NCBI GenBank assembly: GCA_002700385.1
Contig: PADC01000006.1
Location: 496,001 to 560,000 of the forward strand
Direction of reading: 5' to 3'
DNA length: 64,000 nt
From: Cycloclasticus sp.
Lineage (GTDB): Bacteria; Pseudomonadota; Gammaproteobacteria; Methylococcales; Cycloclasticaceae
Below, in pieces: positions 1-64,000 of this stretch. The notes beneath the pieces were generated by a model. The model was not told where the DNA came from. It did not search any database and was given only the letters and a program-made list of their open reading frames with translations. Numbering within the stretch: position 1 is the stretch's first letter; each line of letters opens with the position of its first letter. A program made the translations under genes and the position numbers.

Positions 1-824
1 TCGACCAACCTATCTGAAAAATAGAGCCATGACACACTACCGGCCACTAGAAAAGAAGCCAGCAAGGTATCCACTAATAAATTAATTTGTGTCACCGACA
101 CGCCAAACAAGGCCGGCAACATTAAATTCATTATTTTTTTTACACCCTCATAATGCCGATCAAATGATAAGGCTGGCATCAAGCCTAGCTTTTTTAAGTA
201 GGGAAATTGAAAAGCCAGTTGAGCAACACCTGCCAATAACACAGCCCAGGCCAGCGCCATAACAGGTCGCTCTAATAACGGCGACAACCAAAAAATGGCC
301 GCTAAAAATGATAAATTCAGTAACACCGGTGTTATGGCAGGGATCGCAAATTTACCAAAGGTGTTCAATACTCCGCCTGCCATCGCGGTTAACGAGATAA
401 AAAATAAATAAGGAAACGTCAGCCGCAGCATTTCTACAGCCAAATCGTGCCTCGTCCCTTGCGAATCAAACCCCGGTGCAAACATGTAAATTAGAACAGG
501 TGCGCCAATAACACCCAGCAAAGTAATAAAAAACAAGGTTGTCGCCAGCGTACCGGCCGTCTTGCCAATCAATTCTTTTAACGCTTCTGTCGATTTTGTC
601 TCTTTGTATTCTGACAATACGGGCACAAAGGCTTGAGAAAAAGCGCCTTCAGCAAATAATCGCCGCATAAAATTAGGAATTTTGAAGGCCACAAAGAAAG
701 CATCCGTGGCTTCACTGGCTCCAAAAAACCGTGCAATAACGATATCGCGAATAAACCCTAAGACACGCGAAATCATCGTCATGCTACCTACCATAGCTGT
801 CGATTTTATTAACGTTTTACTCAG
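1..824 (-). CDS. murJ: Lipid II flippase MurJ (MviN), C-terminal part cut by window edge
   Basis: MurJ moves lipid II across the inner membrane for peptidoglycan synthesis. About 274 N-terminal residues are present; the family is about 510 long, so the rest lies beyond base 1. The first 25 residues read like the family N-terminus (SMTMISRVLGFIRD), followed by the conserved ATDAFFVAFKIPN and FAEGAFSQAFVP stretches and several hydrophobic helices. No ATG lies at the position matched by the family start. The best start is CTG at 824-822, 6 bases after a strong AGGAG ribosome binding site, and it gives an N-terminus that aligns with E. coli MurJ. An in-frame ATG lies ten codons downstream but has no such site. 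Transcribed away from the DUF748 gene. Identity is secure, the CTG start is inference. Confidence 0.93.
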   Translation of the reverse strand, partial: MSKTLIKSTAMVGSMTMISRVLGFIRDIVIARFFGASEATDAFFVAFKIPNFMRRLFAEGAFSQAFVPVLSEYKETKSTEALKELIGKTAGTLATTLFFITLLGVIGAPVLIYMFAPGFDSQGTRHDLAVEMLRLTFPYLFFISLTAMAGGVLNTFGKFAIPAITPVLLNLSFLAAIFWLSPLLERPVMALAWAVLLAGVAQLAFQFPYLKKLGLMPALSFDRHYEGVKKIMNLMLPALFGVSVTQINLLVDTLLASFLVAGSVSWLYFSDRLV

Positions 825-905
825 AGCCTTCTCCTCTATTTTTTTAGCGTCTTACCCCTAAAAAAGCAGGGCAAGCTGGATGTCAGCTACAGACAGGTAG
901 CGTTT

Positions 906-920
906 ATTATATCTATTATA
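906..920 (-). promoter_or_regulatory. Candidate murJ promoter -10 elements
   Basis: Two perfect TATAAT hexamers on the minus strand (920-915 and 911-906) lie 82-96 bases upstream of the murJ start. Neither has a good -35 box at 16-18 bases, so which is used is unclear. Confidence 0.4.
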
Positions 921-962
921 AGGGGACGACAGAATCACGCACACCCTTGTCTACACTTAAGA

Positions 963-991
963 TTGTTTGATGAGCGCAATACGATTAGAAT
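963..991 (+). promoter_or_regulatory. Candidate promoter of the DUF748 gene
   Basis: TTGTTT (963-968), a 17-base spacer and TAGAAT (986-991). A transcript from here would start near 998, just before the AAGGAGG site at 1004-1010. This places the upstream TTG codon at 963 outside the message and supports the CTG start at 1017. Confidence 0.45.
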
Positions 992-1016
992 CAGACTGAT
1001 CATAAGGAGGTTTATT

Positions 1017-3380
1017 CTGTCTCAGCCAAATAAAAACACGCTGTCAAAATACGTACTTACCATTTCGCTCGCCTTTATTGCGGTCATTATTGTCTTGCCC
1101 TATGGTATTAAATTTGGCCTTATAAAAGGACTGGCACAGTCAGGTGCAAAACAAGTCACTATTGATGATGTAGACTTCAACCTCTTTACGGGTAAATTAT
1201 TCATCAGCCATTTGCGCGCTAAAAAACAACAACATACTGAGTTATCCGTTGATTCGCTCATGTTACAAGTGGATTGGCTGCCTCTGTTTAAAAAACGCTT
1301 ACATATTGCTTCAGCCTCCATTAAGAACTCTTCTCTACTCATTGAAAACGTTGATGAGGAAACGCTCTACATTGGTGGAATCCGCATTCCCTTAGGCACA
1401 AAAGATAAAAACAAAAAAGAGGACAAACCACCCAGATGGGGTATTGGCCTAGATAAATTACGTTTGGTAAACAGCTCTTTTACTTATCAATCGCCCATAA
1501 TTTCAGACGATTTCACTATCAATGACTTAATAATCAATCAAGCACTCAGTTGGAAACCTGAGCAGTCATCTGACTTTTCTTTTAAGACCCAGTTAAATCA
1601 GGGTTTCATCAGTGGCGATATCAGTGTGTCGATGTTTTCTGATAACCCTTTGATGACAGGACAATTACGTATTCAAAAACTCAATCTGCATGATTTCCAA
1701 CCTTTAGTTAAAGAACACCTTCAAGAGCTTAAAGGGCACCTTAACAGTGACATTGAATTTACCCTGTCTATCGACAAAAACGTCATTGATTATAAACACG
1801 CTGGTTCCCTTTCTATCAGTCAAGCCACCATAGTTACCCCTTCGTTAAAAAATACCTTGGCTTTCGCTAATTGGAACGGCACTGCACGCTATATAACCAC
1901 CCCAGACATCCCAACATTGTCTTTGAAGGGTCAGTTAGAACTTGATGAGTTCTCTAGCATAAACCCTCAAACAAACATGCGTGTCGCTACCGCAAATAAA
2001 TTTGTTATTAAAAACTTAGCCATCAACCAGATCCAAGATATTCAAGCCTCCTCTATAGAAGTTGATCAACTGTCTTTAGCAACGGATGACTTAAGCCAAA
2101 CTTTGATGGGTAGTCGGCAAATGCTTATCCAAGACTTCCAGCTGCAAAACCTTAAGGATGTCGATATTAATCAAATCAAGCTGAATGGCTTAACCGCCCA
2201 GATTGATCTTGACACACAAAACGAAATCGCTTTATTAAAAAAACTGACGGACAGCTTGCCAGCAAAGGAAGAAAACAGCACGGTAAAGACCAATGAATCT
2301 ACTGAACCTGCTCAATTTCACCTGACCAACCTAACTATTTCAAAAAACAGTCACATTAAATTCTCCAAAGAAACCAAGCAAGGTAGTATTAAAAAGGATA
2401 TCCACTTGGATCAAGTGGATATTGGTGAACTAAATTCTCTGTATCCAAACAACGCCACACCTATCAATCTTAAAGCGACGATAGATAAATTTTCCGCATT
2501 ATCCATCAAGGGCAACATTTATCCTTTTCATAAGAAAACGAACGCTGCCTTGCAATCCAGCCTATCGGCTTTTGAACTGAATGAAATATCCCCCCTTATC
2601 AGGGAACAACTGGGGTACAACATTCAACAGGGTCAACTTAATGCCGATTTAAAAATTAATATCAAAGATAACCTGCTTGACGGGCAAACGAACCTTCAAG
2701 TGAACCAGTTAATACTAGAAGCTGCTGATGAAAACAAAATGGCTAAGATGACCCAACAGCTTTCTATGCCACTGGACTCGGCACTGTCACTCTTACGCGA
2801 TAGCAACGATGATATAAAGCTAAATATCCCCATAAAAGGTGATCTTGCCTCACCCGATTTCGATATAAGTGACATTATTAACACCGCCTTGGGAAATGCC
2901 TTACAAGGAACTGTAAAGAGTTTTCTAAAATATACACTACAGCCCTATGGTTTGATTTTTATGGCGGCAGAAAAAGCTTATGGTGTTGCAACGGCGATTA
3001 AATTAGACGCCGTTCCCTTTCATCCTGGCCAAGACACATTGCCACTCGAGTCAGCAAATTACTTAAAACGAGTTGGAGAATTAATGCAAAAAAGACCCCA
3101 ACTAAGAATCCGAATCTGCGGTTTTGCAACAGAGCAAGATCATTTGTTTTTACAAAACCCCTCCAATAAAACCAAAGAAATCATCTCTAAAGAACAACAA
3201 GATCAATTAAACCAAGAGGCCTTACTTGACTTAGCTAAAAAACGTCAGATGGCCGTTAAATCACACCTTCTATCGACTTATCAACTAGAAACCACGCGTC
3301 TATTTACCTGCCATCCAAAAATTGACACGTCTAAAACCACCAATCCAGAGTCAACACCCAGAGTTGAATTACTGATTTAA
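1017..3380 (+). CDS. DUF748 / AsmA-like envelope protein with OmpA-like C-terminus
   Basis: A large protein of about 787 residues. One N-terminal transmembrane segment (about residues 12-31) is followed by a long periplasmic region with the beta-rich, asparagine- and leucine-rich pattern of DUF748/AsmA-like proteins. AsmA-like proteins are linked to lipid transport or outer-membrane assembly; the exact role of this one is unknown. The last 130 residues (from about VPFHPGQDTLP) resemble the OmpA-like tail found on DUF748 proteins. The frame is open back to TTG at 963, but a perfect AAGGAGG (1004-1010) sits 6 bases before CTG at 1017, which I take as the start. It stands between murJ and rpsT, two genes that are usually neighbours, so it is probably an insertion into a conserved locus. 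Confidence 0.75.
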   Translation: MSQPNKNTLSKYVLTISLAFIAVIIVLPYGIKFGLIKGLAQSGAKQVTIDDVDFNLFTGKLFISHLRAKKQQHTELSVDSLMLQVDWLPLFKKRLHIASASIKNSSLLIENVDEETLYIGGIRIPLGTKDKNKKEDKPPRWGIGLDKLRLVNSSFTYQSPIISDDFTINDLIINQALSWKPEQSSDFSFKTQLNQGFISGDISVSMFSDNPLMTGQLRIQKLNLHDFQPLVKEHLQELKGHLNSDIEFTLSIDKNVIDYKHAGSLSISQATIVTPSLKNTLAFANWNGTARYITTPDIPTLSLKGQLELDEFSSINPQTNMRVATANKFVIKNLAINQIQDIQASSIEVDQLSLATDDLSQTLMGSRQMLIQDFQLQNLKDVDINQIKLNGLTAQIDLDTQNEIALLKKLTDSLPAKEENSTVKTNESTEPAQFHLTNLTISKNSHIKFSKETKQGSIKKDIHLDQVDIGELNSLYPNNATPINLKATIDKFSALSIKGNIYPFHKKTNAALQSSLSAFELNEISPLIREQLGYNIQQGQLNADLKINIKDNLLDGQTNLQVNQLILEAADENKMAKMTQQLSMPLDSALSLLRDSNDDIKLNIPIKGDLASPDFDISDIINTALGNALQGTVKSFLKYTLQPYGLIFMAAEKAYGVATAIKLDAVPFHPGQDTLPLESANYLKRVGELMQKRPQLRIRICGFATEQDHLFLQNPSNKTKEIISKEQQDQLNQEALLDLAKKRQMAVKSHLLSTYQLETTRLFTCHPKIDTSKTTNPESTPRVELLI

Positions 3381-3443
3381 GTCTTTTACTCCACATCCCG
3401 CTAATTCAACCCACTCTGCTCGTGTTTTATATCTATCAGAGAC

Positions 3444-3472
3444 TTGACAAAGCCTGAATATTTCAGCAAAAT
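3444..3472 (+). promoter_or_regulatory. rpsT promoter
   Basis: A perfect TTGACA (3444-3449), 17-base spacer and CAAAAT (3467-3472) lie about 35 bases before the rpsT start codon. A good sigma70 promoter, as expected for a ribosomal protein gene. Confidence 0.75.
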
Positions 3473-3507
3473 GCGCAATCTTTTTTTACATCACCAGAGG
3501 ATTTACC

Positions 3508-3777
3508 TTGGCTAACAGTGCACAAGCGTTAAAACGCGCCAAACAAGCAGAAAGAAACCGTCAAATAAACATGGCTGCACGTACTCGTTTACGTACAAAA
3601 ATTAAACGCGTGGTTTACAGTGCTGAGGAAGGTAACATTGAAGGCACTGAAGCGGCTTACAAAGAAGCTGTTCCGTTTATCGATGGTGCCGTTACCAAAG
3701 GCCTCATCCATAGAAATAAAGCCGCTCGTTTAAAGAGCCGTCTTAATGCTCGACTTGTTAAACTAAAGCAAGCATAA
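3508..3777 (+). CDS. rpsT: 30S ribosomal protein S20
   Basis: 89-residue basic protein, the normal length for S20, which binds 16S rRNA early in 30S assembly. The N-terminus ANSAQALKRAKQAERNR and the central KGLIHRNKAARLKSRL are characteristic. The start codon is TTG, preceded by AGAGGA. E. coli rpsT also starts with UUG, and the weak start is part of its autogenous control there, so the same control is plausible here. Monocistronic: strong promoter upstream, strong terminator immediately downstream. Confidence 0.97.
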   Translation: MANSAQALKRAKQAERNRQINMAARTRLRTKIKRVVYSAEEGNIEGTEAAYKEAVPFIDGAVTKGLIHRNKAARLKSRLNARLVKLKQA

Positions 3778-3792
3778 AATTCTCTACAATTT

Positions 3793-3826
3793 ATAAAAAA
3801 ACCGGCCTGATGGCCGGTTTTTTTTA
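3793..3826. terminator. Bidirectional terminator between rpsT and proB
   Basis: Seven-base-pair GC-rich stem ACCGGCC/GGCCGGT with a TGAT loop, flanked by an A-run on the left and eight T on the right. It can stop rpsT from the left and the obgE-proB transcript from the right. Confidence 0.92.
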
Positions 3827-3842
3827 TTCTCTCTTTTAACAC

Positions 3843-4970
3843 TCAAATCAATACCAGATTGTCACGATGAATTATTTCAGATTCATTGACATAGCCCAGT
3901 AGACGTTCAATTTCCATACTATTACTTCGTTTTATTTTGTTGATATCAACAGCACTGTAGTTTACTAAGCCTCGCGCAAGCTCACGACCATTTTCATCGA
4001 GACAAGCCACTAACTCACCCCGATCAAAATCACCGTTAACAGAGAGCACGCCTATTGGCAACAAACTCACCCCTGATTTTTTTATCGCTTCGACAGCCCC
4101 TTGATCAAGAACAACTTGCCCTTTTACATCTAAATGCGCTCTTAACCAGCGTTTACGTGCTGAAACAGGTGCATCGTTCGGTATCAACAGGGTTCCTATC
4201 GGCTCAACACCGTCAATCACCTTCAAAATCACGTCTGGTTTCAAACCCGGCACAATAAGAGTCGCCGCACCTGAGCGAGAAGCGATTCGCGCTGCTGTTA
4301 ATTTCGTCTGCATGCCGCCACGTCCTAATGCGCCAACACCACCGCTAGCAGCTTTATCCAGCAGCTCATCATCAACCTTTACCTCATTGAATAACACCGC
4401 TAAAGAGTTCGCCCTGGGGTCACTATCAAAAAAGCCATCTTGGTCGGTTAAGATCATTAGTAAATCCGCACTCATTAAATTAGCAATAATAGCCGCCAAC
4501 GTATCGTTATCTCCAACACGTAACTCTTCATTTGCCACCACATCATTTTCATTAATGATTGGTACCACTGACATATCCAGCAAGGTTTTAATCGTCGCCC
4601 TTGCGTTTAAATAGCGTGTTCTATTAGCAAGGTCATCGTGTGTTAACAGTACTTGGGCCGTCTTATACCCTTCTGCTTGAAAGCTTTGTTCATAGGCCTG
4701 AATCAGCCCCATTTGTCCAACAGAGGCCGCTGCCTGAAGCTCATGAAGCGCATGAGGTCGAACAGACCAACCCAAACGCACCATGCCTTCAGCAACTGAG
4801 CCTGACGAAACAAGGATGACATTCATGCCACGCGCCTTCAGCTCACTGACTTGAGCCACCCAATGATTTATAGCTGAGCGATTTAAACCTTGGCCATTAT
4901 CTGTTAAAACGGCGCTGCCAATTTTTATAACACAACATTGCGCGTGCTTTAAATCTGCTCTTGATTTCAT
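3843..4970 (-). CDS. proB: Glutamate 5-kinase
   Basis: Phosphorylates glutamate with ATP to glutamate 5-phosphate, the first step of proline synthesis. At 375 residues it is close to E. coli ProB (367). The N-terminal amino-acid kinase domain (about 1-260) shows VIKIGSAVLT, SSGSVAEG, PIINENDVV, GDNDTLAA and the GRGGMQTKLTAA loop. A C-terminal PUA domain follows (about 280-375). The start ATG lies 9 bases after the obgE stop, so the two genes are co-transcribed, the usual arrangement. Feedback inhibition by proline is a family property and is not visible in the DNA. Confidence 0.97.
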   Translation of the reverse strand: MKSRADLKHAQCCVIKIGSAVLTDNGQGLNRSAINHWVAQVSELKARGMNVILVSSGSVAEGMVRLGWSVRPHALHELQAAASVGQMGLIQAYEQSFQAEGYKTAQVLLTHDDLANRTRYLNARATIKTLLDMSVVPIINENDVVANEELRVGDNDTLAAIIANLMSADLLMILTDQDGFFDSDPRANSLAVLFNEVKVDDELLDKAASGGVGALGRGGMQTKLTAARIASRSGAATLIVPGLKPDVILKVIDGVEPIGTLLIPNDAPVSARKRWLRAHLDVKGQVVLDQGAVEAIKKSGVSLLPIGVLSVNGDFDRGELVACLDENGRELARGLVNYSAVDINKIKRSNSMEIERLLGYVNESEIIHRDNLVLI

Positions 4971-4979
4971 TTGAATACA

Positions 4980-6068
<1,089 letters not shown>

Positions 6069-6100
6069 TCAACTTTTTACCGATCTTAATTACGCAATAA

Positions 6101-6128
6101 AAAACCCTGTCTTAGACAGGGTTTTTTT
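6101..6128. terminator. Terminator after rplU-rpmA
   Basis: Stem AAACCCTGTC/GACAGGGTTT with a 3-base loop, with T-runs possible on either strand. It sits about 45 bases past the rpmA stop and before obgE, and would separate the ribosomal protein transcript from obgE-proB at least partly. Confidence 0.88.
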
Positions 6129-6172
6129 GATTACGTACCTGCCGTTATGAACGCAGTACACTGTCTTTTTAG

Positions 6173-6430
6173 TTAAACAGTTTCGATACGAACATACTTT
6201 CGACGCTTCGGGCCTTTAATCTCAAAAACCACTTTACCTTCTTCTGTCGCAAATAGTGTGTGATCTTTACCCATTCCTACATTTTCACCTGCATGAAAAC
6301 GTGTACCTCTTTGGCGAACCAGGATATTCCCCGCTAAAACACTTTGGCCACCGTATCGTTTTACGCCCAGTCGTTTCGACTCCGAATCGCGACCGTTTCT
6401 AGTACTACCGCCTGCTTTCTTATGTGCCAT
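6173..6430 (-). CDS. rpmA: 50S ribosomal protein L27
   Basis: 85 residues, standard for L27, whose N-terminus reaches the peptidyl transferase centre. Begins [20 protein letters not shown], the diagnostic sequence without the cleavable extension seen in Firmicutes. Start lies 19 bases after the rplU stop, in the conserved rplU-rpmA pair. Confidence 0.98.
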
Positions 6431-6449
6431 GAATCTGTCCTTTGTTTAT

Positions 6450-6761
6450 TTAAGCAGAAATACCTGTGATAAGCACTTCAGTAAAATACTGACGATGGCC
6501 CATCTTTTTCATATGGTGTTTTCTACGTTTGAATTTAATAATATTCACTTTTTTGTGACGGCCTTGAGATTTCACTGTTGCCGTTACTTTTGCTCCATCA
6601 ATATTTGGTGTACCTACTTGAAGCCCAGCTTCACCATTGACTAACAAAACTGAATCGAACGTAACTTCGCTACCTTCTTCAACGTCTAACTTTTCGATCT
6701 TAAGGAAATCACCCTCGGCGACTTTATATTGTTTACCGCCTGTTTGAATTACCGCGTACAT
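6450..6761 (-). CDS. rplU: 50S ribosomal protein L21
   Basis: 103 residues, identical in length to E. coli L21. [18 protein letters not shown] at the start and [16 protein letters not shown] near the end are family signatures. Binds 23S rRNA. First gene of the rplU-rpmA transcript, with a strong promoter 47-75 bases upstream. Confidence 0.98.
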
Positions 6762-6807
6762 TGTCTAGAGACTCCCTAGTTTGTGGGTGGTTTTAAAAAA
6801 GAGGCGA

Positions 6808-6836
6808 ATTTTAGCCTTAAGTACTCATTTGGTCAA
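6808..6836 (-). promoter_or_regulatory. rplU-rpmA promoter
   Basis: On the minus strand TTGACC (6836-6831), exactly 17 bases, then TAAAAT (6813-6808). A near-consensus sigma70 promoter leaving a leader of about 40 bases before rplU. Confidence 0.8.
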
Positions 6837-6892
6837 TCCCAAATAGTCATGGAAAAGCATTTTCTTATCTGCTTTTAAAGCTTAATCCTTGC

Positions 6893-6898
6893 TATTAT
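6893..6898 (+). promoter_or_regulatory. Candidate ispB promoter -10
   Basis: TATTAT 45 bases before the ispB ATG. The upstream hexamer at 17 bases (TGCTTT) is a poor -35, so confidence is limited. Confidence 0.4.
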
Positions 6899-6937
6899 AC
6901 GCCCTTGATTTAAATTACCTTGCCTTTATTTACCAAA

Positions 6938-7942
6938 ATGAGTAGCACAATCGTCTCCCCTGCAGCACCTAAAATTGATTTTAAAGCCATACAGCAACTC
7001 ATGGCGCCCACCATGAAACAGGTCGATCAAAAAATCATACAGGAACTTAACTCCGATGTTGTTTTAATCAATCAAATTGGGCTGCACATTATTAACAGCG
7101 GAGGAAAACGCTTAAGGCCGATGCTCGTTGCATTATCTGCTTACGCGTCTGGGTACGAAGGTGAGGACCACACGACATTAGCAGCGGTGATTGAATTTAT
7201 TCATACCGCCACCCTTCTGCACGATGATGTGGTTGATGAATCAGATATGCGACGCGGTGATGAAACTGCGAATGCCATTTGGGGCAATGCTGCCAGCGTT
7301 CTTGTCGGTGATTTTTTGCATTCACGGTCATTCGAAATGATGGTCAGTATTAAGAATATGCGTGTGATGGAAATCTTATCTCACGCCACTAATGCCATTG
7401 CTGAAGGAGAGGTTTTACAATTACTTAATGTGAATAATCCTGACACTAACGAAGCCCAGTACATTGAGGTTATCAAAAGAAAAACCGCCAAACTCTTCGA
7501 AGCAGGTACTCGCTTGGGTGCAGTACTCGCTGACAGTGATGCTCTTACTGAGCAGGCTTTAGCTGCTTATGGCCTCCACCTGGGCAATGCATTTCAAATC
7601 ATGGATGACATGTTAGATTACACCGCAGATGAAACAGAACTAGGCAAAAACCTGGGGGATGACCTGGCTGAGGGCAAACCCACATTGCCCTTGATTCATG
7701 CAATGCACCATGGAACAGAAAAACAAGCGCACTTCATTAAGGAAACAATTCAGCAAGGTAACCGTGCCGCCTACCCAGACGTGCTATCGATTATTCAATC
7801 CGCCGGCTCTCTTGATTACACCGCTAAATTTGCTGATATGGAAGCCCAAAAAGCCATTAATAATTTAAGCAGCCTCCCCAATAGCGACTATAAAACGGCT
7901 ATGGAGCAACTCGCTCTGTTTGCCATTCAGCGCGGCTATTAA
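6938..7942 (+). CDS. ispB: Octaprenyl diphosphate synthase
   Basis: Trans-prenyltransferase making the C40 side chain of ubiquinone from isopentenyl and farnesyl diphosphates. First aspartate-rich motif LLHDDVVDESD and second motif DDMLDYTAD are both intact, as is GGKRLRP. About 334 residues from ATG 6938, compared with 323 in E. coli. The frame extends upstream to a TTG at 6920, but neither start has a clear ribosome binding site; ATG 6938 is preferred. Transcribed divergently from rplU, the same arrangement as in E. coli and many relatives. Confidence 0.95.
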   Translation: MSSTIVSPAAPKIDFKAIQQLMAPTMKQVDQKIIQELNSDVVLINQIGLHIINSGGKRLRPMLVALSAYASGYEGEDHTTLAAVIEFIHTATLLHDDVVDESDMRRGDETANAIWGNAASVLVGDFLHSRSFEMMVSIKNMRVMEILSHATNAIAEGEVLQLLNVNNPDTNEAQYIEVIKRKTAKLFEAGTRLGAVLADSDALTEQALAAYGLHLGNAFQIMDDMLDYTADETELGKNLGDDLAEGKPTLPLIHAMHHGTEKQAHFIKETIQQGNRAAYPDVLSIIQSAGSLDYTAKFADMEAQKAINNLSSLPNSDYKTAMEQLALFAIQRGY

Positions 7943-8032
7943 GCTAAACTTAAACGCACAGACATTGAACGTCTACTTATCGTGCTTTAGGTGCAGTAAA
8001 TATAGTTGCGTCACAACATCTAATTTATTATT

Positions 8033-8041
8033 TGATATAAT
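8033..8041 (+). promoter_or_regulatory. Extended -10 promoter of gap
   Basis: TGA directly followed by a perfect TATAAT (8036-8041), i.e. an extended -10. No convincing -35 box, which extended -10 promoters can do without. It lies 35 bases before the gap start. Confidence 0.6.
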
Positions 8042-8076
8042 TTCCGTTTAACTAAAAAACACAGGTACTTAATAAA

Positions 8077-9522
8077 ATGAGTGTAGAGCAACACGATCAA
8101 TATTTAGCTGACTGGGAAAGTCGCCAAGAAATTGCTGAAAGTATGATTCCTATCATCGGTAAAATGTACCGTGCAAATGGCGTCATCCTCAAAATTTATG
8201 GTCGAACACTCATTAATGCCTCTCCCGTTACTCTGCTCAAACTACACCGCTACGTCCGACAATTTGAACAAGTTGAACTTTCCATTCATGATAGTTTTAA
8301 GGTGTTAATTGCTTTACAAAAAATGAAATTAGGTCCTGTTCGGATTGACCTTGGACTCTTGGCCGTACAATTCAAACAGGAATCCAATGGCCTTGAGTTA
8401 GAAGGTTTTCTTGCCGAAAAACTGGGCGAGGGCATTCGCCAAGTACAAGAACAATTAACTTCCGAGCCCAGAGACGTTGTTCTCTATGGATTTGGACGTA
8501 TCGGCCGCCTGTTAGCTCGCTTACTGATTGAACGGACAGGATCTGGTAATAAAATGCGCTTACGCGCTGTTGTTGTTCGCAAAGGAAGCGATAATGACTT
8601 GCAGAAAAGAGCCAGCTTGCTCCGTCGTGATTCTGTGCACGGTTCTTTCAAAGGGACGATTAAAGTTGACGAAGAAAACAATACCATTATGGCTAATGGC
8701 AACTTGATTCAAGTGATCTATGCGAGCCACCCTAAGGAAATTGATTACACCCAATACGGCATTCAAGACGCGCTCATTGTTGATAACACAGGTATTCGAC
8801 GCGATGACGCCGAACTCAGTGAGCACTTCCTATCAAAAGGGGCTAAAAAGGTCTTATTAACAGCACCAGGTAAAGACGTAAAAAACATTGTTTTCGGCGT
8901 CAACACCAATGATATCAAGCCTGAAGACCGTATTATTTCTGCCGCTAGCTGCACCACTAATGCCATCACGCCAACATTGAAAGCCATCAACGATGAATTC
9001 GGCATTATAAAAGGCCATGTTGAAACCGTACATTCGTACACTAACGACCAAAACTTAATCGATAACTACCACAAAGGTGAAAGACGTGGCCGTGCTGCCG
9101 CACTAAACATGGTATTAACTGAAACAGGCGCTGCTAAAGCTGTTTCCAAAGCACTTCCTGAACTAGAAGGTAAATTAACAGGCAATGCGATTCGCGTTCC
9201 TACGCCGAATGTTTCCATGGCTATTCTGAATTTGAATTTAGAAAAAGAGACCGATAAAAGCGCGCTAAATAACTTTTTACGCGAAACAGCTCTGCATTCT
9301 TCTATGCGTGAACAAATTGATTTCACAACGTCTACAGAAATTGTGTCAACCGACTTAGTGGGCGCTCGTAAAGCCTGCACAATTGATTCAAAGGCAACGA
9401 TTGCAACGGGTGACTCTTGCGTCTTATACCTTTGGTATGACAATGAATTTGGTTACAGCTGCCAAGTGGTTCGCGTTATGCAAAAAATGGCGGGGCTTGA
9501 TTTCCCTTCTTTACCAAATTAA
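8077..9522 (+). CDS. gap: Glyceraldehyde-3-phosphate dehydrogenase, long form
   Basis: Phosphorylating GAPDH of 481 residues, about 145 longer than the usual 335. The extra N-terminal block (about 1-125) has no motif I recognise and is shared by the long GAPDH subgroup of gammaproteobacteria such as pseudomonads. Then follows the NAD(P)-binding domain (VVLYGFGRIGRLLARLL) and the catalytic domain with Cys292 in SAASCTTNAITP, HSYTNDQNL and WYDNEFGYSCQV. Own extended -10 promoter and own terminator, so monocistronic. Whether it works in glycolysis or gluconeogenesis cannot be told from the sequence; the adjacent acs is compatible with growth on acetate-level carbon. Confidence 0.93.
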   Translation: MSVEQHDQYLADWESRQEIAESMIPIIGKMYRANGVILKIYGRTLINASPVTLLKLHRYVRQFEQVELSIHDSFKVLIALQKMKLGPVRIDLGLLAVQFKQESNGLELEGFLAEKLGEGIRQVQEQLTSEPRDVVLYGFGRIGRLLARLLIERTGSGNKMRLRAVVVRKGSDNDLQKRASLLRRDSVHGSFKGTIKVDEENNTIMANGNLIQVIYASHPKEIDYTQYGIQDALIVDNTGIRRDDAELSEHFLSKGAKKVLLTAPGKDVKNIVFGVNTNDIKPEDRIISAASCTTNAITPTLKAINDEFGIIKGHVETVHSYTNDQNLIDNYHKGERRGRAAALNMVLTETGAAKAVSKALPELEGKLTGNAIRVPTPNVSMAILNLNLEKETDKSALNNFLRETALHSSMREQIDFTTSTEIVSTDLVGARKACTIDSKATIATGDSCVLYLWYDNEFGYSCQVVRVMQKMAGLDFPSLPN

Positions 9523-9539
9523 AACTTTTTTCTTCGCTA

Positions 9540-9569
9540 AAAAAACCCGCTCTTAAGCGGGTTTTTTTA
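9540..9569. terminator. Bidirectional terminator between gap and acs
   Basis: Eight-base-pair stem AACCCGCT/AGCGGGTT with loop CTTA, A-run on the left and T-run on the right. Serves both converging genes. Confidence 0.92.
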
Positions 9570-9578
9570 GTTCCAATG

Positions 9579-11522
9579 TTATGACTTATGAGGCCGATTG
9601 GCGATCAGGTCGTCAACCACTGATGGGTCGGCCAAAGTCGATGTATCACCCAGCTCATCAATTAAGTTCTCAGAAATTTTACGCAAAATTCTACGCATAA
9701 TTTTTCCAGAGCGTGTTTTTGGTAGACCAGGCGCCCACTGAATAACATCAGGAGAGGCAATAGGGCCAATCTCTTTACGCACATGATTGATTAACTCCGT
9801 ACGCAACTCATCCGTGGCCTCAACACTGTCCATTAAAGTAACAAATGTATAAATACCTTGCCCTTTAATCTCATGTGGATAACCAATAACAGCGGCTTCA
9901 GCAACTGCTGGATGCAGAACCAGCGCACTTTCAATTTCAGCTGTTCCCATACGGTGGCCAGATACATTAATCACATCATCCACTCGCCCTGTTATCCAAT
10001 AATCGCCATCTTTATCACGACGCGCACCATCACCGGGGAAATAATAACCGGGATAATTAGCAAAATAGGCATCAATATACCGCTGGTGATCACCAAATAA
10101 AGTTCTGAACATACCCGGCCATGGTTTTTTGATCACCAAAATACCTTCTGCTGGATTCCCTGTCACTTCGTTCCCGTCATTATCGACCAAGCCAAATTCC
10201 ACACCAAAGAAAGGTTGCATGGCAGACCCCGGTTTTAAATCGGTTGCACCTGGAAGCGGCGTCATCAAAATGCCCCCTGTTTCAGTTTGCCACCAGGTGT
10301 CAACAATCGGGCAACGACCACCACCTATTGTATTGTAATACCACTCCCAGGCTTCTGGATTGATAGGCTCACCCACACTACCCAGTATTTTCAAACGACT
10401 TAAGTCGCAGGCTTCTACATAAGCATCGCCCTTTGCCATTAATGCGCGAATGGCTGTTGGAGCCGTATAGAAAATATTCACCTTATGCTTTTCACATACT
10501 TTCCAGAAACGGGATGCATCCGGATAAGTCGGCACACCTTCAAACATTAAGGTTTGCGCACCATTCGCCAATGGGCCGTAAACAATATACGAATGCCCTG
10601 TTACCCAGCCCACATCGGCCGTACACCAGTAAATATCACCGTCGTGATAATCAAAAATATATTTATGCGACATCGCAGCATGCAGCAAATAACCGCCTGT
10701 GGTATGCAAAACACCTTTGGGTTTACCCGTCGAACCCGAGGTGTAAAGAATAAACAAAGGGTCTTCTGAGTCCATTTCTTCAGGTGGGCAATCAACCGAG
10801 GCCTTTTCGACCAAATCGTGATACCAGACGTCACGACCTTCCATCCAATCGATTTCCCCCCCGGTTCGCTGAACAACGACAACCGACTTTACCAATGGGC
10901 AGCCCTCCAGGGCTTTGTCCGCATTAGCTTTTAGGGGAACCGCTTTACCGCCACGGACGCTTTCATCCGTCACAATAACAACCGCTGCTTCAGAATCAAC
11001 GATGCGATCTTTTAGCGCATCGGGCGAAAAGCCGCCAAAAACCACCAAGTGAACCGCTCCGATTCGAGCGCAGGCGAGCATAGCAATCGCCGCTTCGGCT
11101 ACCATGGGCATATAAATACAGACACGGTCTCCCTTTTTTACACCTTGCGCCTTTAAACCATTGGCAAAACGACAAACTTCTGCATGTAATTCTTTGTAGG
11201 TATACGTTTTATCGATCTCTGGGTCATCGCTTTCCCAGATAATTGCAGGTTGATCTCCTCGAACATCCAAGTGACGATCCAGGCAGTTAACACTGGCATT
11301 AAGTGCCCCTCCTTCAAACCATTTGACGTTGCCTTTTGGGAAATCGTACTCAACCGTCTTCCCCCAGTCCTTAGACCAGGTTAAAAATTCTCTCGCTTTT
11401 TCATTCCAAAAACCTTCAATATCTTCAATTGAACGTTTATATTCCTTTTCATATAGCGCTTTATTGATGTGAGCACCTGCTGCCACATCAGCGGGCACTT
11501 TATGTACATGAACTTCCGACAT
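9579..11522 (-). CDS. acs: Acetyl-CoA synthetase
   Basis: AMP-forming ligase turning acetate, ATP and CoA into acetyl-CoA. 647 residues, family standard about 650. ATP-binding loop [26 protein letters not shown] and the C-terminal [11 protein letters not shown] with the lysine that is reversibly acetylated in the family. It follows phaB (62-base gap) on the same strand, so both may share a transcript linking acetate activation with polyhydroxybutyrate metabolism. Confidence 0.97.
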
Positions 11523-11584
11523 TTCTTCTCCTATACTTTCATTAATTATAAAAAAGGTCGTCCCAAAAAAACCTCACTCCGGCA

Positions 11585-12322
11585 TTAGTGCATGAATAAA
11601 CCGCCATTCATACTCAAATCAGACCCTGTTGTATAAGCTGCTAGTTCACTGGCCAAAAATGAGACGCCATGTGCAATTTCTTCTGGCGTACATAAACGGC
11701 CCATAGGGATACCATTTTCAATTTTTTTTCGCACCTCTTCGGCAATAGCCATCACCATTGGCGTCGCAACGTAACCGGGCGAAATGGTGTTGACTGTCAC
11801 ACCCTTTCGCGCCGTTTCACGAGCTAATGCCTTGGTAAAACCATGCATTCCCGCTTTGGCTGCAGAATAATTCACCTGTCCCACCTGACCCATCTGGCCA
11901 TTCACCGAAGACACATTAATGATACGCCCAAAACCACGCTCGATCATGCCCTCAAAAATTTGACGAGTCATATTGAACACGCTATTCAAATCAGTCTCAA
12001 TCACCTCATTCCAACGTTCAATCGGCATTTTCTTAAACATACCGTCTTTCGTTATGCCCGCATTATTAACTAAAATATCGATAGGACCCACATTATCTTC
12101 TACCCACTTAATAGCCCTACCACAAGCCTCAAAATCCGTCACTGGACAATGAACTATCTCAATATCAAAACCCGCCTCTTTTTGAGCAATTTGCCATGTT
12201 CGCGCTTTCTCTTTGTTATGATAACCCGCAATGACTTTATAACCGTCTTTTACAAAACGCTGACACACTGCTTCACCAATACCACCCGTACCACCGGTCA
12301 CTAATGCAATTCGTTGACTCAT
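11585..12322 (-). CDS. phaB: Acetoacetyl-CoA reductase
   Basis: Short-chain dehydrogenase reducing acetoacetyl-CoA to (R)-3-hydroxybutyryl-CoA with NADPH for polyhydroxybutyrate. About 245 residues from ATG 12322, chosen because GAGGAGA lies just upstream and because the family begins at this point; the frame extends five codons further. TGGTGGIGEAV cofactor loop, NNAG, catalytic Ser in NVSSVNGQ and YSAAK. The GQMGQVGQVNYSAAKAGMHGFTKALA stretch is typical of PhaB and distinguishes it from FabG. No phaC or phaA is in the window. Confidence 0.9.
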   Translation of the reverse strand: MSQRIALVTGGTGGIGEAVCQRFVKDGYKVIAGYHNKEKARTWQIAQKEAGFDIEIVHCPVTDFEACGRAIKWVEDNVGPIDILVNNAGITKDGMFKKMPIERWNEVIETDLNSVFNMTRQIFEGMIERGFGRIINVSSVNGQMGQVGQVNYSAAKAGMHGFTKALARETARKGVTVNTISPGYVATPMVMAIAEEVRKKIENGIPMGRLCTPEEIAHGVSFLASELAAYTTGSDLSMNGGLFMH

Positions 12323-12579
12323 CTTGATTCTCCTCAAAATTTTATAATGTAGGGTCTCAATCCAGTAACTTAAAGCTGCCCTCTTATAGCCACGTTACTT
12401 CATTAATCAAAAAACTAACTTGATACTGCCAAAATAACCTGCCTTTTACAAGTAAAATCATTATCACAAAGCCCCCTTTTCAACAGCTGCCTTGAAGCAG
12501 CAAATAATCGATACTTTTTGAAAAATTTACGATAAACTTGTGCCGATAGCCGCTCGCTTAATTCAATACAAAATGAGAC

Positions 12580-12879
12580 ATGCCCTCTTCAACCGAACAT
12601 AGAAAATTCAGCCGTGCAGAAGCCGAATGTGAGATGACGTATACTCACCCAGGCACTGGAGCAAACGGGACAGCCAACTGTCTCAATTTAAGTGCGGCCG
12701 GCATTCTCTTTACAACGAAACAAAAATTAACCCAAGGCTGCTCCTTGGAAATAACTCTTGTCCCTGCAAACCCCTTAACGCCGCCTTTAAATGCTATTAT
12801 TGAAATTACACGCGTCACCCTCACTGATGACAAGAGCTATGAGGTAGCCGCTAGTATTGAGGGCATAAAGGGTCTTTAA
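12580..12879 (+). CDS. PilZ domain protein
   Basis: 99-residue single-domain PilZ protein, a predicted cyclic-di-GMP binder. It shows the N-terminal RxxxR motif (RKFSR, residues 7-11) and the second motif N-x-S-x-x-G (NLSAAG). The next gene, queD, starts 13 bases downstream. The process it controls cannot be told from the neighbours. The 242 bases between it and phaB hold divergent promoter space with no further feature I can support. Confidence 0.85.
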   Translation: MPSSTEHRKFSRAEAECEMTYTHPGTGANGTANCLNLSAAGILFTTKQKLTQGCSLEITLVPANPLTPPLNAIIEITRVTLTDDKSYEVAASIEGIKGL

Positions 12880-12892
12880 GTTAAGGAAAGAT

Positions 12893-13312
12893 GTGTATCG
12901 AGTCACCAAAAATTTAAGCTTTTGCTACGGCCACCGTCTTATGAATCACGCTGGCAAGTGTCGCCATTTACATGGTCACTCAGCGCGTGTGGCCATTACA
13001 CTTGAGTCAGAAGACCTTAATGAACAAGGCATGGTTTGTGATTTCTCCGACATTAAAACATTTGCTGAGCAATGGATTCAGGAGACCCTTGATCACACCA
13101 TGCTTTTACATCAGGATGACCCTGTTTTACCGATGCTTCAAGAAGCCGGGGAGCGTATTATGGTCGTTGCTGAACACCCGACAGCAGAATTTCTTGCAAA
13201 GCTGATTTATGAGCATGTGGACAGAGGTGGGTTTCCCGTTAAAGCGGTGACTGTTTGGGAAAGCGATACATCAAGTGCAACTTATACAGCCTCTGATGCT
13301 ACACACCGTTAG
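12893..13312 (+). CDS. queD: 6-carboxytetrahydropterin synthase / 6-pyruvoyl tetrahydropterin synthase family
   Basis: 139 residues. Zinc ligands are visible in CYGHRLMNHAGKCRHLHGHS, with the catalytic cysteine inside the CRHLHGH part, and a second conserved His in LDHTML. QueD makes 6-carboxytetrahydropterin from dihydroneopterin triphosphate for queuosine; some homologues act in other pterin pathways, so the exact product is inferred. Start is GTG, preceded by AAGGAAAG. Overlaps the next gene by 17 bases. Confidence 0.87.
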   Translation: MYRVTKNLSFCYGHRLMNHAGKCRHLHGHSARVAITLESEDLNEQGMVCDFSDIKTFAEQWIQETLDHTMLLHQDDPVLPMLQEAGERIMVVAEHPTAEFLAKLIYEHVDRGGFPVKAVTVWESDTSSATYTASDATHR

Positions 13313-13715
13313 ACCGGTCAATAAATCCTTTTGCCTTCAAATGCTTTGTGAAGAAAATTACGCAAAGTTATTACGATTAATACCAAAAATCAATCAAGGC
13401 GAGTTTCATAGCCCTTTCATCCACACCCAAGTATTGTCTTCAGGGCCTTTCACCTACACTGTGAATTTTAATCAAGCGCATACGGAACAAAACGCCTCAG
13501 CCACTTGTTTTAAATGCCGAATTTATCTGGATACTAAATCGGTAGAAGTCATCCACTTACGTGAAAACGGAACACCCAGCGAACATCGAAGCTCATCGCC
13601 TAAAGACATCTTAAATAACAAATGGACTTTAAATTATTTTTTTGAAAAATGGCTGGTATTTTTACTCACTTCCCGGCGCCTCACCCACAAAACTCAGCCT
13701 TCTATGAAAGCTTAG
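13296..13715 (+). CDS. DUF1249 family protein (YqiB-like)
   Basis: 139 residues. The segment LCEENYAKLLRLIPKI and the spacing of the following conserved stretches match DUF1249, whose E. coli member is YqiB; function unknown. ATG 13296 is inside the 3' end of queD, giving a 17-base overlap and probable translational coupling. An in-frame ATG seven codons earlier is less likely. The C-terminus (about the last 25 residues) is basic and diverges from YqiB. It ends 7 bases before the stop of the convergent symporter gene, with no terminator hairpin visible between them. Confidence 0.75.
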   Translation: MLHTVRPVNKSFCLQMLCEENYAKLLRLIPKINQGEFHSPFIHTQVLSSGPFTYTVNFNQAHTEQNASATCFKCRIYLDTKSVEVIHLRENGTPSEHRSSSPKDILNNKWTLNYFFEKWLVFLLTSRRLTHKTQPSMKA

Positions 13716-13722
13716 TTACGCC

Positions 13723-15048
13723 TCAAGGCTTTCTGCTTAACTTAAAAACAATCGGGCTGAGCAGCAACAAGGCGATCAAGTTAGGTATAGCCATCAGACC
13801 ATTTAAGACATCTGCTAATAACCATAATAAATTTAAATCCATCACTGCGCCTACAGGGATCGCTAAGACCCACATCATTCGATACCAAGGAATAACAGCC
13901 ACGCCCAAAATATATTCAGCACATCGCTCACCGTAATAACTCCAACCCAGCAAGGTTGTTAGTGCAAAAATTGCTAAACCAAAACTAACAACATACCCTC
14001 CATAACCAGGCAAACCCACCCGAAAAGCATATGCAGACAGTGACGCACCCGTTTCTCCGCTCGTCCAGCTGCCCGTTAAAATAATCACTAACGCTGTCAT
14101 TGTGCAAATAACCATCGTGTCTATAAAGGTGCCTAACATAGCAATTTTGCCTTGTTGTACAGGGTTATTTGTTTTTGCTGCAGCATGAGCAATAGGGGCT
14201 GTCCCAAGGCCCGCTTCATTAGAGAAAACTCCACGAGCGACACCAAAGCGAATTGCCGCCATGACGCCTGCTCCTGCAAATCCTCCAGTTGCTGCCGTAC
14301 CAGTAAAAGCATCACTAACAATCAATTGGAGAGCCAAAGGAACAGCGTCAATCTCTTGGAGGATAATAAAACCAGCGCCCAGTACATAAGCAATTGCCAT
14401 AAAAGGGACTAATTTAGCAGCGACAAAACCAATACGTTTAATTCCACCGACTAACACCGCATAAACCACAACAGCCATCACGGTGCCAGTTTGCCAGGTA
14501 GCAATTCCCAACGTACTATTCAAGGCATCAGCAACGGAATTAGCCTGAATCGTATTCCCAATCCCAAAAGCAGCAATACCACCAAAGATAGAAAATAACA
14601 GACCCAGCCATTGCCAGCGTTGACCCAATCCGTTTTTAATATAATACATCGGGCCACCGACATAGGCGCCACGCTCATCTACTTCGCGGTATTTAACTGC
14701 TAGAACGGCTTCAGCATATTTGGTTGCCATCCCAACTAAAGCAGTTAACCACATCCAAAATATAGCGCCCGGGCCTCCTAAAAAAATAGCGGTCGCAACG
14801 CCAGCAATATTACCGGTGCCTATTGTTGCCGCTAACGAGGTCATCAGGGCGTTAAATGGGCTGATGTCGCCCTTATCTTTACTCCGCCTGCCACGCCAAA
14901 GCAATGAAAAAGCAGCCGGTAATTGACGAATCGGCAGCAGCCTGAGCCCGGCCATTAGATACATCCCTGTTCCCAGCAATAAAGCCAAAATAACAGGTCC
15001 CCAAACAAAATGACTGATTGAGTTAAGCAGTTGTGTTAATGTTTCCAT
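13723..15048 (-). CDS. Sodium:alanine symporter family protein (AGCS)
   Basis: 441 residues with about 10-11 membrane segments. AGCS signatures: ATIGTGNIAGVATA near residue 75, GGPMYYIKNGLG, and FSNEAGLGTAPIAHAAAK in the middle. Imports alanine or glycine with Na+, consistent with the sodium economy suggested by the NQR operon. Single gene, read away from the CDGSH gene. Confidence 0.92.
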   Translation of the reverse strand: METLTQLLNSISHFVWGPVILALLLGTGMYLMAGLRLLPIRQLPAAFSLLWRGRRSKDKGDISPFNALMTSLAATIGTGNIAGVATAIFLGGPGAIFWMWLTALVGMATKYAEAVLAVKYREVDERGAYVGGPMYYIKNGLGQRWQWLGLLFSIFGGIAAFGIGNTIQANSVADALNSTLGIATWQTGTVMAVVVYAVLVGGIKRIGFVAAKLVPFMAIAYVLGAGFIILQEIDAVPLALQLIVSDAFTGTAATGGFAGAGVMAAIRFGVARGVFSNEAGLGTAPIAHAAAKTNNPVQQGKIAMLGTFIDTMVICTMTALVIILTGSWTSGETGASLSAYAFRVGLPGYGGYVVSFGLAIFALTTLLGWSYYGERCAEYILGVAVIPWYRMMWVLAIPVGAVMDLNLLWLLADVLNGLMAIPNLIALLLLSPIVFKLSRKP

Positions 15049-15228
15049 ACGTTTTTATAGTGTTAAAGATGACGTGTTACCGTAATCTTTTTTAGGAAAA
15101 AAAACCATTCGATAACGTTGAACCTCATTATTACAGTTTAAATCATCGGCAGGCGGGTTTTATAAAACTATCATTGCCTTTCATTAATAACGTTCAACTT
15201 TACTTTAACTTTTTTAAAGGCATTCATT

Positions 15229-15456
15229 ATGTACTCCCTTAAATCACCCTACTCTGTCAGCGTAAAAAAAGATGAAGAAATGTATATTTGCCAATGTGGA
15301 AAAACTCAAAACGCGCCGCATTGTGACGGCAACCACAAACGAGTTGAAAACGCCCGCCCGCTGATCTACAAAGCTGAAAAAGATGACGTGCTGTTTATCT
15401 GTGGCTGCGGCCAATCTGCTGATAAGCCGTGGTGCGATGGCAGCCATAATCGATAA
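15229..15456 (+). CDS. Double CDGSH iron-sulfur protein
   Basis: 75 residues carrying two CDGSH-type [2Fe-2S] motifs: CQCGKTQNAPHCDGNH (CDGNH variant) and CGCGQSADKPWCDGSH. Each supplies three Cys and one His. Bacterial double-CDGSH proteins are small soluble redox or cluster-transfer proteins of uncertain role. The following gene starts 25 bases downstream. Confidence 0.9.
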   Translation: MYSLKSPYSVSVKKDEEMYICQCGKTQNAPHCDGNHKRVENARPLIYKAEKDDVLFICGCGQSADKPWCDGSHNR

Positions 15457-15481
15457 AATCAATTGCATTAAATTAAAGGCT

Positions 15482-15991
15482 ATGGATATTCTGGACACTT
15501 TTTTTAATTCTGACGAACTGACAGACGACGCCATGTATTTTGATGAAATGCACGGCTTTTTAACCAGTCTCGTTGTGCAACCCGGCAATCTCACTCAAGA
15601 ACAAATTCTGAATGAAATTCTGGCAGATAATGCAGCCCCTTCTTCTGTCAAAAAAGCCATTATCGAATTACAAAAAAATATTGAACAGGCTTTGTTGCTG
15701 GGCGATTTTCCTGCGCTGACCAAAAACGAACAGACGTCTGATGAAGAGTTTCTGACCCTCTGGTCCTGTGGGTTTATGCAAGGTGTCTTTGCACAAGAGA
15801 ATGCGTGGTTTAAATCTCATCCAGAAGACGTAGCGGAGCTCACCTTGCCGATTCTCAGCTGTTCTGAATTATTGGATGATGAACTGGACGCTATCAGCCA
15901 AAACGAAGAGTTACTCGATGAAATGGCCGAAAAAATCCCCGATTGTGTGATCGATTTATATTTATTATTTAACAGCCCAGACAGTGCTTAA
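15482..15991 (+). CDS. UPF0149 family protein (YecA/YgfB-like)
   Basis: 169 residues from ATG 15482. The frame stays open upstream into the CDGSH gene, but MDILDTFF fits the family start. MYFDEMHGFLTSLVV near residue 17 and WSCGFMQGVF are family signatures. It lacks the C-terminal zinc-binding SEC-C tail that some YecA proteins carry. Function unknown. Next gene begins 9 bases after its stop. Confidence 0.8.
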   Translation: MDILDTFFNSDELTDDAMYFDEMHGFLTSLVVQPGNLTQEQILNEILADNAAPSSVKKAIIELQKNIEQALLLGDFPALTKNEQTSDEEFLTLWSCGFMQGVFAQENAWFKSHPEDVAELTLPILSCSELLDDELDAISQNEELLDEMAEKIPDCVIDLYLLFNSPDSA

Positions 15992-16000
15992 TTCTATATT

Positions 16001-16942
16001 TTGGCAAACACACTGTTACTGAAAAATACACTCGTAAAAGACCTGGCCTGGGCCATTACCAGCCCACCCATTATTCAGGGGCAAAAACACCTCATCAATT
16101 GGACTAAAACGAGCGATTGGACACAAGCCTATGAGAATTTCAAACCACAACTAAAAGCGCTTGACCAAGACCCCAGCAAGCTGACTCAGCTGTTAAACAA
16201 ACAAAACGACTATCGGTTGGGTCATTACTTTGAAACCTTGCTCCGTTATTGGTTTGAGCATAATGATCGCTACCAACTCCTCATCCAAAATCTGCAAATA
16301 CGGGATGCCGGCAAGACCCTTGGTGAATTTGACTTTATTGTAAAAGACGCTGTTAGCGGCAACGTCCAACACTGGGAAGTTGCTTGTAAGTTTTATCTGG
16401 GCATAAAAAATACTCCGCAACATTTATGTTGGGTTGGTCCCATGCTAAAAGACCGGTTAGACATTAAATATAAGTCGATGCAAACGCGGCAGAGTAAACT
16501 CTCTGCTCATCCGATAGCCAAACAGCAACTTCAACAGCTGAATATTTCCATTGATGAGCATGTTTGCCTAATGAAAGGCCGATTGTTTCACCCCATCGAC
16601 ACTTCAAGTTCAACACTCCCTCAGTTAATTGCAAACACGCATCAGCGAGGACAATGGGTTCGAGCAAATCACTTTTTAGAAAACTTCAAATCATCAGCTT
16701 TTCAGTGGCAACCTTTAACTAAAAATCAATGGTTGGCCTCTCAACCCTATAACGCAAATGAAACGTATTATCGCGCCGAAGATATTCTTCAGTACTTTTT
16801 AGATAAGACACCTTCAGGCCCCTTGTGTTTATCAGGTTTTTTGCCAGGCCAATCAACACCGCATGAAGTCAAGCGTATCTTTTTAGTCGGAAAAGACTGG
16901 GCGAACACTTTCAATTTCAACGATAATACAGTATTGACCTAA
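16001..16942 (+). CDS. DUF1853 family protein
   Basis: 313 residues starting with TTG; a GTG or ATG alternative is not near. Recognised from RDLAWAITSPPII-like opening (DLAWAITSPPII), RLGHYFETLLRYWF and the GEFDFIV...HWEVACKFYLG block. The latter looks like a PD-(D/E)xK nuclease core (E-x-D followed by E-V-x-x-K), which I infer but cannot confirm. Sits in a four-gene plus-strand run with tight spacing. Biological role unknown. Confidence 0.75.
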   Translation: MANTLLLKNTLVKDLAWAITSPPIIQGQKHLINWTKTSDWTQAYENFKPQLKALDQDPSKLTQLLNKQNDYRLGHYFETLLRYWFEHNDRYQLLIQNLQIRDAGKTLGEFDFIVKDAVSGNVQHWEVACKFYLGIKNTPQHLCWVGPMLKDRLDIKYKSMQTRQSKLSAHPIAKQQLQQLNISIDEHVCLMKGRLFHPIDTSSSTLPQLIANTHQRGQWVRANHFLENFKSSAFQWQPLTKNQWLASQPYNANETYYRAEDILQYFLDKTPSGPLCLSGFLPGQSTPHEVKRIFLVGKDWANTFNFNDNTVLT

Positions 16943-16958
16943 ACCAACACGCTAAAGA

Positions 16959-18155
16959 ATGTCTTTAAAAAACGACGTAGATCAACCCATAGAAAACGTG
17001 ACTATTAACGGCTGTGACATCACCCTGCTCGGTACTGCTCACGTTTCCAAAACAAGTGAAGAGGCCGTAAAATCGCTCATTACCTCCAACGATTACGATG
17101 CCGTCGCGGTTGAACTTTGCCCGAGTCGCTACAACGCCTTGATTGACCCTAGCAGCTTAGCTCAATTGGACTTATTCAATGTCATTAAAACGGGTAAAGC
17201 CTCTATGGTAACAGCCAGTTTAGCTCTGGGTGCGTTTCAACAGAAAATGGCTGATGAAATGGGTATTGAGCCCGGTGCAGAGATGAAAATGGCTGCAGAA
17301 TTAGCAAAACAATCGCAAACGCCCGTTTTACTCATTGACCGTGAGGTGGGGATCACGTTAAAGCGAGTTTATCGAAATGTGCCATGGTGGAAACGCATGG
17401 AACTTTTTTCTGGTTTGCTCGGCAGCGTGATGTTCTCAGAAAAAGTGAGTGAAGAGGACATTGAAAAACTCAAAGAAGGTGATGTTTTAGAGGCTACTTT
17501 TTCTCAATTTGCCGAATCATCGAGTGAGATTTACACCCCTCTGGTTAATGAGCGAGATCAATACATGGCGCATCGTTTATTTAACGAAGCAAACTCGGGG
17601 CAATATAAGACCCTTCTTGCTGTCATTGGCGCAGGTCATTTAAAAGGCATTAAAGGCTATCTTGAATCTCAACTCAACGATATAAAAAGCCTTGAAGAAT
17701 TGGATTCTATTCCTGCCCCTAGTCGTTGGCCTAAACTGATTCCATGGTTTATTGTTGCGTTGGTTTTCATTGGATTTAGCATTGGTTTTAACCGAGCGCC
17801 AGAATTAGGCTGGCAATTAGTCATCGAATGGGTGGTCATTAATGGTGGATTATCTGCACTTGGCGCTTTACTGGCCAACGCACACCCACTCACCATCATC
17901 ACCGCATTTATAGCCGCCCCTTTAACATCCCTTAATCCAACCGTTGGTGCGGGCATGGTAACAGCGGCAACCGAAGCGTGGATCAGAAAACCTCGCGTAG
18001 GTGATTTTTCAACACTAAAGTCGGATACGGTTAACCTTGGAGGATGGTGGAAAAATAGAGTCTCTCGCACCTTATTGGTCTTCCTATTCAGCACCCTTGG
18101 GTCCGCGGCAGGCACCTACATTGCCGGGTTTAGAATTTTTGAGCAGTTAACCTGA
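16959..18155 (+). CDS. TraB/PrgY family membrane protein
   Basis: 398 residues. The N-terminal domain (about 1-235) carries TLLGTAHVSKTS, VAVELCPSRYNAL and AVIGAGHLKGI, the conserved GxxH and glutamate positions of the TraB/PrgY/GumN superfamily, members of which are thought to be metalloproteases. The C-terminal 150 residues form about four membrane segments. Substrate unknown; the enterococcal members limit peptide pheromone, but nothing here implies that. Converges on plsB with only two bases between stops. Confidence 0.87.
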   Translation: MSLKNDVDQPIENVTINGCDITLLGTAHVSKTSEEAVKSLITSNDYDAVAVELCPSRYNALIDPSSLAQLDLFNVIKTGKASMVTASLALGAFQQKMADEMGIEPGAEMKMAAELAKQSQTPVLLIDREVGITLKRVYRNVPWWKRMELFSGLLGSVMFSEKVSEEDIEKLKEGDVLEATFSQFAESSSEIYTPLVNERDQYMAHRLFNEANSGQYKTLLAVIGAGHLKGIKGYLESQLNDIKSLEELDSIPAPSRWPKLIPWFIVALVFIGFSIGFNRAPELGWQLVIEWVVINGGLSALGALLANAHPLTIITAFIAAPLTSLNPTVGAGMVTAATEAWIRKPRVGDFSTLKSDTVNLGGWWKNRVSRTLLVFLFSTLGSAAGTYIAGFRIFEQLT

Positions 18156-18157
18156 CT

Positions 18158-20560
18158 TTACGATTCAATAAGCTCGTGGACATTGTTACGTACCTGCTGA
18201 CTCATCACCAGACCCGCGTCTTCAATAATGGAAACTAACGCCTTGCCATAGGTCAACTTACCTTTATCATCCACCCAAATAATGCCTTCGTTATAAAGCA
18301 TTTCAATAAACCCTTTGAATAATACTTTATCGAAAAATTCGGGGGAATTTAAGCCATTGTGTTCAGAGAGCTTTTCAGCCATTTCACCGCAGCTTTTTTC
18401 CAACTCAAAACGCGTCAAAACACCTTGACCCGTTTGTTTCAAGATTAATACAGTCAGATAATAACGTTCCAAACTCATCAGTACACCGCGTGATAAAAAA
18501 CTCACCGTTTGACTCTGATGATCATTAACCGACAAGGTCTCGCCTGATTGTTTAATTAAACCCTGATCAACCAGGCAATCTATTACTTTTTTCGCTGTAT
18601 GAGTGATTTGCCGGCGGCTCCAGCACATGGACAATTCATCTTTCAAAAACGGATACACCAACCTGAACCAATGTATCACCTGTTTACTCTTTAACGACTG
18701 ATGACTCAAAAAACAACACGCGATAAAGGAAGGCAAAACAAATAAATGAATAATATTATTTCTAAAATACGTCATCAATACAGCATGACTTCCCTCAACG
18801 TATAACTGATCACCCGCCTCGGCAGCTTTTCGTTTTAAAAGGCCAAACTCTTCGCCGTAGGCAATTATTGCCTTTGGGCTTTCTTGAATGCGCGTCACAT
18901 CTTTAGAATATGGCGCGGCATCGAGTAATGCTAAATACAATTCTAATTGCCGGATCACATTGCTTTCACTCATTGACTGTTGAGAGGTATTCAGCAACAC
19001 CATCGCTAATAAACCAATACAGTTCACATGGGTCGCTTCATTAATACCCGACATGATTTTCGTGCCAAGTTTACTCACCAACGTGTTAACCAGTTCCTTG
19101 TCATCAGCTCGCTCTTCACGACGCCAATTTGGGCATTCCGCCTCAATCAATTGGTCCAAATGGATGGCAGAACCAAAATTCACATGCACTTGGCCAAAGT
19201 TATCTTTCAAGGCTTTAAACGACCTTAGCACCCCTATTACTGACTCTGATTTCTTTGGTTTGCCACTTAATTCGTTAACGTAGGTTCCACCTTCTACCAG
19301 TTTTTCATAGGCAAAATTGACCGGAATAAAAACAACCGAACGTTTATGATTTCTGAGGTAGCTTCGAACACTCATCGCCAATAAACCCGGCTTAGCTTTA
19401 AGCTTTCGGCCCGTGCGACTCCGCCCCCCTTCTACAAAATATTCTATCGCTGTACCCTTGCTGGCTAAATAGCCCATGTAGGCTTCAAACACAGCCCCAT
19501 ATAACGCATTGCCTTTGAAAGAGCGGCGTAAAAAGAAAGCACCGCAACGCCTGATCCAAGGCCCAACGATGGGTATATTGAGGTTAATACCAGCAGCCAC
19601 ATGTGGCGCAGCAAGGCCTCGCGTAAACAACGCATATGATAAAACCAAATAATCCATATGGCTTTGATGACTCGGCACATAAATAATCTGATGTTCTTTA
19701 GATAAACGCTCTACTCTGGCAAAATGGTGAAGAACAATGCCATCGTATAATTTATTCCACAACCAACCCAGGATTTTTTCAAGGACAAGAGCCGCACGAA
19801 TATTTATAACAGCGGCAATTTCAATGGCATATGCTTTAGCTTGCTTTTCTGCCGCTGGCTTAGACAGTTTATTGCGCTTTATTTCTCGTTGAATGGCTTG
19901 TTGCACGAGATCAGTGTTAATAAGATCTGCAGCCAACTTTTTCGGCGATACCTGATCAGGCCCTATTGCAATTAAACGGGTTCTAGCAAAATGAACACGC
20001 AAAACACGTGTTAATTTTCTTGTTAAAAAATGGGTTTTTTGCCCGTCGGCTTTCAGTTGTTTTAGAGAAACAGGCTCTCCAAACTGAAGTAACGTGGAAC
20101 GGCCATTAAATAAAATGGTGAGTCCTCGTGAAAAGGCATTGGATTTTACCCCTTCATCCGTAAATAAGTTACTCCAAAAACTGCCAGATTTTCGAGGCCC
20201 ACGCCCCCAAAAAATCGACACCGGCACGATTAAAATATCTTTATCTGAAGATTCCACTGCATCAATTAATGTTGCCAAGCGTGGCGGCGCAGGTAATGAT
20301 TCTCGAGTTTTAATCTTCTCTAATGAAAATAAAGCTGCGGGCTCTCGTGTGGTTGCCAGCTCAATCCCATTCGAGGGCAGTGGTAAATCAAGGTCTTTAC
20401 ACACTCGCTCTAAGACCCTTTGTTTTGAACAAGCGTCGCTGTACGTGACATAACAGACTTTTTTCCCTTTTAAGGATTGTAGCCACTTATTATCGTTCGG
20501 TAATACTGTCGATTTAACCCAAAAAGAGAGGGCCCAACGTAATAAAAAAGACCTGCACAT
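18158..20560 (-). CDS. plsB: Glycerol-3-phosphate 1-O-acyltransferase
   Basis: Membrane-associated first enzyme of phospholipid synthesis, acylating sn-glycerol 3-phosphate. 800 residues against 807 in E. coli. Acyltransferase motifs: H298xxxxD303 in PSHQSHMDYL, GAFFLRRSF, YFVEGGRSRTG and VFIPVNFAYE. It begins 2 bases after the ttcA stop, so both are likely on one transcript. Confidence 0.96.
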   Translation of the reverse strand: MCRSFLLRWALSFWVKSTVLPNDNKWLQSLKGKKVCYVTYSDACSKQRVLERVCKDLDLPLPSNGIELATTREPAALFSLEKIKTRESLPAPPRLATLIDAVESSDKDILIVPVSIFWGRGPRKSGSFWSNLFTDEGVKSNAFSRGLTILFNGRSTLLQFGEPVSLKQLKADGQKTHFLTRKLTRVLRVHFARTRLIAIGPDQVSPKKLAADLINTDLVQQAIQREIKRNKLSKPAAEKQAKAYAIEIAAVINIRAALVLEKILGWLWNKLYDGIVLHHFARVERLSKEHQIIYVPSHQSHMDYLVLSYALFTRGLAAPHVAAGINLNIPIVGPWIRRCGAFFLRRSFKGNALYGAVFEAYMGYLASKGTAIEYFVEGGRSRTGRKLKAKPGLLAMSVRSYLRNHKRSVVFIPVNFAYEKLVEGGTYVNELSGKPKKSESVIGVLRSFKALKDNFGQVHVNFGSAIHLDQLIEAECPNWRREERADDKELVNTLVSKLGTKIMSGINEATHVNCIGLLAMVLLNTSQQSMSESNVIRQLELYLALLDAAPYSKDVTRIQESPKAIIAYGEEFGLLKRKAAEAGDQLYVEGSHAVLMTYFRNNIIHLFVLPSFIACCFLSHQSLKSKQVIHWFRLVYPFLKDELSMCWSRRQITHTAKKVIDCLVDQGLIKQSGETLSVNDHQSQTVSFLSRGVLMSLERYYLTVLILKQTGQGVLTRFELEKSCGEMAEKLSEHNGLNSPEFFDKVLFKGFIEMLYNEGIIWVDDKGKLTYGKALVSIIEDAGLVMSQQVRNNVHELIES

Positions 20561-20562
20561 GC

Positions 20563-21420
20563 TTATTTATTTGCCGACATGGCTGAAAATACGATGGGAT
20601 GACTTCTCTTAGTCATATCAACGTCCACCTGTTGAGTGAGGTTTTCAAAGTCAAACTGTTGCCTATCTAACAATTGAGACGGCTTTATATTCTTCAAGCT
20701 ATTAAAAATCGTTTCTACGCGACCGGGACATTCCTTATCCCATTGTTCCAGCATTTTTTTCATTTGTACGCGCTGTAAATTTTCCTGACTACCACATAAA
20801 TTACACGGAATAATCGGGTACTGCTTCAATTCAGCGAATTCAGCGATATCCTTTTCTCTCGAATAGGAGAGGGGACGAATCACAATATGTTTGCCATTAT
20901 CACTTTTTAACTTGGTAGGCATGGCTTTGAGTTGCCCACCATAAAACATATTAAGAAAAAACGTTTCCACAATATCATCACGATGATGCCCCAGTGCAAT
21001 TTTATTATAGCCATGCTCCTCAGCATAAGCGTAAAGAGCACCTCGGCGCATTCTTGAGCATAACCCACAGGTTGTTTTTCCTTCCGGCACAACACGGTTA
21101 ACAACGCTATAGGTATCTTGCTCAATCACATGATAAGGCACATCCAATGATTGTAAATATTCGGGCAAGACATGTTCAGGGAAACCCGGCTGTTTTTGAT
21201 CTAAATTGACCGCCAACAAATCAAAGCTCACGGGCGCGCTTCTACGTAAATTCATTAAAATATCTAACATTGTGTAGGAGTCTTTGCCACCAGACAAACA
21301 GACCATGATTCGGTCACCCTCTTCCACCATGTTGTAATCCGCAATCGCTTGCCCCATTTCACGCCGCAACCTTTTTTGTAGCTTGTTAAACCTTGTTTTA
21401 ATTTTATCTGCGCTATTCAT
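20563..21420 (-). CDS. ttcA: tRNA 2-thiocytidine(32) synthetase
   Basis: Thiolates C32 of some tRNAs using a [4Fe-4S] cluster. 285 residues. PP-loop [11 protein letters not shown] near residue 45 and two CxxC pairs ([20 protein letters not shown]) that hold the cluster. First gene of a pair with plsB. Confidence 0.95.
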
Positions 21421-21480
21421 CCGCTCATTTTAACAGAGAACACCACTTTGCTTTAATTAGATGCGAAACTGCTTACAAAA

Positions 21481-21489
21481 TGCTATAAC
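21481..21489 (+). promoter_or_regulatory. Extended -10 promoter of the ADP-ribosylglycohydrolase gene
   Basis: TGC followed by TATAAC (21484-21489), 28 bases before the start codon; no clear -35 element. Confidence 0.45.
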
Positions 21490-21517
21490 AACAAAAAATT
21501 AAGCACAGGGACTTCGC

Positions 21518-22567
21518 ATGGCAAATATCACCATCCAAGATCGCGCTATAGGTGCCATTATGGGGGCGTATATCGGAGATGCCTTGGGCCTAGGGCCACA
21601 CTGGTATTACAACCTTGACGAACTGCGTCAGCAATATGGCCCTTGGATAAACGATTATACCGACCCTCAAGCAGACCGTTATCACGGGGGCATGAAAGCT
21701 GGGCAGCAGTCTCAATCTGGCTTAATTTTAAATATGCTTGTCGACTCTATCATCGCCTACGATGACTACAACGAAGCTGATTTTTGTCACCGTTTAGATA
21801 CTGAATTATTCCCCCTGTTAGATGGTACGCCCAATGTAGGCCCGGGAGGATTTACCAGTCAATCTATCCGTGAAGCCTGGGCTCTTCGAACACAACACAA
21901 TAAACCCTGGGGTCAAGTCGCTGGTTTTACTGATAACACTGAAGCCGCTGAGCGCACACTCGCACTTGCTGTTCGCTATGCAACCAATCCCAGCAAGTTA
22001 GCAAGTACCGTGTCGCGTAATACCTTATTAACGCAATGTGATGAAACCATCAACGCACTGACTGTTGCCTATGGCGCTGTTTTAAGCATGTTGATACAAG
22101 GGCACCCCTTAGATCAACATTTATCTAGCAAACTCATGCAATTAGTCAAAGATCAGACACTACCGTTTCACGCCATGACTATCCCGGGCAGCAAACCATC
22201 AGGTGCAGGTACTTTTGCCTCACCAGATGCCCTATTAACTCCTTCAAGCATTGCCCAAGCGGCATCAGAGGATTTAATTCAACCCGCTTGGAAAGTCTCT
22301 ATCGTCTACGGTATGCCGTGTGCGGTTTATCACCAGTTCCCCGCCTGTTATTACTTAGCCGCACGTTTTGCGGACAATTTTGAATCCGCCGTTTTACATG
22401 CCATTAATGGCGGAGGGCAAAATATGGCCCGCGCCATGCTGACTGGAGCGCTTGTCGGTGCGCAAGTGGGTATCAATGGCATTCCGCAACGCTTCATAGA
22501 TGGGCTCGATAACTCGGATGCCTTGTTGGCACGCGCTCGTCAACTCTCATCAAAAATCAACACCTAA
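21518..22567 (+). CDS. ADP-ribosylglycohydrolase family protein
   Basis: 349 residues. [16 protein letters not shown] near the N-terminus and the late [19 protein letters not shown] give the all-helical ADP-ribosylglycohydrolase fold with its two metal-binding regions. The family removes ADP-ribose from proteins or small molecules; DraG of nitrogen fixation is a member, but no nitrogenase gene is near. Catalytic acidic residues in the N-terminal loop are only partly conserved (GDALG present), so the activity is uncertain. ung starts 4 bases after its stop. Confidence 0.82.
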
Positions 22568-22571
22568 GCTG

Positions 22572-23264
22572 ATGCCTTTAAGCAATGCTAAAAGCTGGAA
22601 ACCCTTTCTAGACGAGGAATTAAACAAGCCTTATATGCTCACACTGAAAGAATTTTTACGGCTTGAAAAAAACGACCATAAAATCATTTATCCGCATTCA
22701 TCAAATTGGTTTCAAGCCATCGAATTAACCCCTTTAGAAGAAGTCAAGGTCGTTATTTTAGGTCAAGACCCTTATCATCAGCCTCACCAGGCACATGGCC
22801 TGTGCTTTTCTGTTCAACCAGATGTAAAAATACCACCCTCTTTACGAAATATTTACAAAGAATTGCAAAGCGACTTAACGATTCCTCATGCCTTACATGG
22901 CTGCTTAGAAAGCTGGGCTAAGCAAGGTGTCTTGCTATTAAATAGTGTCTTAACAGTTGAATACAATCTAGCAAACTCGCATCAAGGAAAAGGTTGGGAA
23001 AGGTTCACCGATAAAATCATAGAAACGGTTGCCCAACAAAATCAAAACGTCGTTTTTTTATTATGGGGCAGCTATGCACAAAAAAAAGGGGCTTTTATTG
23101 ATACTAAAAAGCACTTGATTTTAAAGGCCCCTCACCCATCACCGCTATCAGCACATCGCGGGTTTTTCGGCTGTCGACATTTTAGTAAGACCAATGACTA
23201 TCTAAAACAGCACGGCAAAACAGCCATACATTGGGAATTACCTAAACTGGCTCATCCAATCTAA
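22572..23264 (+). CDS. ung: Uracil-DNA glycosylase
   Basis: Family-1 uracil-DNA glycosylase, base-excision repair. About 230 residues from ATG 22572. Catalytic motif [17 protein letters not shown] (water-activating Asp), [10 protein letters not shown], and the DNA-intercalation loop [15 protein letters not shown] with the catalytic His. The frame is open further upstream inside the previous gene, but a longer start would overlap it by 68 bases with no support. Its 3' end overlaps the convergent msrA by 23 bases. Confidence 0.96.
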
Positions 23265-23880
23265 GTCCTACGCCACCTAACCCACAGTAACCGTTTGGAT
23301 TTTTAGCCAAATATTGTTGGTGATAATCTTCTGCATAATAAAATTTGGGCGCCGGCAACACTTCGGTGGTAATCGCACCGTAGCCTGCCTTATTTAATGT
23401 CTGTTGAAAGGCATCTCGCGTTTTTTCTGCTAACTGAGCCTGGTCTTTCGAAAGGTAGTAAATCCCCGAACGGTATTGAGTTCCCAAATCATTCCCTTGT
23501 CGCATCCCTTGTGTAGGGTTATGCGACTCCCAAAAAGTTTTCAACAACTGTGGGTACGAAATAACTGCGGGGTCATACACCACCAAAACAACTTCGTTAT
23601 GCCCTGTTTGCCCAGAGCAAACTTCTTCATACGTTGGATTAGGTGTATAGCCTGCCGCATAACCTACAGCCGTAGAATAAACGCCTTCTAATTGCCAAAA
23701 TGTGCGTTCAGCACCCCAAAAACAGCCTAAACCAAACATCGCTGTCTGACAATGATCAGGGAACGGAGGCGATAGCGTATGACCCGAGTAAACAGCATGT
23801 GTTCTCGCTACTGGCATCGGCGTCTCTCTACCCGGCAAAGCCTGATTTTTGGTCGGTAAACTGGTCTTATCCGCTAACAT
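23242..23880 (-). CDS. msrA: Peptide methionine-S-sulfoxide reductase A
   Basis: Reduces methionine-S-sulfoxide. 212 residues, close to E. coli MsrA (212). Active-site [11 protein letters not shown] near residue 51, [28 protein letters not shown] and the C-terminal GYCGLGG with a recycling cysteine. Converges on ung with a 23-base overlap of coding ends. No terminator is possible between them. Confidence 0.96.
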
Positions 23881-23941
23881 ATTCAGTATTTTACCCTATA
23901 AAGAAAATCAACGCTCACCAGCATCGACTCTCATTCCATCA

Positions 23942-23947
23942 TATAAT
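23942..23947 (+). promoter_or_regulatory. Candidate hslO promoter -10
   Basis: Perfect TATAAT 48 bases before the hslO start, with no matching -35. I see no sigma32-type heat-shock promoter. Confidence 0.4.
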
Positions 23948-23994
23948 ACCCACGACTATTTTTTATGAAAAGGCGATTCGCAGGAAAACCCATT

Positions 23995-24867
23995 ATGTCA
24001 GACCAGAACAAAGACCAATTATGTCGATTTCTTTTTAAAGAACTGGGAATACGCGGCGAAATCATCACGTTAGATACCACCTTTCAAGACGCCTTAGCCT
24101 TGCATCATTACCCCACTGTTGTTGCTGAGCAATTAGGTCAAACACTGGCTGCTTCACTTCTTTTATCAGCCACATTAAAATTTGACGGCTCTTTAATTTT
24201 ACAAATTCAGGGGGATGGCCCTATTACCCTGCTGGTTGCTCAGGCTAATAAACAACAACATGTTCGTGGCTTAGCCCATTGGAACGATGAAATTCAATCA
24301 GGAAACTTATCTTCGCTCGTTGCCAATGGTAAACTCGTTATCACACTCAAGCCATCAAAGGGTCAAGCTTATCAGGGCATCGTCAACCTTGAAGGTGAAA
24401 CACTGTCCAACGCGCTTGAGTCTTACTTCGAACAATCCGAACAACTTAAAACTCGCCTCTGGTTTGCTGTAAACGAAAACAAGGCTGTTGGATTCTTACT
24501 TCAAGAATTACCCGCACAAGCTGGCGAACAAATCGACTGGGAACGGGTAGAGATGCTGGCCGATACCGTCACCAACGATGAATTGCTTCATTTAACACCG
24601 GAAAATATTCTTCACCGTTTATTTCATGAAGAATCGGTAACGCTTTACGAACCTCAAACAGTGCAATTTAAGTGTGATTGCTCTAGAAAAAAAGTTGAAG
24701 CTGGCTTACTGACGCTGGGATATGAAGAGCTCATTTCCCTTCTTGAGGAAAAAGGTCACGTAGAGACGCATTGTGATTTTTGCAACCAGCCTTACTCTTT
24801 CGATGCCATCGATATTGAGCAACTTTTCCACCCCGGCGCAACAGATGAACCCATTGTGCGCCATTAA
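23995..24867 (+). CDS. hslO: Redox-regulated chaperone Hsp33
   Basis: Holdase activated by oxidation and heat. About 290 residues from ATG 23995, which follows AGGA by 9 bases; an in-frame ATG at 23965 has no such site. The C-terminal zinc centre is intact: FKCDCSRKKVE and THCDFCNQ give the CxC and CxxC pairs. Upstream N-terminal domain shows GDGPITLLVAQA. It stands among other oxidative-damage genes (msrA, trxC). Confidence 0.95.
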   Translation: MSDQNKDQLCRFLFKELGIRGEIITLDTTFQDALALHHYPTVVAEQLGQTLAASLLLSATLKFDGSLILQIQGDGPITLLVAQANKQQHVRGLAHWNDEIQSGNLSSLVANGKLVITLKPSKGQAYQGIVNLEGETLSNALESYFEQSEQLKTRLWFAVNENKAVGFLLQELPAQAGEQIDWERVEMLADTVTNDELLHLTPENILHRLFHEESVTLYEPQTVQFKCDCSRKKVEAGLLTLGYEELISLLEEKGHVETHCDFCNQPYSFDAIDIEQLFHPGATDEPIVRH

Positions 24868-24929
24868 CATGGTATAAATTTCAAACGTCGAAACTTAAGA
24901 AGTTAACTCAATATAACGGCTTTGTAACA

Positions 24930-25367
24930 CTAAGCAATGTGCGTTTTTAACCACTGCTCTAACTGCGATAAAGTCATCACACCCGCCTGTCTCGCAACTT
25001 CTTTACCATTTTTTATCACTAATACGGTCGGAATACTTCTTATTTGAAAACGGGCCGCCAATTGCTGTTCATTTTCTGTATCCAATTTAGCAAACCTTGC
25101 TGTCGGCTCCAGCTTTTTAATCGCTTGATCAAATGTGGGGGCAAACGATCGACAGGGCCCGCACCATCCAGCCCAGCAATCAACCACAACGGGAATATCA
25201 CTCTGTTCAAAATGACGTTGGGCATTCGCTGATTTTAAAGTCGCAGAGTGCCCTGAGAATAACTTTTTCTTACAGTGGCCACAGATTCCACCGGCACCTA
25301 ACTTATCACTGGGTAACTTATTAACCCTATCACAATAGGTGCATACAACTTTTATTGAATTTGTCAT
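24930..25367 (-). CDS. trxC: Thioredoxin 2 (TrxC-type)
   Basis: 145 residues from ATG 25367, start chosen because TrxC begins a few residues before its zinc finger. N-terminal zinc finger with two CxxC pairs (CTYC and CGHC, about residues 9-31) followed by a thioredoxin domain with active site WAGWCGPCRSF and cis-proline SIPTVLV. Disulfide reductase, OxyR-controlled in E. coli; no OxyR site was identified here. Confidence 0.95.
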   Translation of the reverse strand: MTNSIKVVCTYCDRVNKLPSDKLGAGGICGHCKKKLFSGHSATLKSANAQRHFEQSDIPVVVDCWAGWCGPCRSFAPTFDQAIKKLEPTARFAKLDTENEQQLAARFQIRSIPTVLVIKNGKEVARQAGVMTLSQLEQWLKTHIA

Positions 25368-25422
25368 TTTTACCCCGTAAGAAATCATTCATGAATAAAA
25401 TATGAGGTCAAAGTTAAGCAAT

Positions 25423-25665
25423 TCAAGCGTCTATTAGTTGTTGCTTTTGCCGTCGAGTTAACTTTTTTATTGCTGCTTCTCGTATACTCGCGCTACGTCG
25501 ATTATCAGCGTTTTCATAATATACAAATCTAACGGGGCGTCTGCCTTTAAAAAATTTCGCCCCTTGGCCTGATGCATGTTGATCGAATCGTCTTTGTAAG
25601 TCCGTTGTGATACCGGTGTATAAACTGTTATCGCTGGCTTCAATAATATATACAAACCAGCTCAT
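25423..25665 (-). CDS. GIY-YIG nuclease family protein (YhbQ-like)
   Basis: 80 residues: a single GIY-YIG domain. WFVYIIEASDNSLYTGITTD supplies the two tyrosines (VYI and YTG, the glycine-tyrosine variant), then RRFDQHASGQGAKFFKGRRP and YYENADNRRSAS with the glutamate region EAAIKKL. Small free-standing members of this class have structure-selective nuclease activity or unknown roles. It overlaps sprT by 4 bases, so the two are translationally coupled. Confidence 0.88.
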   Translation of the reverse strand: MSWFVYIIEASDNSLYTGITTDLQRRFDQHASGQGAKFFKGRRPVRFVYYENADNRRSASIREAAIKKLTRRQKQQLIDA

Positions 25666-26177
25666 TCCACCGCCTTAAGGAGCTGACCGCACTGTTGACA
25701 ATAGTAGTCCATTTTTCGTTGACGCACTTTATTATGCCGACGAATACCCAACTGGTGAGTGCGGCATTCACATTGGTAAGGGACTGTCTTATAGCGCCGT
25801 TTAGGGATATCACTGAGATCATATTGCGCTGTACGGCTAGGCTCTGCGCCGAATTGTCTCATGACAGAGCGCCATTCCTGTCCATGCGGACTTATTTTTT
25901 TTCTGTCAAACTGCACATCAACAACATAATGCGCGACTTCATGCGGCACCGTATCACGAAGGTTTTCTTTAAAATATTTAGCAAAGATTAATGGGTTATA
26001 TCGAATCACCTTACCCTTAGGGCCTTGCCGGTACATCCCAATCGTGTGCCCTGTTAAATCAAATCTCACCGGAATAATTGGGTAAGGCCTTTTGTATAGC
26101 TCACTGGCTAATTGGATATATTTTGTTGTTTCTTCAACAACAACGAGCTTCTGCTCTATCGTCAATTCAACACTCAT
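25662..26177 (-). CDS. sprT: SprT-like zinc metalloprotease family protein
   Basis: 171 residues. Zinc protease motif HEVAHYVVD (HExxH) near residue 80 and a C-terminal zinc-ribbon-like set of cysteines (CECRTHQ and CQQCGQ). E. coli SprT is 165 residues. By analogy with eukaryotic Spartan it may act on DNA-protein crosslinks, but bacterial function is not settled. Middle gene of an overlapping chain: its ATG shares one base with the stop of the ParA-like gene upstream and its end overlaps the GIY-YIG gene. Confidence 0.88.
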   Translation of the reverse strand: MSVELTIEQKLVVVEETTKYIQLASELYKRPYPIIPVRFDLTGHTIGMYRQGPKGKVIRYNPLIFAKYFKENLRDTVPHEVAHYVVDVQFDRKKISPHGQEWRSVMRQFGAEPSRTAQYDLSDIPKRRYKTVPYQCECRTHQLGIRRHNKVRQRKMDYYCQQCGQLLKAVE

Positions 26178-26968
26178 TAAAGAACGTTAAGACTATCCAC
26201 CACCGAACGCACTTCCTGCCTGGCCGCTACGTGAGACAGACTGTTAATTTTTTCGAGATCCAAAATGGTTAACCCACTGGGGAAAAGTTCTTTATAGATA
26301 ACCCGTTCGTATAGGCCTGGTACATAACGAAACATAATGCGTTTTTGTAAAGCTTGTAAAGCATCATGGACACGTTTATTGTTTCTTGAATCTAATGAGG
26401 CCAACCGTGTACGGACAACAATCCAATCCATCGGCGGTTTACCACTGGCTGAGCGAAATTTACGACTTTCCCACACCATTTCAGTATAAAAACTGAGTTT
26501 CTTAACCTGAAAATCAGTTGGTGAGACTTCACCCAGTAGATCCAAATCAATAAAGCTATCATTTAAAGGCGTGACCAAAGTATCGGCTAATGCATGTGCC
26601 AAACGTGATAAATAGGTGTCATTTCCTGGGCAATCTATAATAATAAAATCCACGTTGTCTTTAAATTTATCCAGTGCAGTTTTCAGGTTTTCTTGATCTT
26701 CCGCTTCTCTGTCTTTTATGACACTAGCGCCCGATTGCATGATGACGGCAAACTCAGGCATAGCGACATGCGTGCCGCCATTCGCCATAAAGCTTTGTCT
26801 ATTTTGCAAATACCTGGCCACACTCTTTTGACGAGCATCTAAATCAATAACCGCCACTTTTTTATCTTTCTCAAGCAAGCCAACAACCACATGCATAGCC
26901 AGTGTCGATTTGCCTGTTCCCCCTTTTTCATTGCCTAGGACAATGATATGCGCATCATTTTTTTCCAT
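26177..26968 (-). CDS. ParA-family ATPase resembling MipZ
   Basis: 263 residues. Deviant Walker A loop GNEKGGTGKSTLAMH near residue 12, VIDLDARQKSVARYLQNR, and Walker B FIIIDCPGNDTYLSR. The DLDARQ...RYLQNR and GNEKGG details are those of MipZ, the division-site positioning ATPase of alphaproteobacteria, more than of ParA or MinD. No ParB gene lies nearby. In a gammaproteobacterial context the role is open: cell-division placement, or another positioning task. First gene of an overlapping three-gene chain with sprT and the GIY-YIG gene. Confidence 0.82.
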   Translation of the reverse strand: MEKNDAHIIVLGNEKGGTGKSTLAMHVVVGLLEKDKKVAVIDLDARQKSVARYLQNRQSFMANGGTHVAMPEFAVIMQSGASVIKDREAEDQENLKTALDKFKDNVDFIIIDCPGNDTYLSRLAHALADTLVTPLNDSFIDLDLLGEVSPTDFQVKKLSFYTEMVWESRKFRSASGKPPMDWIVVRTRLASLDSRNNKRVHDALQALQKRIMFRYVPGLYERVIYKELFPSGLTILDLEKINSLSHVAARQEVRSVVDSLNVL

Positions 26969-27017
26969 AAAAAATCTTTATAAATTCCATTAGAAATCGT
27001 GTTTACTTAACCGGTTG

Positions 27018-28217
27018 TTAAACTGTTTCCACGTCAAATTCTACCAATGGATTGACGTCTTCATCATAATTAACGGCGTCAAATTCAAAACCAAACAGGT
27101 TGAGAAATTCTTTTTTGTAGCCTGCATAATCCGTTAAATCAAATAAATTTTCAGTTGTGACTGTTGGCCAAATATCGACACATTGTTGTTGAATATCATC
27201 TCGTAACTCCCAATCGTCCATCCGCAAACGATTGGCCTCATCTACGTCCTTCTCTGCCCCAGCCTGATATAACTGAGTTCTAAATAAGCGGTTTATCTGT
27301 TCAATACAACCTTCATGAAGCCCTGCTTCTTTCATCACTTTAAACACCATGGAAATATACAAAGGCATCACCGGGATTGCTGAGCTCGCTTGTGTTACCA
27401 CAGACTTTAAGACCGCCACATTCGCTCCACCACCCGTTTCTTTTAGCTTCGTATCAATCGCTTTTGCCGCGCGATCCAGATCCATTTTAGCTTTGCCCAA
27501 TGCACCGTCCCAATAAATTGGCCAAGTGATCGCCGTTCCAATATAACTATAGGCAACAGATTGACACCCTTCAGCCAGCACACCAGCTTGACTCAGTGCC
27601 TCCATCCAAAGCTCCCAGTCCTCGCCACCCATTACTGTAACGGTGTCTTGTATTTCTTGCTCTGTTGCGGGCTCTACTTCTGCTTCAATAATGACGTCTT
27701 TATTTGTATCAATAGCCGTAGAACGATAGGTTTCACCAATCGGTTTCAAACATGAACGTGTTAATTGATCTGACCCTGGCACTTTGCGCACTGGGGAGGC
27801 CAGAGAATAAACGACTAAATCCACTTCACCCAAATCTTGTTTAATTAAATCAATGGTTTTTTGTTTCACTTCATTTGAGAAAGCATCGCCGTTTACATGT
27901 TTCGAATATAAACCCGCTTTTTTTGCCTCAACGTCAAAAGCAGCCGTGTTATACCAGCCGGCGGAGCCCGGCTTTTTTTCACTCCCAGGCTTCTCAAAAA
28001 ACACACCCACCGTGGCGGCTCCAGAACCGAAAGCCGCTGTAATTCTAGACGCTAAACCATAACCACTTGATGAGCCTATAACGAGTACTTTTTTAGGTCC
28101 TCCATCAACCGCTCCTTGTTGTTGCGTTACTTTAATCTGCTCTTTGACATGTTCAGCACAGCCAACAGGGTGTGCTGTGGTACAAATAAAGCCACGAGTT
28201 TTTGGTTTAATGATCAT
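27018..28217 (-). CDS. fabV: Enoyl-ACP reductase FabV
   Basis: NADH-dependent trans-2-enoyl-ACP/CoA reductase ending each round of fatty-acid elongation; relatively insensitive to triclosan in studied species. 399 residues from ATG 28217, matching the family (about 400). [20 protein letters not shown] opening, dinucleotide loop [13 protein letters not shown], and catalytic Y-x8-K in [10 protein letters not shown]. The frame is open eight codons further up. No fabI is seen in the window; fabA and fabB are 20 kb away. Confidence 0.96.
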
Positions 28218-28372
28218 AGAATCGCCCGTTAAGTTAATCAAAATTAAGCGGATATTTTAAAGGGATACGATCATCTTTTATAGCGCTCAATGAATCATTT
28301 TACGCTATCAATCGACGATTGGAGAGATGACCGGCGCAAAACAAACACCCTCTCAAACTATAGGCGCTTTCT

Positions 28373-29308
28373 TTAGGGTGCGTTACGTCTAAAAAGCCCA
28401 CGGATAAGTGACCAGCGTAGAATAAGCACCGAAATAAAAACTAAAACACACCCTATTAAATCTTTCTCGGACAACCGTTCAGTAAACCAGACCGCGGCCA
28501 ATAAAGCTGTCCAAATAGGTTCGACAATCATAATGACAACACCGTGACTTTTATTGGACAGACTTTGAGCATGGGTTTGCATAAAAAATCGTAAGGCAGT
28601 GCCTATGAACGCACTGGCCAAAACCCATCCAAGTAAATTGGCAGAAAAACTGTCAGTTACCGTCGGCCAGGTTTCAACAAAAAAGGATAGGGCACCCACC
28701 AGCACACCTACCGTTGTCAAGGAAATGGCGGTTAGAGGGAGCGTGGGTACTTTCTCGCTAATACGAACGACATCCTTCAAATTAACAATCTCTCGGTGGT
28801 TGGCTGCTCGCGAGTTTAGAACAAAAAAAAGTGCCACAAACAACGCAGACATAACAAATAATAACTGCCCTGTTTGTACTTTAAATTCACCTGACAATGA
28901 TAAAAACGCAAGCCCTGTTAAGGCAAAGGGAATGGCATACCATGTGGTCGCCGGCACTTTCTCATCAAAAATGAATTTAGCTATAATGGGAGAAAAAATG
29001 ACGGCTGAACTGGTGATAAAACTGGCCACACTGAGACTCACCCCTGAATGAAGCCCCATCACCCAGAAACACATCCCTATAGCAAACACACACCCAACGC
29101 CTATCGCTTGCCGACATTGATTCCAGCTTAGCTCAACCAACTGATTAAACCCTACGATAAGCAACAGCAACCCCGCTAAAAAGAAACGCGAACAGATAAA
29201 CAACAAAGGAGGCATTAATAAAATAGCCTCTTTTGAGAAAATCCAGCTAATGGCCGCTAAAATGGTAACAAGCACCAACCAAATGTCGGCCTTCGCAGTA
29301 TTGGACAA
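28373..29308 (-). CDS. EamA/DMT family transporter
   Basis: 311 residues in ten hydrophobic segments forming two EamA repeats, e.g. PPLLFICSRFFLAGLLLL in the first and MQTHAQSLSNKSHGVVIMIV with PIWTALLA in the second, the usual repeat end. A basic tail (RGLFRRN) ends it. Substrate cannot be assigned. Separate from fabV by 155 bases. Confidence 0.88.
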   Translation of the reverse strand: MSNTAKADIWLVLVTILAAISWIFSKEAILLMPPLLFICSRFFLAGLLLLIVGFNQLVELSWNQCRQAIGVGCVFAIGMCFWVMGLHSGVSLSVASFITSSAVIFSPIIAKFIFDEKVPATTWYAIPFALTGLAFLSLSGEFKVQTGQLLFVMSALFVALFFVLNSRAANHREIVNLKDVVRISEKVPTLPLTAISLTTVGVLVGALSFFVETWPTVTDSFSANLLGWVLASAFIGTALRFFMQTHAQSLSNKSHGVVIMIVEPIWTALLAAVWFTERLSEKDLIGCVLVFISVLILRWSLIRGLFRRNAP

Positions 29309-29375
29309 AACCGGTCAACCCTTTATTTCAAATCACCTGTATACAAGCGAGTAAATGCCTATCCGACTCAAAGGA

Positions 29376-29888
29376 TTACACTTTATTTTTATTGGCTTGG
29401 TGTCTAACTTCTTTAGCAATGTCCTCAGACATTTCTACCTCGCTAGCCAGCGGAATCTGCTCTTCTTTCGAAGGTTCTTCACCGAGCTTAACTTCAGCCG
29501 GTGGCTCTTTACGTCCTTCTAAAAGGTCTTTTTCTTTTTGCGTTTCGCTTGCATCATCCCCTATTTCGTCAGCGGCACCGTCGGCTGCTTTAGCTGAATT
29601 GACGAGTAAAGCGGTTTCTTCCATATCAACTTGGAGCGCTTTTGCCTCATCAGAACATAATTCACCCGCTCCATTTGCTATGTGGCGATAAACATCTCGA
29701 TACTGATCTGTTAACCCTTTAAACAAGACGGCTGTATTAACGAAATGATCATCCACTTGTTTACGATATTTTGCATGTTCTGCTTCCAGCTCTTTTATTT
29801 TTGAGCTGCTGTTATTTACCTTTTTAAATAAAGCCGATAAACAAAAACCAAAAATGGTTCCAATGACAACTCCCCATATTAAATCCAT
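29376..29888 (-). CDS. zapG: ZapG-like / YhcB DUF1043 membrane protein
   Basis: About 170 residues. One N-terminal membrane helix (WGVVIGTIFGFCLSALF) followed by a coiled coil with KKVNNSSSKIKELEAEHAKYRKQVDDHF and LFKGLTDQYRDVYRHIA, the DUF1043 signature. A low-complexity acidic tail follows. YhcB/ZapG links cell division and envelope synthesis in E. coli. ATG 29888 is chosen because AGGA lies 7 bases upstream; an ATG two codons earlier is also possible. The tail is longer than in E. coli YhcB (132 residues). Confidence 0.85.
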   Translation of the reverse strand: MDLIWGVVIGTIFGFCLSALFKKVNNSSSKIKELEAEHAKYRKQVDDHFVNTAVLFKGLTDQYRDVYRHIANGAGELCSDEAKALQVDMEETALLVNSAKAADGAADEIGDDASETQKEKDLLEGRKEPPAEVKLGEEPSKEEQIPLASEVEMSEDIAKEVRHQANKNKV

Positions 29889-29912
29889 ATTCATTTCCTG
29901 ACACCTCACCAA

Positions 29913-30263
29913 ATATGCACAAGTTTAAAAGACAAAATACCCCGCAAAACGTCGGCCACTTTACCAAGAGATAACGACACAATTAACTGTTGTGTACTCA
30001 CATGGGGCGCAGAAACCTCGTCTACCCCATTGATTATCAATTCACAACCTAAAAGCCAGATATTTAACTCTAAAAGAATGCGCTCCCAAAGACTAGAACA
30101 ACTTGTAACGCACCCTATTCTATCTTACAGGGTTCATAATGTTGAATAATAATTAAATGCCATGCAATGTTTAGCATGATTGTTTCAACCGCACTGGAGG
30201 CTCATCATTTAAAATAGGGTGTATTCCAATCTACGCTGTCTTTGAAAGACAAATTTACTTAAA
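29913..30263. other. 350-bp intergenic region between zapG and the ABC exporter
   Basis: No open frame of note and no tRNA-like fold. A nine-base inverted repeat, CACCCTATT (30111-30119) and AATAGGGTG (30213-30221), brackets 93 bases, inside which CATGC/GCATG (about 30161-30178) can form a smaller hairpin. Could be a structured leader or small RNA; nothing decisive. Confidence 0.3.
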
Positions 30264-32063
30264 TTGAAAAAAACTCAACTCGCTCAGTCAGCCTATACGT
30301 GGCAAACGTTGTATCAGATGGCAAAACGTCATCAAACAACTTTATTAACAGCCAATATCATCGCCGTGCTGGCAGTTTTAGCGAGTGTTCCCGTTCCTCT
30401 ATTAATGCCCCTTTTAGTTGACGAGGTGTTACTCCAAAAACCAGATTTCGCCGTCCAAACCATTCAAAAATTAACCCCTGCGAGCTGGCATAGCCCGATT
30501 TTATACATTCTCGCCCTGTTGTTATTAACGCTCGTATTACGTGCTATCTCACTGATCTTCAACGTCATACAAACGCGCCTGTTTACTCTAACGGCTAAAG
30601 ATATCACCTTTCAGATACGACGACGCTTATTGCATCGCTTACAAAAAATTTCCATGGCTGATTACGAAACGGTAGGCAGTGGCAGCGTTGCCAGCCACTT
30701 CATTACCGATATTGAAACCCTTGATCAATTTATTGGAAATACGACCAGTAAGCTCTTAGTGGCAATTCTCACCGTTATAGGCACCTCAATTGTTTTAATC
30801 TGGCTACATTGGCCATTGGCTCTTTTTATCCTCGTTCTTCACCCTGCTGTCATCTACTTCACGACCGTCTTTGCCAAACGTGTTAAGCATTTAAAAGCAA
30901 ATGAAAACTTGGCCTTTGAGGACTTTCAACAATCTTTAACCGAAACCCTCGACGCCATTGGAGAAATACGGGCTAATAACCGAAGTCGGTATTACACAAG
31001 TTTATTGGTCAATAAAGCCAATGCCATCAAAACTCAAGCAGGTCGATACTCATGGAAAAGCGATAGCGCAAACCGCCTCAGTTTTATGGTTTTTTTATTT
31101 GGTTTTGATGTTTTTCGTGCTATCGCCATGTTCATGGTTGTTTATTCCGATCTATCTATTGGGCAGATGTTCGCTGTTTTTGGCTACCTTTGGTTTATGA
31201 TGGGACCGGTACAAGAAATACTTAATATTCAGTTAAGCTTTTTCTCTGCAAATGCCGCGCTCGGGCGCATTAATTCGCTGGTCACCTTAAAGGATGAACC
31301 ACAATATCCCCATCAAATAGACCCGTTTAAAGGTCAGCGTACCGTGTCTATTCAACTGGAGAACATTCATTTTTCTTATGGCCAATACCCCGATGTTCTG
31401 AATGGGATCTCGCTCAAGATCAAGCAAGGCCAACAAATTGCTTTAGTCGGTGCAAGTGGCGGGGGAAAGTCAACACTAGTCCAAGCACTTCTTGGGCTAT
31501 ACCCTATCAACGATGGCATGATTTATTTTGATAACATACCCATTAACAAAATAGGCTTTGATACTGTCCGTGACAACGTTGCAACGGTGCTTCAGCATCC
31601 CGTACTGTTCAATAGTACCGTGCGGGACAACTTGAGCATGGGGCGCACAGTAAACGATCAAGAATTGTGGACTGCCTTATCTATTGCACAGCTAGAAGAC
31701 ACGATCAAGCAGATGCCGAAGCAACTTGATACGCTCGTGGGTCGACAAGGTGTACGTCTATCGGGTGGGCAACGTCAGCGACTGGCAATTGCCCGAATGA
31801 TCCTAAGCCAACCTAAGGTCGTCATTCTTGATGAAGCAACATCGGCTCTTGATAGTGAAACCGAGTTTCAGTTACATAGGGCCATGCGCGAGTTTTTAAA
31901 AGACCGAACTACCCTCATTATCGCCCACCGATTAAGTGCCGTAAAACAAGCGAATCATGTGTATGTTTTTGAAGACGGCAACATTATTGAACAAGGCAAT
32001 CACGAGAGTCTTATTGAACAAAAAGGCCTGTATGCAAAGCTCTACGGTGAAAGACAACATTAA
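30264..32063 (+). CDS. ABC exporter, fused permease and ATPase (MsbA-like)
   Basis: 599 residues. An N-terminal six-helix exporter domain (about 1-330) and a C-terminal ATPase: Walker A GASGGGKST near residue 400, signature LSGGQRQRLAIARM, Walker B VVILDEATSALDSE and the switch IIAHRLS. Organised like MsbA and other type IV half-exporters working as homodimers; the substrate (lipid, peptide or drug) is not evident. Start is TTG with no obvious ribosome binding site, so the true start could be a few codons off. Single gene with its own terminator. Confidence 0.9.
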   Translation: MKKTQLAQSAYTWQTLYQMAKRHQTTLLTANIIAVLAVLASVPVPLLMPLLVDEVLLQKPDFAVQTIQKLTPASWHSPILYILALLLLTLVLRAISLIFNVIQTRLFTLTAKDITFQIRRRLLHRLQKISMADYETVGSGSVASHFITDIETLDQFIGNTTSKLLVAILTVIGTSIVLIWLHWPLALFILVLHPAVIYFTTVFAKRVKHLKANENLAFEDFQQSLTETLDAIGEIRANNRSRYYTSLLVNKANAIKTQAGRYSWKSDSANRLSFMVFLFGFDVFRAIAMFMVVYSDLSIGQMFAVFGYLWFMMGPVQEILNIQLSFFSANAALGRINSLVTLKDEPQYPHQIDPFKGQRTVSIQLENIHFSYGQYPDVLNGISLKIKQGQQIALVGASGGGKSTLVQALLGLYPINDGMIYFDNIPINKIGFDTVRDNVATVLQHPVLFNSTVRDNLSMGRTVNDQELWTALSIAQLEDTIKQMPKQLDTLVGRQGVRLSGGQRQRLAIARMILSQPKVVILDEATSALDSETEFQLHRAMREFLKDRTTLIIAHRLSAVKQANHVYVFEDGNIIEQGNHESLIEQKGLYAKLYGERQH

Positions 32064-32103
32064 CGTAAGCTTGCGAACTGATGTATTTATAGAGTGTCAT
32101 ATT

Positions 32104-32132
32104 AAAAAGCCAGACGATTATCTGGCTTTTTA
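32104..32132. terminator. Bidirectional terminator after the ABC exporter gene
   Basis: Ten-base-pair stem AAAAGCCAGA/TCTGGCTTTT with a 6-base loop, ending in T-runs on both strands. Serves the ABC gene and the convergent small gene. Confidence 0.9.
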
Positions 32133-32158
32133 TACCCTTTCAGTTTCAGCCAGTCCCT

Positions 32159-32443
32159 TTATTCTTTTATCCAGCCTTGCAGCGCGTCAATAATGCCTGC
32201 TGCTTGCGCGGCACTGGAGATATTAAATTTCGATTTTTGCTGATACTCGCCATTGCGTTTTTGATAGCGACGAATCGTATATTTATCCGGCCCATATTCT
32301 TCTTTTGTGCGGTTCCAATCCTGGTATTTGTATATAACGGTTGCCCAAGCACCTTTTGAAAGAATAATTTTATCCAACTCTTTAACTGTTTCTATACCGC
32401 CATCTGTATAACTCACTGTTAATTCGTCTACTGTTTCAGCCAT
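32159..32443 (-). CDS. Small conserved hypothetical protein
   Basis: 94 residues from ATG 32443, which has AGGAAAG upstream; the frame is open 29 codons further but without support. Highly charged, rich in K, Y and Q, with motifs SYTDGGIETVKELDK, LSKGAWATVIYKYQDWN and RRYQKRNGEYQQKSKFNISS. I have the impression of similar short proteins in sulfur- and one-carbon-oxidising gammaproteobacteria, but I cannot name a family or function. No membrane segment or signal peptide. Ends beside a bidirectional terminator. Confidence 0.75.
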   Translation of the reverse strand: MAETVDELTVSYTDGGIETVKELDKIILSKGAWATVIYKYQDWNRTKEEYGPDKYTIRRYQKRNGEYQQKSKFNISSAAQAAGIIDALQGWIKE

Positions 32444-32623
32444 GCTCTTTCCTATTAAATTATAATGATTGATAACCCAGTGTTCTGTTCCAGCTAAACA
32501 TCTCAGCAGATCTTCAGCTTCAGTTTGCATAATGCGGGGTATTCTACCAATAAGAACACGCTTTCTCGCAACACATTTGTCTGACTGTTTTCTAATTCTA
32601 TCGGCATCAACTTTTTGCTCAGT

Positions 32624-34075
32624 TTAAGTATTTACCGACGCTAAACTATCGGCAATCTCTTCACCATAGTTAATCAAATTTTCTAACAGTTCTTGTTGCT
32701 CTTCATTCCAATCAGCCTTCACAACCAGTTCATCTAGTTTTTCAAAATAAGCGGTTAACGTTAAACGCCCGTCGTTATGTTCTTTTGTAAGACGGTCGTG
32801 ACGAAAGGCTTGCCATTGTTCTTTCTCCGCTTCATCCAGTGTTTCAGGGTAATTTCTTGCTCTATAACGAAACAACATGTCTTCTAATCGGTCATCTTCA
32901 AATGCCAAGCTCAGCTGATTCAATTGATTTTTTGGACAAGCTCGTATTTGTTGCATATTTTGAACATCAAGTTGACTGAAGAAGCCGCCTCCATAGAGCA
33001 TTAAATCAGGGTCTGTTTGTTTCTCAAATTCGTTGATAGAAAACACATCAACCAATTTTTTTTCAATACCTGCTTTTATTAGTTTTTGCCGATTCTCCTC
33101 ACAGCGTTCTAAATCAATATTCAGTTTACTTTTGACTTCATCAGTTAACGTTCCCAAAGGTGCCAACATCGGTGATTTATTAATATGTACGGTTTTCAAG
33201 GCCAGCCGGTTTTCACCTTCAGCCAATTTGGCCGCAGGGGTATAGAGTCGTTGATAAATATCTTCTGCTGATAACTGAATCAGCTCAGTCGGGTCTTGAG
33301 ACAAATCAACGACAATGACACCATTATTATTAACGGGATGCGCTGCTATCGGCATCACGACAGCAAGACAGTCTTGAGCTGCAGGGTATTTGCTGGACAC
33401 ATGTACAACGGGCATTCTATTAACAAGATCAAGGTGTTCCGCCGCTTTTCTTTTGTTACGCAAGGCGAACCCCCAGCTATAAAGCCGAGGTTGTTTTTGC
33501 TGAATTAATTTTGCTAATGCAATGGTGGCATAAACATCGGATAAAGCATCATGTGCCGCTTCATGCAAAATACCATTTGCTTTCGTTAATTCTTCCAGTC
33601 TAAAACTCGCTATGCCATCTTCACGGCGCGGCCAATGTATGCCGTCGGGTCTTAATGCATGAGTTAAACGAACAACATCAATTAAATCCCATCGAGAATT
33701 GCCCGACTTCCACTCCCGCGCATAAGGGTCAAAGAAGCTTCTATATAAAAGGTTTCTTGTGAATTCATCATCAAAACGAATACTGTTATAGCCAACAACA
33801 CAGGTTTGAGGGGTGCTAAATTCTCGATGGACCTTTTCAATAAAGTCACACTCAAGGTACCCCTTTTGATTTGCAAGTTGCGGGGAAATCCCTGTTACCA
33901 AACAGGCTTCAGGGTGAGGAAGGATATCGTCATGCAATCTACAATAAAAAACGTCAGGCTCTGCCACCTGATTAAACTCTAAATCTGTACGTATCCCAGC
34001 AAATTGGACAACCCGATCTCTAGCAGGGTCTATACCTGTCGTCTCGTAATCGTACCAATAATATGTGTCAGACAA
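32624..34075 (-). CDS. sbcB: Exodeoxyribonuclease I
   Basis: 3'-5' single-strand DNA exonuclease working in recombination and mismatch repair. 483 residues (E. coli 475). DEDDh nuclease domain: YDYETTGIDPARDRVVQFAG near the start, GYNSIRFDDEFTRN, and HDALSDVYATI with the catalytic His-Asp; then SH3-like and helical domains. It follows the CBS gene by 3 bases, so they share a transcript. Confidence 0.96.
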   Translation of the reverse strand: MSDTYYWYDYETTGIDPARDRVVQFAGIRTDLEFNQVAEPDVFYCRLHDDILPHPEACLVTGISPQLANQKGYLECDFIEKVHREFSTPQTCVVGYNSIRFDDEFTRNLLYRSFFDPYAREWKSGNSRWDLIDVVRLTHALRPDGIHWPRREDGIASFRLEELTKANGILHEAAHDALSDVYATIALAKLIQQKQPRLYSWGFALRNKRKAAEHLDLVNRMPVVHVSSKYPAAQDCLAVVMPIAAHPVNNNGVIVVDLSQDPTELIQLSAEDIYQRLYTPAAKLAEGENRLALKTVHINKSPMLAPLGTLTDEVKSKLNIDLERCEENRQKLIKAGIEKKLVDVFSINEFEKQTDPDLMLYGGGFFSQLDVQNMQQIRACPKNQLNQLSLAFEDDRLEDMLFRYRARNYPETLDEAEKEQWQAFRHDRLTKEHNDGRLTLTAYFEKLDELVVKADWNEEQQELLENLINYGEEIADSLASVNT

Positions 34076-34078
34076 AAT

Positions 34079-34480
34079 TTACCAAATTATCTCTAAGGCT
34101 CTTAGAATATCACTACGGCTAATCTGACCGACTAATTCTCCGTCTTCGCTTATAACAGGGTAACGTTTATAAGATGATTTTAAGAACATTTCTGCAATAT
34201 CAACAACACTCGACGTGTCAGACACTGTTGCAACCTCTGTTGTCATATATTCTGATACAACGCCGCCCACCCAGTCTTCATAATAGGTAGATTGCAACGC
34301 AACTTGAAGGCAATCTTTCTCTGATAACATGCCAACTAAACTGCCCCTCTCATCAATAACAGGTGCGCCTGAAATTTGATGTGTATTGAGATATTTTATG
34401 GCCTTAGAAATCGCCATATCGGGCGTAAAAGTCGTTAAATTTGTTGCCATATAATCTTTAATTAACACCGACCTAAACAT
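34079..34480 (-). CDS. CBS-pair domain protein
   Basis: 133 residues made of two CBS repeats (about 8-60 and 75-130), each with a D-E/D-x-G-x-L/V-x-G core: DERGSLVGMLSEKDC and SEDGELVGQISRSDI. Such free-standing pairs bind adenosine nucleotides or act as energy sensors; the target is unknown. Lies 39 bases downstream of nqrM and 3 bases before sbcB, so it may be read as the tail of the nqr transcript. Confidence 0.88.
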   Translation of the reverse strand: MFRSVLIKDYMATNLTTFTPDMAISKAIKYLNTHQISGAPVIDERGSLVGMLSEKDCLQVALQSTYYEDWVGGVVSEYMTTEVATVSDTSSVVDIAEMFLKSSYKRYPVISEDGELVGQISRSDILRALEIIW

Positions 34481-34519
34481 AGTTTCCCCTTCACTGTTTC
34501 TTAAATCACTTTAATATAA

Positions 34520-34717
34520 TTAAGTTTGTGAATCGCGAAGCGCTTGCTTTTTTTCACATTTTTTCTTATTACAAAGTACGCAATCGCCTTCTAAACCATC
34601 AATATTATTCAAACCACCACAACTGCCTTTAATTTTTCTATTACTAAAAATAACGCCGACGGCCATTGCTGTAACCACTAATAAAAACACCAGAAATGTA
34701 ATTAAAAAAGTATTCAT
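34520..34717 (-). CDS. nqrM: NqrM, Na+-NQR maturation protein (DUF539)
   Basis: 65 residues: one N-terminal membrane helix followed by a cysteine-rich tail with GSCGGLNNIDGLEGDCVLCNKKKC (four conserved Cys, given in two parts here as SCGGL and CVLCNKKKC). NqrM is needed in Vibrio to build the NQR iron centre between NqrD and NqrE. Overlaps the end of apbE by 4 bases. Confidence 0.93.
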   Translation of the reverse strand: MNTFLITFLVFLLVVTAMAVGVIFSNRKIKGSCGGLNNIDGLEGDCVLCNKKKCEKKQALRDSQT

Positions 34718-35766
34718 GAAGCATGTTCCTTTGTTAGTTTTTTAAAATTTGGTGTCGAAATTTCTTTAAATTCCTCACCTTCTTTAAGTAAAAATAACAC
34801 GGCTAAATTATTAGCTATGGCCAAATCGTACCCCTTTTTATAACCTAACACCATAAAAGCTGTTGCCCAAGCATCGGCTGTCATACAGTTTTTAGCTAAG
34901 ACAGTCACCGAGGCCAGCTCTTGTTGTACTGGGTAGCCTGTTTTTGGATTAATGGTATGGGAAAACCTAACCCCATCTTGCTCAAAGTAATTTCGGTAAT
35001 CACCAGATGTCGCGATTGCCACATCCGAAACATTTATAACACGATGAATGGATCGCGTCTCTGTATCTGGCTTTTCAACTGCAATGCGCCATTTAACCTT
35101 TTGAGGGTTCAAGCCACTGACCCTCATTTCACCACCAATTTCCACCATATAATGCTTATACCCTTTAGCCATCAAAAGCTCTGCTATGGCATCAACCCCA
35201 AAACCTTTTGCGATAGAGGAAAAATCTACGTATAAATCCTTCTGTAATTTTTTAATTTCATTATTGTCTGGATTAAACATCAGCTTTTTATACCCTACCT
35301 TGGATAAGGCCTCCTTAACCATTTGATCATCGGGTACGTTGTCTTTTTTAAAGCCCGGGCCAAAACCCCAGAGATTAACGAGCGGTCCTACAGTAATATC
35401 GTAAGCACCGTCGCTCATCGCACTGATATTTTGTGCTGCCGCTAAAACAGTCATAAATTCATCAGACTTTTCTTGCCAGTCAGTGCCCTTATAGTTATTG
35501 AACTGTGACACTTCCGAAGAGTTGATGTAGGTCGAAAAAGAGTCGTTCACTTCTAACAGACGAGCATCTATTTCCTGTTTCAATGACGTTTCTATTTGAC
35601 GGGTAACGCTCTCAGCCAGGGTAATATGATAGGTCGTCCCCATCGTTTGACCAGCCAAGAAGGTGCCTGTAGAGGAAGGTGATTCACACCCTGTTAGAAA
35701 AGAAATCGAGATAAAAAAACCCATTAAAAACACGCGGCTTTTAATGGGTTTATTATAAAACGTCAA
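34714..35766 (-). CDS. apbE: FAD:protein FMN transferase (ApbE lipoprotein)
   Basis: 350 residues. Attaches FMN to threonines of NqrB and NqrC. N-terminal lipoprotein signal ending in LTGC at about residue 27, then TFLAGQTMGTTYHIT, DFSSIAKGFGVDAIAELL and SHTINPKTGYPV, the ApbE signature. It starts directly after the nqrF stop and is followed by nqrM with a 4-base overlap, i.e. the maturation genes form the tail of the nqr operon. Confidence 0.96.
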   Translation of the reverse strand: MTFYNKPIKSRVFLMGFFISISFLTGCESPSSTGTFLAGQTMGTTYHITLAESVTRQIETSLKQEIDARLLEVNDSFSTYINSSEVSQFNNYKGTDWQEKSDEFMTVLAAAQNISAMSDGAYDITVGPLVNLWGFGPGFKKDNVPDDQMVKEALSKVGYKKLMFNPDNNEIKKLQKDLYVDFSSIAKGFGVDAIAELLMAKGYKHYMVEIGGEMRVSGLNPQKVKWRIAVEKPDTETRSIHRVINVSDVAIATSGDYRNYFEQDGVRFSHTINPKTGYPVQQELASVTVLAKNCMTADAWATAFMVLGYKKGYDLAIANNLAVLFLLKEGEEFKEISTPNFKKLTKEHAS

Positions 35767-36990
35767 TTAGCCACCAAAGTCATCAAGCATGATATTTTCA
35801 TCTTCAACACCCAAGTCTTGAAGCATTTTAATGACCGCAGCGTTCATCATTGGTGGGCCACACATGTAAAATTCACAGTCTTCTGGTGCCGGGTGGTTTT
35901 TCAAATATTCTTCCAACAGGACTTCATGGATAAAGCCGGTTAAACCATCCCAGTTATCTTCAGGTTGAGGATCAGATAACGCCACATGCCATTCAAAGTT
36001 CTCGTTCTCTTTTGCAAGCATATCGAAATCTTCTACATAGAACATTTCTTTTAAGCTTCTTGAACCATACCAAAAAGATATTTTCCGATTTGTTTTAATT
36101 CGACGCAGCTGGTCAAAAATATGTGATCGCATGGGTGCCATACCCGCACCGCCCCCGATAAAGACCATCTCCGCCTCTGTTTCTTTAGCAAAAAACTCGC
36201 CGTAAGGCCCAGAGATTGTAACTTCGTCACCGGGTTTTAAATTAAAGATATACGATGACATTTTTCCTGGAGGAATATCATCAGGGCCGCCGGGAGGAGG
36301 CGAAGCGATTCGCACGTTCAGCATGATAATGCCTTCTTCTTCCGGATAGTTCGCCATAGAATAGGCTCGCAATACATCTTCTTCAACGACAGACTTGTAA
36401 CGCCATAGATTGAAGTGGTCCCAATCGCCTCTATATTCTTCTTCAACATCAAAGTCTTTATAGTCCGATACATGTGGGGGACATTCAATTTGAATGTATC
36501 CACCTGCACGGAACCCAACGTCTTCACCGGCCGGTAATTCTAAAACCAGCTCTTTGATAAAAGTAGCCACATTATGGTTGGATTTAACTTTACATGTCCA
36601 TTTTTTAACACCGAAGACTTCTTCAGGAACTGTAATCTTCATGTCTTGTTTAACCGTTAACTGGCAAGACAATCTTTCACCATCGCGTTGTTGGCCCTTA
36701 TTAATATGGGCACCTTCAGTTGGAAGCATTGAACCGCCCCCTTCTTGGACGCGAACCTTACACTGACCACAAGTGCCACCACCGCCACAAGCCGAAGGGA
36801 CAAACAAATGTGCATCGGCCAATGCGCCTAGTAATTTACCGCCCACGGGTGCTTCTATTTCTTTCTCATCATTGATAAGTATTTTTACATTGCCCTGTGC
36901 AACGAGTTTTGATTTCGCCGCTAAAATAATCACAACAAGTATTAAGACAACACCTGTAAAAAACGTTATACCTAGACCTATTTCTAACAT
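35767..36990 (-). CDS. nqrF: Na+-NQR subunit F
   Basis: 407 residues. NADH input module: one N-terminal membrane helix, a [2Fe-2S] ferredoxin domain with [15 protein letters not shown] and LSCQ, then FAD (RAYSMANYP) and NADH-binding domains ([25 protein letters not shown]). Length matches Vibrio NqrF (408). Sixth gene of the operon. Confidence 0.97.
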
Positions 36991-37003
36991 ACTGAATTCC
37001 TAG

Positions 37004-37612
37004 TTACAGTTGAATACCGGAGAAGGCCATAAAACCCATCGCCATTAACCCTGCGGTGATAAAAGTAATCCCTAATCCACGTAACCCATCGGGCACATCT
37101 GAGTATTTAAGCTTTTCTCTTATCCCTGCGATAGCGGTTATTGCCAGTGCCCAGCCCAAACCACTGCCCAAACCAAAGACCAGACTCTCGCCAAAGTTGT
37201 AATCACGTTCCACCATAAATAGAGAACCACCCAAAATCGCGCAGTTAACGGTAATTAATGGCAAAAACACCCCCAATGCGTTGTATAACGCGGGCGTAAA
37301 TTTATCCATCGCCATTTCCAGTATTTGTACTACAGCAGCAATCACACCGATATAAACAATCAAACCCAAAAAGTTTAAATCAACGTCAGGTAGCCCCATC
37401 CACGCCAAAGCACCTTCTTTTAGTAAACTTTGGTATAAAATATTATTTAACGGTAGTGTCAATGTTTGCACCAGAATAACGGCAATACCTAACCCTAAGG
37501 CCGTTGAGACTTTCTTTGATACAGCTAAGAAAGTACACATACCCAGGAAGAAAGATAAAGCCAGGTTTTCTACAAAAACCGCTTTAACAAATAAACTGAT
37601 ATATGCTTCCAT
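37004..37612 (-). CDS. nqrE: Na+-NQR subunit E
   Basis: 202 residues, six membrane segments. [25 protein letters not shown] at the start contains (within [11 protein letters not shown]) the conserved cysteine that shares an iron centre with NqrD; VNCAILGG holds the second. Starts at the last base of nqrD. Confidence 0.97.
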
Positions 37613-38274
37613 TACACAGCCTCCGTTCCATTAACTTCTTTAATTTTGAATTCTGCTGCTTCAACTTGAGCAGGACGCCATGCGCGTATACCCCAAATCA
37701 TTAAGCCAATAATGAAAAAAGCACTGGGGGGTAATAACATCAAACCATTAGGGACGTACCAACCCCCGTCATTAACAGTGGATAAAATTTCAACACCAAA
37801 CAGTTTCCCGGAACCGAATAATTCACGACATGTTCCAACAATCATGAGTACCAGTGCGTAGCCTAGACCATTACCTAGCCCATCTAAAAAACTAAGGCCG
37901 GGTGGGTTTTTCATCGCAAAAGCTTCTGCTCGCCCCATAACGATACAGTTGGTAATAATCAACCCAACAAAAACAGATAATTGCTTACTTAAATCATATA
38001 CGTAGGCTTTGAGTACCTGATCTACCACGATCACGAGTGAGGCAATAATTGTCATTTGCACAATGATCCGAATGGCACTCGGGATATGATTTCGAATCAT
38101 ACTAATAGACAAGTTTGAAAAGGCTACCACAGACGTTAACGCCAAAGACATCACTAATGCAGTACCCAGGTTGGTTGTTACAGCAAGTGCTGAACAAACT
38201 CCCAAAACCTGTAATCCAATTGGATTATTATCAACTAACGGGTCTAATATTATCTTTTTAGTTTCTTTATCCAT
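37612..38274 (-). CDS. nqrD: Na+-NQR subunit D
   Basis: 220 residues from ATG 38274, the start that matches the family ([17 protein letters not shown] near residue 9); the frame continues upstream inside nqrC. Six membrane segments with conserved cysteines in [12 protein letters not shown] and [14 protein letters not shown]. Two bases separate it from the nqrC stop. Confidence 0.96.
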
Positions 38275-38276
38275 CA

Positions 38277-39098
38277 CTACACTCCGTTTGTCTGTATTTT
38301 CTTCAAGTATTTTTCGTAGCCTTCGACACCCATCCAATACTTCAACATGTTACCAACACCTCGGCTTGTCAATGTTGCGCCTGCCAAACCATCAACTTCA
38401 AATGCTTCATTTGCCGATCCTGGAATAACGCTGCCTTTAATGACATCAATACCCACTTCGCCATTCGCCTCGTAAATTTTCTTACCAGACCACAACCCTT
38501 TCCATTTAGGGTTATCAACTTCGCCACCTAAGCCAGGCGTTTCAGCATGTTCATAGAAACTCAGACCAACGATTGTTTGACCATCACTCTCTATAGCAAG
38601 AAACCCGTATAAGGTGGACCATAAGCCATACCCATTAACGGGAAGAATGATCTGTTTAACAACATCACCTTCTTTAACCTGATAAACAGGCATCAATTTT
38701 GGACGCATTCTGATACCAGCCAAATCACTGGCTTTATCTATTTGAACATTCAACGCCGGGTCTTTAGCAGCTCGCCTTTCATCATACGTCTCGGCATTCA
38801 GTTCTATTGAATATTCACCCGTTTCCAGGTCAACAAGCTTGATATCAATTTTGGAAAACGCCGCTTCAATATCGTCACCTTCCTGATACAAACCCGCCAC
38901 CTGAAGAATATTTTTTTTCTTATCTAGCTCTTTATTTAACTGTTGCAAGGGTTTAAGCATCACTGCTGACACTGATACAAAAACAGCACACACCAAACAA
39001 ACCAAGGTCGCCATAATGAATGTTTTAACCGTGCTATCATTCGATAGCGCTAGAAAATTCATCATGCCTGCTGGTTTCACTTCATTGTCATTAGGCAT
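38277..39098 (-). CDS. nqrC: Na+-NQR subunit C
   Basis: 273 residues from ATG 39098 (GGAG 7 bases upstream), giving an 8-base overlap with nqrB. One N-terminal membrane helix and a periplasmic FMN domain. The flavinylation motif is [11 protein letters not shown], with the acceptor Thr at about residue 242; in the Vibrio protein the residue two before the GAT is Ser, here Ala. ApbE, which makes the phosphoester bond, is encoded four genes downstream. Confidence 0.96.
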
Positions 39099-40295
39099 TT
39101 CTTTTCTCCCTTCTTTTGATGTTTGACTGCACAACAAAATAGTCAATCAATGGCGCAAACATGTTTGCAAATAAAATTGCTAACATCATTCCTTCTGGAA
39201 AAGCCGGATTAACGACACGAATCAACACCACCATTAAGCCGATCAATAAACCATATACCCATCGACCGGTATTCGTCATCGCAGCACTGACTGGATCGGT
39301 AGCCATATAAATGGCACCAAAAGCAAAACCACCCAATACTGCATGCCAATACCAGGGTGTGGCAAACATTGGATTGGTATCGCTGCCTATAAAATTAAGC
39401 AAGGTACTTGTGACCACCATACCAGCTAAAATGCCCAGCATGATGCGGTACGAAGCAATCCGGGTATAGAGCAAAAAGGTTGCACCGATTAAGCACGCTA
39501 AAGTTGAAGTTTCACCAATAGAACCTTGTACCGTCCCCAAAAAAGCATCCATCCATGTAATACCCGATGCTGTTACGGCGGTAATGCCACCCGCAGCTGC
39601 CATACCTAAAGCGGTAGCGCCACTAAACCCATCTACTGCGGTCCAAATGGCGTCGCCAGACATTTGAGCCGGGTAAGCAAAGAATAAAAATGCACGTGCT
39701 GTTAAGGCAGGGTTTAAAAAGTTTTTCCCTGTTCCACCGAAAACCTCTTTACCGATAACAACACCGAACGATATACCAATAGCAACCTGCCAAAGTGGAA
39801 TCGTTGCTGGGACAGTTAAAGAAAATAACATTGAAGTGACAAAAAAACCTTCATTCACTTCATGACCACGAACAACGGCAAATAATACTTCCCACAAGCC
39901 TCCAACTAACACAGTCACGACATAAATGGGCACATAATACATGGCACCATGCACCATGTTTGCAAAGATACTATCAGGGTTATACCCCACTAAATTTGTT
40001 ACAAGGCCACGCCATGAGTCCAATGAGGTGATATTCAGATCAGCCATGGCCATATTCGCTAAATGACCTGTGTTCCACATTGCCATCATCACACAAGGTA
40101 AGGCCGCGATAAACACATAAGTCATCACACGTTTTAGATCAATCGCATCCCTTACATGGGTTGTTCCAGCGGTAACATCTTTAGGTGTATACAAGAAAGT
40201 ATCCACCATTTCATATATTGCATAGTACTTTTCAAGTGACCCACCTTTAACAAACTTTGGGTGTATTGAATCTAGATAATTCCTTAAACGAGACA

Positions 40296-40296
<1 letters not shown>
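39091..40296 (-). CDS. nqrB: Na+-NQR subunit B
   Basis: 401 residues, about ten membrane segments, the main Na+-conducting subunit and riboflavin site. FMN attachment motif [13 protein letters not shown] with Thr228. [19 protein letters not shown] and [14 protein letters not shown] are conserved. Overlaps nqrA by one base and nqrC by eight. Confidence 0.97.
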
Positions 40297-41642
<1,346 letters not shown>

Positions 41643-41769
41643 TTAGGCTTCTTATTGATTTAAGTTTGTTTATTTAAACGGTTGGTTATTATTAATGCCC
41701 AGCAGCCATTAAATGCCATCAACACGCTATCCAATAATTCTAGAAAAAATTACTCATAAAACTTTTCGA

Positions 41770-41798
41770 ATTTTATCCTATCGCACCGCATCATTCAA
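41770..41798 (-). promoter_or_regulatory. nqr operon promoter
   Basis: Minus strand TTGAAT (41798-41793), 17 bases, TAAAAT (41775-41770). It leaves a leader of about 120-130 bases before nqrA. A close sigma70 match in the only gap upstream of the operon. Confidence 0.65.
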
Positions 41799-41807
41799 TC
41801 TCGTTCA

Positions 41808-42581
41808 CTAGTTCCTTATCCCGATTCCCTTGGAAAGTAACCTTAAACTGATCCCTATCAAGATTGTAATAAAGGTCACAATCACCATAAACCCATAGAG
41901 CAAAGGAATATCTGAGTCCCCTAAAATACTAAATCGAAACACATCAATCATATAGAGCACTGGATTAAGCAACGAGACGTTTTGCCAAAAAACCGGTAAT
42001 AAATCAATAGAATAAAAAACCCCACCCAAATAAATCAAAGGCGTTAGTACAAATGTCGGCACGATTGAAATATCATCAAAACTTTTCGCATAGGCTGCAT
42101 TGATAAAGCCGGCCGCTGAGAACAAAACGCCTGTCAACAAAAACACAACGACCATCATGACTGGGTGAGCAATTTTCAACTCTGTGAAAAACAACGAAAC
42201 TATCGTCACCAAACCGCCAACAATAAGCCCCCTCAAGACCCCACCTAAAATATAACCCGTTAAGATAATCCACCCAGGTACTGGGGCAACCAGCATTTCT
42301 TCAATATTATGCTGAAATTTTGCACTGTAAAACGAGGACACCACATTCGAATAGGCATTACTGATAACCGCCATCAGAATTAAACCGGGAACAATAAAAT
42401 CCATGTAGTCATAACCTTTCATTTGACCAATTCTTGACCCGATCAGCGTGCCGAAAATCAGAAAATAAAGTGTTGTGGTAATGATTGAAGGCAGTAACGT
42501 CTGCACCCAAATTCTTAGAAACCGCTTAACTTCTTTATAAGTAATGGTTTGCAGCGCGACTCGGTATTCTTTATTAAACAT
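41808..42581 (-). CDS. ABC-2 type permease (YadH-like)
   Basis: 257 residues with six membrane segments in the ABC-2 export permease arrangement, recognisable from YADH-like stretches ITTTLYFLIFGTLIGSRIG, FIVPGLILMAVISNAYSNV and FVLTPLIYLGGVFYS. Pairs with the ATPase gene upstream, which it overlaps by 8 bases. Substrate unknown. Confidence 0.93.
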   Translation of the reverse strand: MFNKEYRVALQTITYKEVKRFLRIWVQTLLPSIITTTLYFLIFGTLIGSRIGQMKGYDYMDFIVPGLILMAVISNAYSNVVSSFYSAKFQHNIEEMLVAPVPGWIILTGYILGGVLRGLIVGGLVTIVSLFFTELKIAHPVMMVVVFLLTGVLFSAAGFINAAYAKSFDDISIVPTFVLTPLIYLGGVFYSIDLLPVFWQNVSLLNPVLYMIDVFRFSILGDSDIPLLYGFMVIVTFITILIGISLRLLSKGIGIRN

Positions 42582-43500
42582 CAGCCGCCTCCTTATTGAC
42601 CAACAGCTTCACAAACAATTGTTCCAACCTATTTGATTCATTACGGATGCCCGTTACCTTAATGCTTAGGCGACTCAGTTCATCAAAAAAAGCATGTATG
42701 CCAAATTCTTTTCTAACATTAACTTGCCATGTCGTCTCATCCAAACCTTCAATACGGCTACCGGCGATAACCGGTATTTCTTTAACTGGAAATTCAAGGC
42801 TTAATACAAAAACTTCTTCATCTGCCTTATCCAGCAAGCCTTTCATATCCATATTTTCAACCACTTCACCCTTATTAATGATGGCGATGTGTTTGCACAA
42901 ACTTTCAGCCTCTTCCAGATAGTGTGTTGTTAAGATAATCGTCGTTCCAGCAGCATTTATTTTTTTAAAAAAGCGCCACATCGATCGCCTGATTTCAATA
43001 TCAACCCCCGCAGTTGGCTCATCTAGTATTAATAATTTAGGCTCATGAACCAGCGCACGCGCAATCATTAAACGCCTTTTCATGCCACCCGATAATTCTC
43101 TAGCCGCTTCATCTCGCTTATCCCAGAGCTCAAGCTGCTTCAAGCAAACTTCCGCCCTTTCCAGCGCTTTTTTACGAGGAATACCATAATAACCCGCCTG
43201 AGATACAACGATGTCGAAAACATTCTCAAACTGATTGAAGTTAAATTCTTGCGGCACCAAACCAATGCACCTTTTCACACCTTCCGGATCAGCATCCAAG
43301 TCATGCCCATAGACCTTTACCGAACCCGATGTTTTATTCACTAACGAAGCGACAATACCAATAGTCGTTGACTTGCCCGCCCCATTTGCACCCAGCAATG
43401 CAAAAAAATCCCCTTGTTTCACGGCAAGATCGATCCCTTTCACCGCAAGGAAGCCATTATCATATCGTTTATATAATTGCGTTATTTCAAGTGCATTCAT
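42574..43500 (-). CDS. ABC-2 transporter ATPase (YadG-like)
   Basis: 308 residues, matching E. coli YadG length. Walker A LGANGAGKSTT near residue 37, signature LSGGMKRRLMIARA, Walker B LLILDEPTAGVD and switch LTTHYLEEAE. The C-terminal 80 residues are a separate domain. Exporter with the overlapping permease gene. Transcribed divergently from maeB. Confidence 0.94.
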   Translation of the reverse strand: MNALEITQLYKRYDNGFLAVKGIDLAVKQGDFFALLGANGAGKSTTIGIVASLVNKTSGSVKVYGHDLDADPEGVKRCIGLVPQEFNFNQFENVFDIVVSQAGYYGIPRKKALERAEVCLKQLELWDKRDEAARELSGGMKRRLMIARALVHEPKLLILDEPTAGVDIEIRRSMWRFFKKINAAGTTIILTTHYLEEAESLCKHIAIINKGEVVENMDMKGLLDKADEEVFVLSLEFPVKEIPVIAGSRIEGLDETTWQVNVRKEFGIHAFFDELSRLSIKVTGIRNESNRLEQLFVKLLVNKEAADV

Positions 43501-43573
43501 GTTTAATCTGTAAAATTTTTAAGATAGCTTGCTACGCAAACCGAACAAAACTGCTTAACCATATAGTTTAACG

Positions 43574-43579
43574 TATAAT
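43574..43579 (+). promoter_or_regulatory. Candidate maeB promoter -10
   Basis: Perfect TATAAT 39 bases before the maeB start; the hexamer 17 bases upstream (CTGCTT) is a weak -35. Confidence 0.45.
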
Positions 43580-43618
43580 GCTCTTTAGCTTCTCCCCCCA
43601 TAAAAGAATATTTTAATC

Positions 43619-45886
43619 ATGTCGAATAAACCCACAACAAATGCTCTCTATTATCATCAACACCCTAAGCCTGGAAAAATTGAAGTTGCTGCAACAAAAG
43701 CCCTCAGCAATCAAACCGATCTTGCATTAGCCTATAGCCCAGGGGTTGCAGAACCTTGCTTAGAAATAGCCGAAGACCCTTCAACCGCAGCACTTTACAC
43801 GGCAAGAAGCAACTTAGTCGCCGTTATTACCAATGGGACTGCCGTACTGGGCCTTGGCGATATTGGCCCACTTGCATCTAAACCGGTCATGGAAGGCAAA
43901 GGAGTTTTGTTCAAAAAGTTTGGCGGAGTTGACGTTTTTGACCTTGAAATCAATGAAAAGGATCCCGATAAATTTGTTGATATTGTTGCCAGCTTAGCGC
44001 CAACTTTCGGTGGCATTAACCTTGAAGATATTAAAGCCCCCGAATGTTTTTTCATCGAAAAAAAACTTCGTGAAAAAATCGACATTCCCGTTTTTCATGA
44101 TGACCAGCACGGCACGGCAATCATCACAGCGGCGGCTATTCTCAATGGGTTAAAAGTTGCAAAAAAAGACCTCTCGGCCGTTCGACTCGTTGCATCAGGT
44201 GCGGGTGCAGCCGGTATTGCTTGCTTAGATATGTTGGTGGAAATGGGTCTTAAACGAGAAAACATTCTCGTCAGTGATAGCAAGGGCATTATTTACGAAG
44301 GTAGAACCGAAGGAATGGATGACCGCAAACTGCGTTATGCGGCTAAAACGCCTATTCGGACATTAGCAGAAGCTGTTGTCGGAGCCGATATATTTCTTGG
44401 CGTCTCACGCGCTGGCATGATGAGCAAAGACATGGTCAAGCAGATGGCAGACTCACCCATTATTTTTGCGTTGGCTAACCCTGTACCTGAAATACTCCCT
44501 GAAGAAATCAAAGAAGTAAGAGACGATGCCATTATCGCAACAGGTCGCTCTGATTACCCCAATCAAGTCAATAATGTTTTATGCTTTCCCTATATTTTCA
44601 GAGGCGCTCTTGATGTTGGCGCCACCAGCATTAATGAAGAAATGAAGCTCGCCTGCATTCGCGCACTGTCAGAACTTGCACAAAAAACAGTCAATGACGA
44701 CACCAACAGTTACACAGGAAAAACACCTGTTTTTGGGGCCGAATACCTCATACCACGCCCTTTTGACCCGAACCTTATTATTGAAATCCCCTTAGCCGTT
44801 GCAAAAGCAGCAATGGACAGCGGCGTTGCCACCAAACCTATTGAAGACTTTCACCTCTACAGAGCATCACTTGAACGCTACGTTTACCGTTCCGGCATGC
44901 TCATGAAACCGATCTTCGAACAAGCCAAACTAACACCCAAGCGAGTAGTGTACGCAGAGGGAGAAAATGAAAAAGTACTCCGCGCTGTGCAAGAAGTTGT
45001 TAACTCACAATTAGCGCAGCCAATTTTAGTGGGTCGGGAAAAGGTCATTATTGAGCGCATTAAGCGCTTAGGTCTCGACCTCTCAATGCTAGAAAGTATT
45101 GATATTATAGAACCCGATAATAATCCTTATTTTCGTGAATGTGTCCAACACTATCATCAGACAAAAGGTCGAAAAGGCGTTTCTCTCACCTTGGCGCAGA
45201 ATTATGTACGCACGAAAACAACCGTCCTTGCCTCATTACTTGTCAAACTTGGCAAGGCGGACTCTATGATTTGCGGCTTAGTGGGAAACTATCAACGGCA
45301 TCTTGGCCATATTACAGATATTCTTGATAAAAAAGCCGGGGTTGAAAAAGTTGCCGCGCTCAATGTTTTGTCACTACAAAAGGGTGTTTTTTTCTTCTGT
45401 GACACGATGGTAAACAGTAACCCCAACGCGGACGACCTCGTTGCCATGACTTTACAGTCTGCTCACTATGTCAAACGCTTTGGCATCACGCCTAAAGCCG
45501 CGCTACTATCACATTCAAATTTTGGAAGCGCCCATGATCATGAGGCAAAAAAAATGGCCCAAGCGGTTAACACTCTCCACAAAAATCACCCCGAACTTGA
45601 AGTTGAGGGTGAAATTCAAGCCGATGCCGCTCTACTCGAAAACTTACGAAAAGAAGTCATCAGTGATTCCAAATTGGACGGCGAAGCGAATTTATTTATT
45701 TTCCCTAATCTGGACTCAGCAAATATTTCGTTTAATATGCTCCGCATTTTAAGCGATGGCGTCACCGTTGGCCCTATTTTGCTGGGTTTAGAAAAACCCG
45801 TCCACGTTTTAAAACCGTTGGCTTCTGTGCGCCGAATACTCAATATGACGGCTTTATGCTCAGCCGAACAAGCTAAGACTGATTAA
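43619..45886 (+). CDS. maeB: NADP-dependent malic enzyme with phosphotransacetylase-like domain
   Basis: 755 residues (E. coli MaeB 759). Decarboxylates malate to pyruvate and yields NADPH. N-terminal malic enzyme domain (about 1-410) with [35 protein letters not shown] and [14 protein letters not shown]; the C-terminal half (about 425-755) is a phosphotransacetylase-like domain ([26 protein letters not shown]) that in MaeB serves for regulation by acetyl-CoA rather than catalysis. Fits carbon flow from meta-cleavage products. Confidence 0.96.
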
Positions 45887-45900
45887 ATACCCTCTAAATT

Positions 45901-45934
45901 GGCGCATAATGTGACCCTATTCGCATTATGCGCC
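45901..45934. repeat. Perfect 11-bp inverted repeat after maeB
   Basis: GGCGCATAATG (45901-45911) and CATTATGCGCC (45924-45934) with a 12-base loop, 15 bases past the maeB stop. Strong hairpin but no T-run, so not a standard intrinsic terminator; could protect the mRNA 3' end or bind a protein. Confidence 0.7.
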
Positions 45935-45981
45935 CAAACTTATTGTCTATAATCATGTCATGATTACTGTACAATATTAAT

Positions 45982-46221
45982 ATGAACATCGGATCGATTA
46001 GCCAAAATGCCCTACTGGGCATCAACAAAGGCTTAAACCAAGCCAATAATGCCAGTCAGAAACTGGCTAGCGCTGAGCAGTTGAGCGGCGAAAAGTCATC
46101 GCAAGACACCACCAAAGAGCTGCTGGCCTTAGAACAAGCAAAACAACAAGTTCAACTATCGGCTCGCGTGGCACAAACAGCGGGTGATGTTATTGGCAGC
46201 ATTATCGATATCAAAGCGTAA
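45982..46221 (+). CDS. Small conserved helical protein, function unknown
   Basis: 79 residues. Opens MNIGSISQNALLGINKGLNQ and ends VAQTAGDVIGSIIDIKA, with a Gln/Ala/Ser-rich helical middle. The two ends resemble the terminal regions of flagellar rod and hook proteins (N-terminal SISQNAL..GI, C-terminal ARVAQTAGDVIGSIIDIKA-like heptads). Similar short proteins occur in pseudomonads, unlinked to flagellar operons. No signal peptide or membrane helix. No flagellar gene is in the window. Confidence 0.7.
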   Translation: MNIGSISQNALLGINKGLNQANNASQKLASAEQLSGEKSSQDTTKELLALEQAKQQVQLSARVAQTAGDVIGSIIDIKA

Positions 46222-46342
46222 TCCCTCAAGCTGTCAACAAGCAAACACCTTCCCCCTTTGCAATTAACTCCTTACTTTACAGATACTCTTCTGTTCACCT
46301 CCTGTACAATGGCGCTTTTAACTTCATTTATAGGACAATACA

Positions 46343-46945
46343 TTGGAAACTGAAAAGCAAAAACTTAGCTACACCATGGGCCAACAAATCGGTGGCGGCA
46401 TTCAACAGGACAAACTTGATGTTGAAACCGAGTCACTCGTTCTAGGTCTTACTCACAGCCTAAATGGTGATCCAAGTCTTTTAAGCCCTGCTGAAATGCA
46501 AGCGGTTATCGAAACATTTCAAAAAGAAATGCAAGCCAAAGCCAATGAAGTGAAAGGCAATAACGCTGATAAAGGTACGCAGTTTTTAAAGGATAACCAA
46601 GCTGCCGAAGGTGTACAAGTCTTGGAGAGCGGTATGCAATATATTGTTTTAAATCAAGGCGAAGGCGAAAAACCAAGCGCGACCGATACAGTAGAAGTGC
46701 ATTATGAAGGCTCTCTCATTAACGGCACTGTCTTCGACAGTTCTATTAAGCGTGGCGAACCAGCTACATTCCCTGTTAACGGTGTTATCAAGGGTTGGCA
46801 AGAGGCCTTACAGTTAATGGAAGTAGGCACTAAATGGAAGGTCTTCATTCCTTCTGAATTAGCCTATGGTGAACAAGGTGCCGGCGGCGCCATTGGGCCT
46901 AATGAAACATTGATTTTTGAAATGGAACTGTTAGCCATTAAGTAA
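46343..46945 (+). CDS. fklB: FKBP-type peptidyl-prolyl isomerase (FklB-like)
   Basis: 200 residues: N-terminal dimerisation helices (about 1-85, KLSYTMGQQIGGGI) and a C-terminal FKBP domain (about 95-200) with VEVHYEGSLINGTVFDSSI, VIKGWQEALQLM and IPSELAYGEQGAGG. No signal peptide is seen, so cytoplasmic and FklB-like rather than periplasmic FkpA. Start codon TTG after ATAGGACAA. Own terminator. Confidence 0.93.
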   Translation: METEKQKLSYTMGQQIGGGIQQDKLDVETESLVLGLTHSLNGDPSLLSPAEMQAVIETFQKEMQAKANEVKGNNADKGTQFLKDNQAAEGVQVLESGMQYIVLNQGEGEKPSATDTVEVHYEGSLINGTVFDSSIKRGEPATFPVNGVIKGWQEALQLMEVGTKWKVFIPSELAYGEQGAGGAIGPNETLIFEMELLAIK

Positions 46946-46963
46946 TTTTCTATTACATAGGCA

Positions 46964-46993
46964 TAAAAAAACCGGTCTATGACCGGTTTTTTT
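46964..46993. terminator. Bidirectional terminator between fklB and fabB
   Basis: Stem AAACCGGTC/GACCGGTTT with TAT loop, extended by A and T runs and by outer GGCAT/ATGCC. Serves both converging genes. Confidence 0.92.
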
Positions 46994-47014
46994 ATGCCTT
47001 TAAAATACGTTGCA

Positions 47015-48232
47015 CTAATTTTCGTATCGCTTTAAGACCAACGTCGCATTTGTTCCACCAAAACCAAAACTATTCGACATCACCGTATTTAAAGAAGCGT
47101 TTTTTTGAGTCTTTTGTACAATATTCACACCACTTGCGGCTTCATCTAACTGATCAATATTTGCAGATGCCGTAATAAAATTATCGCGCATCATTAATAA
47201 ACAATAAATCGCTTCTTGAACACCCGCAGCACCTAATGAATGCCCAGATAAAGACTTTGTTGAACCTATCGGTGGCGTTTCATCACCAAAGACCGCTTTC
47301 ACTGCCTTCAATTCAGCAATATCACCCACCGGCGTGCTTGTTCCATGCGCATTAATATAATCAACAGGTGTGTCCACTTTCTCTAAGGCCATTTGCATAC
47401 AACGGGTCGCACCTTCGCCCGAGGGGGCCACCATGTCATATCCGTCTGACGTCGCGCCATACCCAACCAACTCAGCATAAATTTTAGCGCCACGCGCCAA
47501 AGCAACATCTAAGGCTTCAACAACAACGGTACCTCCACCTCCTGCAATAACAAAACCATCACGGTCGGCATCGTAAGCTCGCGACGCAGTTTCTGGTTTA
47601 TCATTCCGCTTTGTTGATAAAGCACCCATCGCATCAAACATCATCGTTAACGACCAATGTTCTTCTTCTCCACCACCGGCGAAAACACGATCCTGTTTTC
47701 CTAATTGAATCAGCTCCATCGCATTACCAATACAGTGGGAACTTGTCGCACAAGCCGAGGTAATTGAATAGTTGACACCTTTGATTTTATAAGGCGTAGC
47801 CAGCCCAGCAGATACCGTACTACTCATCGTTCTTGGCACCATATAAGGCCCTACACGGCGAATCCCTTTCGTATTTAATAAATTAATCGCTTCATCTACA
47901 TTTTTTGTCGAGGCTCCACCAGACCCCATGATCAAGCCTGTCTTTGGGTTAGAAACCTGTTCCTCGGTTAACCCTGCATCATCAATCGCCTGCTGCATAG
48001 AGACATAAGCATACGCTGCTGCATCACCCATAAAACGTCTAGTTTTCCGGTCAATCAACTCATCTAAATTTATCTCGGGAACACCGGCAACATGGCTACG
48101 AAACCCTTTTTCTTTGTATGTTTCAACAAAGCCAATACCCGATTTTCCCGCTTTGAGTGAATCAGCAACGGCATTAACATCACTCCCCAGCGATGAAACA
48201 ATACCCATACCTGTAATAACTACGCGTCTCAT
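47015..48232 (-). CDS. fabB: 3-oxoacyl-ACP synthase I
   Basis: 405 residues (E. coli 406). Condensing enzyme of fatty-acid elongation needed for unsaturated chains. Nucleophile Cys in [15 protein letters not shown], and the two catalytic His in [11 protein letters not shown] and [11 protein letters not shown]. Thirteen bases downstream of fabA, the standard fabAB pair. Confidence 0.97.
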
Positions 48233-48245
48233 ATCAAATCCTTTC

Positions 48246-48770
48246 CTAAAAGTTCTCAGTCGAGGTAAAAAGCCCTACACGTAAATCTTTTGCTTCATAA
48301 ATCACTTTACCATCCACTTCCATGACGGCATCAGCAATCCCCATCACCAGTTTTCGCATAATAACCCTTTTCAGATCAATTCGGTATGTCACTTTTTTTG
48401 CTTTAGGTAAAACCTCCCCGGTAAATTTTAACTCGCCTACACCCAAGGCGCGACCTCTCCCTAAACCTCCTTTCCAACCTAGAAAAAAACCAACTAGTTG
48501 CCACATGGCATCTAGCCCCAAGCAGCCAGGCATAACAGGGTCACCAAGAAAATGACAATCAAAAAACCATAAATCAGGCGTGATATCTAATTCAGCTACA
48601 ATTTGTCCTTTACCGTTAGCGCCACCGTCTTCAGTTATGGAGGTAATTCTATCCACCATCAACATATTCGGCATGGGTAGCTGCGCATTACCCGGGCCAA
48701 ATAACTCGCCTCTACCACAACTTAACAATTCTTCTCGATTAAATGAATTCTGTCTTTTAATTTCTGTCAA
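48246..48770 (-). CDS. fabA: 3-hydroxydecanoyl-ACP dehydratase/isomerase
   Basis: 174 residues. Introduces the cis double bond of unsaturated fatty acids. Catalytic His in [23 protein letters not shown] region (His near residue 73) and the catalytic Asp in the GLDAMWQ segment. First gene of fabAB. The 84-base upstream gap contains short dyads (GGGC/GCCC, CCGA/TCGG) but no FabR- or FadR-like site I can claim. Confidence 0.97.
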
Positions 48771-48854
48771 AACAACGTTTCCTATAAATTTTAATGGGCT
48801 GTGCCCGACTTAATCGGTATATGATACTTGTTCTGGTGTCATTGGGCGAGTTCC

Positions 48855-50156
48855 TTAAACACCTAACCAATGTGAAACGGCAAGTAAAACAAGGCAATCC
48901 AGCAAGTAAAGCTTTATCGCATAAACAATATTCCATTTAAAGATTTTCTTCCCTGACGCGCCGTAACGCCCCTGTAAAGCCAGATTAATACCGGACAGTG
49001 GACTGGCAGAAACCCCTACGGCCCAAGCCATTAGAAACATAATAGCGAGCAATGTCTGATTTGGTTCAATGTTAACAATCCAATGCCCTACAACCGCTAT
49101 ACTGATCACGGGGTGAACACCCAAAATTGCCAGCAAAAACATACACAGTAGAATGACTGAAGCCACTTCACCGTCAAAATAGTCAAATGGAATAGCGATA
49201 GATAAACCATCGAGTGCAGCGGCTAAACCAGATCCAAAAACACCCGCAATTAAGAACAGTAATAATTCGTTTTTCATTTGCGGCAAGCTGTTCTTCCCAT
49301 GCTGTATAAAGTCACGCCCTCCTTTGGCAGGCCCATTTCTCACCAGCAAAACAGCCATACTCAATAATAACGAACACACCGCAATCAATATAAGTACACT
49401 CACATTCTCGAAGATAGTATGCGCTATGCCTACAAGCACGACCAGACTTGCCGGCAACCACAAAGAGTCAAAATGCATTGGGTAACCTATAAAATTTTTG
49501 ATCAACTCTTTCTTCTCAGACTTCACTTCAAACAACGTAACAAAAAAAGCAACAATAGCCATACTGATCCCCACGCCCATGACTATATGTAAAGATGCTT
49601 CAGGCGTAAAAACCAGAGCTGCTGCGAATGCAGCAAAAAAAGGTGACCAGTGTGCGGCTGACGTGAAGGCCCTGATTAACAGCTTTAATTGATTCATCGA
49701 AAGCTGCGCTTTTTTAACACAGCGATCAGCAACGAGCAGTACTGCCGACACATTGATCACAGAACCAAATAAATGGACCCATAAGTAGGTCCTTAAAAAT
49801 GCCTTAAACCCCGTTGGTAAGGGTTCGATTTTCTCATTTTGCGGTAAGGCAACCAGCTGTAAAAAATGCACGCCTATTAGCATCGTGATCATCAACTGGT
49901 TATTGGAGAAGGCTTTAGCAAAGTCCTTTATTTCACCCGTTTGCCAAGCCACTAACCAGCTCAATATCGCAAGTCCAGCAATCACCAAAAGGGGTTTTTT
50001 CTGTGCTTTTCTTAAACTAAAGAACAAAATACCCCCAGCAACCCAAGTAACGGTTCCTGGAATCCAGTCCAAGTAACCTGGAACCCAGGTGCTTAATACT
50101 GTCAATACAAAACTTAGCATCAACAAGGGGCCTGAGGCCTTTTTTAAGGCGGACAT
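48855..50156 (-). CDS. Multi-pass inner-membrane protein, predicted transporter
   Basis: 433 residues with about ten to twelve hydrophobic segments. It is organised like ion-transporter superfamily permeases: two halves, with ILGVHPVISIAVVGHW and VGVSASPLSGINLALQGRYG near the end resembling re-entrant loop regions. I cannot name a family with confidence. Its ATG abuts the panE stop directly, so it is the last gene of the LLM-dmpD-panE transcript. Given that place it might carry an aromatic intermediate or a carboxylate, but that is a guess from position only. Confidence 0.7.
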   Translation of the reverse strand: MSALKKASGPLLMLSFVLTVLSTWVPGYLDWIPGTVTWVAGGILFFSLRKAQKKPLLVIAGLAILSWLVAWQTGEIKDFAKAFSNNQLMITMLIGVHFLQLVALPQNEKIEPLPTGFKAFLRTYLWVHLFGSVINVSAVLLVADRCVKKAQLSMNQLKLLIRAFTSAAHWSPFFAAFAAALVFTPEASLHIVMGVGISMAIVAFFVTLFEVKSEKKELIKNFIGYPMHFDSLWLPASLVVLVGIAHTIFENVSVLILIAVCSLLLSMAVLLVRNGPAKGGRDFIQHGKNSLPQMKNELLLFLIAGVFGSGLAAALDGLSIAIPFDYFDGEVASVILLCMFLLAILGVHPVISIAVVGHWIVNIEPNQTLLAIMFLMAWAVGVSASPLSGINLALQGRYGASGKKIFKWNIVYAIKLYLLDCLVLLAVSHWLGV

Positions 50157-51122
50157 TTACGCCTTAGGAGTTTCGACTGCTCTGCGCAATAAAGTAGAGA
50201 TAGTTCGATTATAGGGCGCGTCTTTTCCTAACTTTTCACAACCTTTAATAACGACACCACAAATTTCTTCAATTTCTAAGGGTCGGCCTTTTTCACGATC
50301 CACCAACATAGAAGGTTTGATTGAATCAAAGGTCGAAATAAGTTCAAGCATTTCTTCTAAATCATCATTTGATAATTCAACGCCCTGTGATTTCGCAGCC
50401 AACACCGCTTCACTCATTGCGCCTCTGATCAAGGGCTGCAAATCTTCCCTGGGCGTCGCATCACCTGTTTCAATTTCTAACAAGGCACATAACGGGTTTA
50501 ACCCATTGTTAATAATCAATTTCCGCCAGAGTTCTTTGTTGATATCTTTCGACATCTCCGTTGGAATTTTTGCCGCATTAAAACAACGAGCTATCGCCCC
50601 AATTTTTTCTTCCATTTCAGATGAAACAGTCTGATGATTGGGCCATTGGCCTAGAATAACCTGTGCAGGCCCTATTGATTCAACAACTCCTGGCTCAATG
50701 ATATGGGCCCCTATCCGACGAGCAATCCCCCCTAATACTACATGACGGGGTAAGGCCTCACTTAATTGCTGTTCATTATCCACACCATTTTGCAATGACA
50801 ACACAAGAGGAGCCTGACTTTTTGGAAACGACTGCAACCAATTTTTAAGTTGCTCTGCCAGGGCACCCGTTTGCATTCCTTTTAAACAAACAATCACCAC
50901 ATCGACCTGATCAGGGTTTGTCTCATTCAGCCAAGCCTCAAGGCTCAAGGCATCAACCGCTTGATGAAAGTCCAGCTCTGCATGCTTAACCTCTAAACCC
51001 TTCGTTTGCATGGCTTTTAGGTGAGCACCACGAGCTACCAGGGTGACGTCTTCCCCTGCCTGGATTAATCTGGCGGCGTAGTAACAGCCTATACCGCCAG
51101 CGCCAATGATCGCAAACTTCAC
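50157..51122 (-). CDS. 2-dehydropantoate 2-reductase family protein (PanE/ApbA)
   Basis: 321 residues. NADP-binding start KFAIIGAGGIGCYYAARLIQAG, VVIVCLKGMQT, SLQNGVDNEQ and the C-terminal domain with ELWRKLIINNGLNPLCALLEIETG (the catalytic Lys in LWRKLI). Family members reduce ketopantoate in CoA synthesis, but PanE-like paralogues are often found in catabolic clusters where they may reduce other 2-keto acids. Here it sits between dmpD and a transporter-like gene, so a catabolic role or increased CoA supply are both possible. Confidence 0.85.
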   Translation of the reverse strand: MKFAIIGAGGIGCYYAARLIQAGEDVTLVARGAHLKAMQTKGLEVKHAELDFHQAVDALSLEAWLNETNPDQVDVVIVCLKGMQTGALAEQLKNWLQSFPKSQAPLVLSLQNGVDNEQQLSEALPRHVVLGGIARRIGAHIIEPGVVESIGPAQVILGQWPNHQTVSSEMEEKIGAIARCFNAAKIPTEMSKDINKELWRKLIINNGLNPLCALLEIETGDATPREDLQPLIRGAMSEAVLAAKSQGVELSNDDLEEMLELISTFDSIKPSMLVDREKGRPLEIEEICGVVIKGCEKLGKDAPYNRTISTLLRRAVETPKA

Positions 51123-51141
51123 GTCTTATGACCCAACATGA

Positions 51142-51969
51142 CTATTCAGCTTCGGCGAAGAAATCTAAAACCAATTCATTAAAACGTGCGTTTTGTTCAA
51201 TTTGCGTCCAGTGCCCACATTTACCAAACATATGTAATTGAGAATTTGGCAACAAATCAAACAATGTCTTTGATGTAATAGGCGGCACGATTATGTCTTC
51301 ACGGCCATGAATCATCAAGGTTTCATGCTGAATGTTTTTAATATCTTCTGGCGCACTGGCTAATGCCTCAACCCAGCGTTGACGGGGCGCAGGAAACATT
51401 TTACTAAAGGACTCCTGAAACCCAGGTTGCACACTTGCTTTATAACGAAGTTCCGCTAACTCATCCGTCACCAAAGTGCGGTCATAGGCAAATAAATCCA
51501 TCATTTTACGCATATTAGCCACTGAAGGTTCATAACCCCAAACCTCATCCAGCCCTTGAGTCAACTCAAAGCTCACGCCTGCCGCACCCATCAATACAAG
51601 GCGATTCACGCGCTCCGGATGTTTAATTGCAAGTGCTAGTGATAAACCACCACCAAACGAATTACCAATCAGGTGAGCCTTTTCGATGTCCAGCGCATCC
51701 ATTAAATCAATCGCATGCTGAACCCAGTTTTCCATCGAATAATTGTAATCATCTAATCGTTCGGTAAAACCAAAACCAGCCATATCAGGTGCAATCACTC
51801 GATATTTTTCAGCTAATACCGGTATGACTAAACGCCAATTAGCCCAAGCAGTGACGCCAGGCCCTGACCCATGGATCATAAAGACAGGCGTCCCTTCACC
51901 TACATCATGATAATTGGTTTTAAAAGCGCCTGTTTGGATACTGTTTGCAATTTCAGGGTTCGCACTCAT
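51142..51969 (-). CDS. dmpD: 2-hydroxymuconic semialdehyde hydrolase
   Basis: 275 residues, alpha/beta-hydrolase. Hydrolyses the ring-fission product (or its ketone analogues from substituted catechols) to a 2-hydroxydienoate. Oxyanion motif MIHGSGPGVTAWANWRLV, nucleophile Ser in GNSFGGGLSLALAI, acid Asp in HGREDIIVPP and His in GKCGHWTQIEQ. These match DmpD/XylF/TodF types closely, including FPAPRQRWV. Unusually it is not next to dmpC but in the operon downstream of the monooxygenase, 16 bases after the flavin monooxygenase gene. Confidence 0.95.
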   Translation of the reverse strand: MSANPEIANSIQTGAFKTNYHDVGEGTPVFMIHGSGPGVTAWANWRLVIPVLAEKYRVIAPDMAGFGFTERLDDYNYSMENWVQHAIDLMDALDIEKAHLIGNSFGGGLSLALAIKHPERVNRLVLMGAAGVSFELTQGLDEVWGYEPSVANMRKMMDLFAYDRTLVTDELAELRYKASVQPGFQESFSKMFPAPRQRWVEALASAPEDIKNIQHETLMIHGREDIIVPPITSKTLFDLLPNSQLHMFGKCGHWTQIEQNARFNELVLDFFAEAE

Positions 51970-51985
51970 AACTTTCTCCTAAATA

Positions 51986-53014
51986 CTATTTTGATAAACC
52001 GAATTGATGGGCCAGCATTTTATACGACTCTACCCGTGGCTTAAAGGCATGAGTCACATTCACAATCATTAACTCATCCACCTGGTACAACGCGGATATC
52101 TGTTCTAACCTTGACTGACATTCCTCAGGCGTGCCCGTTACCATCGTGGCTAAGGTTTCGTCATAATAAGCCTGATCAGATAACGATAACTGTTTTCTTT
52201 TAACCATGACTTCATCTGGAGAAAAAAAGGCATCCCTGGCACCGTGCCTAAAAGCCTGAACCTTCCAATACGTGTGACTACTAGCGATATATTCCGCTTC
52301 TTCTTTTGAATCCGCACAAATAGCAGCCACCGCGATGATGGCTTCCGGGTTTTCAAGGCTGCCGCCTGTTTGAAAAGCTTTCTTGTAACGCTGAATAATT
52401 TCTGGCGGCCTATCATGAGTGCCAATAAAAAGAGCCAACACAAAACCAGCCCCTAAGACACCCGCGATTTCAGCACTACCATCACTTGAGCCCAGCATCC
52501 AGACAGGGGGGGCACCCACATCACTGGGGACCACAGTAGCGCGACTATAGGGGTGTTCTGAAGGCAAATTATTACTTAAAAAGCCGATTAAATCTTGTGC
52601 CTGACTCGGGTAATACTCGGCAGGAATGGTTTGCCTCGGCGCGGATATCGCGCTCGATGAAATAGGGTTACCCCCCGGAGCGCGCCCAATTCCCAAATCG
52701 ATGCGACCGGGATGAAAAGCTTCTAACATTTTAAAAGTTTCAGCAACTTTAAATGCACTATAATGCGGCAACATCACCCCGCCACTGCCCACACGGATCC
52801 GTTTAGTCGCATGCGCTACATTACTCACCATCAATTCAGGGCAAGGGCTCGCATAACCAGGCGTATCGTGATGTTCTGCAACCCAATAGCGATGATAACC
52901 CGCTTCATCACAGGCCTTAGCGAGTTCAATGGTGGTAAATAAACCACTGGACTCAGGTTGATTATCATGGACGGGGGATTGGTCTAAAACACTTAATTTT
53001 AAATGGCTCATCAT
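51986..53014 (-). CDS. LLM-class flavin-dependent oxidoreductase (MsnO8-like)
   Basis: 342 residues, bacterial luciferase-like TIM-barrel. KLSVLDQSPV opening, YHRYWVAEHHDTPG, RIRVGSGGVMLPHYS and GRIDLGIGRAPGG place it in the MsnO8-like group. These enzymes use FMNH2 or F420; substrates of this group are mostly unknown. First gene after the tmo terminator and probably first of an operon with dmpD, panE-like and the membrane protein. The substrate may be an aromatic or a by-product, but this is inference from position. Second in-frame ATG one codon later could be the true start. Confidence 0.88.
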   Translation of the reverse strand: MMSHLKLSVLDQSPVHDNQPESSGLFTTIELAKACDEAGYHRYWVAEHHDTPGYASPCPELMVSNVAHATKRIRVGSGGVMLPHYSAFKVAETFKMLEAFHPGRIDLGIGRAPGGNPISSSAISAPRQTIPAEYYPSQAQDLIGFLSNNLPSEHPYSRATVVPSDVGAPPVWMLGSSDGSAEIAGVLGAGFVLALFIGTHDRPPEIIQRYKKAFQTGGSLENPEAIIAVAAICADSKEEAEYIASSHTYWKVQAFRHGARDAFFSPDEVMVKRKQLSLSDQAYYDETLATMVTGTPEECQSRLEQISALYQVDELMIVNVTHAFKPRVESYKMLAHQFGLSK

Positions 53015-53035
53015 TTCACTAATTTGGTTTCAAAA

Positions 53036-53062
53036 AATATTTTTACTGCTAGTAAAAATATT
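53036..53062. repeat. AT-rich 11-bp inverted repeat upstream of the flavin monooxygenase gene
   Basis: AATATTTTTAC (53036-53046) and GTAAAAATATT (53052-53062) around a 5-base centre, 22 bases before the gene start. On the minus strand it is followed by T's, so it could be a weak second terminator, but the symmetry and position suit an operator for a repressor. Confidence 0.6.
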
Positions 53063-53102
53063 AGACTTTAGTGATTTATTATATATTTTTATTAACTCGC
53101 AT

Positions 53103-53143
53103 AAATAAAAAAACCGTGCAAATAGCTCATTGCACGGTTTTCA
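53103..53143 (-). terminator. Terminator of the tmo operon
   Basis: Eleven-base-pair stem AAACCGTGCAA (53111-53121) and TTGCACGGTTT (53130-53140), 8-base loop, followed on the minus strand by TTTTTTTATTTAT. It lies 16 bases past the end of the second tmoE reading frame and separates tmoABCDE from the next operon. Confidence 0.92.
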
Positions 53144-53155
53144 TTGTCTAGCGTT

Positions 53156-53659
53156 TTATTTTAAACCCAGTGAATACCTAACAGAGGTCATATAAGCTTT
53201 TGCCTCTTGTGTTGCATCTGGTAAATCTGTCAGTTCTTTACAATAAGCTTCAACAGCTTTATCGGCCAGGGGTAACCACTTGTCTATCCACCTTTGAATA
53301 ATGGCCTCGTTAGCTTCATGATCAAGTGCAAATTCAATCAGTTTTTGTGTTTGGCGTTGATGCCGCTCTGCATCCCGCATTTGCGCATCATTCAATAAAG
53401 ACAATAAAGTATCGCCATTTTCAGCCCCCGCTAGACCGAGTTGTTTCAATACCGCTGCCGAAACAGCTGGCTTTAAGATAACGTCTAGGACAATCGTTGC
53501 TTCTGCCCAATCCCAAGTCACTAACGCTTTTTCTGCCAACTCCCTAAACCCTTGCCATGCTGTTTCATTTTCCCAATATTCTCGCTCTTTTTCTCCGAAA
53601 CCAACGTCCGCCCATGTTTTAGCCAGTTCGCAAGTGCGGTACGCAGTATGTGTCACCAA
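53156..53659 (-). CDS. tmoE: TmoE beta subunit, C-terminal half (frameshifted)
   Basis: 167 residues continuing the beta subunit of the toluene monooxygenase hydroxylase from the point where the first half stops. THTAYRTCELAKTW follows directly on the first half's SADHLRW, exactly as in T4MO TmoE (LRW-LTHTAYRT), and the rest (EKEREYWENETAWQGFREL, DAERHQRQTQKLIEFAL, WIDKWLPLADKA) matches to the end. This frame could start at TTG 53659 or GTG 53656, the latter overlapping the TGA stop of the first half; no good ribosome binding site is visible. Either a separate re-initiated polypeptide, a frameshift product or the wreck of a broken gene. Confidence 0.85.
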   Translation of the reverse strand: MVTHTAYRTCELAKTWADVGFGEKEREYWENETAWQGFRELAEKALVTWDWAEATIVLDVILKPAVSAAVLKQLGLAGAENGDTLLSLLNDAQMRDAERHQRQTQKLIEFALDHEANEAIIQRWIDKWLPLADKAVEAYCKELTDLPDATQEAKAYMTSVRYSLGLK

Positions 53660-54150
53660 CGTAAATGATCAGCCGATTGGTATGTAGCCAAATTAGAGAG
53701 GGTACTTGCCGGTGACATCTGATGAAGGTAAGCAGAGATCATTTGCAAAGCATGAAATAAATAACGGCCTGGCGCATAAAGACGCGCTAAATCAGCCGCC
53801 CATTCTTTCGAAATCATCTGATCATTGCCGCGCTCGCTGAATTGGTTTAACAACCCGGTGACATAAGATTCTTGACCTTCCTGAAGGATGTTGTAGGTTC
53901 TATAAACTAATTGTTCTGGATCTCTAAAGGCATCCCAGTTTTCATGTACTAACGGGCTATTGTTTCGGTACTTTAAGTACCAATCATTCATTTTTGCATC
54001 CTGCCCTATTTCAAATGGTTTGCCTTTATTATTTGTATGAAAATGCAAATTTGAAGTCACTATTTCATACTCACTCGGCCTTTTCCTTTGCTTAGAAAGG
54101 TGTGACCAGGTTTTTAAAGGTTTCAATGTTTCTATTTGCTCATTGCTCAT
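53653..54150 (-). CDS. tmoE: TmoE beta subunit, N-terminal half (frameshifted)
   Basis: 165 residues ending in SADHLRW and a TGA at 53655-53653. Opening ETLKPLKTWSHLSKQRKRPSEYEIV, YRNNSPLVHENWDAFRDPEQLVYRTYN and ISAYLHQMSPASTLSNLATYQ are the TmoE/TouE beta-subunit sequence. The normal protein is about 327 residues; here one base is missing after the Trp codon (TGG-TGA where TGG-GTG is expected). With one G restored a single frame of 331 residues spans 54150-53156. The beta subunit has no metal ligands but forms the (alpha-beta-gamma)2 hydroxylase core, so loss of the join would be expected to abolish the enzyme unless the halves assemble. Confidence 0.87.
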   Translation of the reverse strand: MSNEQIETLKPLKTWSHLSKQRKRPSEYEIVTSNLHFHTNNKGKPFEIGQDAKMNDWYLKYRNNSPLVHENWDAFRDPEQLVYRTYNILQEGQESYVTGLLNQFSERGNDQMISKEWAADLARLYAPGRYLFHALQMISAYLHQMSPASTLSNLATYQSADHLRW

Positions 54151-54165
54151 CATTAATCCCTCTAT

Positions 54166-54480
54166 TTAAAGTGTCTTTTCAAAGTAAAAACGGATTTTTT
54201 CCGACGTTACCTCAATTTGCCCTGCCATAGAGCCTAAATGGATTTCTATTTCATTCATTTGGAAATCACGGCCTAGTGCCTCTTCCATGGATTCCCGAGT
54301 TATTACCAACTCTTGTTCGGCTGAAATCCTAACGTATGCGCCTTTATCATCAACGCTGATGTCTTTATCTGGGTTATCCCATTCGGCGGCTTCAATCGCA
54401 GCTTGCGCAACATCACCACCGTTAAAAATAGGGCCCACTTTATTTTGTTTATAGGCGTCTTTTAATTTTGTCGTTGTCAT
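54166..54480 (-). CDS. tmoD: Toluene monooxygenase effector protein
   Basis: 104 residues, the size of TmoD (103). Cofactor-free effector that binds the hydroxylase and tunes rate and regiospecificity. NKVGPIFNGGDVAQAAIEAAEWDNP and RISAEQELVITRESMEEALGRDF are the family blocks. Fourth gene of the tmo operon, 12-15 bases before tmoE. Confidence 0.93.
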   Translation of the reverse strand: MTTTKLKDAYKQNKVGPIFNGGDVAQAAIEAAEWDNPDKDISVDDKGAYVRISAEQELVITRESMEEALGRDFQMNEIEIHLGSMAGQIEVTSEKIRFYFEKTL

Positions 54481-54523
54481 TATCTGTCTCTTCTTACGAC
54501 TCTTAAGCCGTTAGCTATCGAAT

Positions 54524-54862
54524 TTATGAATGCGCAGTAAACGGTTTAATGCCGTCAATATTGACTAACACATCCTCCCCCTCAATTTTCAGTGGATACT
54601 CCGCTATCATGCAGTCAGTTGGGTTCAACCCCTTCCCATTAGTGCTATCAAATTGCCATAGGTGGGCTTTACACGTCAGAACCTTCCCATCAAACTCACC
54701 TTCAACTAATTCGATTTCCTGATGAGGGCAAATAGCTTGAAATGCTTTTAAATCACCCCCTTCCACCCCTAAAACCAGTACTGAAGTCCCATTTTTTGTT
54801 TCAAAGGCCTCCATATCTCCTTCCCACACATCATCTAAAGTACAAATCTTTTCAAAAGCCAT
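54524..54862 (-). CDS. tmoC: Toluene monooxygenase Rieske ferredoxin
   Basis: 112 residues from ATG 54862, the same length as T4MO TmoC. The frame is open 24 codons upstream inside tmoB, but MAFEKICTLDDVWEGDMEAF is the family start. Rieske cluster ligands Cys45, His47 (CPH), Cys64 and His67 (CKAH), in the same positions as TmoC. Passes electrons from the reductase to the diiron hydroxylase. Confidence 0.95.
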   Translation of the reverse strand: MAFEKICTLDDVWEGDMEAFETKNGTSVLVLGVEGGDLKAFQAICPHQEIELVEGEFDGKVLTCKAHLWQFDSTNGKGLNPTDCMIAEYPLKIEGEDVLVNIDGIKPFTAHS

Positions 54863-54881
54863 CTCTGTGATACCCCTTCTT

Positions 54882-55142
54882 TTAACTGTCGGCGAAGATA
54901 ATATCAAGCGTCTCAGTCGGTCTCCAACCTGCATCAGATACTGTCATGTCACGAGGATAATTTTCAGTGGTATTGTGTAATCTCACACGCATCACTTTTT
55001 CAGGTTGTGCCGCAACTCGGCGACCCACGGAGTGATAAGCACACTTTTCTGCCACCTGATCCATCGTATCTTCTGTATCCACAGAGATTAACTGCATCAC
55101 GAAGTCACCCTCAAAGTTTGAATTAATTGGAAATGCCGCCAT
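54882..55142 (-). CDS. tmoB: Toluene monooxygenase gamma subunit
   Basis: 86 residues, ubiquitin-like fold gamma subunit. MAAFPINSNFEGDFVMQLIS, VDTEDTMDQVAEKCAYHSVGRRV and DAGWRPTETLDIIF match TmoB (84 residues). Second gene of the operon, about 70 bases after tmoA. Confidence 0.94.
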   Translation of the reverse strand: MAAFPINSNFEGDFVMQLISVDTEDTMDQVAEKCAYHSVGRRVAAQPEKVMRVRLHNTTENYPRDMTVSDAGWRPTETLDIIFADS

Positions 55143-55212
55143 TTTTTTCTCCCGTATAAAGCATTTTATTTTTTGTTTTTTTCGTCTTAATCAATGGACA
55201 AATCAGTTTGTA

Positions 55213-56709
55213 TTAAGCTGCACTCACTTGTTTTTTAAATGCTGCTGCCCATGCATAATCATGTGCATCTTTGCCCATTTCACCAGGCCCTAAATTCATA
55301 TAAGCCAGTGTGCCTGGAAGATCCGCCGGTTGAACTTGTCCAGACAGAAAACGATCAATTAAATTTTGATGCTCCTTATACCGCTCTGGATCTTGTTCAA
55401 AACACCAACGATCTGCCTCGGAGCCAAAATGATATAAACGCCCTTCATGCTCTAGGGGATAATCCCGTACATTCCATCCCTCTCCAGGCGTCCCCACAAT
55501 AGGTAGCTGACACATATTGCAAACATATGGCAACGTTTCGGGTAAGGTTAAGTCCTCTCTACCATTATTTAGATTCTCAGTAATCACGTCCCAGCACTTA
55601 CCCCAGGTTTTATTCCATCCTGGGTATTTTTCTTCTAACCACTCTCGATCCTCAGGAGAGGCGCCTGCTGCAGGATTCCACCAAACTGTCGGGCGCCAAT
55701 ACCATACCCCCAAGTGCATTCCATGATGAGTAACATCCAAGTCCTTCGTTAAATCTTCCCAAAACCAGGGCGCATCTAAGCCTAAGTCAGCTAATTGACG
55801 TTCAAATTGAACAATAATCCACTCAACCATAAACTCTTTGAATGACTGACTTCTATGTTCTAACGGCGTGTAATAATCCATAATCGGGCCGGTTAACACT
55901 GAGAACAGTTTCCAAGCTCGCCATATAGAAACATCAACCAATTTTTGAGCTTCTTCTTTTTGTCCATTTTCTATTAAGATTTTTAATGATGGGCCACCTT
56001 GTTGCGCATGACGTGCTTCATCAGTTTGGACACTTGAGATTAAGCTTGCGAATGTATGGTCTCCCGCTTCAGATGCATCGGCAGCGAGACCTAAGAATTG
56101 CATATTGGTAAACCCTGTTTCAAAGCCGAACGTCAACATAATGGAAACTGCAATGGCGTCGCGGCTTAACATGATGTCATCGAAAAACGAACGAGCCGCT
56201 ATGGCAGCCCAATCATTTGTATGCATCGCCTTATGCGCCCAATCCCATTGCCTGCTGCGTTTAATATTAGCGTGAGGGAAAAATAATTGAATTTGGCCAT
56301 GGCGATTTTCATCCAATGTACCAAATGTCGCCATATTACGGTTACCCGGCGCTTTTGAAAAACGGGCCATTCTTGCCTCAGCCAAACTGGCTGCATATTC
56401 ATTTACAGCAATTGCACCATAATGCGCGATCATCGTTGAAATCCAACCCGGATCGGCCCTGTCAACATAGGCATCACGCTCTAAAGCAGCTTTGACAGAA
56501 TAGGCACCGGAGTCTTTTTCCCGCTGAATGCTGACGTATTCGGGATATGTCACCTTATAGGGCTCGTCATAAGTTTCCCAGGCTTCGATAGGAATGCCTC
56601 GGCTTCCGCTCATTTCTTCAGGAAACATCTCCTCTTCAGAAACATAACTATATGTCCAATTGGTGCTACGTGTCAGGTCATACCACTCTTCTCGGGGTAT
56701 TTGATACAT
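55213..56709 (-). CDS. tmoA: Toluene monooxygenase hydroxylase alpha subunit
   Basis: 498 residues, 500 in T4MO, and collinear without gaps through the first 240 residues. Catalytic diiron subunit hydroxylating the aromatic ring. Iron ligands are all present at the T4MO positions: Glu104, Glu134, His137, Glu197, Glu231, His234; Thr201 is also kept. Substrate-pocket residues Ile100, Ala107, Phe176, Phe196 and Phe205 are kept, but position 103 is Asn (Gly in T4MO, Glu in ToMO) and 180 is Met (Ile in T4MO). C-terminal zinc-like CNMCQLP near residue 398. Start has a strong GAGGAGG site. Could use toluene, benzene, phenol or a related ring; regiospecificity cannot be read from sequence. Confidence 0.96.
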   Translation of the reverse strand: MYQIPREEWYDLTRSTNWTYSYVSEEEMFPEEMSGSRGIPIEAWETYDEPYKVTYPEYVSIQREKDSGAYSVKAALERDAYVDRADPGWISTMIAHYGAIAVNEYAASLAEARMARFSKAPGNRNMATFGTLDENRHGQIQLFFPHANIKRSRQWDWAHKAMHTNDWAAIAARSFFDDIMLSRDAIAVSIMLTFGFETGFTNMQFLGLAADASEAGDHTFASLISSVQTDEARHAQQGGPSLKILIENGQKEEAQKLVDVSIWRAWKLFSVLTGPIMDYYTPLEHRSQSFKEFMVEWIIVQFERQLADLGLDAPWFWEDLTKDLDVTHHGMHLGVWYWRPTVWWNPAAGASPEDREWLEEKYPGWNKTWGKCWDVITENLNNGREDLTLPETLPYVCNMCQLPIVGTPGEGWNVRDYPLEHEGRLYHFGSEADRWCFEQDPERYKEHQNLIDRFLSGQVQPADLPGTLAYMNLGPGEMGKDAHDYAWAAAFKKQVSAA

Positions 56710-56814
56710 GAGTTCCTCCTCTTGATGTCATGCCAATCGTATATAAATATAATGGCTTTATAGTGTACCTAGTGTTCAACTCTAGGTTATCCATCGATTA
56801 TTAATATTAACAAC

Positions 56815-56830
56815 AGCATATAGCATGCCA
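56815..56830 (-). promoter_or_regulatory. Sigma54 (-24/-12) promoter candidate for tmoABCDE
   Basis: Minus strand TGGCATGCTATATGCT has the required GG and GC spaced by ten bases, with TGGCA at -24 and TGC at -12 (consensus TGGCAC, five bases, TTGCA). Transcription would begin near 56804, about 95 bases before tmoA. Sigma54 promoters drive many toluene and phenol operons (XylR, DmpR, TbuT types). Confidence 0.6.
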
Positions 56831-56879
56831 AATTTGAGTTATTAGCGTTAATCACCCTCGTTAATAAAACACCTCTCTC

Positions 56880-56918
56880 TTTGGTAAAAACACCATTTAC
56901 TTTTTACCATTTGGTAAA
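56880..56918. promoter_or_regulatory. Paired palindromic elements, candidate activator (UAS) site
   Basis: A 16-base palindrome TTTACCATTTGGTAAA (56903-56918) and a second looser copy with TTGGTAAA (56881-56888) and ACCATTTAC (56892-56900). The two TTGGTAAA halves are 30 bases apart, close to three helical turns. The centre lies about 105 bases upstream of the predicted start site, suitable for an NtrC-family activator acting on the sigma54 promoter. Confidence 0.5.
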
Positions 56919-57145
56919 TTTTTAGTGGCGCATATTTAATGTATGCCACGTCCAACGCATATTCTAAGGTTTAGAAATTTAAGACGTGACAAATTCAAAT
57001 AACACGGAATGATTCCTTGAAACCGGGAAAATTTTTATTTAATTCTAAAGCTGAAAACAACTGCCTATTTTGCATAAGCATGTTATTTTTAGAGGAATAA
57101 TTATTGCTATTTTCAAGCAACTTAGCCATAAGAGGCAATATGAAG

Positions 57146-57170
57146 AAGGGTTAATGACAACCCTTTTATT
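57146..57170 (+). terminator. Hairpin with T-tail on the plus strand, no gene assigned
   Basis: Stem AAGGGTT/AACCCTT with 6-base loop followed by TTATT. As a plus-strand terminator it has no coding gene in front of it; might end a small RNA. Confidence 0.4.
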
Positions 57171-57182
57171 GGACAAAAACGG

Positions 57183-57225
57183 TAAAAACCATAGGCAACA
57201 CGACACGTTACCTATGGTTTTAATT
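57183..57225 (-). terminator. Terminator of the dmp meta-cleavage operon
   Basis: Stem AAACCATAGGxAA/TTxCCTATGGTTT (one internal mismatch) with T-run on the minus strand, directly after dmpI. Ends the dmpQ...dmpI transcript, so tmo expression depends on its own promoter. Confidence 0.85.
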
Positions 57226-57230
57226 TGTAT

Positions 57231-57422
57231 TTAACGCCCTAACGATTTTATGGTTTTTCCACCAATACCGTAGTGGGTATTAGACATTTCCATAATCATA
57301 ACGCGAACGGCTTCGCGTGGCGCATCAACTGCCTCGCATAGTGCATCTGTTACTTTTTCAATAACCGCCGCTTTTTGCTCTTCAGTACGGCCTTCCAACA
57401 TGTGAATTTGTGCTATTGGCAT
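57231..57422 (-). CDS. dmpI: 4-oxalocrotonate tautomerase
   Basis: 63 residues. Catalytic Pro as first residue of the mature protein (MPIAQIHMLEGRTEEQKAAV), Arg residues in REAVRVMIMEM and GGKTIKSLGR. Isomerises 2-hydroxymuconate to 2-oxo-3-hexenedioate on the dehydrogenase branch. Last gene of the operon, 11 bases after dmpH. Confidence 0.95.
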   Translation of the reverse strand: MPIAQIHMLEGRTEEQKAAVIEKVTDALCEAVDAPREAVRVMIMEMSNTHYGIGGKTIKSLGR

Positions 57423-57433
57423 TTAATTTCTCC

Positions 57434-58225
57434 TTATTCTACAAAACGCATAGTAACAGTACCCAAGTTTTGATAACGCACTGAAACGTTATCACCCGCT
57501 TTAACAGCAATGGCTGGAGTAATTGCGCCCGCCATGATAAAGGTTCCAGCTGGAATCACTTCGCCACGCTCTGCTAATAGGTTAGCTAGCATAGCGACAC
57601 TTGCAGCTGGATGACCTAATATAGCTGCACCTGCACCAAGCTCCACCACCTCACCATTAATTTCCATAACAACACCAAGTGTTTTAAGGTCTAGGTCTTC
57701 AACAGGTAGCATGCGGCCGCCAGTTACAAAACGTGATGATGAAGAGTTATCAGCTATCACACTTTTAAGGTCAAATTTAAAATCTTTGTAGCGAGAATCA
57801 ATGATTTCGACGGCTGGTACAATAAAGTCGGTCGCTGATAAGACATCGCCAATATGACAGCCAGGGCCACTAAGCTCTTTTTTCGTCACAAACGCAACTT
57901 CTGCTTCTACCTTTGGGTGAATAAGTTCAGAAATTTTTATTTCTGCACCATCTGGGCAACTAAAATAATCTGCTAAAAATCCATAACAAGGCGTTTCAAC
58001 ACCCATTTGACGCATTTTAGCCATGGATGTTAAGCCCATTTTTAGGCCAACAATTTTGTTACCTCTCGCTTCTTTACGACGGCGTATTTCCCATTGCACA
58101 TCAAGTGCTTCATCCCAAGTGATCTCAGGATAATCATTGGTAATTTTTGTTACTTCTGTGCAGTTTAGCTCTGCATTCTCAAGGTGTTCTGCTAATTTTT
58201 CAATCGTTGCTTTATCTAATGCCAT
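57434..58225 (-). CDS. dmpH: 4-oxalocrotonate decarboxylase
   Basis: 263 residues. Decarboxylates 2-oxo-3-hexenedioate to 2-oxopent-4-enoate with Mg2+. KVEAEVAFVTKKELSGPGCHIGDV and KMGLTSMAKMRQMGV identify it, and it is a paralogue of the hydratase DmpE two genes upstream, with which it forms a complex in known systems. Order F-G-H-I is kept. Confidence 0.93.
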   Translation of the reverse strand: MALDKATIEKLAEHLENAELNCTEVTKITNDYPEITWDEALDVQWEIRRRKEARGNKIVGLKMGLTSMAKMRQMGVETPCYGFLADYFSCPDGAEIKISELIHPKVEAEVAFVTKKELSGPGCHIGDVLSATDFIVPAVEIIDSRYKDFKFDLKSVIADNSSSSRFVTGGRMLPVEDLDLKTLGVVMEINGEVVELGAGAAILGHPAASVAMLANLLAERGEVIPAGTFIMAGAITPAIAVKAGDNVSVRYQNLGTVTMRFVE

Positions 58226-58234
58226 GGTGATCCC

Positions 58235-59257
58235 CTAAGCTGATTTCTTTTTAATTTCTAATGCGACGTCTTCGATCATATCTTCTTGACCACCTACTGC
58301 GCCCATTCTTCCAAGTTCCATTAATATTTCTCTTGCTGGCACACCGTGGTTCTTTTCAGCACGTTTTGCGTGTAACAAGAATGATGAATAAACACCGGCA
58401 TATCCAAGTGTCAATGAATCTCTATCTATGCGTGTAGGTGTTGGCATTAATGGCAAAGCAATGTCTTCTGCTACATCCATTATCTTATCGACACTAACAC
58501 CTGTCTCAATACCCATTCTGTCACACACAGCAACCATCACTTCTAATGGAGTATTACCTGCACCCGCACCAAAACCTGCAACTGATCCATCAATGCGCGT
58601 TGCCCCTGCTTCAATAGCAGCTAGTGAATTTGAAATGCCCATTGCCAAATTATGATGACCATGAAAACCAATTTCCACATTATCACCAAACTCAGCTTTT
58701 AAAATTCCAATGCGGTCTGTCACGTCATCCGGCAATAAGTAGCCCGCTGAGTCTGTTGCGTAAATACAGTTCGCACCATAGTCCACCATCTTTTTCGCTT
58801 GTTCTAGCAACGCTTCCGGTGACGTCATATGAGCCATCATCAAAAAACCTACCGTATCTAGGCCATATCCACGTGCTTTCAAAATATGCTGCTCAGATAC
58901 ATCCGCTTCTGTACAGTGAGTCGCGACTCGAATCGTTGAAATCCCACAATCAACTGCCATAGCAAGGTCATCGACCGTTCCTAAACCTGGCAATAATAAA
59001 GCCGAAATTTTGGCATTTTTCATCTTGGGTACAACGGCTTCTAGGTATTCACGATTACTGTGCTTACCAAAACCATAGTTAACTGAAGAACCACCCAAAC
59101 CATCACCATGTGTTACCTCAATCAGCGGCATACCTGCTTCATCAAGTGCTACAGCCATACGAACCATATCATCAAGTGAAAACTGGTGACTGACTGAATG
59201 CATACCATCACGCAGTGCATTGTCATGTAATTTAATTTTCTTACCTTTTAAATCCAT
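58235..59257 (-). CDS. dmpG: 4-hydroxy-2-oxovalerate aldolase
   Basis: 340 residues. Cleaves 4-hydroxy-2-oxovalerate to pyruvate and acetaldehyde; channels acetaldehyde to DmpF. TIM-barrel metal site [17 protein letters not shown], with [15 protein letters not shown] holding the two metal-binding His. C-terminal helical DmpG communication domain after about residue 275. Confidence 0.96.
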
Positions 59258-59267
59258 TATCTGCCCC

Positions 59268-60173
59268 CTAAGCTAGTTTCTTTAGCGTTAATGTACCGTT
59301 TTCAATTTCTTCGGCAAACATTTCGGCTGTTCTTGTTGCTGACGCTGTCATAATATCTAAATTGCCAGCATACTTAGGTAGATAGTCACCCAACCCTTCA
59401 ACTTCTAGGAAAATACTCACTCGATTACCATCAAAAACAGGGCCATTTTTTAATGTATAGCCAGGCACATATTTTTGAACCTCTTTGATCATCGCATGTA
59501 CTGAGGCGGTAATAGCTTCTTGATCTGGCTCAGTCTGTGTCAAGCAGTGAACCGTATCACGCATAATTAAAGGGGGTTCAGCAGGGTTAAGAATAATAAT
59601 CGCTTTACCTTTTTTAGCGCCGCCAATTTGCTCTACAGCTTGCGCTGTTGTACGGGTAAACTCATCTATATTCTTACGTGTTCCTGGACCAGCAGATTTA
59701 GAAGCAACGGTAGCAACAATCTCACCATATTCAACCGCTTGAACTTGACTAACCGCGGCCACCATTGGAATCGTTGCTTGGCCACCACAAGTCACCATAT
59801 TAACGTTCATTTCTTGCTCGCCCACGTGTTCTTTTAAGTTAACTGGAGGCACACAAAAAGGCCCTATCGCTGCTGGTGTCAAATCAATGACCAACACGCC
59901 TTTTTCTTGTAACTTACGGTTATTTTCACCATGCACATAAGCAGATGTTGCATCAAAAGCAATTTGAATATTATCTTCTTCAATGTGTGGAATTAAACCA
60001 TCAACCCCTTCGTGCGTTGTTTTTAAACCCGCTTTTTGTGCTTTTAATAAGCCATCAGATTCTGCGTCAATGCCTACCATCCAAACAGGGTTCAGGTTTG
60101 CACTGCGTTGTAGCTTTGCCATTAAGTCGGTGCCGATATTACCAGAACCAATCATTGCGCAATTTATTGCCAT
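59268..60173 (-). CDS. dmpF: Acetaldehyde dehydrogenase (acylating)
   Basis: 301 residues. Oxidises acetaldehyde to acetyl-CoA in complex with DmpG. NAD loop [15 protein letters not shown], catalytic Cys in [14 protein letters not shown], and [14 protein letters not shown]. Ten bases upstream of dmpG. Confidence 0.96.
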
Positions 60174-60198
60174 GTTTATACCTTACTCATTTTTTATT

Positions 60199-60984
60199 TT
60201 AAACGAAGCGAACCGATGCTGAACCGATACCACCCACACTCACTCTCATTGAATCACCGGCTTTTGCATCCACCATCGCACATAGTGCGCCGGATAAAAT
60301 AACTTCACCTGCTTTCAATGTAACGCCCAAGGCACCCATTGTATTGGCTAACCAAGTCATTGCATTAACTGGGGAACCTAACGCTGCTGCGCCTGCACCC
60401 GTGTGCATCAATTCACCATTTTTTTCTAATGTTAACCCGCACACACTTAAGTCTATTTTACGCGGATCAACGGCCGTACCGCCTAGCACCAAATACCCAC
60501 AAGAGGCATTGTCAGCGACGGTATCTTGAATTTTAATTTTCCAATCTTTGATTCTTGAATCGACAATTTCAAAACAAGGCATGACTGATTCAGTAGCCGC
60601 TAAAATATCCGCATTGGTTAGCCCTGGCCCGCATAGGTCTTTTTTAAGTACGAATGCTATTTCACCCTCGGCTTTTGGTTGAATCATTTTTTCAGATACG
60701 GGGATGTCTTGCCCTTCAGAAAAAACCATATCGGTTAGAAGGTAACCAAAGTCTGGCTGGTTCACATCCAACATATCCATCACTACTTGGCTAGTACAGC
60801 CTACCTTTTTACCAACGATTTTTTCACCTGCCTCAATGCGACGAGAAATCATTTGATTTTGGATCGCATAAGCATCTTCGATAGTCACTTCTGGAGAGCG
60901 CTCAGTGATTGGCGCAATTGTTTGGCGCGTAATTAAGGCGTCATAAAGCTCATCGCCGTATTGTATTATTTTCTTTTGATCCAT
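60199..60984 (-). CDS. dmpE: 2-oxopent-4-enoate hydratase
   Basis: 261 residues. Adds water to 2-hydroxypenta-2,4-dienoate giving 4-hydroxy-2-oxovalerate. KKVGCTSQVVMDMLDVNQPDFG, KAEGEIAFVLKKDL (metal ligands Glu) and SVNAMTWLANTMG-like end (PVNAMTWLANTMG). It joins both branches of the pathway. Confidence 0.95.
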   Translation of the reverse strand: MDQKKIIQYGDELYDALITRQTIAPITERSPEVTIEDAYAIQNQMISRRIEAGEKIVGKKVGCTSQVVMDMLDVNQPDFGYLLTDMVFSEGQDIPVSEKMIQPKAEGEIAFVLKKDLCGPGLTNADILAATESVMPCFEIVDSRIKDWKIKIQDTVADNASCGYLVLGGTAVDPRKIDLSVCGLTLEKNGELMHTGAGAAALGSPVNAMTWLANTMGALGVTLKAGEVILSGALCAMVDAKAGDSMRVSVGGIGSASVRFV

Positions 60985-60994
60985 TTCTTAATCC

Positions 60995-62446
60995 TTATAG
61001 TTTTACACAAACATTCGTTAATTCTGAATAGAATTCTAATGAATAATGGCCACCTTCGCGACCTGTACCTGATTGTTTTGCACCCCCAAATGGTGTGCGT
61101 AAATCACGTAAGAACCAGCTATTAACCCAGCATACTCCCGTGTCCATTTTAGCAGCCACTCTATGTGCGCGTGAATTATTTTCTGTCCAGACCGACGATG
61201 CTAATCCGTAAGGGGTATCATTGGCTAATTCAATTGCCTCGTCTTCAGTATCAAAGGGACAGATATGGGTACATGGGCCAAAAATTTCCTCTTGCACAAC
61301 CTTGGACGTTTCGGGTAACCCCGTCCAAATCGTTGGCTCAACCCAGTATCCACCAGACAAATCTTCTGGCATATCTGGAATTCCACCGCCGGTTACCACT
61401 GTCGCGCCCTCATCAACCGCTGCTTTATAGTAGCTGAGCACTTTTTCACGGTGTGCCGCGCTAATTAATGGCCCCATATTCGTCTCCGGGTCTTCTGAAC
61501 GACCTAACTTAAGCGCCTCAGCCCCTTCTTTTAAGCGCTGAACAAACTCGTCAAAAATTGAACGTTCAACATACAGCCGCTCTGTGCCCAAACAAACTTG
61601 GCCACAGTTAGCAAATGCAGAACGTAAGGTGCCTTCAATCGCTTTGTCCATGTCGCAATCTGCAAATACAATACCCGCATTTTTACCACCAAGCTCCAAC
61701 GATGAATCACGTACACCCACAGAAGCTGCAGCCGCAATACGCTCACCTGTTGCAGTTGAACCTGTAAAAGTAATGGCATCTAAACCTGGGTTCGTGATTA
61801 ATGCTTCACCCACTTCACGGCCTTTGCCTAAAATAACGTTATAAACACCTTTTGGCACACCCGCATCATTCATCACCTCACCCAGCAGACTCGATGTTAA
61901 TTGTGTTTCTTCAGATGGCTTAACAACTACCGTATTACCGCATGCCATCGCAGGGGCAATTTTCCACGTCATTAACAATAAAGGCAAATTCCAAGGTCCA
62001 ATCACACCGATCACACCTTTAGGCTTACGCACGGTGTAGTTCAGAGCGCCTGTACCATCAGGAGTTGGCATATGAAATGCCTCATCAGCCGCATTTTTAA
62101 TCGTATCTGCAAAAATCTTAAAGTTAGCTGCACCACGAGGAATATCTATATGACTCGCTAAAGAGTAGGGCTTTCCTGTATCTAAACATTCAGCCTCCAA
62201 AAATTCATCAAAGCGGGCGTTAATACCATCAGCAACTTTATATAAAATATCAACACGATCCTGGATTGAATAACCTGCCCAAGGACCTTTAAGTGCTTGA
62301 CGGGCAGCCTCTACCGCTTCACCAACTTGCGCTTCGCTTGTTTTATGATATTGACAGACCAACTTACCGGTCGCCGGGGAATAGATATCACCAAAATTAC
62401 CCGAGCTAACGAATTCGCCGTTAATAAATCCTTGTACTTCTCTCAT
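60995..62446 (-). CDS. dmpC: 2-hydroxymuconic semialdehyde dehydrogenase
   Basis: 483 residues from ATG 62446, which follows AAAGG by 9 bases; a TTG three codons earlier is too close to that site. Aldehyde dehydrogenase fold: GPWNLPLLLMTWKIAPA, FTGSTATGERI, ELGGKNAGIVF (general base Glu) and catalytic Cys in NCGQVCLGTERLY. Oxidises the semialdehyde to 4-oxalocrotonate with NAD+. Third gene downstream of the dioxygenase, separated from it by the GlcG-like gene. Confidence 0.95.
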   Translation of the reverse strand: MREVQGFINGEFVSSGNFGDIYSPATGKLVCQYHKTSEAQVGEAVEAARQALKGPWAGYSIQDRVDILYKVADGINARFDEFLEAECLDTGKPYSLASHIDIPRGAANFKIFADTIKNAADEAFHMPTPDGTGALNYTVRKPKGVIGVIGPWNLPLLLMTWKIAPAMACGNTVVVKPSEETQLTSSLLGEVMNDAGVPKGVYNVILGKGREVGEALITNPGLDAITFTGSTATGERIAAAASVGVRDSSLELGGKNAGIVFADCDMDKAIEGTLRSAFANCGQVCLGTERLYVERSIFDEFVQRLKEGAEALKLGRSEDPETNMGPLISAAHREKVLSYYKAAVDEGATVVTGGGIPDMPEDLSGGYWVEPTIWTGLPETSKVVQEEIFGPCTHICPFDTEDEAIELANDTPYGLASSVWTENNSRAHRVAAKMDTGVCWVNSWFLRDLRTPFGGAKQSGTGREGGHYSLEFYSELTNVCVKL

Positions 62447-62473
62447 AATTTTCAACCTTTTACTAAAATATAA

Positions 62474-62905
62474 TTAAACCAATACCGTGTTAATAGCATC
62501 TATACCCGCTTGAGCACAGAGGATATCTTCTTCCTCAGAGCCACCTGAAACGCCGATCGCACCAATGATTTCTTCACCCTCAATAATCGGCAAGCCACCG
62601 CCAAAGGTGACCACATTTGGCCGCCCAACAATGCCTGCTTGCAATTGAGCATTACCTTGAAGCACATCACCCCATTGCATAGTAGGAAACCCGAAACCTG
62701 CCGCTGTATATGCTTTATCTTTAGCAATACTCATTGATGGCAAAAATGAATTATTCATGCGCAAAAATGCAATTTCTGTTGCGCCACTATCAACAACCGA
62801 GACATTGATACCAATACCTATTTCTTTAGCTTTTTCAACGGCAGCTTGCGCGGCGGCGCAAGCTGCTTCTGTTGAAATATTTTTCGTTACAATACTGTTA
62901 GACAT
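62474..62905 (-). CDS. GlcG/HbpS-like (DUF336) protein
   Basis: 143 residues. Signature KEIGIGINVSVVDSGATEIAFLRM, SIAKDKAYTAAGF and GGGLPIIEGEEIIGAIGVSGG. The family includes HbpS, a haem-binding sensor partner of Streptomyces, and GlcG of glycolate loci; several members bind small ligands and many sit in aromatic or diol catabolic operons with unknown role. No signal peptide, so cytoplasmic. It stands between dmpB and dmpC with spacings of 5 and about 27 bases. Confidence 0.88.
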   Translation of the reverse strand: MSNSIVTKNISTEAACAAAQAAVEKAKEIGIGINVSVVDSGATEIAFLRMNNSFLPSMSIAKDKAYTAAGFGFPTMQWGDVLQGNAQLQAGIVGRPNVVTFGGGLPIIEGEEIIGAIGVSGGSEEEDILCAQAGIDAINTVLV

Positions 62906-62910
62906 AATAA

Positions 62911-63831
62911 TCAGGAGGTCACACCCATGAAACTATCCACTAACTGCCGTGAGTGGTAAAAAATAGCCTGGCCAATATTATCAGCCGTCCACGTCAATAC
63001 AGGAGAATCAGGGTAAACATAGCTGTCATCTGCAAACACTTCATTGCGATTACCCGATGGATCAAAGAAGTAAATAGTTTGACCACGCGTTAAACCATGG
63101 CGCGTTGGGCCTGTTTCTAATGGAATATCTTCCATAGAAATAATATCACCCGCTTTTAAAACACCTTCCCAAGAACCTAACAAGAATGATGCATGATGCA
63201 ATTTCCCTGACTCTTCATGACGAATAAAGGCGACATCATGCGCTTTAGTACTGCACGTTAAAAAGGCTGCTAGTCGTACATCGCCATCCATTATTTGCTC
63301 TGTTAATTGAAACTCTAACGCTTCGGTAAAGAACTTAAGATTTTCATCAAAATTATTGCCATATAACAAACAATGATCGAAACGAATCGGCTCCATTCCT
63401 TTCAACCCTCTTGGCCACGGCGCTGGATTAGTAGTGCCCACCATATTGCCCACTTGCTCTTTTTCAGCAAATAGATCAAACGTATGACCTGCTGGCCCAA
63501 CAAAACGTACTCTTTCGCCGCAACCATTTAATTCACCCGCTGGCACGCGTTTAGTTTCAATACCAAAATTTTTAACGTTTGACTCAAAGCGCCATAAGTC
63601 TTGTTCCGTTGCTACTTTAAACGCCATATGATCCATGCCTGAGCGATCTGAAGGCTCTAAAACAACTGAGAATTTATCCTGCTCATCCCAACATTTAAGA
63701 TAAACACGACCCTGATCATCACGGTCGGTTTCAATCAACCCTATGTTTTCACAATAATGATTTATTGCTTCTTCCATATCCAAAACTCTTAACTGAACGT
63801 GCCCTGGACGTAATATACCTGTCATAGCCAT
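62911..63831 (-). CDS. dmpB: Catechol 2,3-dioxygenase
   Basis: 306 residues, 307 in DmpB/XylE. Extradiol Fe(II) enzyme cleaving catechol to 2-hydroxymuconic semialdehyde. [20 protein letters not shown] opening typical of single-ring I.2.A enzymes; iron ligands His in [10 protein letters not shown], His in [10 protein letters not shown] and Glu in [10 protein letters not shown]. Start ATG 63831 with AGGAG 7 bases upstream. Preceded by the ferredoxin that reactivates such enzymes. Confidence 0.96.
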
Positions 63832-63904
63832 GCTAACTCTCCTGCTTATAATTTATTTTAAAAACAACCAAACGCCTATTTTCAAACTAGGCCAACATTG
63901 AACT

Positions 63905-64000
63905 TTACCGCATTATAGCTTTTTGTAAATGGCCGATGACACTTAATTTAAGATCTGTTTGAGGAAACACGCGACAGGCCAACACAACACCTTGGCGCTC
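63905..64000 (-). CDS. XylT/DmpQ-type [2Fe-2S] ferredoxin, C-terminal 31 residues
   Basis: Only the end is in the window: ERQGVVLACRVFPQTDLKLS followed by a short tail and a TAA at 63907-63905. The Cys in LACRVFPQTDL is the last cluster ligand; LAC-x-xFPxTDL is typical of the plant-type ferredoxins XylT and DmpQ, which reduce the oxidised iron of catechol 2,3-dioxygenase. Its position directly before dmpB is the classical one. Identity is from this short stretch only. Confidence 0.72.
   Translation of the reverse strand, partial: ERQGVVLACRVFPQTDLKLSVIGHLQKAIMR

Follow-up and report, generated by a model that had tools for sequence, protein, structure and literature searches.

Catechol meta-cleavage is a textbook route. 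Ring-fission products are hydrolysed in it by enzymes of the DmpD family, which yield 2-hydroxypenta-2,4-dienoate (the enol form of 2-oxopent-4-enoate) or alkyl homologues of this compound. The usual place of dmpD is in the classical dmp operon and not in a separate unit. For ketopantoate reductase (KPR), the product of panE, the roles of residues K176, N98, E256, K72, S244 and N180 are described in PMC3478992 and that of N184 in PMC10127515, where Asn194 and Asn241 were modelled as binding the 4-hydroxyl group of the substrate. The flavin monooxygenase MsnO8 was reported to epoxidise a conjugated enone (PMC10709465). The unit described here, which joins relatives of these three enzymes to a membrane protein, was not found described among the best-ranked matches in the open-access literature searched.

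Organization of the Four-Gene Unit

Within the window, i.e., the whole stretch of 64,000 nucleotides of Cycloclasticus sp. DNA that was analysed, four open reading frames were confirmed to lie head to tail on the minus strand (Table 1), separated by 16, 19 and 0 bases as given in the initial annotation. The family names proposed there were also borne out, namely an LLM monooxygenase (TIGR03558), a meta-cleavage-product hydrolase, a PanE-like protein (TIGR00745) and a membrane protein without a family match. The meta-cleavage operon of the window encodes the pathway that the four-gene unit goes with, and phenol hydroxylase genes lie farther upstream, beyond the window (as seen in L086).

Table 1. 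Positions of the four-gene unit and of neighbouring features in the window.
Feature	Position	Strand	Details and basis
LLM flavin monooxygenase of the MsnO8 family, encoded at the start of the unit	51986..53014	-	342 aa; TIGR03558, 344 bits
DmpD/CumD-type meta-cleavage-product hydrolase (alpha/beta hydrolase)	51142..51969	-	275 aa; match to PDB 1iun (CumD)
PanE-like 2-oxo acid reductase	50157..51122	-	321 aa, GTG start; TIGR00745; residue table
Membrane protein without a named family; putative carboxylate permease of the ion-transporter superfamily	48855..50156	-	433 aa; low-confidence model
Terminator-like hairpin with T run, situated after the upstream aromatic operon and before the LLM gene	53109..53142	-	conserved in aligned genomes
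tmoABCDE-type monooxygenase operon, in the interval from dmpI to the unit in this genome, outside the unit	53156..56709	-	Pfam, synteny
Meta-cleavage operon: dmpB (C23O), small ORF 62474-62905, dmpC, E, F, G, H and I (tautomerase)	57231..63831	-	homology to annotated Arcobacter genes

The terminator-like hairpin (53142–53109) parts the unit from the upstream tmo genes, so that the unit is probably a transcript of its own. It was recognisable in 10/10 aligned genomes, being weaker in L023 and L026, with compensatory changes at five of its 11 pairs. The 84 bases that separate the unit from fabA showed no terminator-like site, and transcription may therefore run on from the unit into fabA–fabB. 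An inverted repeat at 53038–53060 was rejected as an operator, as it was unconserved in the aligned relatives.

Conservation within Cycloclasticus

In 11 of the 18 Cycloclasticus genomes, a single contig carried all four genes in this order, and the arrangement thus exceeds chance; a scan of the genome contigs gave 11 loci, all of them already among the genomes compared. Co-occurrence, for which the initial annotation had proposed a search, was encountered both in the genus and as a closely similar cluster with another transporter on an Arcobacter plasmid, and the possibility raised there that the genes are adjacent in this strain alone does not hold. The LLM monooxygenase was 79–91% identical in nine other aligned genomes of the genus and the dmpD-type hydrolase 84–92% identical in ten. 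All four genes are under purifying selection, with dN/dS values of 0.017–0.101 (14 of the 16 gene-pair values being computable), LLM and dmpD being the more constrained two. The unit holds together with or without the inserted tmo genes, which are absent at that place in G014, G003 and G001, and in the last of these it is intact though approximately 16 kb away from dmpI. Neither an intact LLM gene nor PanE was present in 6/18 genomes, five of which also lacked meta-type dmpG, while the meta operon of the sixth (G015) was broken up. The LLM and PanE genes of the unit were present, with no match to meta-type dmpG, in G002, G003 and G006; the contigs of G003 and G006 end within dmpH, immediately upstream of the unit, and the genome of G002 is 73% complete.

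Occurrence outside the Genus

Members of the PanE clade were found in 9 of the 369 genomes of a class sample and in 3 of the 349 genomes of a phylum sample, both of them even but incomplete draws, in which neighbouring genes were typed with the proteins of the Cycloclasticus and Arcobacter clusters plus chosen Pfam scans, short of full annotation. The Arcobacter cloacae plasmid pACLO carries phenol hydroxylase–C23O–dmpCEFGHI–LLM–dmpD–PanE–transporter, an order shared with Cycloclasticus, with LLM (56% identity) at the equivalent place, a hydrolase of 62% identity and, in the last place of the unit, a transporter of the AEC family. Among class genomes, dmpD–PanE–permease (G200) and PanE–permease (G326) adjoin phenol hydroxylase and phenol hydroxylase–C23O, respectively, and G380 displays dmpEFGHI–tmoABCDE–PanE–permease. 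A 3-hydroxyanthranilate-type cluster in G152 contains C23O and dmpD–PanE, with a DctM gene nearby, and in G427 a DmpR-type regulator–AEC–permease series adjoins phenol hydroxylase. The unit is associated with meta-cleavage genes in two phyla. The tie to catechol meta-cleavage that had been suggested for it thus stood in gene order and in the neighbours seen in the genus, on the Arcobacter plasmid and in further class genomes; the side route for ring-fission products suggested with it is treated below as a proposal.

The least constant member of the unit was LLM, which outside the genus was joined to the others only in Arcobacter among the places examined. Three of four LLM places outside the genus were covered (all but the second place of G434). 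Its relatives of 50–52% identity in three genomes lay away from aromatic genes. The permease family spreads wider than aromatic settings: 17 of 21 permease places in the class sample outside the genus held no phenol or meta gene detectable with the cluster query set, some contigs being short, and the same was found with this set for G023 and G029, of the same order. Only a weak partial hydrolase match was present at the permease places of L159 and G023. The remaining permease places outside the genus were covered for 18 of 20 (all but G173 and G287).

Monooxygenase, Hydrolase and Permease

The LLM protein exceeded the NCBIfam cut-off for TIGR03558 (344 against 167 bits), and its closest solved relative was PDB 4us5 (E about 1e-52), which we take to be MsnO8; no flavin reductase partner for it was found among the four genes. 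The hydrolase matched CumD (PDB 1iun, E 5.6e-127) over its full length (residues 3–274), and its gene accompanies C23O and the lower-pathway dmp genes. The permease was as unrecognisable by family as first described, neither Pfam nor NCBIfam giving a match at E 0.001. A sequence search of the PDB gave no chain at E 1, and the permease profile showed no hhalign match to the single DctM sequence or the single AEC sequence compared. An AlphaFold model built from 11 sequences was of low confidence (pLDDT 58); for this model, the best Foldseek match was VcINDY (E 1.9e-3) and the best VIA matches were TRAP and INDY, with Z up to 7.6, i.e., below 8. These model-based matches suggest, at low confidence, a resemblance of the permease to carboxylate transporters within the ion-transporter superfamily.

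The PanE-Like Reductase

The PanE-like protein scored 232 bits against TIGR00745 (cut-off 141), with the ApbA N- and C-terminal domains (PF02558 and PF08546) over their cut-offs, and was 24% identical to E. coli PanE. Residues K72, N98, K176, N180, N184, S244 and E256 (E. coli numbers) were present in 20/20 clade members, and the same 20 showed replacement of N194 by T or S and of N241 by I (T219 and I268 in this protein). Both asparagines were present in the three KPRs compared, from E. coli, P. aeruginosa and T. kodakarensis. The identical T/S and I residues were found in four clade members with no meta cluster nearby (L111, L115, L116 and L168), so that the replacement is not specific to the aromatic setting. 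Three changes of the aromatic label have to be placed on the PanE tree, and the aromatic members thus do not form one clade.

In this genome (G000), where panB is also present, no protein other than PanE exceeded the TIGR00745 cut-off, and the same was true of G007. Four genomes that are 98–100% complete (G008, G011, G015 and G016) had no PanE over this cut-off and contained both panB and ilvC, which indicates that the genus can do without PanE. The initial annotation had considered that this might be the only PanE of the genome and serve CoA synthesis; the former was found as far as TIGR00745 matches go, while the latter appears unlikely, because the asparagines modelled as binding the 4-hydroxyl group are lost and the four PanE-less genomes keep panB and ilvC. 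4-Hydroxy-2-oxovalerate, first considered as a substrate because of its resemblance to ketopantoate, was dropped, since E. coli KPR reportedly rejects 4-substituted 4-hydroxy-2-oxo acids (PMC10127515) and the residues for 4-hydroxyl binding are gone.

Proposed Role and Alternatives

The unit is proposed to be a conserved accessory module of meta-cleavage that reduces and exports a 2-oxo acid from ring fission, a reading to which we give a probability of about 0.42. The DmpD-type hydrolase would release 2-hydroxypenta-2,4-dienoate or its alkyl homologues from ring-fission products, and the PanE-like enzyme, apparently no longer built for ketopantoate, would reduce a 2-oxo acid of the lower pathway to the 2-hydroxy acid, the likeliest substrate being the unsaturated 2-oxopent-4-enoate or 2-oxohex-4-enoate. 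The permease would carry the small carboxylate over the membrane, most likely outwards, and export could act as a relief valve upon build-up of the reactive keto acid. Where present, LLM would probably oxidise another conjugated carbonyl compound from ring fission. The substrate, the direction of both reduction and transport, and the LLM reaction are the parts of this explanation that we infer.

The direction might be the reverse, with the permease importing an aromatic or 2-hydroxy acid and PanE supplying the lower pathway as a dehydrogenase of 2-hydroxy acids. The permease folds found nearest, INDY and TRAP, are mostly those of importers, and the DctM gene of G152 lies close to dmpD–PanE; nevertheless, the known activity of PanE enzymes is NAD(P)H-dependent reduction, the transporter that replaces the permease is an AEC protein, of a family named for efflux (a point drawn from the name alone), and the unit has no extra enzyme for the entry of aromatic acids, so that inward transport is considered unlikely. 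PanE might also be an ordinary ketopantoate reductase for CoA supply, unrelated to the permease and perhaps raised because growth on aromatics draws on CoA through acetaldehyde dehydrogenase (DmpF). The single TIGR00745 match in G000 and G007, the KPR catalytic residues that were kept and the presence of panB are consistent with this; however, the four genomes with panB and ilvC and no PanE, the loss of both asparagines, the absence of PanE from genomes with a missing or broken meta operon and the location of the Arcobacter PanE on a plasmid, inside a phenol operon, make it hardly probable.

A further alternative joins LLM and DmpD in one step, in which LLM oxygenates a ring-fission ketone or enone (Baeyer–Villiger type or epoxide), with DmpD then hydrolysing what is formed, for substituted catechols, PanE and the permease clearing the 2-oxo acid. 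The immediate succession of LLM and dmpD, seen both in the genus and in Arcobacter, the stronger constraint on these two genes and the chemistry of MsnO8 on conjugated enones (PMC10709465) all point this way, but G200 and G152 have dmpD and PanE with no LLM beside them, and a joint step is regarded as improbable. That the genes have no common pathway, dmpD belonging to meta-cleavage and the other three merely sharing its transcript, would agree with the LLM and permease relatives found far from aromatic genes; this is very improbable in view of an order kept in 11/18 genomes of the genus despite insertions, and in another phylum, and of the PanE–permease pairs that recur beside phenol genes.

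Reduction and export of a 2-oxo acid is thus the preferred reading, and its most specific form is put forward with greater doubt, namely that extradiol catabolism has a relief valve made of a new enzyme, a 2-oxo-alkenoate reductase derived from PanE, and of a new permease family that exports carboxylates, coupled in some operons to an LLM monooxygenase acting on the ring-fission product. A well-studied pathway is thus accompanied by an accessory unit that persists throughout a genus and recurs in another phylum. If the valve reading is true, reactive 2-oxo-alkenoates are handled by reduction and transport, which bears on the tolerance of marine oil degraders to a high flux of benzene, toluene and phenol. 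The routine assignment of this PanE clade to the CoA pathway would then be corrected and the unnamed permease family would gain a function. The two transporter families in one slot, unnamed in Cycloclasticus and AEC in Arcobacter, would mark transport of the reduced acid as a required step that was convergently solved.

Comparison with Known Systems

The permease model is most similar in structure to VcINDY and TRAP QM, of the ion-transporter superfamily, whereas its sequence matches no PDB entry at E 1. The LLM protein is of the same NCBIfam family as MsnO8 of mensacarcin biosynthesis, in a different genomic setting, and the hydrolase is a full-length match to CumD, a 2-hydroxy-6-oxo-7-methylocta-2,4-dienoate hydrolase, whose gene presumably has other neighbours. 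Fold family and seven catalytic residues are common to the PanE-like protein and the ketopantoate reductase of E. coli, whereas both asparagines modelled as binding the 4-hydroxyl group are replaced here. All the core enzymes of the dmp/phenol meta-cleavage operon (phenol hydroxylase, C23O, DmpC–I and DmpD) are also encoded in this genome region; on a Marinobacter plasmid, dmpD is flanked by dmpC and dmpE, whereas here it has been relocated to a separate unit with LLM, a PanE-like reductase and a transporter.

Gene organization

The unit was found to comprise four ORFs with gaps of 16, 19 and 0 bases, exactly as the initial annotation had stated. By Pfam and NCBIfam, the LLM gene belongs to the MsnO8 family, the second ORF (dmpD) to the alpha/beta hydrolases of the meta-cleavage group and the third to PanE/ApbA; neither database gave a match for the 433-aa membrane protein (the permease). 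CumD matches the hydrolase over its full length, and the closest solved structure to the LLM protein is 4us5, a luciferase-like monooxygenase that we take to be MsnO8.

Features of the meta-cleavage region in the window
Feature	Position	Strand	Description
Minus-strand order, 5' part		minus	phenol hydroxylase genes (beyond the window, seen in the retrieved locus L086), dmpQ, dmpB (C23O), small ORF
Minus-strand order, middle		minus	dmpC, E, F, G, H, I, then tmoABCDE
Minus-strand order, 3' part		minus	terminator-like hairpin, LLM, dmpD, PanE, permease, fabA, fabB
Small ORF	62474-62905		between dmpB and dmpC
tmo operon	53156-56709		no tmoF reductase gene after tmoE
tmoE	53156-54153	minus	two overlapping ORFs, 53653-54153 and 53156-53659
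Terminator-like hairpin	53142-53109	minus	between the tmo genes and LLM
Inverted repeat	53038-53060		perfect, 10 bases, TATTTTTACT-AGC-AGTAAAAATA, immediately 5' of LLM
LLM monooxygenase	51986-53014	minus	
dmpD	51142-51969	minus	
PanE-like reductase	50157-51122	minus	
Permease	48855-50156	minus	

The hairpin 5' of LLM was recognisable in 10/10 aligned genomes irrespective of the upstream genes and was weaker in the loci L023 and L026; 5 of its 11 pairs show compensatory changes. Upstream, dmpI directly precedes the unit, without tmo, in the genomes G014 and G003, and about 16 kb of other genes separates the two in G001. Since the hairpin is kept before LLM whatever lies upstream, the unit very likely has its own promoter. 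Downstream of the permease, fabA and fabB follow in ten genomes, that of the window included; fabA was not found in the 2.8 kb examined in G005, and the contig of G003 stops within the permease gene.

The inverted repeat showed no conservation among the aligned relatives. The small ORF recurs between dmpB and dmpC in the relatives read at that place, and a gene annotated as a heme-binding protein occupies its slot on the Arcobacter plasmid pACLO. tmoE is a single frame in the relatives checked (e.g., L024, and L110 with one 328-aa ORF), and the split in the window reflects a genuine frame break or else an error in the sequence. In G016, the remnant cluster carries a Fer2/FAD/NAD reductase (L169:396-1421) flanked by a tmoC-like scrap and what is left of LLM.

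Conservation within Cycloclasticus

The arrangement extends beyond this strain, the four genes being found in the same order on a single contig in 11 of the 18 genus genomes. G002 was left out of this count, its pieces being split over two contigs; the 11 include the incomplete copies of G003, with its truncated permease, and G005, where a contig end cuts LLM and the permease frame is interrupted. LLM was found in 13/18 genomes (one of them, G016, keeping a remnant some 109 residues long that contains a stop), PanE orthologues of at least 63% identity in 12/18 and the permease in 13/18, with a minimum of 41% in G008, at an unrelated place. Intact LLM and PanE are both missing in six genomes (G008, G009, G010, G011, G015 and G016), five of which also lack meta-type dmpG; a dmpH scrap remains in G016, and the meta operon of G015 is fragmented and stops inside dmpH. 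Meta-type dmpG gave no match in G002, G003 and G006 either, although the unit's genes are present; the contigs of G003 and G006 terminate in dmpH immediately upstream of the unit, and G002 is 73% complete. For the four genes, dN/dS ranged from 0.017 to 0.101 in the 14 gene-pair comparisons, of 16, that gave a value, with the G000/G007 values near saturation; LLM and dmpD evolve slower than PanE and the permease.

The PanE-like enzyme

That this PanE might be the only one of the 2.5 Mb window genome (G000) was borne out to the extent that TIGR00745 gave no second match over its cut-off; the Pfam N-domain alone exceeded its cut-off at three more places, weakly or on part of the domain. Nevertheless, PanE does not seem to be required for reducing ketopantoate in the genus, because four genomes of 98-100% completeness (G008, G011, G015 and G016) have no PanE over the TIGR00745 cut-off and keep panB and ilvC. 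Relatives of the reductase (the clade) were aligned with three references: E. coli PanE and, as PDB chains, the ketopantoate reductases (KPRs) of P. aeruginosa and T. kodakarensis. K72, N98, K176, N180, N184, S244 and E256 (E. coli numbering) were retained in 20/20 clade members, whereas N194 and N241, present in all three references, were replaced in all 20, the former by T in 18 and S in 2, the latter by I. In the E. coli enzyme, Asn194 and Asn241 were modelled as binding the substrate 4-OH through their side chains (PMC10127515). As the clade replaces both, its natural substrate is probably a 2-oxo acid without ketopantoate's 4-hydroxyl. The replacements are common also to clade members away from meta clusters.

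A different second PanE-like protein (about 30% identical) was seen with an aldehyde dehydrogenase nearby in L088:1556-6157 and similarly in L089, L090, L092, L093 and L170; it lacks the KPR residues N180/N184 in 6/6 aligned and was not found in the G000 genome. DHDPS-family and isopropylmalate-dehydrogenase-like proteins lie between the two genes in L088, and ORFs of the same size take their place in L089, L093 and L170.

Occurrence outside the genus

The clearest outside case was the plasmid pACLO of Arcobacter cloacae (Campylobacterota), with the order phenol hydroxylase, C23O, dmpC, E, F, G, H, I, LLM, dmpD, PanE and AEC transporter. Identities to the unit were 56% (LLM), 62% (dmpD) and 47% (PanE); the permease slot is taken by a transporter annotated as a different family (AEC). 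A Marinobacter salarius plasmid carries a PanE relative (44%), annotated as two pieces, after a phenol meta operon, and a 31 kb stretch of it gave no match for LLM.

Members of the PanE clade, taken at E up to 1e-50, were found in 9/369 sampled class genomes, seven of them outside the genus. Aromatic clusters hold PanE in four of the seven (G380, G326, G200 and G152), and the permease adjoins it in the first three. Around PanE in G224, G281 and G383, no meta cluster was found with the queries used; an alpha/beta hydrolase adjoins it in G383. The phylum sample gave 3/349 genomes, the sole new one (G730) outside an aromatic cluster. On the PanE tree, the aromatic label requires three changes, so the association has been lost or gained more than once. 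In G224 (L111:8797-11433), the clade PanE lies one small ORF from a PaaX-type regulator (phenylacetate catabolism). The stretch L114:5593-14925 holds C23O, an MFS transporter, dmpD, PanE, a small ORF, 3-hydroxyanthranilate dioxygenase, an amidohydrolase and a DctM gene, a case of PanE within a 2-aminomuconate-type pathway.

LLM relatives (E up to 1e-100) occurred in 5/369 class genomes; no aromatic genes were found near the three places examined, of four in three outside-genus genomes. The permease profile matched 25/369. Both transporter kinds were found in one genome, G427, where a DmpR-type regulator, AEC and the permease relative stand consecutively beside phenol hydroxylase genes (L147:6072-9958). 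This was one of 18 permease places examined in addition to the three adjoining PanE; at the other 17, no phenol or meta genes were found, L159 giving a weak partial hydrolase match.

Proposed mechanism

The permease model was weak (pLDDT 58, pTM 0.60). Its best Foldseek match was VcINDY (E 1.9e-3), with nothing at 0.001 or better, and among the top 20 VIA rows 17 were chains of TRAP QM or INDY/NaS/NaCT/Pho90, at a best Z of 7.6, below the level convincing by itself. The best matches are consistent with one another, and a small carboxylate would be a natural guess for the cargo.

The favoured reading of the unit, whose gene order, conservation and residues are observed, is a valve of the meta-cleavage pathway, for which we infer the substrate, the direction and the LLM step. 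DmpD would produce 2-hydroxypenta-2,4-dienoate, the keto form of which would be reduced by the PanE-like enzyme; the resulting 2-hydroxy acid would be moved by the permease, or by AEC in Arcobacter. For LLM, a possible role is the oxidation of a conjugated ring-fission compound, much as MsnO8 is reported to oxidise a conjugated compound in its own pathway (PMC10709465).

Comparison with described systems

Among the best-ranked matches in one open-access literature library, no description of the four-gene set was found. The nearest described case is a fosmid table (PMC5591006), the consulted parts of which give no joint role for the ORFs concerned. There, a luciferase-family ORF (26) adjoins a meta-cleavage-type hydrolase (25), another ORF (11), called luciferase-like in the text, lies elsewhere with a 2-dehydropantoate reductase (13) two ORFs away, and a complete C23O-dmp cluster (31-43) is on the same insert. 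As tabulated, the luciferase-type, hydrolase and reductase genes of the fosmid do not form a single unit, unlike those of Cycloclasticus, which we class as a known meta-cleavage operon with an accessory unit new to the literature searched.

Follow-up and report, generated by a model that had tools for sequence, protein, structure and literature searches.

Cycloclasticus is a marine hydrocarbon degrader, and the toluene monooxygenase operon of the strain considered here poses a narrow question. Its tmoE gene, which encodes the hydroxylase beta subunit, is interrupted in the assembly: has the strain lost the gene by mutation, was the missing base lost in sequencing or assembly, or does the gene work in two pieces? 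The genome comprises 2.52 Mb in 13 contigs, with an estimated completeness of 99.99%, and the locus lies in a 64,000-nucleotide stretch of contig C12, referred to below as the window; coordinates are window positions unless preceded by C12.

On the minus strand the genes run tmoA, tmoB, tmoC, tmoD, split tmoE, luciferase-like oxidoreductase, alpha/beta hydrolase and a ketopantoate-reductase-like gene (Table 1), and the order from tmoA on is matched in a Cycloclasticus MAG (L003), where the MsnO8-family luciferase-like gene likewise follows tmoE directly. The likely start of tmoC (MAFEKI) sits within a longer listed frame, 54524-54934. The alpha subunit belongs to the PF02332 family (E 3.2e-70) and matches the ToMO hydroxylase chain 1t0q_A over its full length (498 aa, E 2.9e-292); the gamma subunit TmoB, the Rieske ferredoxin TmoC and the effector TmoD are all present (PF06234, PF00355, PF02406); and the beta halves, once joined, align full length with 1t0q_B (query 2-331, 330 aa, E 3e-135). 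The components also follow the ToMO order A, B, C, D, E. T4MO (TmoABCDE, PDB 3dhg and others) shares the component families and the fold family, with lower scores than those to ToMO (alpha E 1.5e-256, beta E 1.2e-116). Judged by these matches, the operon encodes a ToMO/T4MO-type enzyme, with toluene/o-xylene monooxygenase as its nearest known system. It differs from both known systems in the beta subunit (TmoE/TouE), whose reading frame a one-base deletion interrupts in this assembly only, and from ToMO also in the reductase: no PF00970 gene that could represent TmoF was found in the cluster (48855-56709), and none was seen adjoining it in L003. Electron transfer may use a reductase encoded elsewhere, a candidate being C12:560685-560912, beside phenol-hydroxylase genes.

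Table 1. Features of the tmo operon and its downstream neighbours, in window coordinates
Feature	Coordinates	Strand	State or content	Match or comparison
tmoA, hydroxylase alpha subunit	55213..56709	-	intact, 498 aa	94% identical to G007
tmoB	54882..55142	-	intact, 86 aa	PF06234
tmoC, Rieske ferredoxin	54524..54862	-	intact	PF00355
tmoD, effector protein	54166..54480	-	intact, 104 aa	PF02406
tmoE, whole split gene	54153-53156	-	two overlapping frames	
tmoE, 5' half	53653..54153	-	hydroxylase beta subunit residues 1-166, TGA 53655-53653	PF02332 positions 1-116
One-base deletion site versus eight congeneric genes	53653..53660	-	GTTGGTGA	DNA alignment
tmoE, 3' half	53156..53659	-	frame one base back	PF02332 positions 117-229
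MsnO8-family luciferase-like oxidoreductase	51986..53014	-	downstream of tmoE, intact	
Alpha/beta hydrolase resembling meta-cleavage hydrolases	51142..51969	-	downstream, intact	

The first tmoE frame (54153-53653, minus strand) encodes 166 aa and ends DHLRW-TGA, the stop being directly preceded by a GG pair at 53657-53656. The second (53659-53156, minus strand) encodes 167 aa from a TTG at 53659 or 166 from a GTG at 53656, and reads VTHTAYRT from 53656. The halves match adjoining parts of the single Pfam profile PF02332, and the peptide across the rejoined junction would be ..ADHLRWVTHTAYR... The split gene's eight best-matching relatives all come from other Cycloclasticus genomes, and in all eight tmoE is intact, with no internal stop. 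In the DNA alignment with these genes the window gene has one gap only, at the break site, where six relatives carry GGG and two carry GGT in the same register; relative to intact orthologues, tmoE thus has a premature stop produced by a one-base indel, and the break is not a chance effect. The initial annotation had described two overlapping frames, the first ending LRW-TGA and the second resuming at VTHTAYRT, and a missing base at the split; the reading frames, the Pfam halves and the single alignment gap confirm each of these points. Its restored frame of 331 residues is right when counted from the second ATG (MSNEQ...), and 332 residues are obtained from the first. The gene is single-copy, no second tmoE having been found in the genome; a search of viral contigs gave no same-site sequences, and a search of the literature gave nothing on tmoE frameshifts.

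The age of the break bears on whether it exists in the cell at all. If the missing base is an error of sequencing or assembly, the organism would have an unbroken tmoE and a normally working monooxygenase, and several observations agree with this. In both halves of the gene pN is 0.06-0.14 against pS of 0.65-0.88 for most relatives, pN reaching 0.24 in the 3' half for the most distant one (G015). These values indicate that purifying selection acted strongly on both halves up to very recent times, so that the break is either recent or absent from the cell. Nor does tmoE carry an excess of lineage-specific changes relative to its neighbours: compared with the relative G007, tmoE has 12 here versus 6 and tmoA 7 versus 1, and most neighbouring genes lean the same way, which points to a somewhat faster lineage and not to relaxed constraint on tmoE. 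(In the MhpD-like hydratase at 57434-58225 the counts are 5 here versus 29 in G007, so that G007 may carry another paralogue at this place, or a gene that replaced the original.) No further decay was found within the operon: tmoA to tmoD and the downstream genes are unbroken and collinear with those of relatives. The initial annotation had also found the rest of the operon intact, and its view of the break as a fresh event is in line with both this intactness and the selection on the two halves. A very recent deletion and an error fit the data on selection and age equally well.

What separates the two, to a modest degree, is a frameshift census in which 400 kb of this genome were compared with 2.4 Mb of G007, covering ~296 genes matched over at least 80% of their length and ~100,000 residues. 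Among these conserved genes an isolated frameshift of one base occurs in tmoE alone, so the assembly shows no systematic indel problem and is not prone to such errors. The other frameshifts are confined to two adjacent, visibly decaying copper-related genes outside the window (C12 ~436300-438640, L098/L099 region), a multicopper-oxidase-like gene of ~570 aa and a gene of ~198 aa, both of which are shifted by one base when compared with G007, the smaller one having an in-frame stop as well; the pair is probably a decaying locus. A hemH-like (ferrochelatase) fragment of 57 residues with an in-frame stop, also outside the window (C12 ~353881-354052, L095), is an apparent remnant, and these lesions and those of the copper genes look like true decay, a further point in favour of a real lesion in tmoE. 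Several further "stop" flags of the census were discarded as artefacts: upstream extensions of reading frames, a stop at a C-terminal end, an rRNA-like spurious frame and one probable spurious frame. By the same test G007 shows two frameshifts.

The 400 kb contain ~1,000 A/T runs of at least six bases and ~1,760 G3 runs, and the tmoE lesion sits in a G run of only two to three bases. That longer homopolymers are spared and so short a run is hit is less expected of homopolymer-sensitive error, and modestly favours a real mutation. The preference is only modest because a draft assembly may well retain an error in every ~300 kb of coding sequence, and a few such leftovers would likewise produce a lone lesion. 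Weighing these points, we consider that tmoE has, somewhat more probably than otherwise, suffered a real and recent one-base loss-of-function deletion in this strain; sequencing or assembly error is a close rival, a substantial possibility of lesser probability. The deletion is seen directly in the assembly, as are the intact genes of relatives and the selection that acted up to recently; that it also lies in the DNA of the cell we infer as part of the best explanation.

Under a real deletion, translation of tmoE would stop at residue 166, in the middle of a predicted helix. The hydroxylase of ToMO and T4MO is an (alpha-beta-gamma)2 assembly for which the beta subunit is required; deprived of a full-length beta subunit, the enzyme of this strain would very probably be inactive and the monooxygenase activity lost, with tmoA to tmoD and the downstream genes still intact. 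An intact second diiron monooxygenase alpha/beta pair, of the phenol-hydroxylase type, lies ~12 kb away and may make the loss tolerable. Both tmoA and tmoE are absent from five of ten near-complete genomes of the genus, which argues that the operon is dispensable in Cycloclasticus; this and the intact second pair speak for a real deletion. A survey describes Cycloclasticus variants as differing in their toluene pathways, one having a toluene monooxygenase together with a toluene 2-monooxygenase (PMC12510462). As seen in the assembly, the case resembles a pseudogene made by a single-base frameshift in its one-base deletion, premature stop, recently constrained sequence and intact orthologues in sister species.

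A functional split, in which re-initiation at the GTG or TTG over the stop or a -1 ribosome shift would still give a working beta subunit, is improbable. The TGA does overlap candidate GTG and TTG starts, a geometry known in coupled genes generally. However, none of the eight relatives shares the split, and the pairing with the anti-Shine-Dalgarno core upstream of the break amounts to -1.7 kcal/mol, which falls short even of the median for random sequence (-2.4), whereas the tmoE start has -6.3 and tmoA -12.0. A value of -8.7 kcal/mol obtained with a longer 16S tail was rejected as a ribosome-binding site, since the core alone gives -1.7; the surplus is put down to TGATC pairing with GAUCA outside the core. 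Coupled re-initiation was accordingly discarded for want of conservation and of a Shine-Dalgarno sequence. Programmed -1 frameshifting was also discarded: as had been noted at the outset, the site has no slippery heptamer (ACGTTGG is not X-XXY-YYZ), no RNA structure was found downstream of the break (z +1.75), and the region has no Rfam match. The junction, moreover, falls inside a helix predicted at residues 157-176, in a low-confidence model of an intact relative (pLDDT 39.8) that was used for the helix only. Together, the missing slippery site, RNA structure and Shine-Dalgarno sequence, the mid-helix break and its absence from relatives make a working split unlikely. That in this strain alone stop-start coupling at TTGGTGA lets the two halves be translated separately into a working subunit is a shade less probable still. 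Finally, a mixed population or phase-variable site with both forms present would suit a short G run, but classical phase-variable tracts are far longer than two to three G, and three G are retained in most relatives, so that we find it scarcely credible. Of the three outcomes that the initial annotation left open, error and recent inactivation stand, with the census modestly for inactivation, and the working split has become unlikely.

The tmoE case is therefore an ordinary one: the gene was either broken by a recent mutation or misread in sequencing, nothing points to a special mechanism, and neither outcome alters the understanding of the enzyme family. If the break is an error, the tmoE record of this strain needs a flag. 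If it is real, automated annotation would wrongly credit the strain with toluene oxidation via this enzyme, and the locus would capture the opening step in the loss of a catabolic pathway with a patchy distribution among marine Cycloclasticus.
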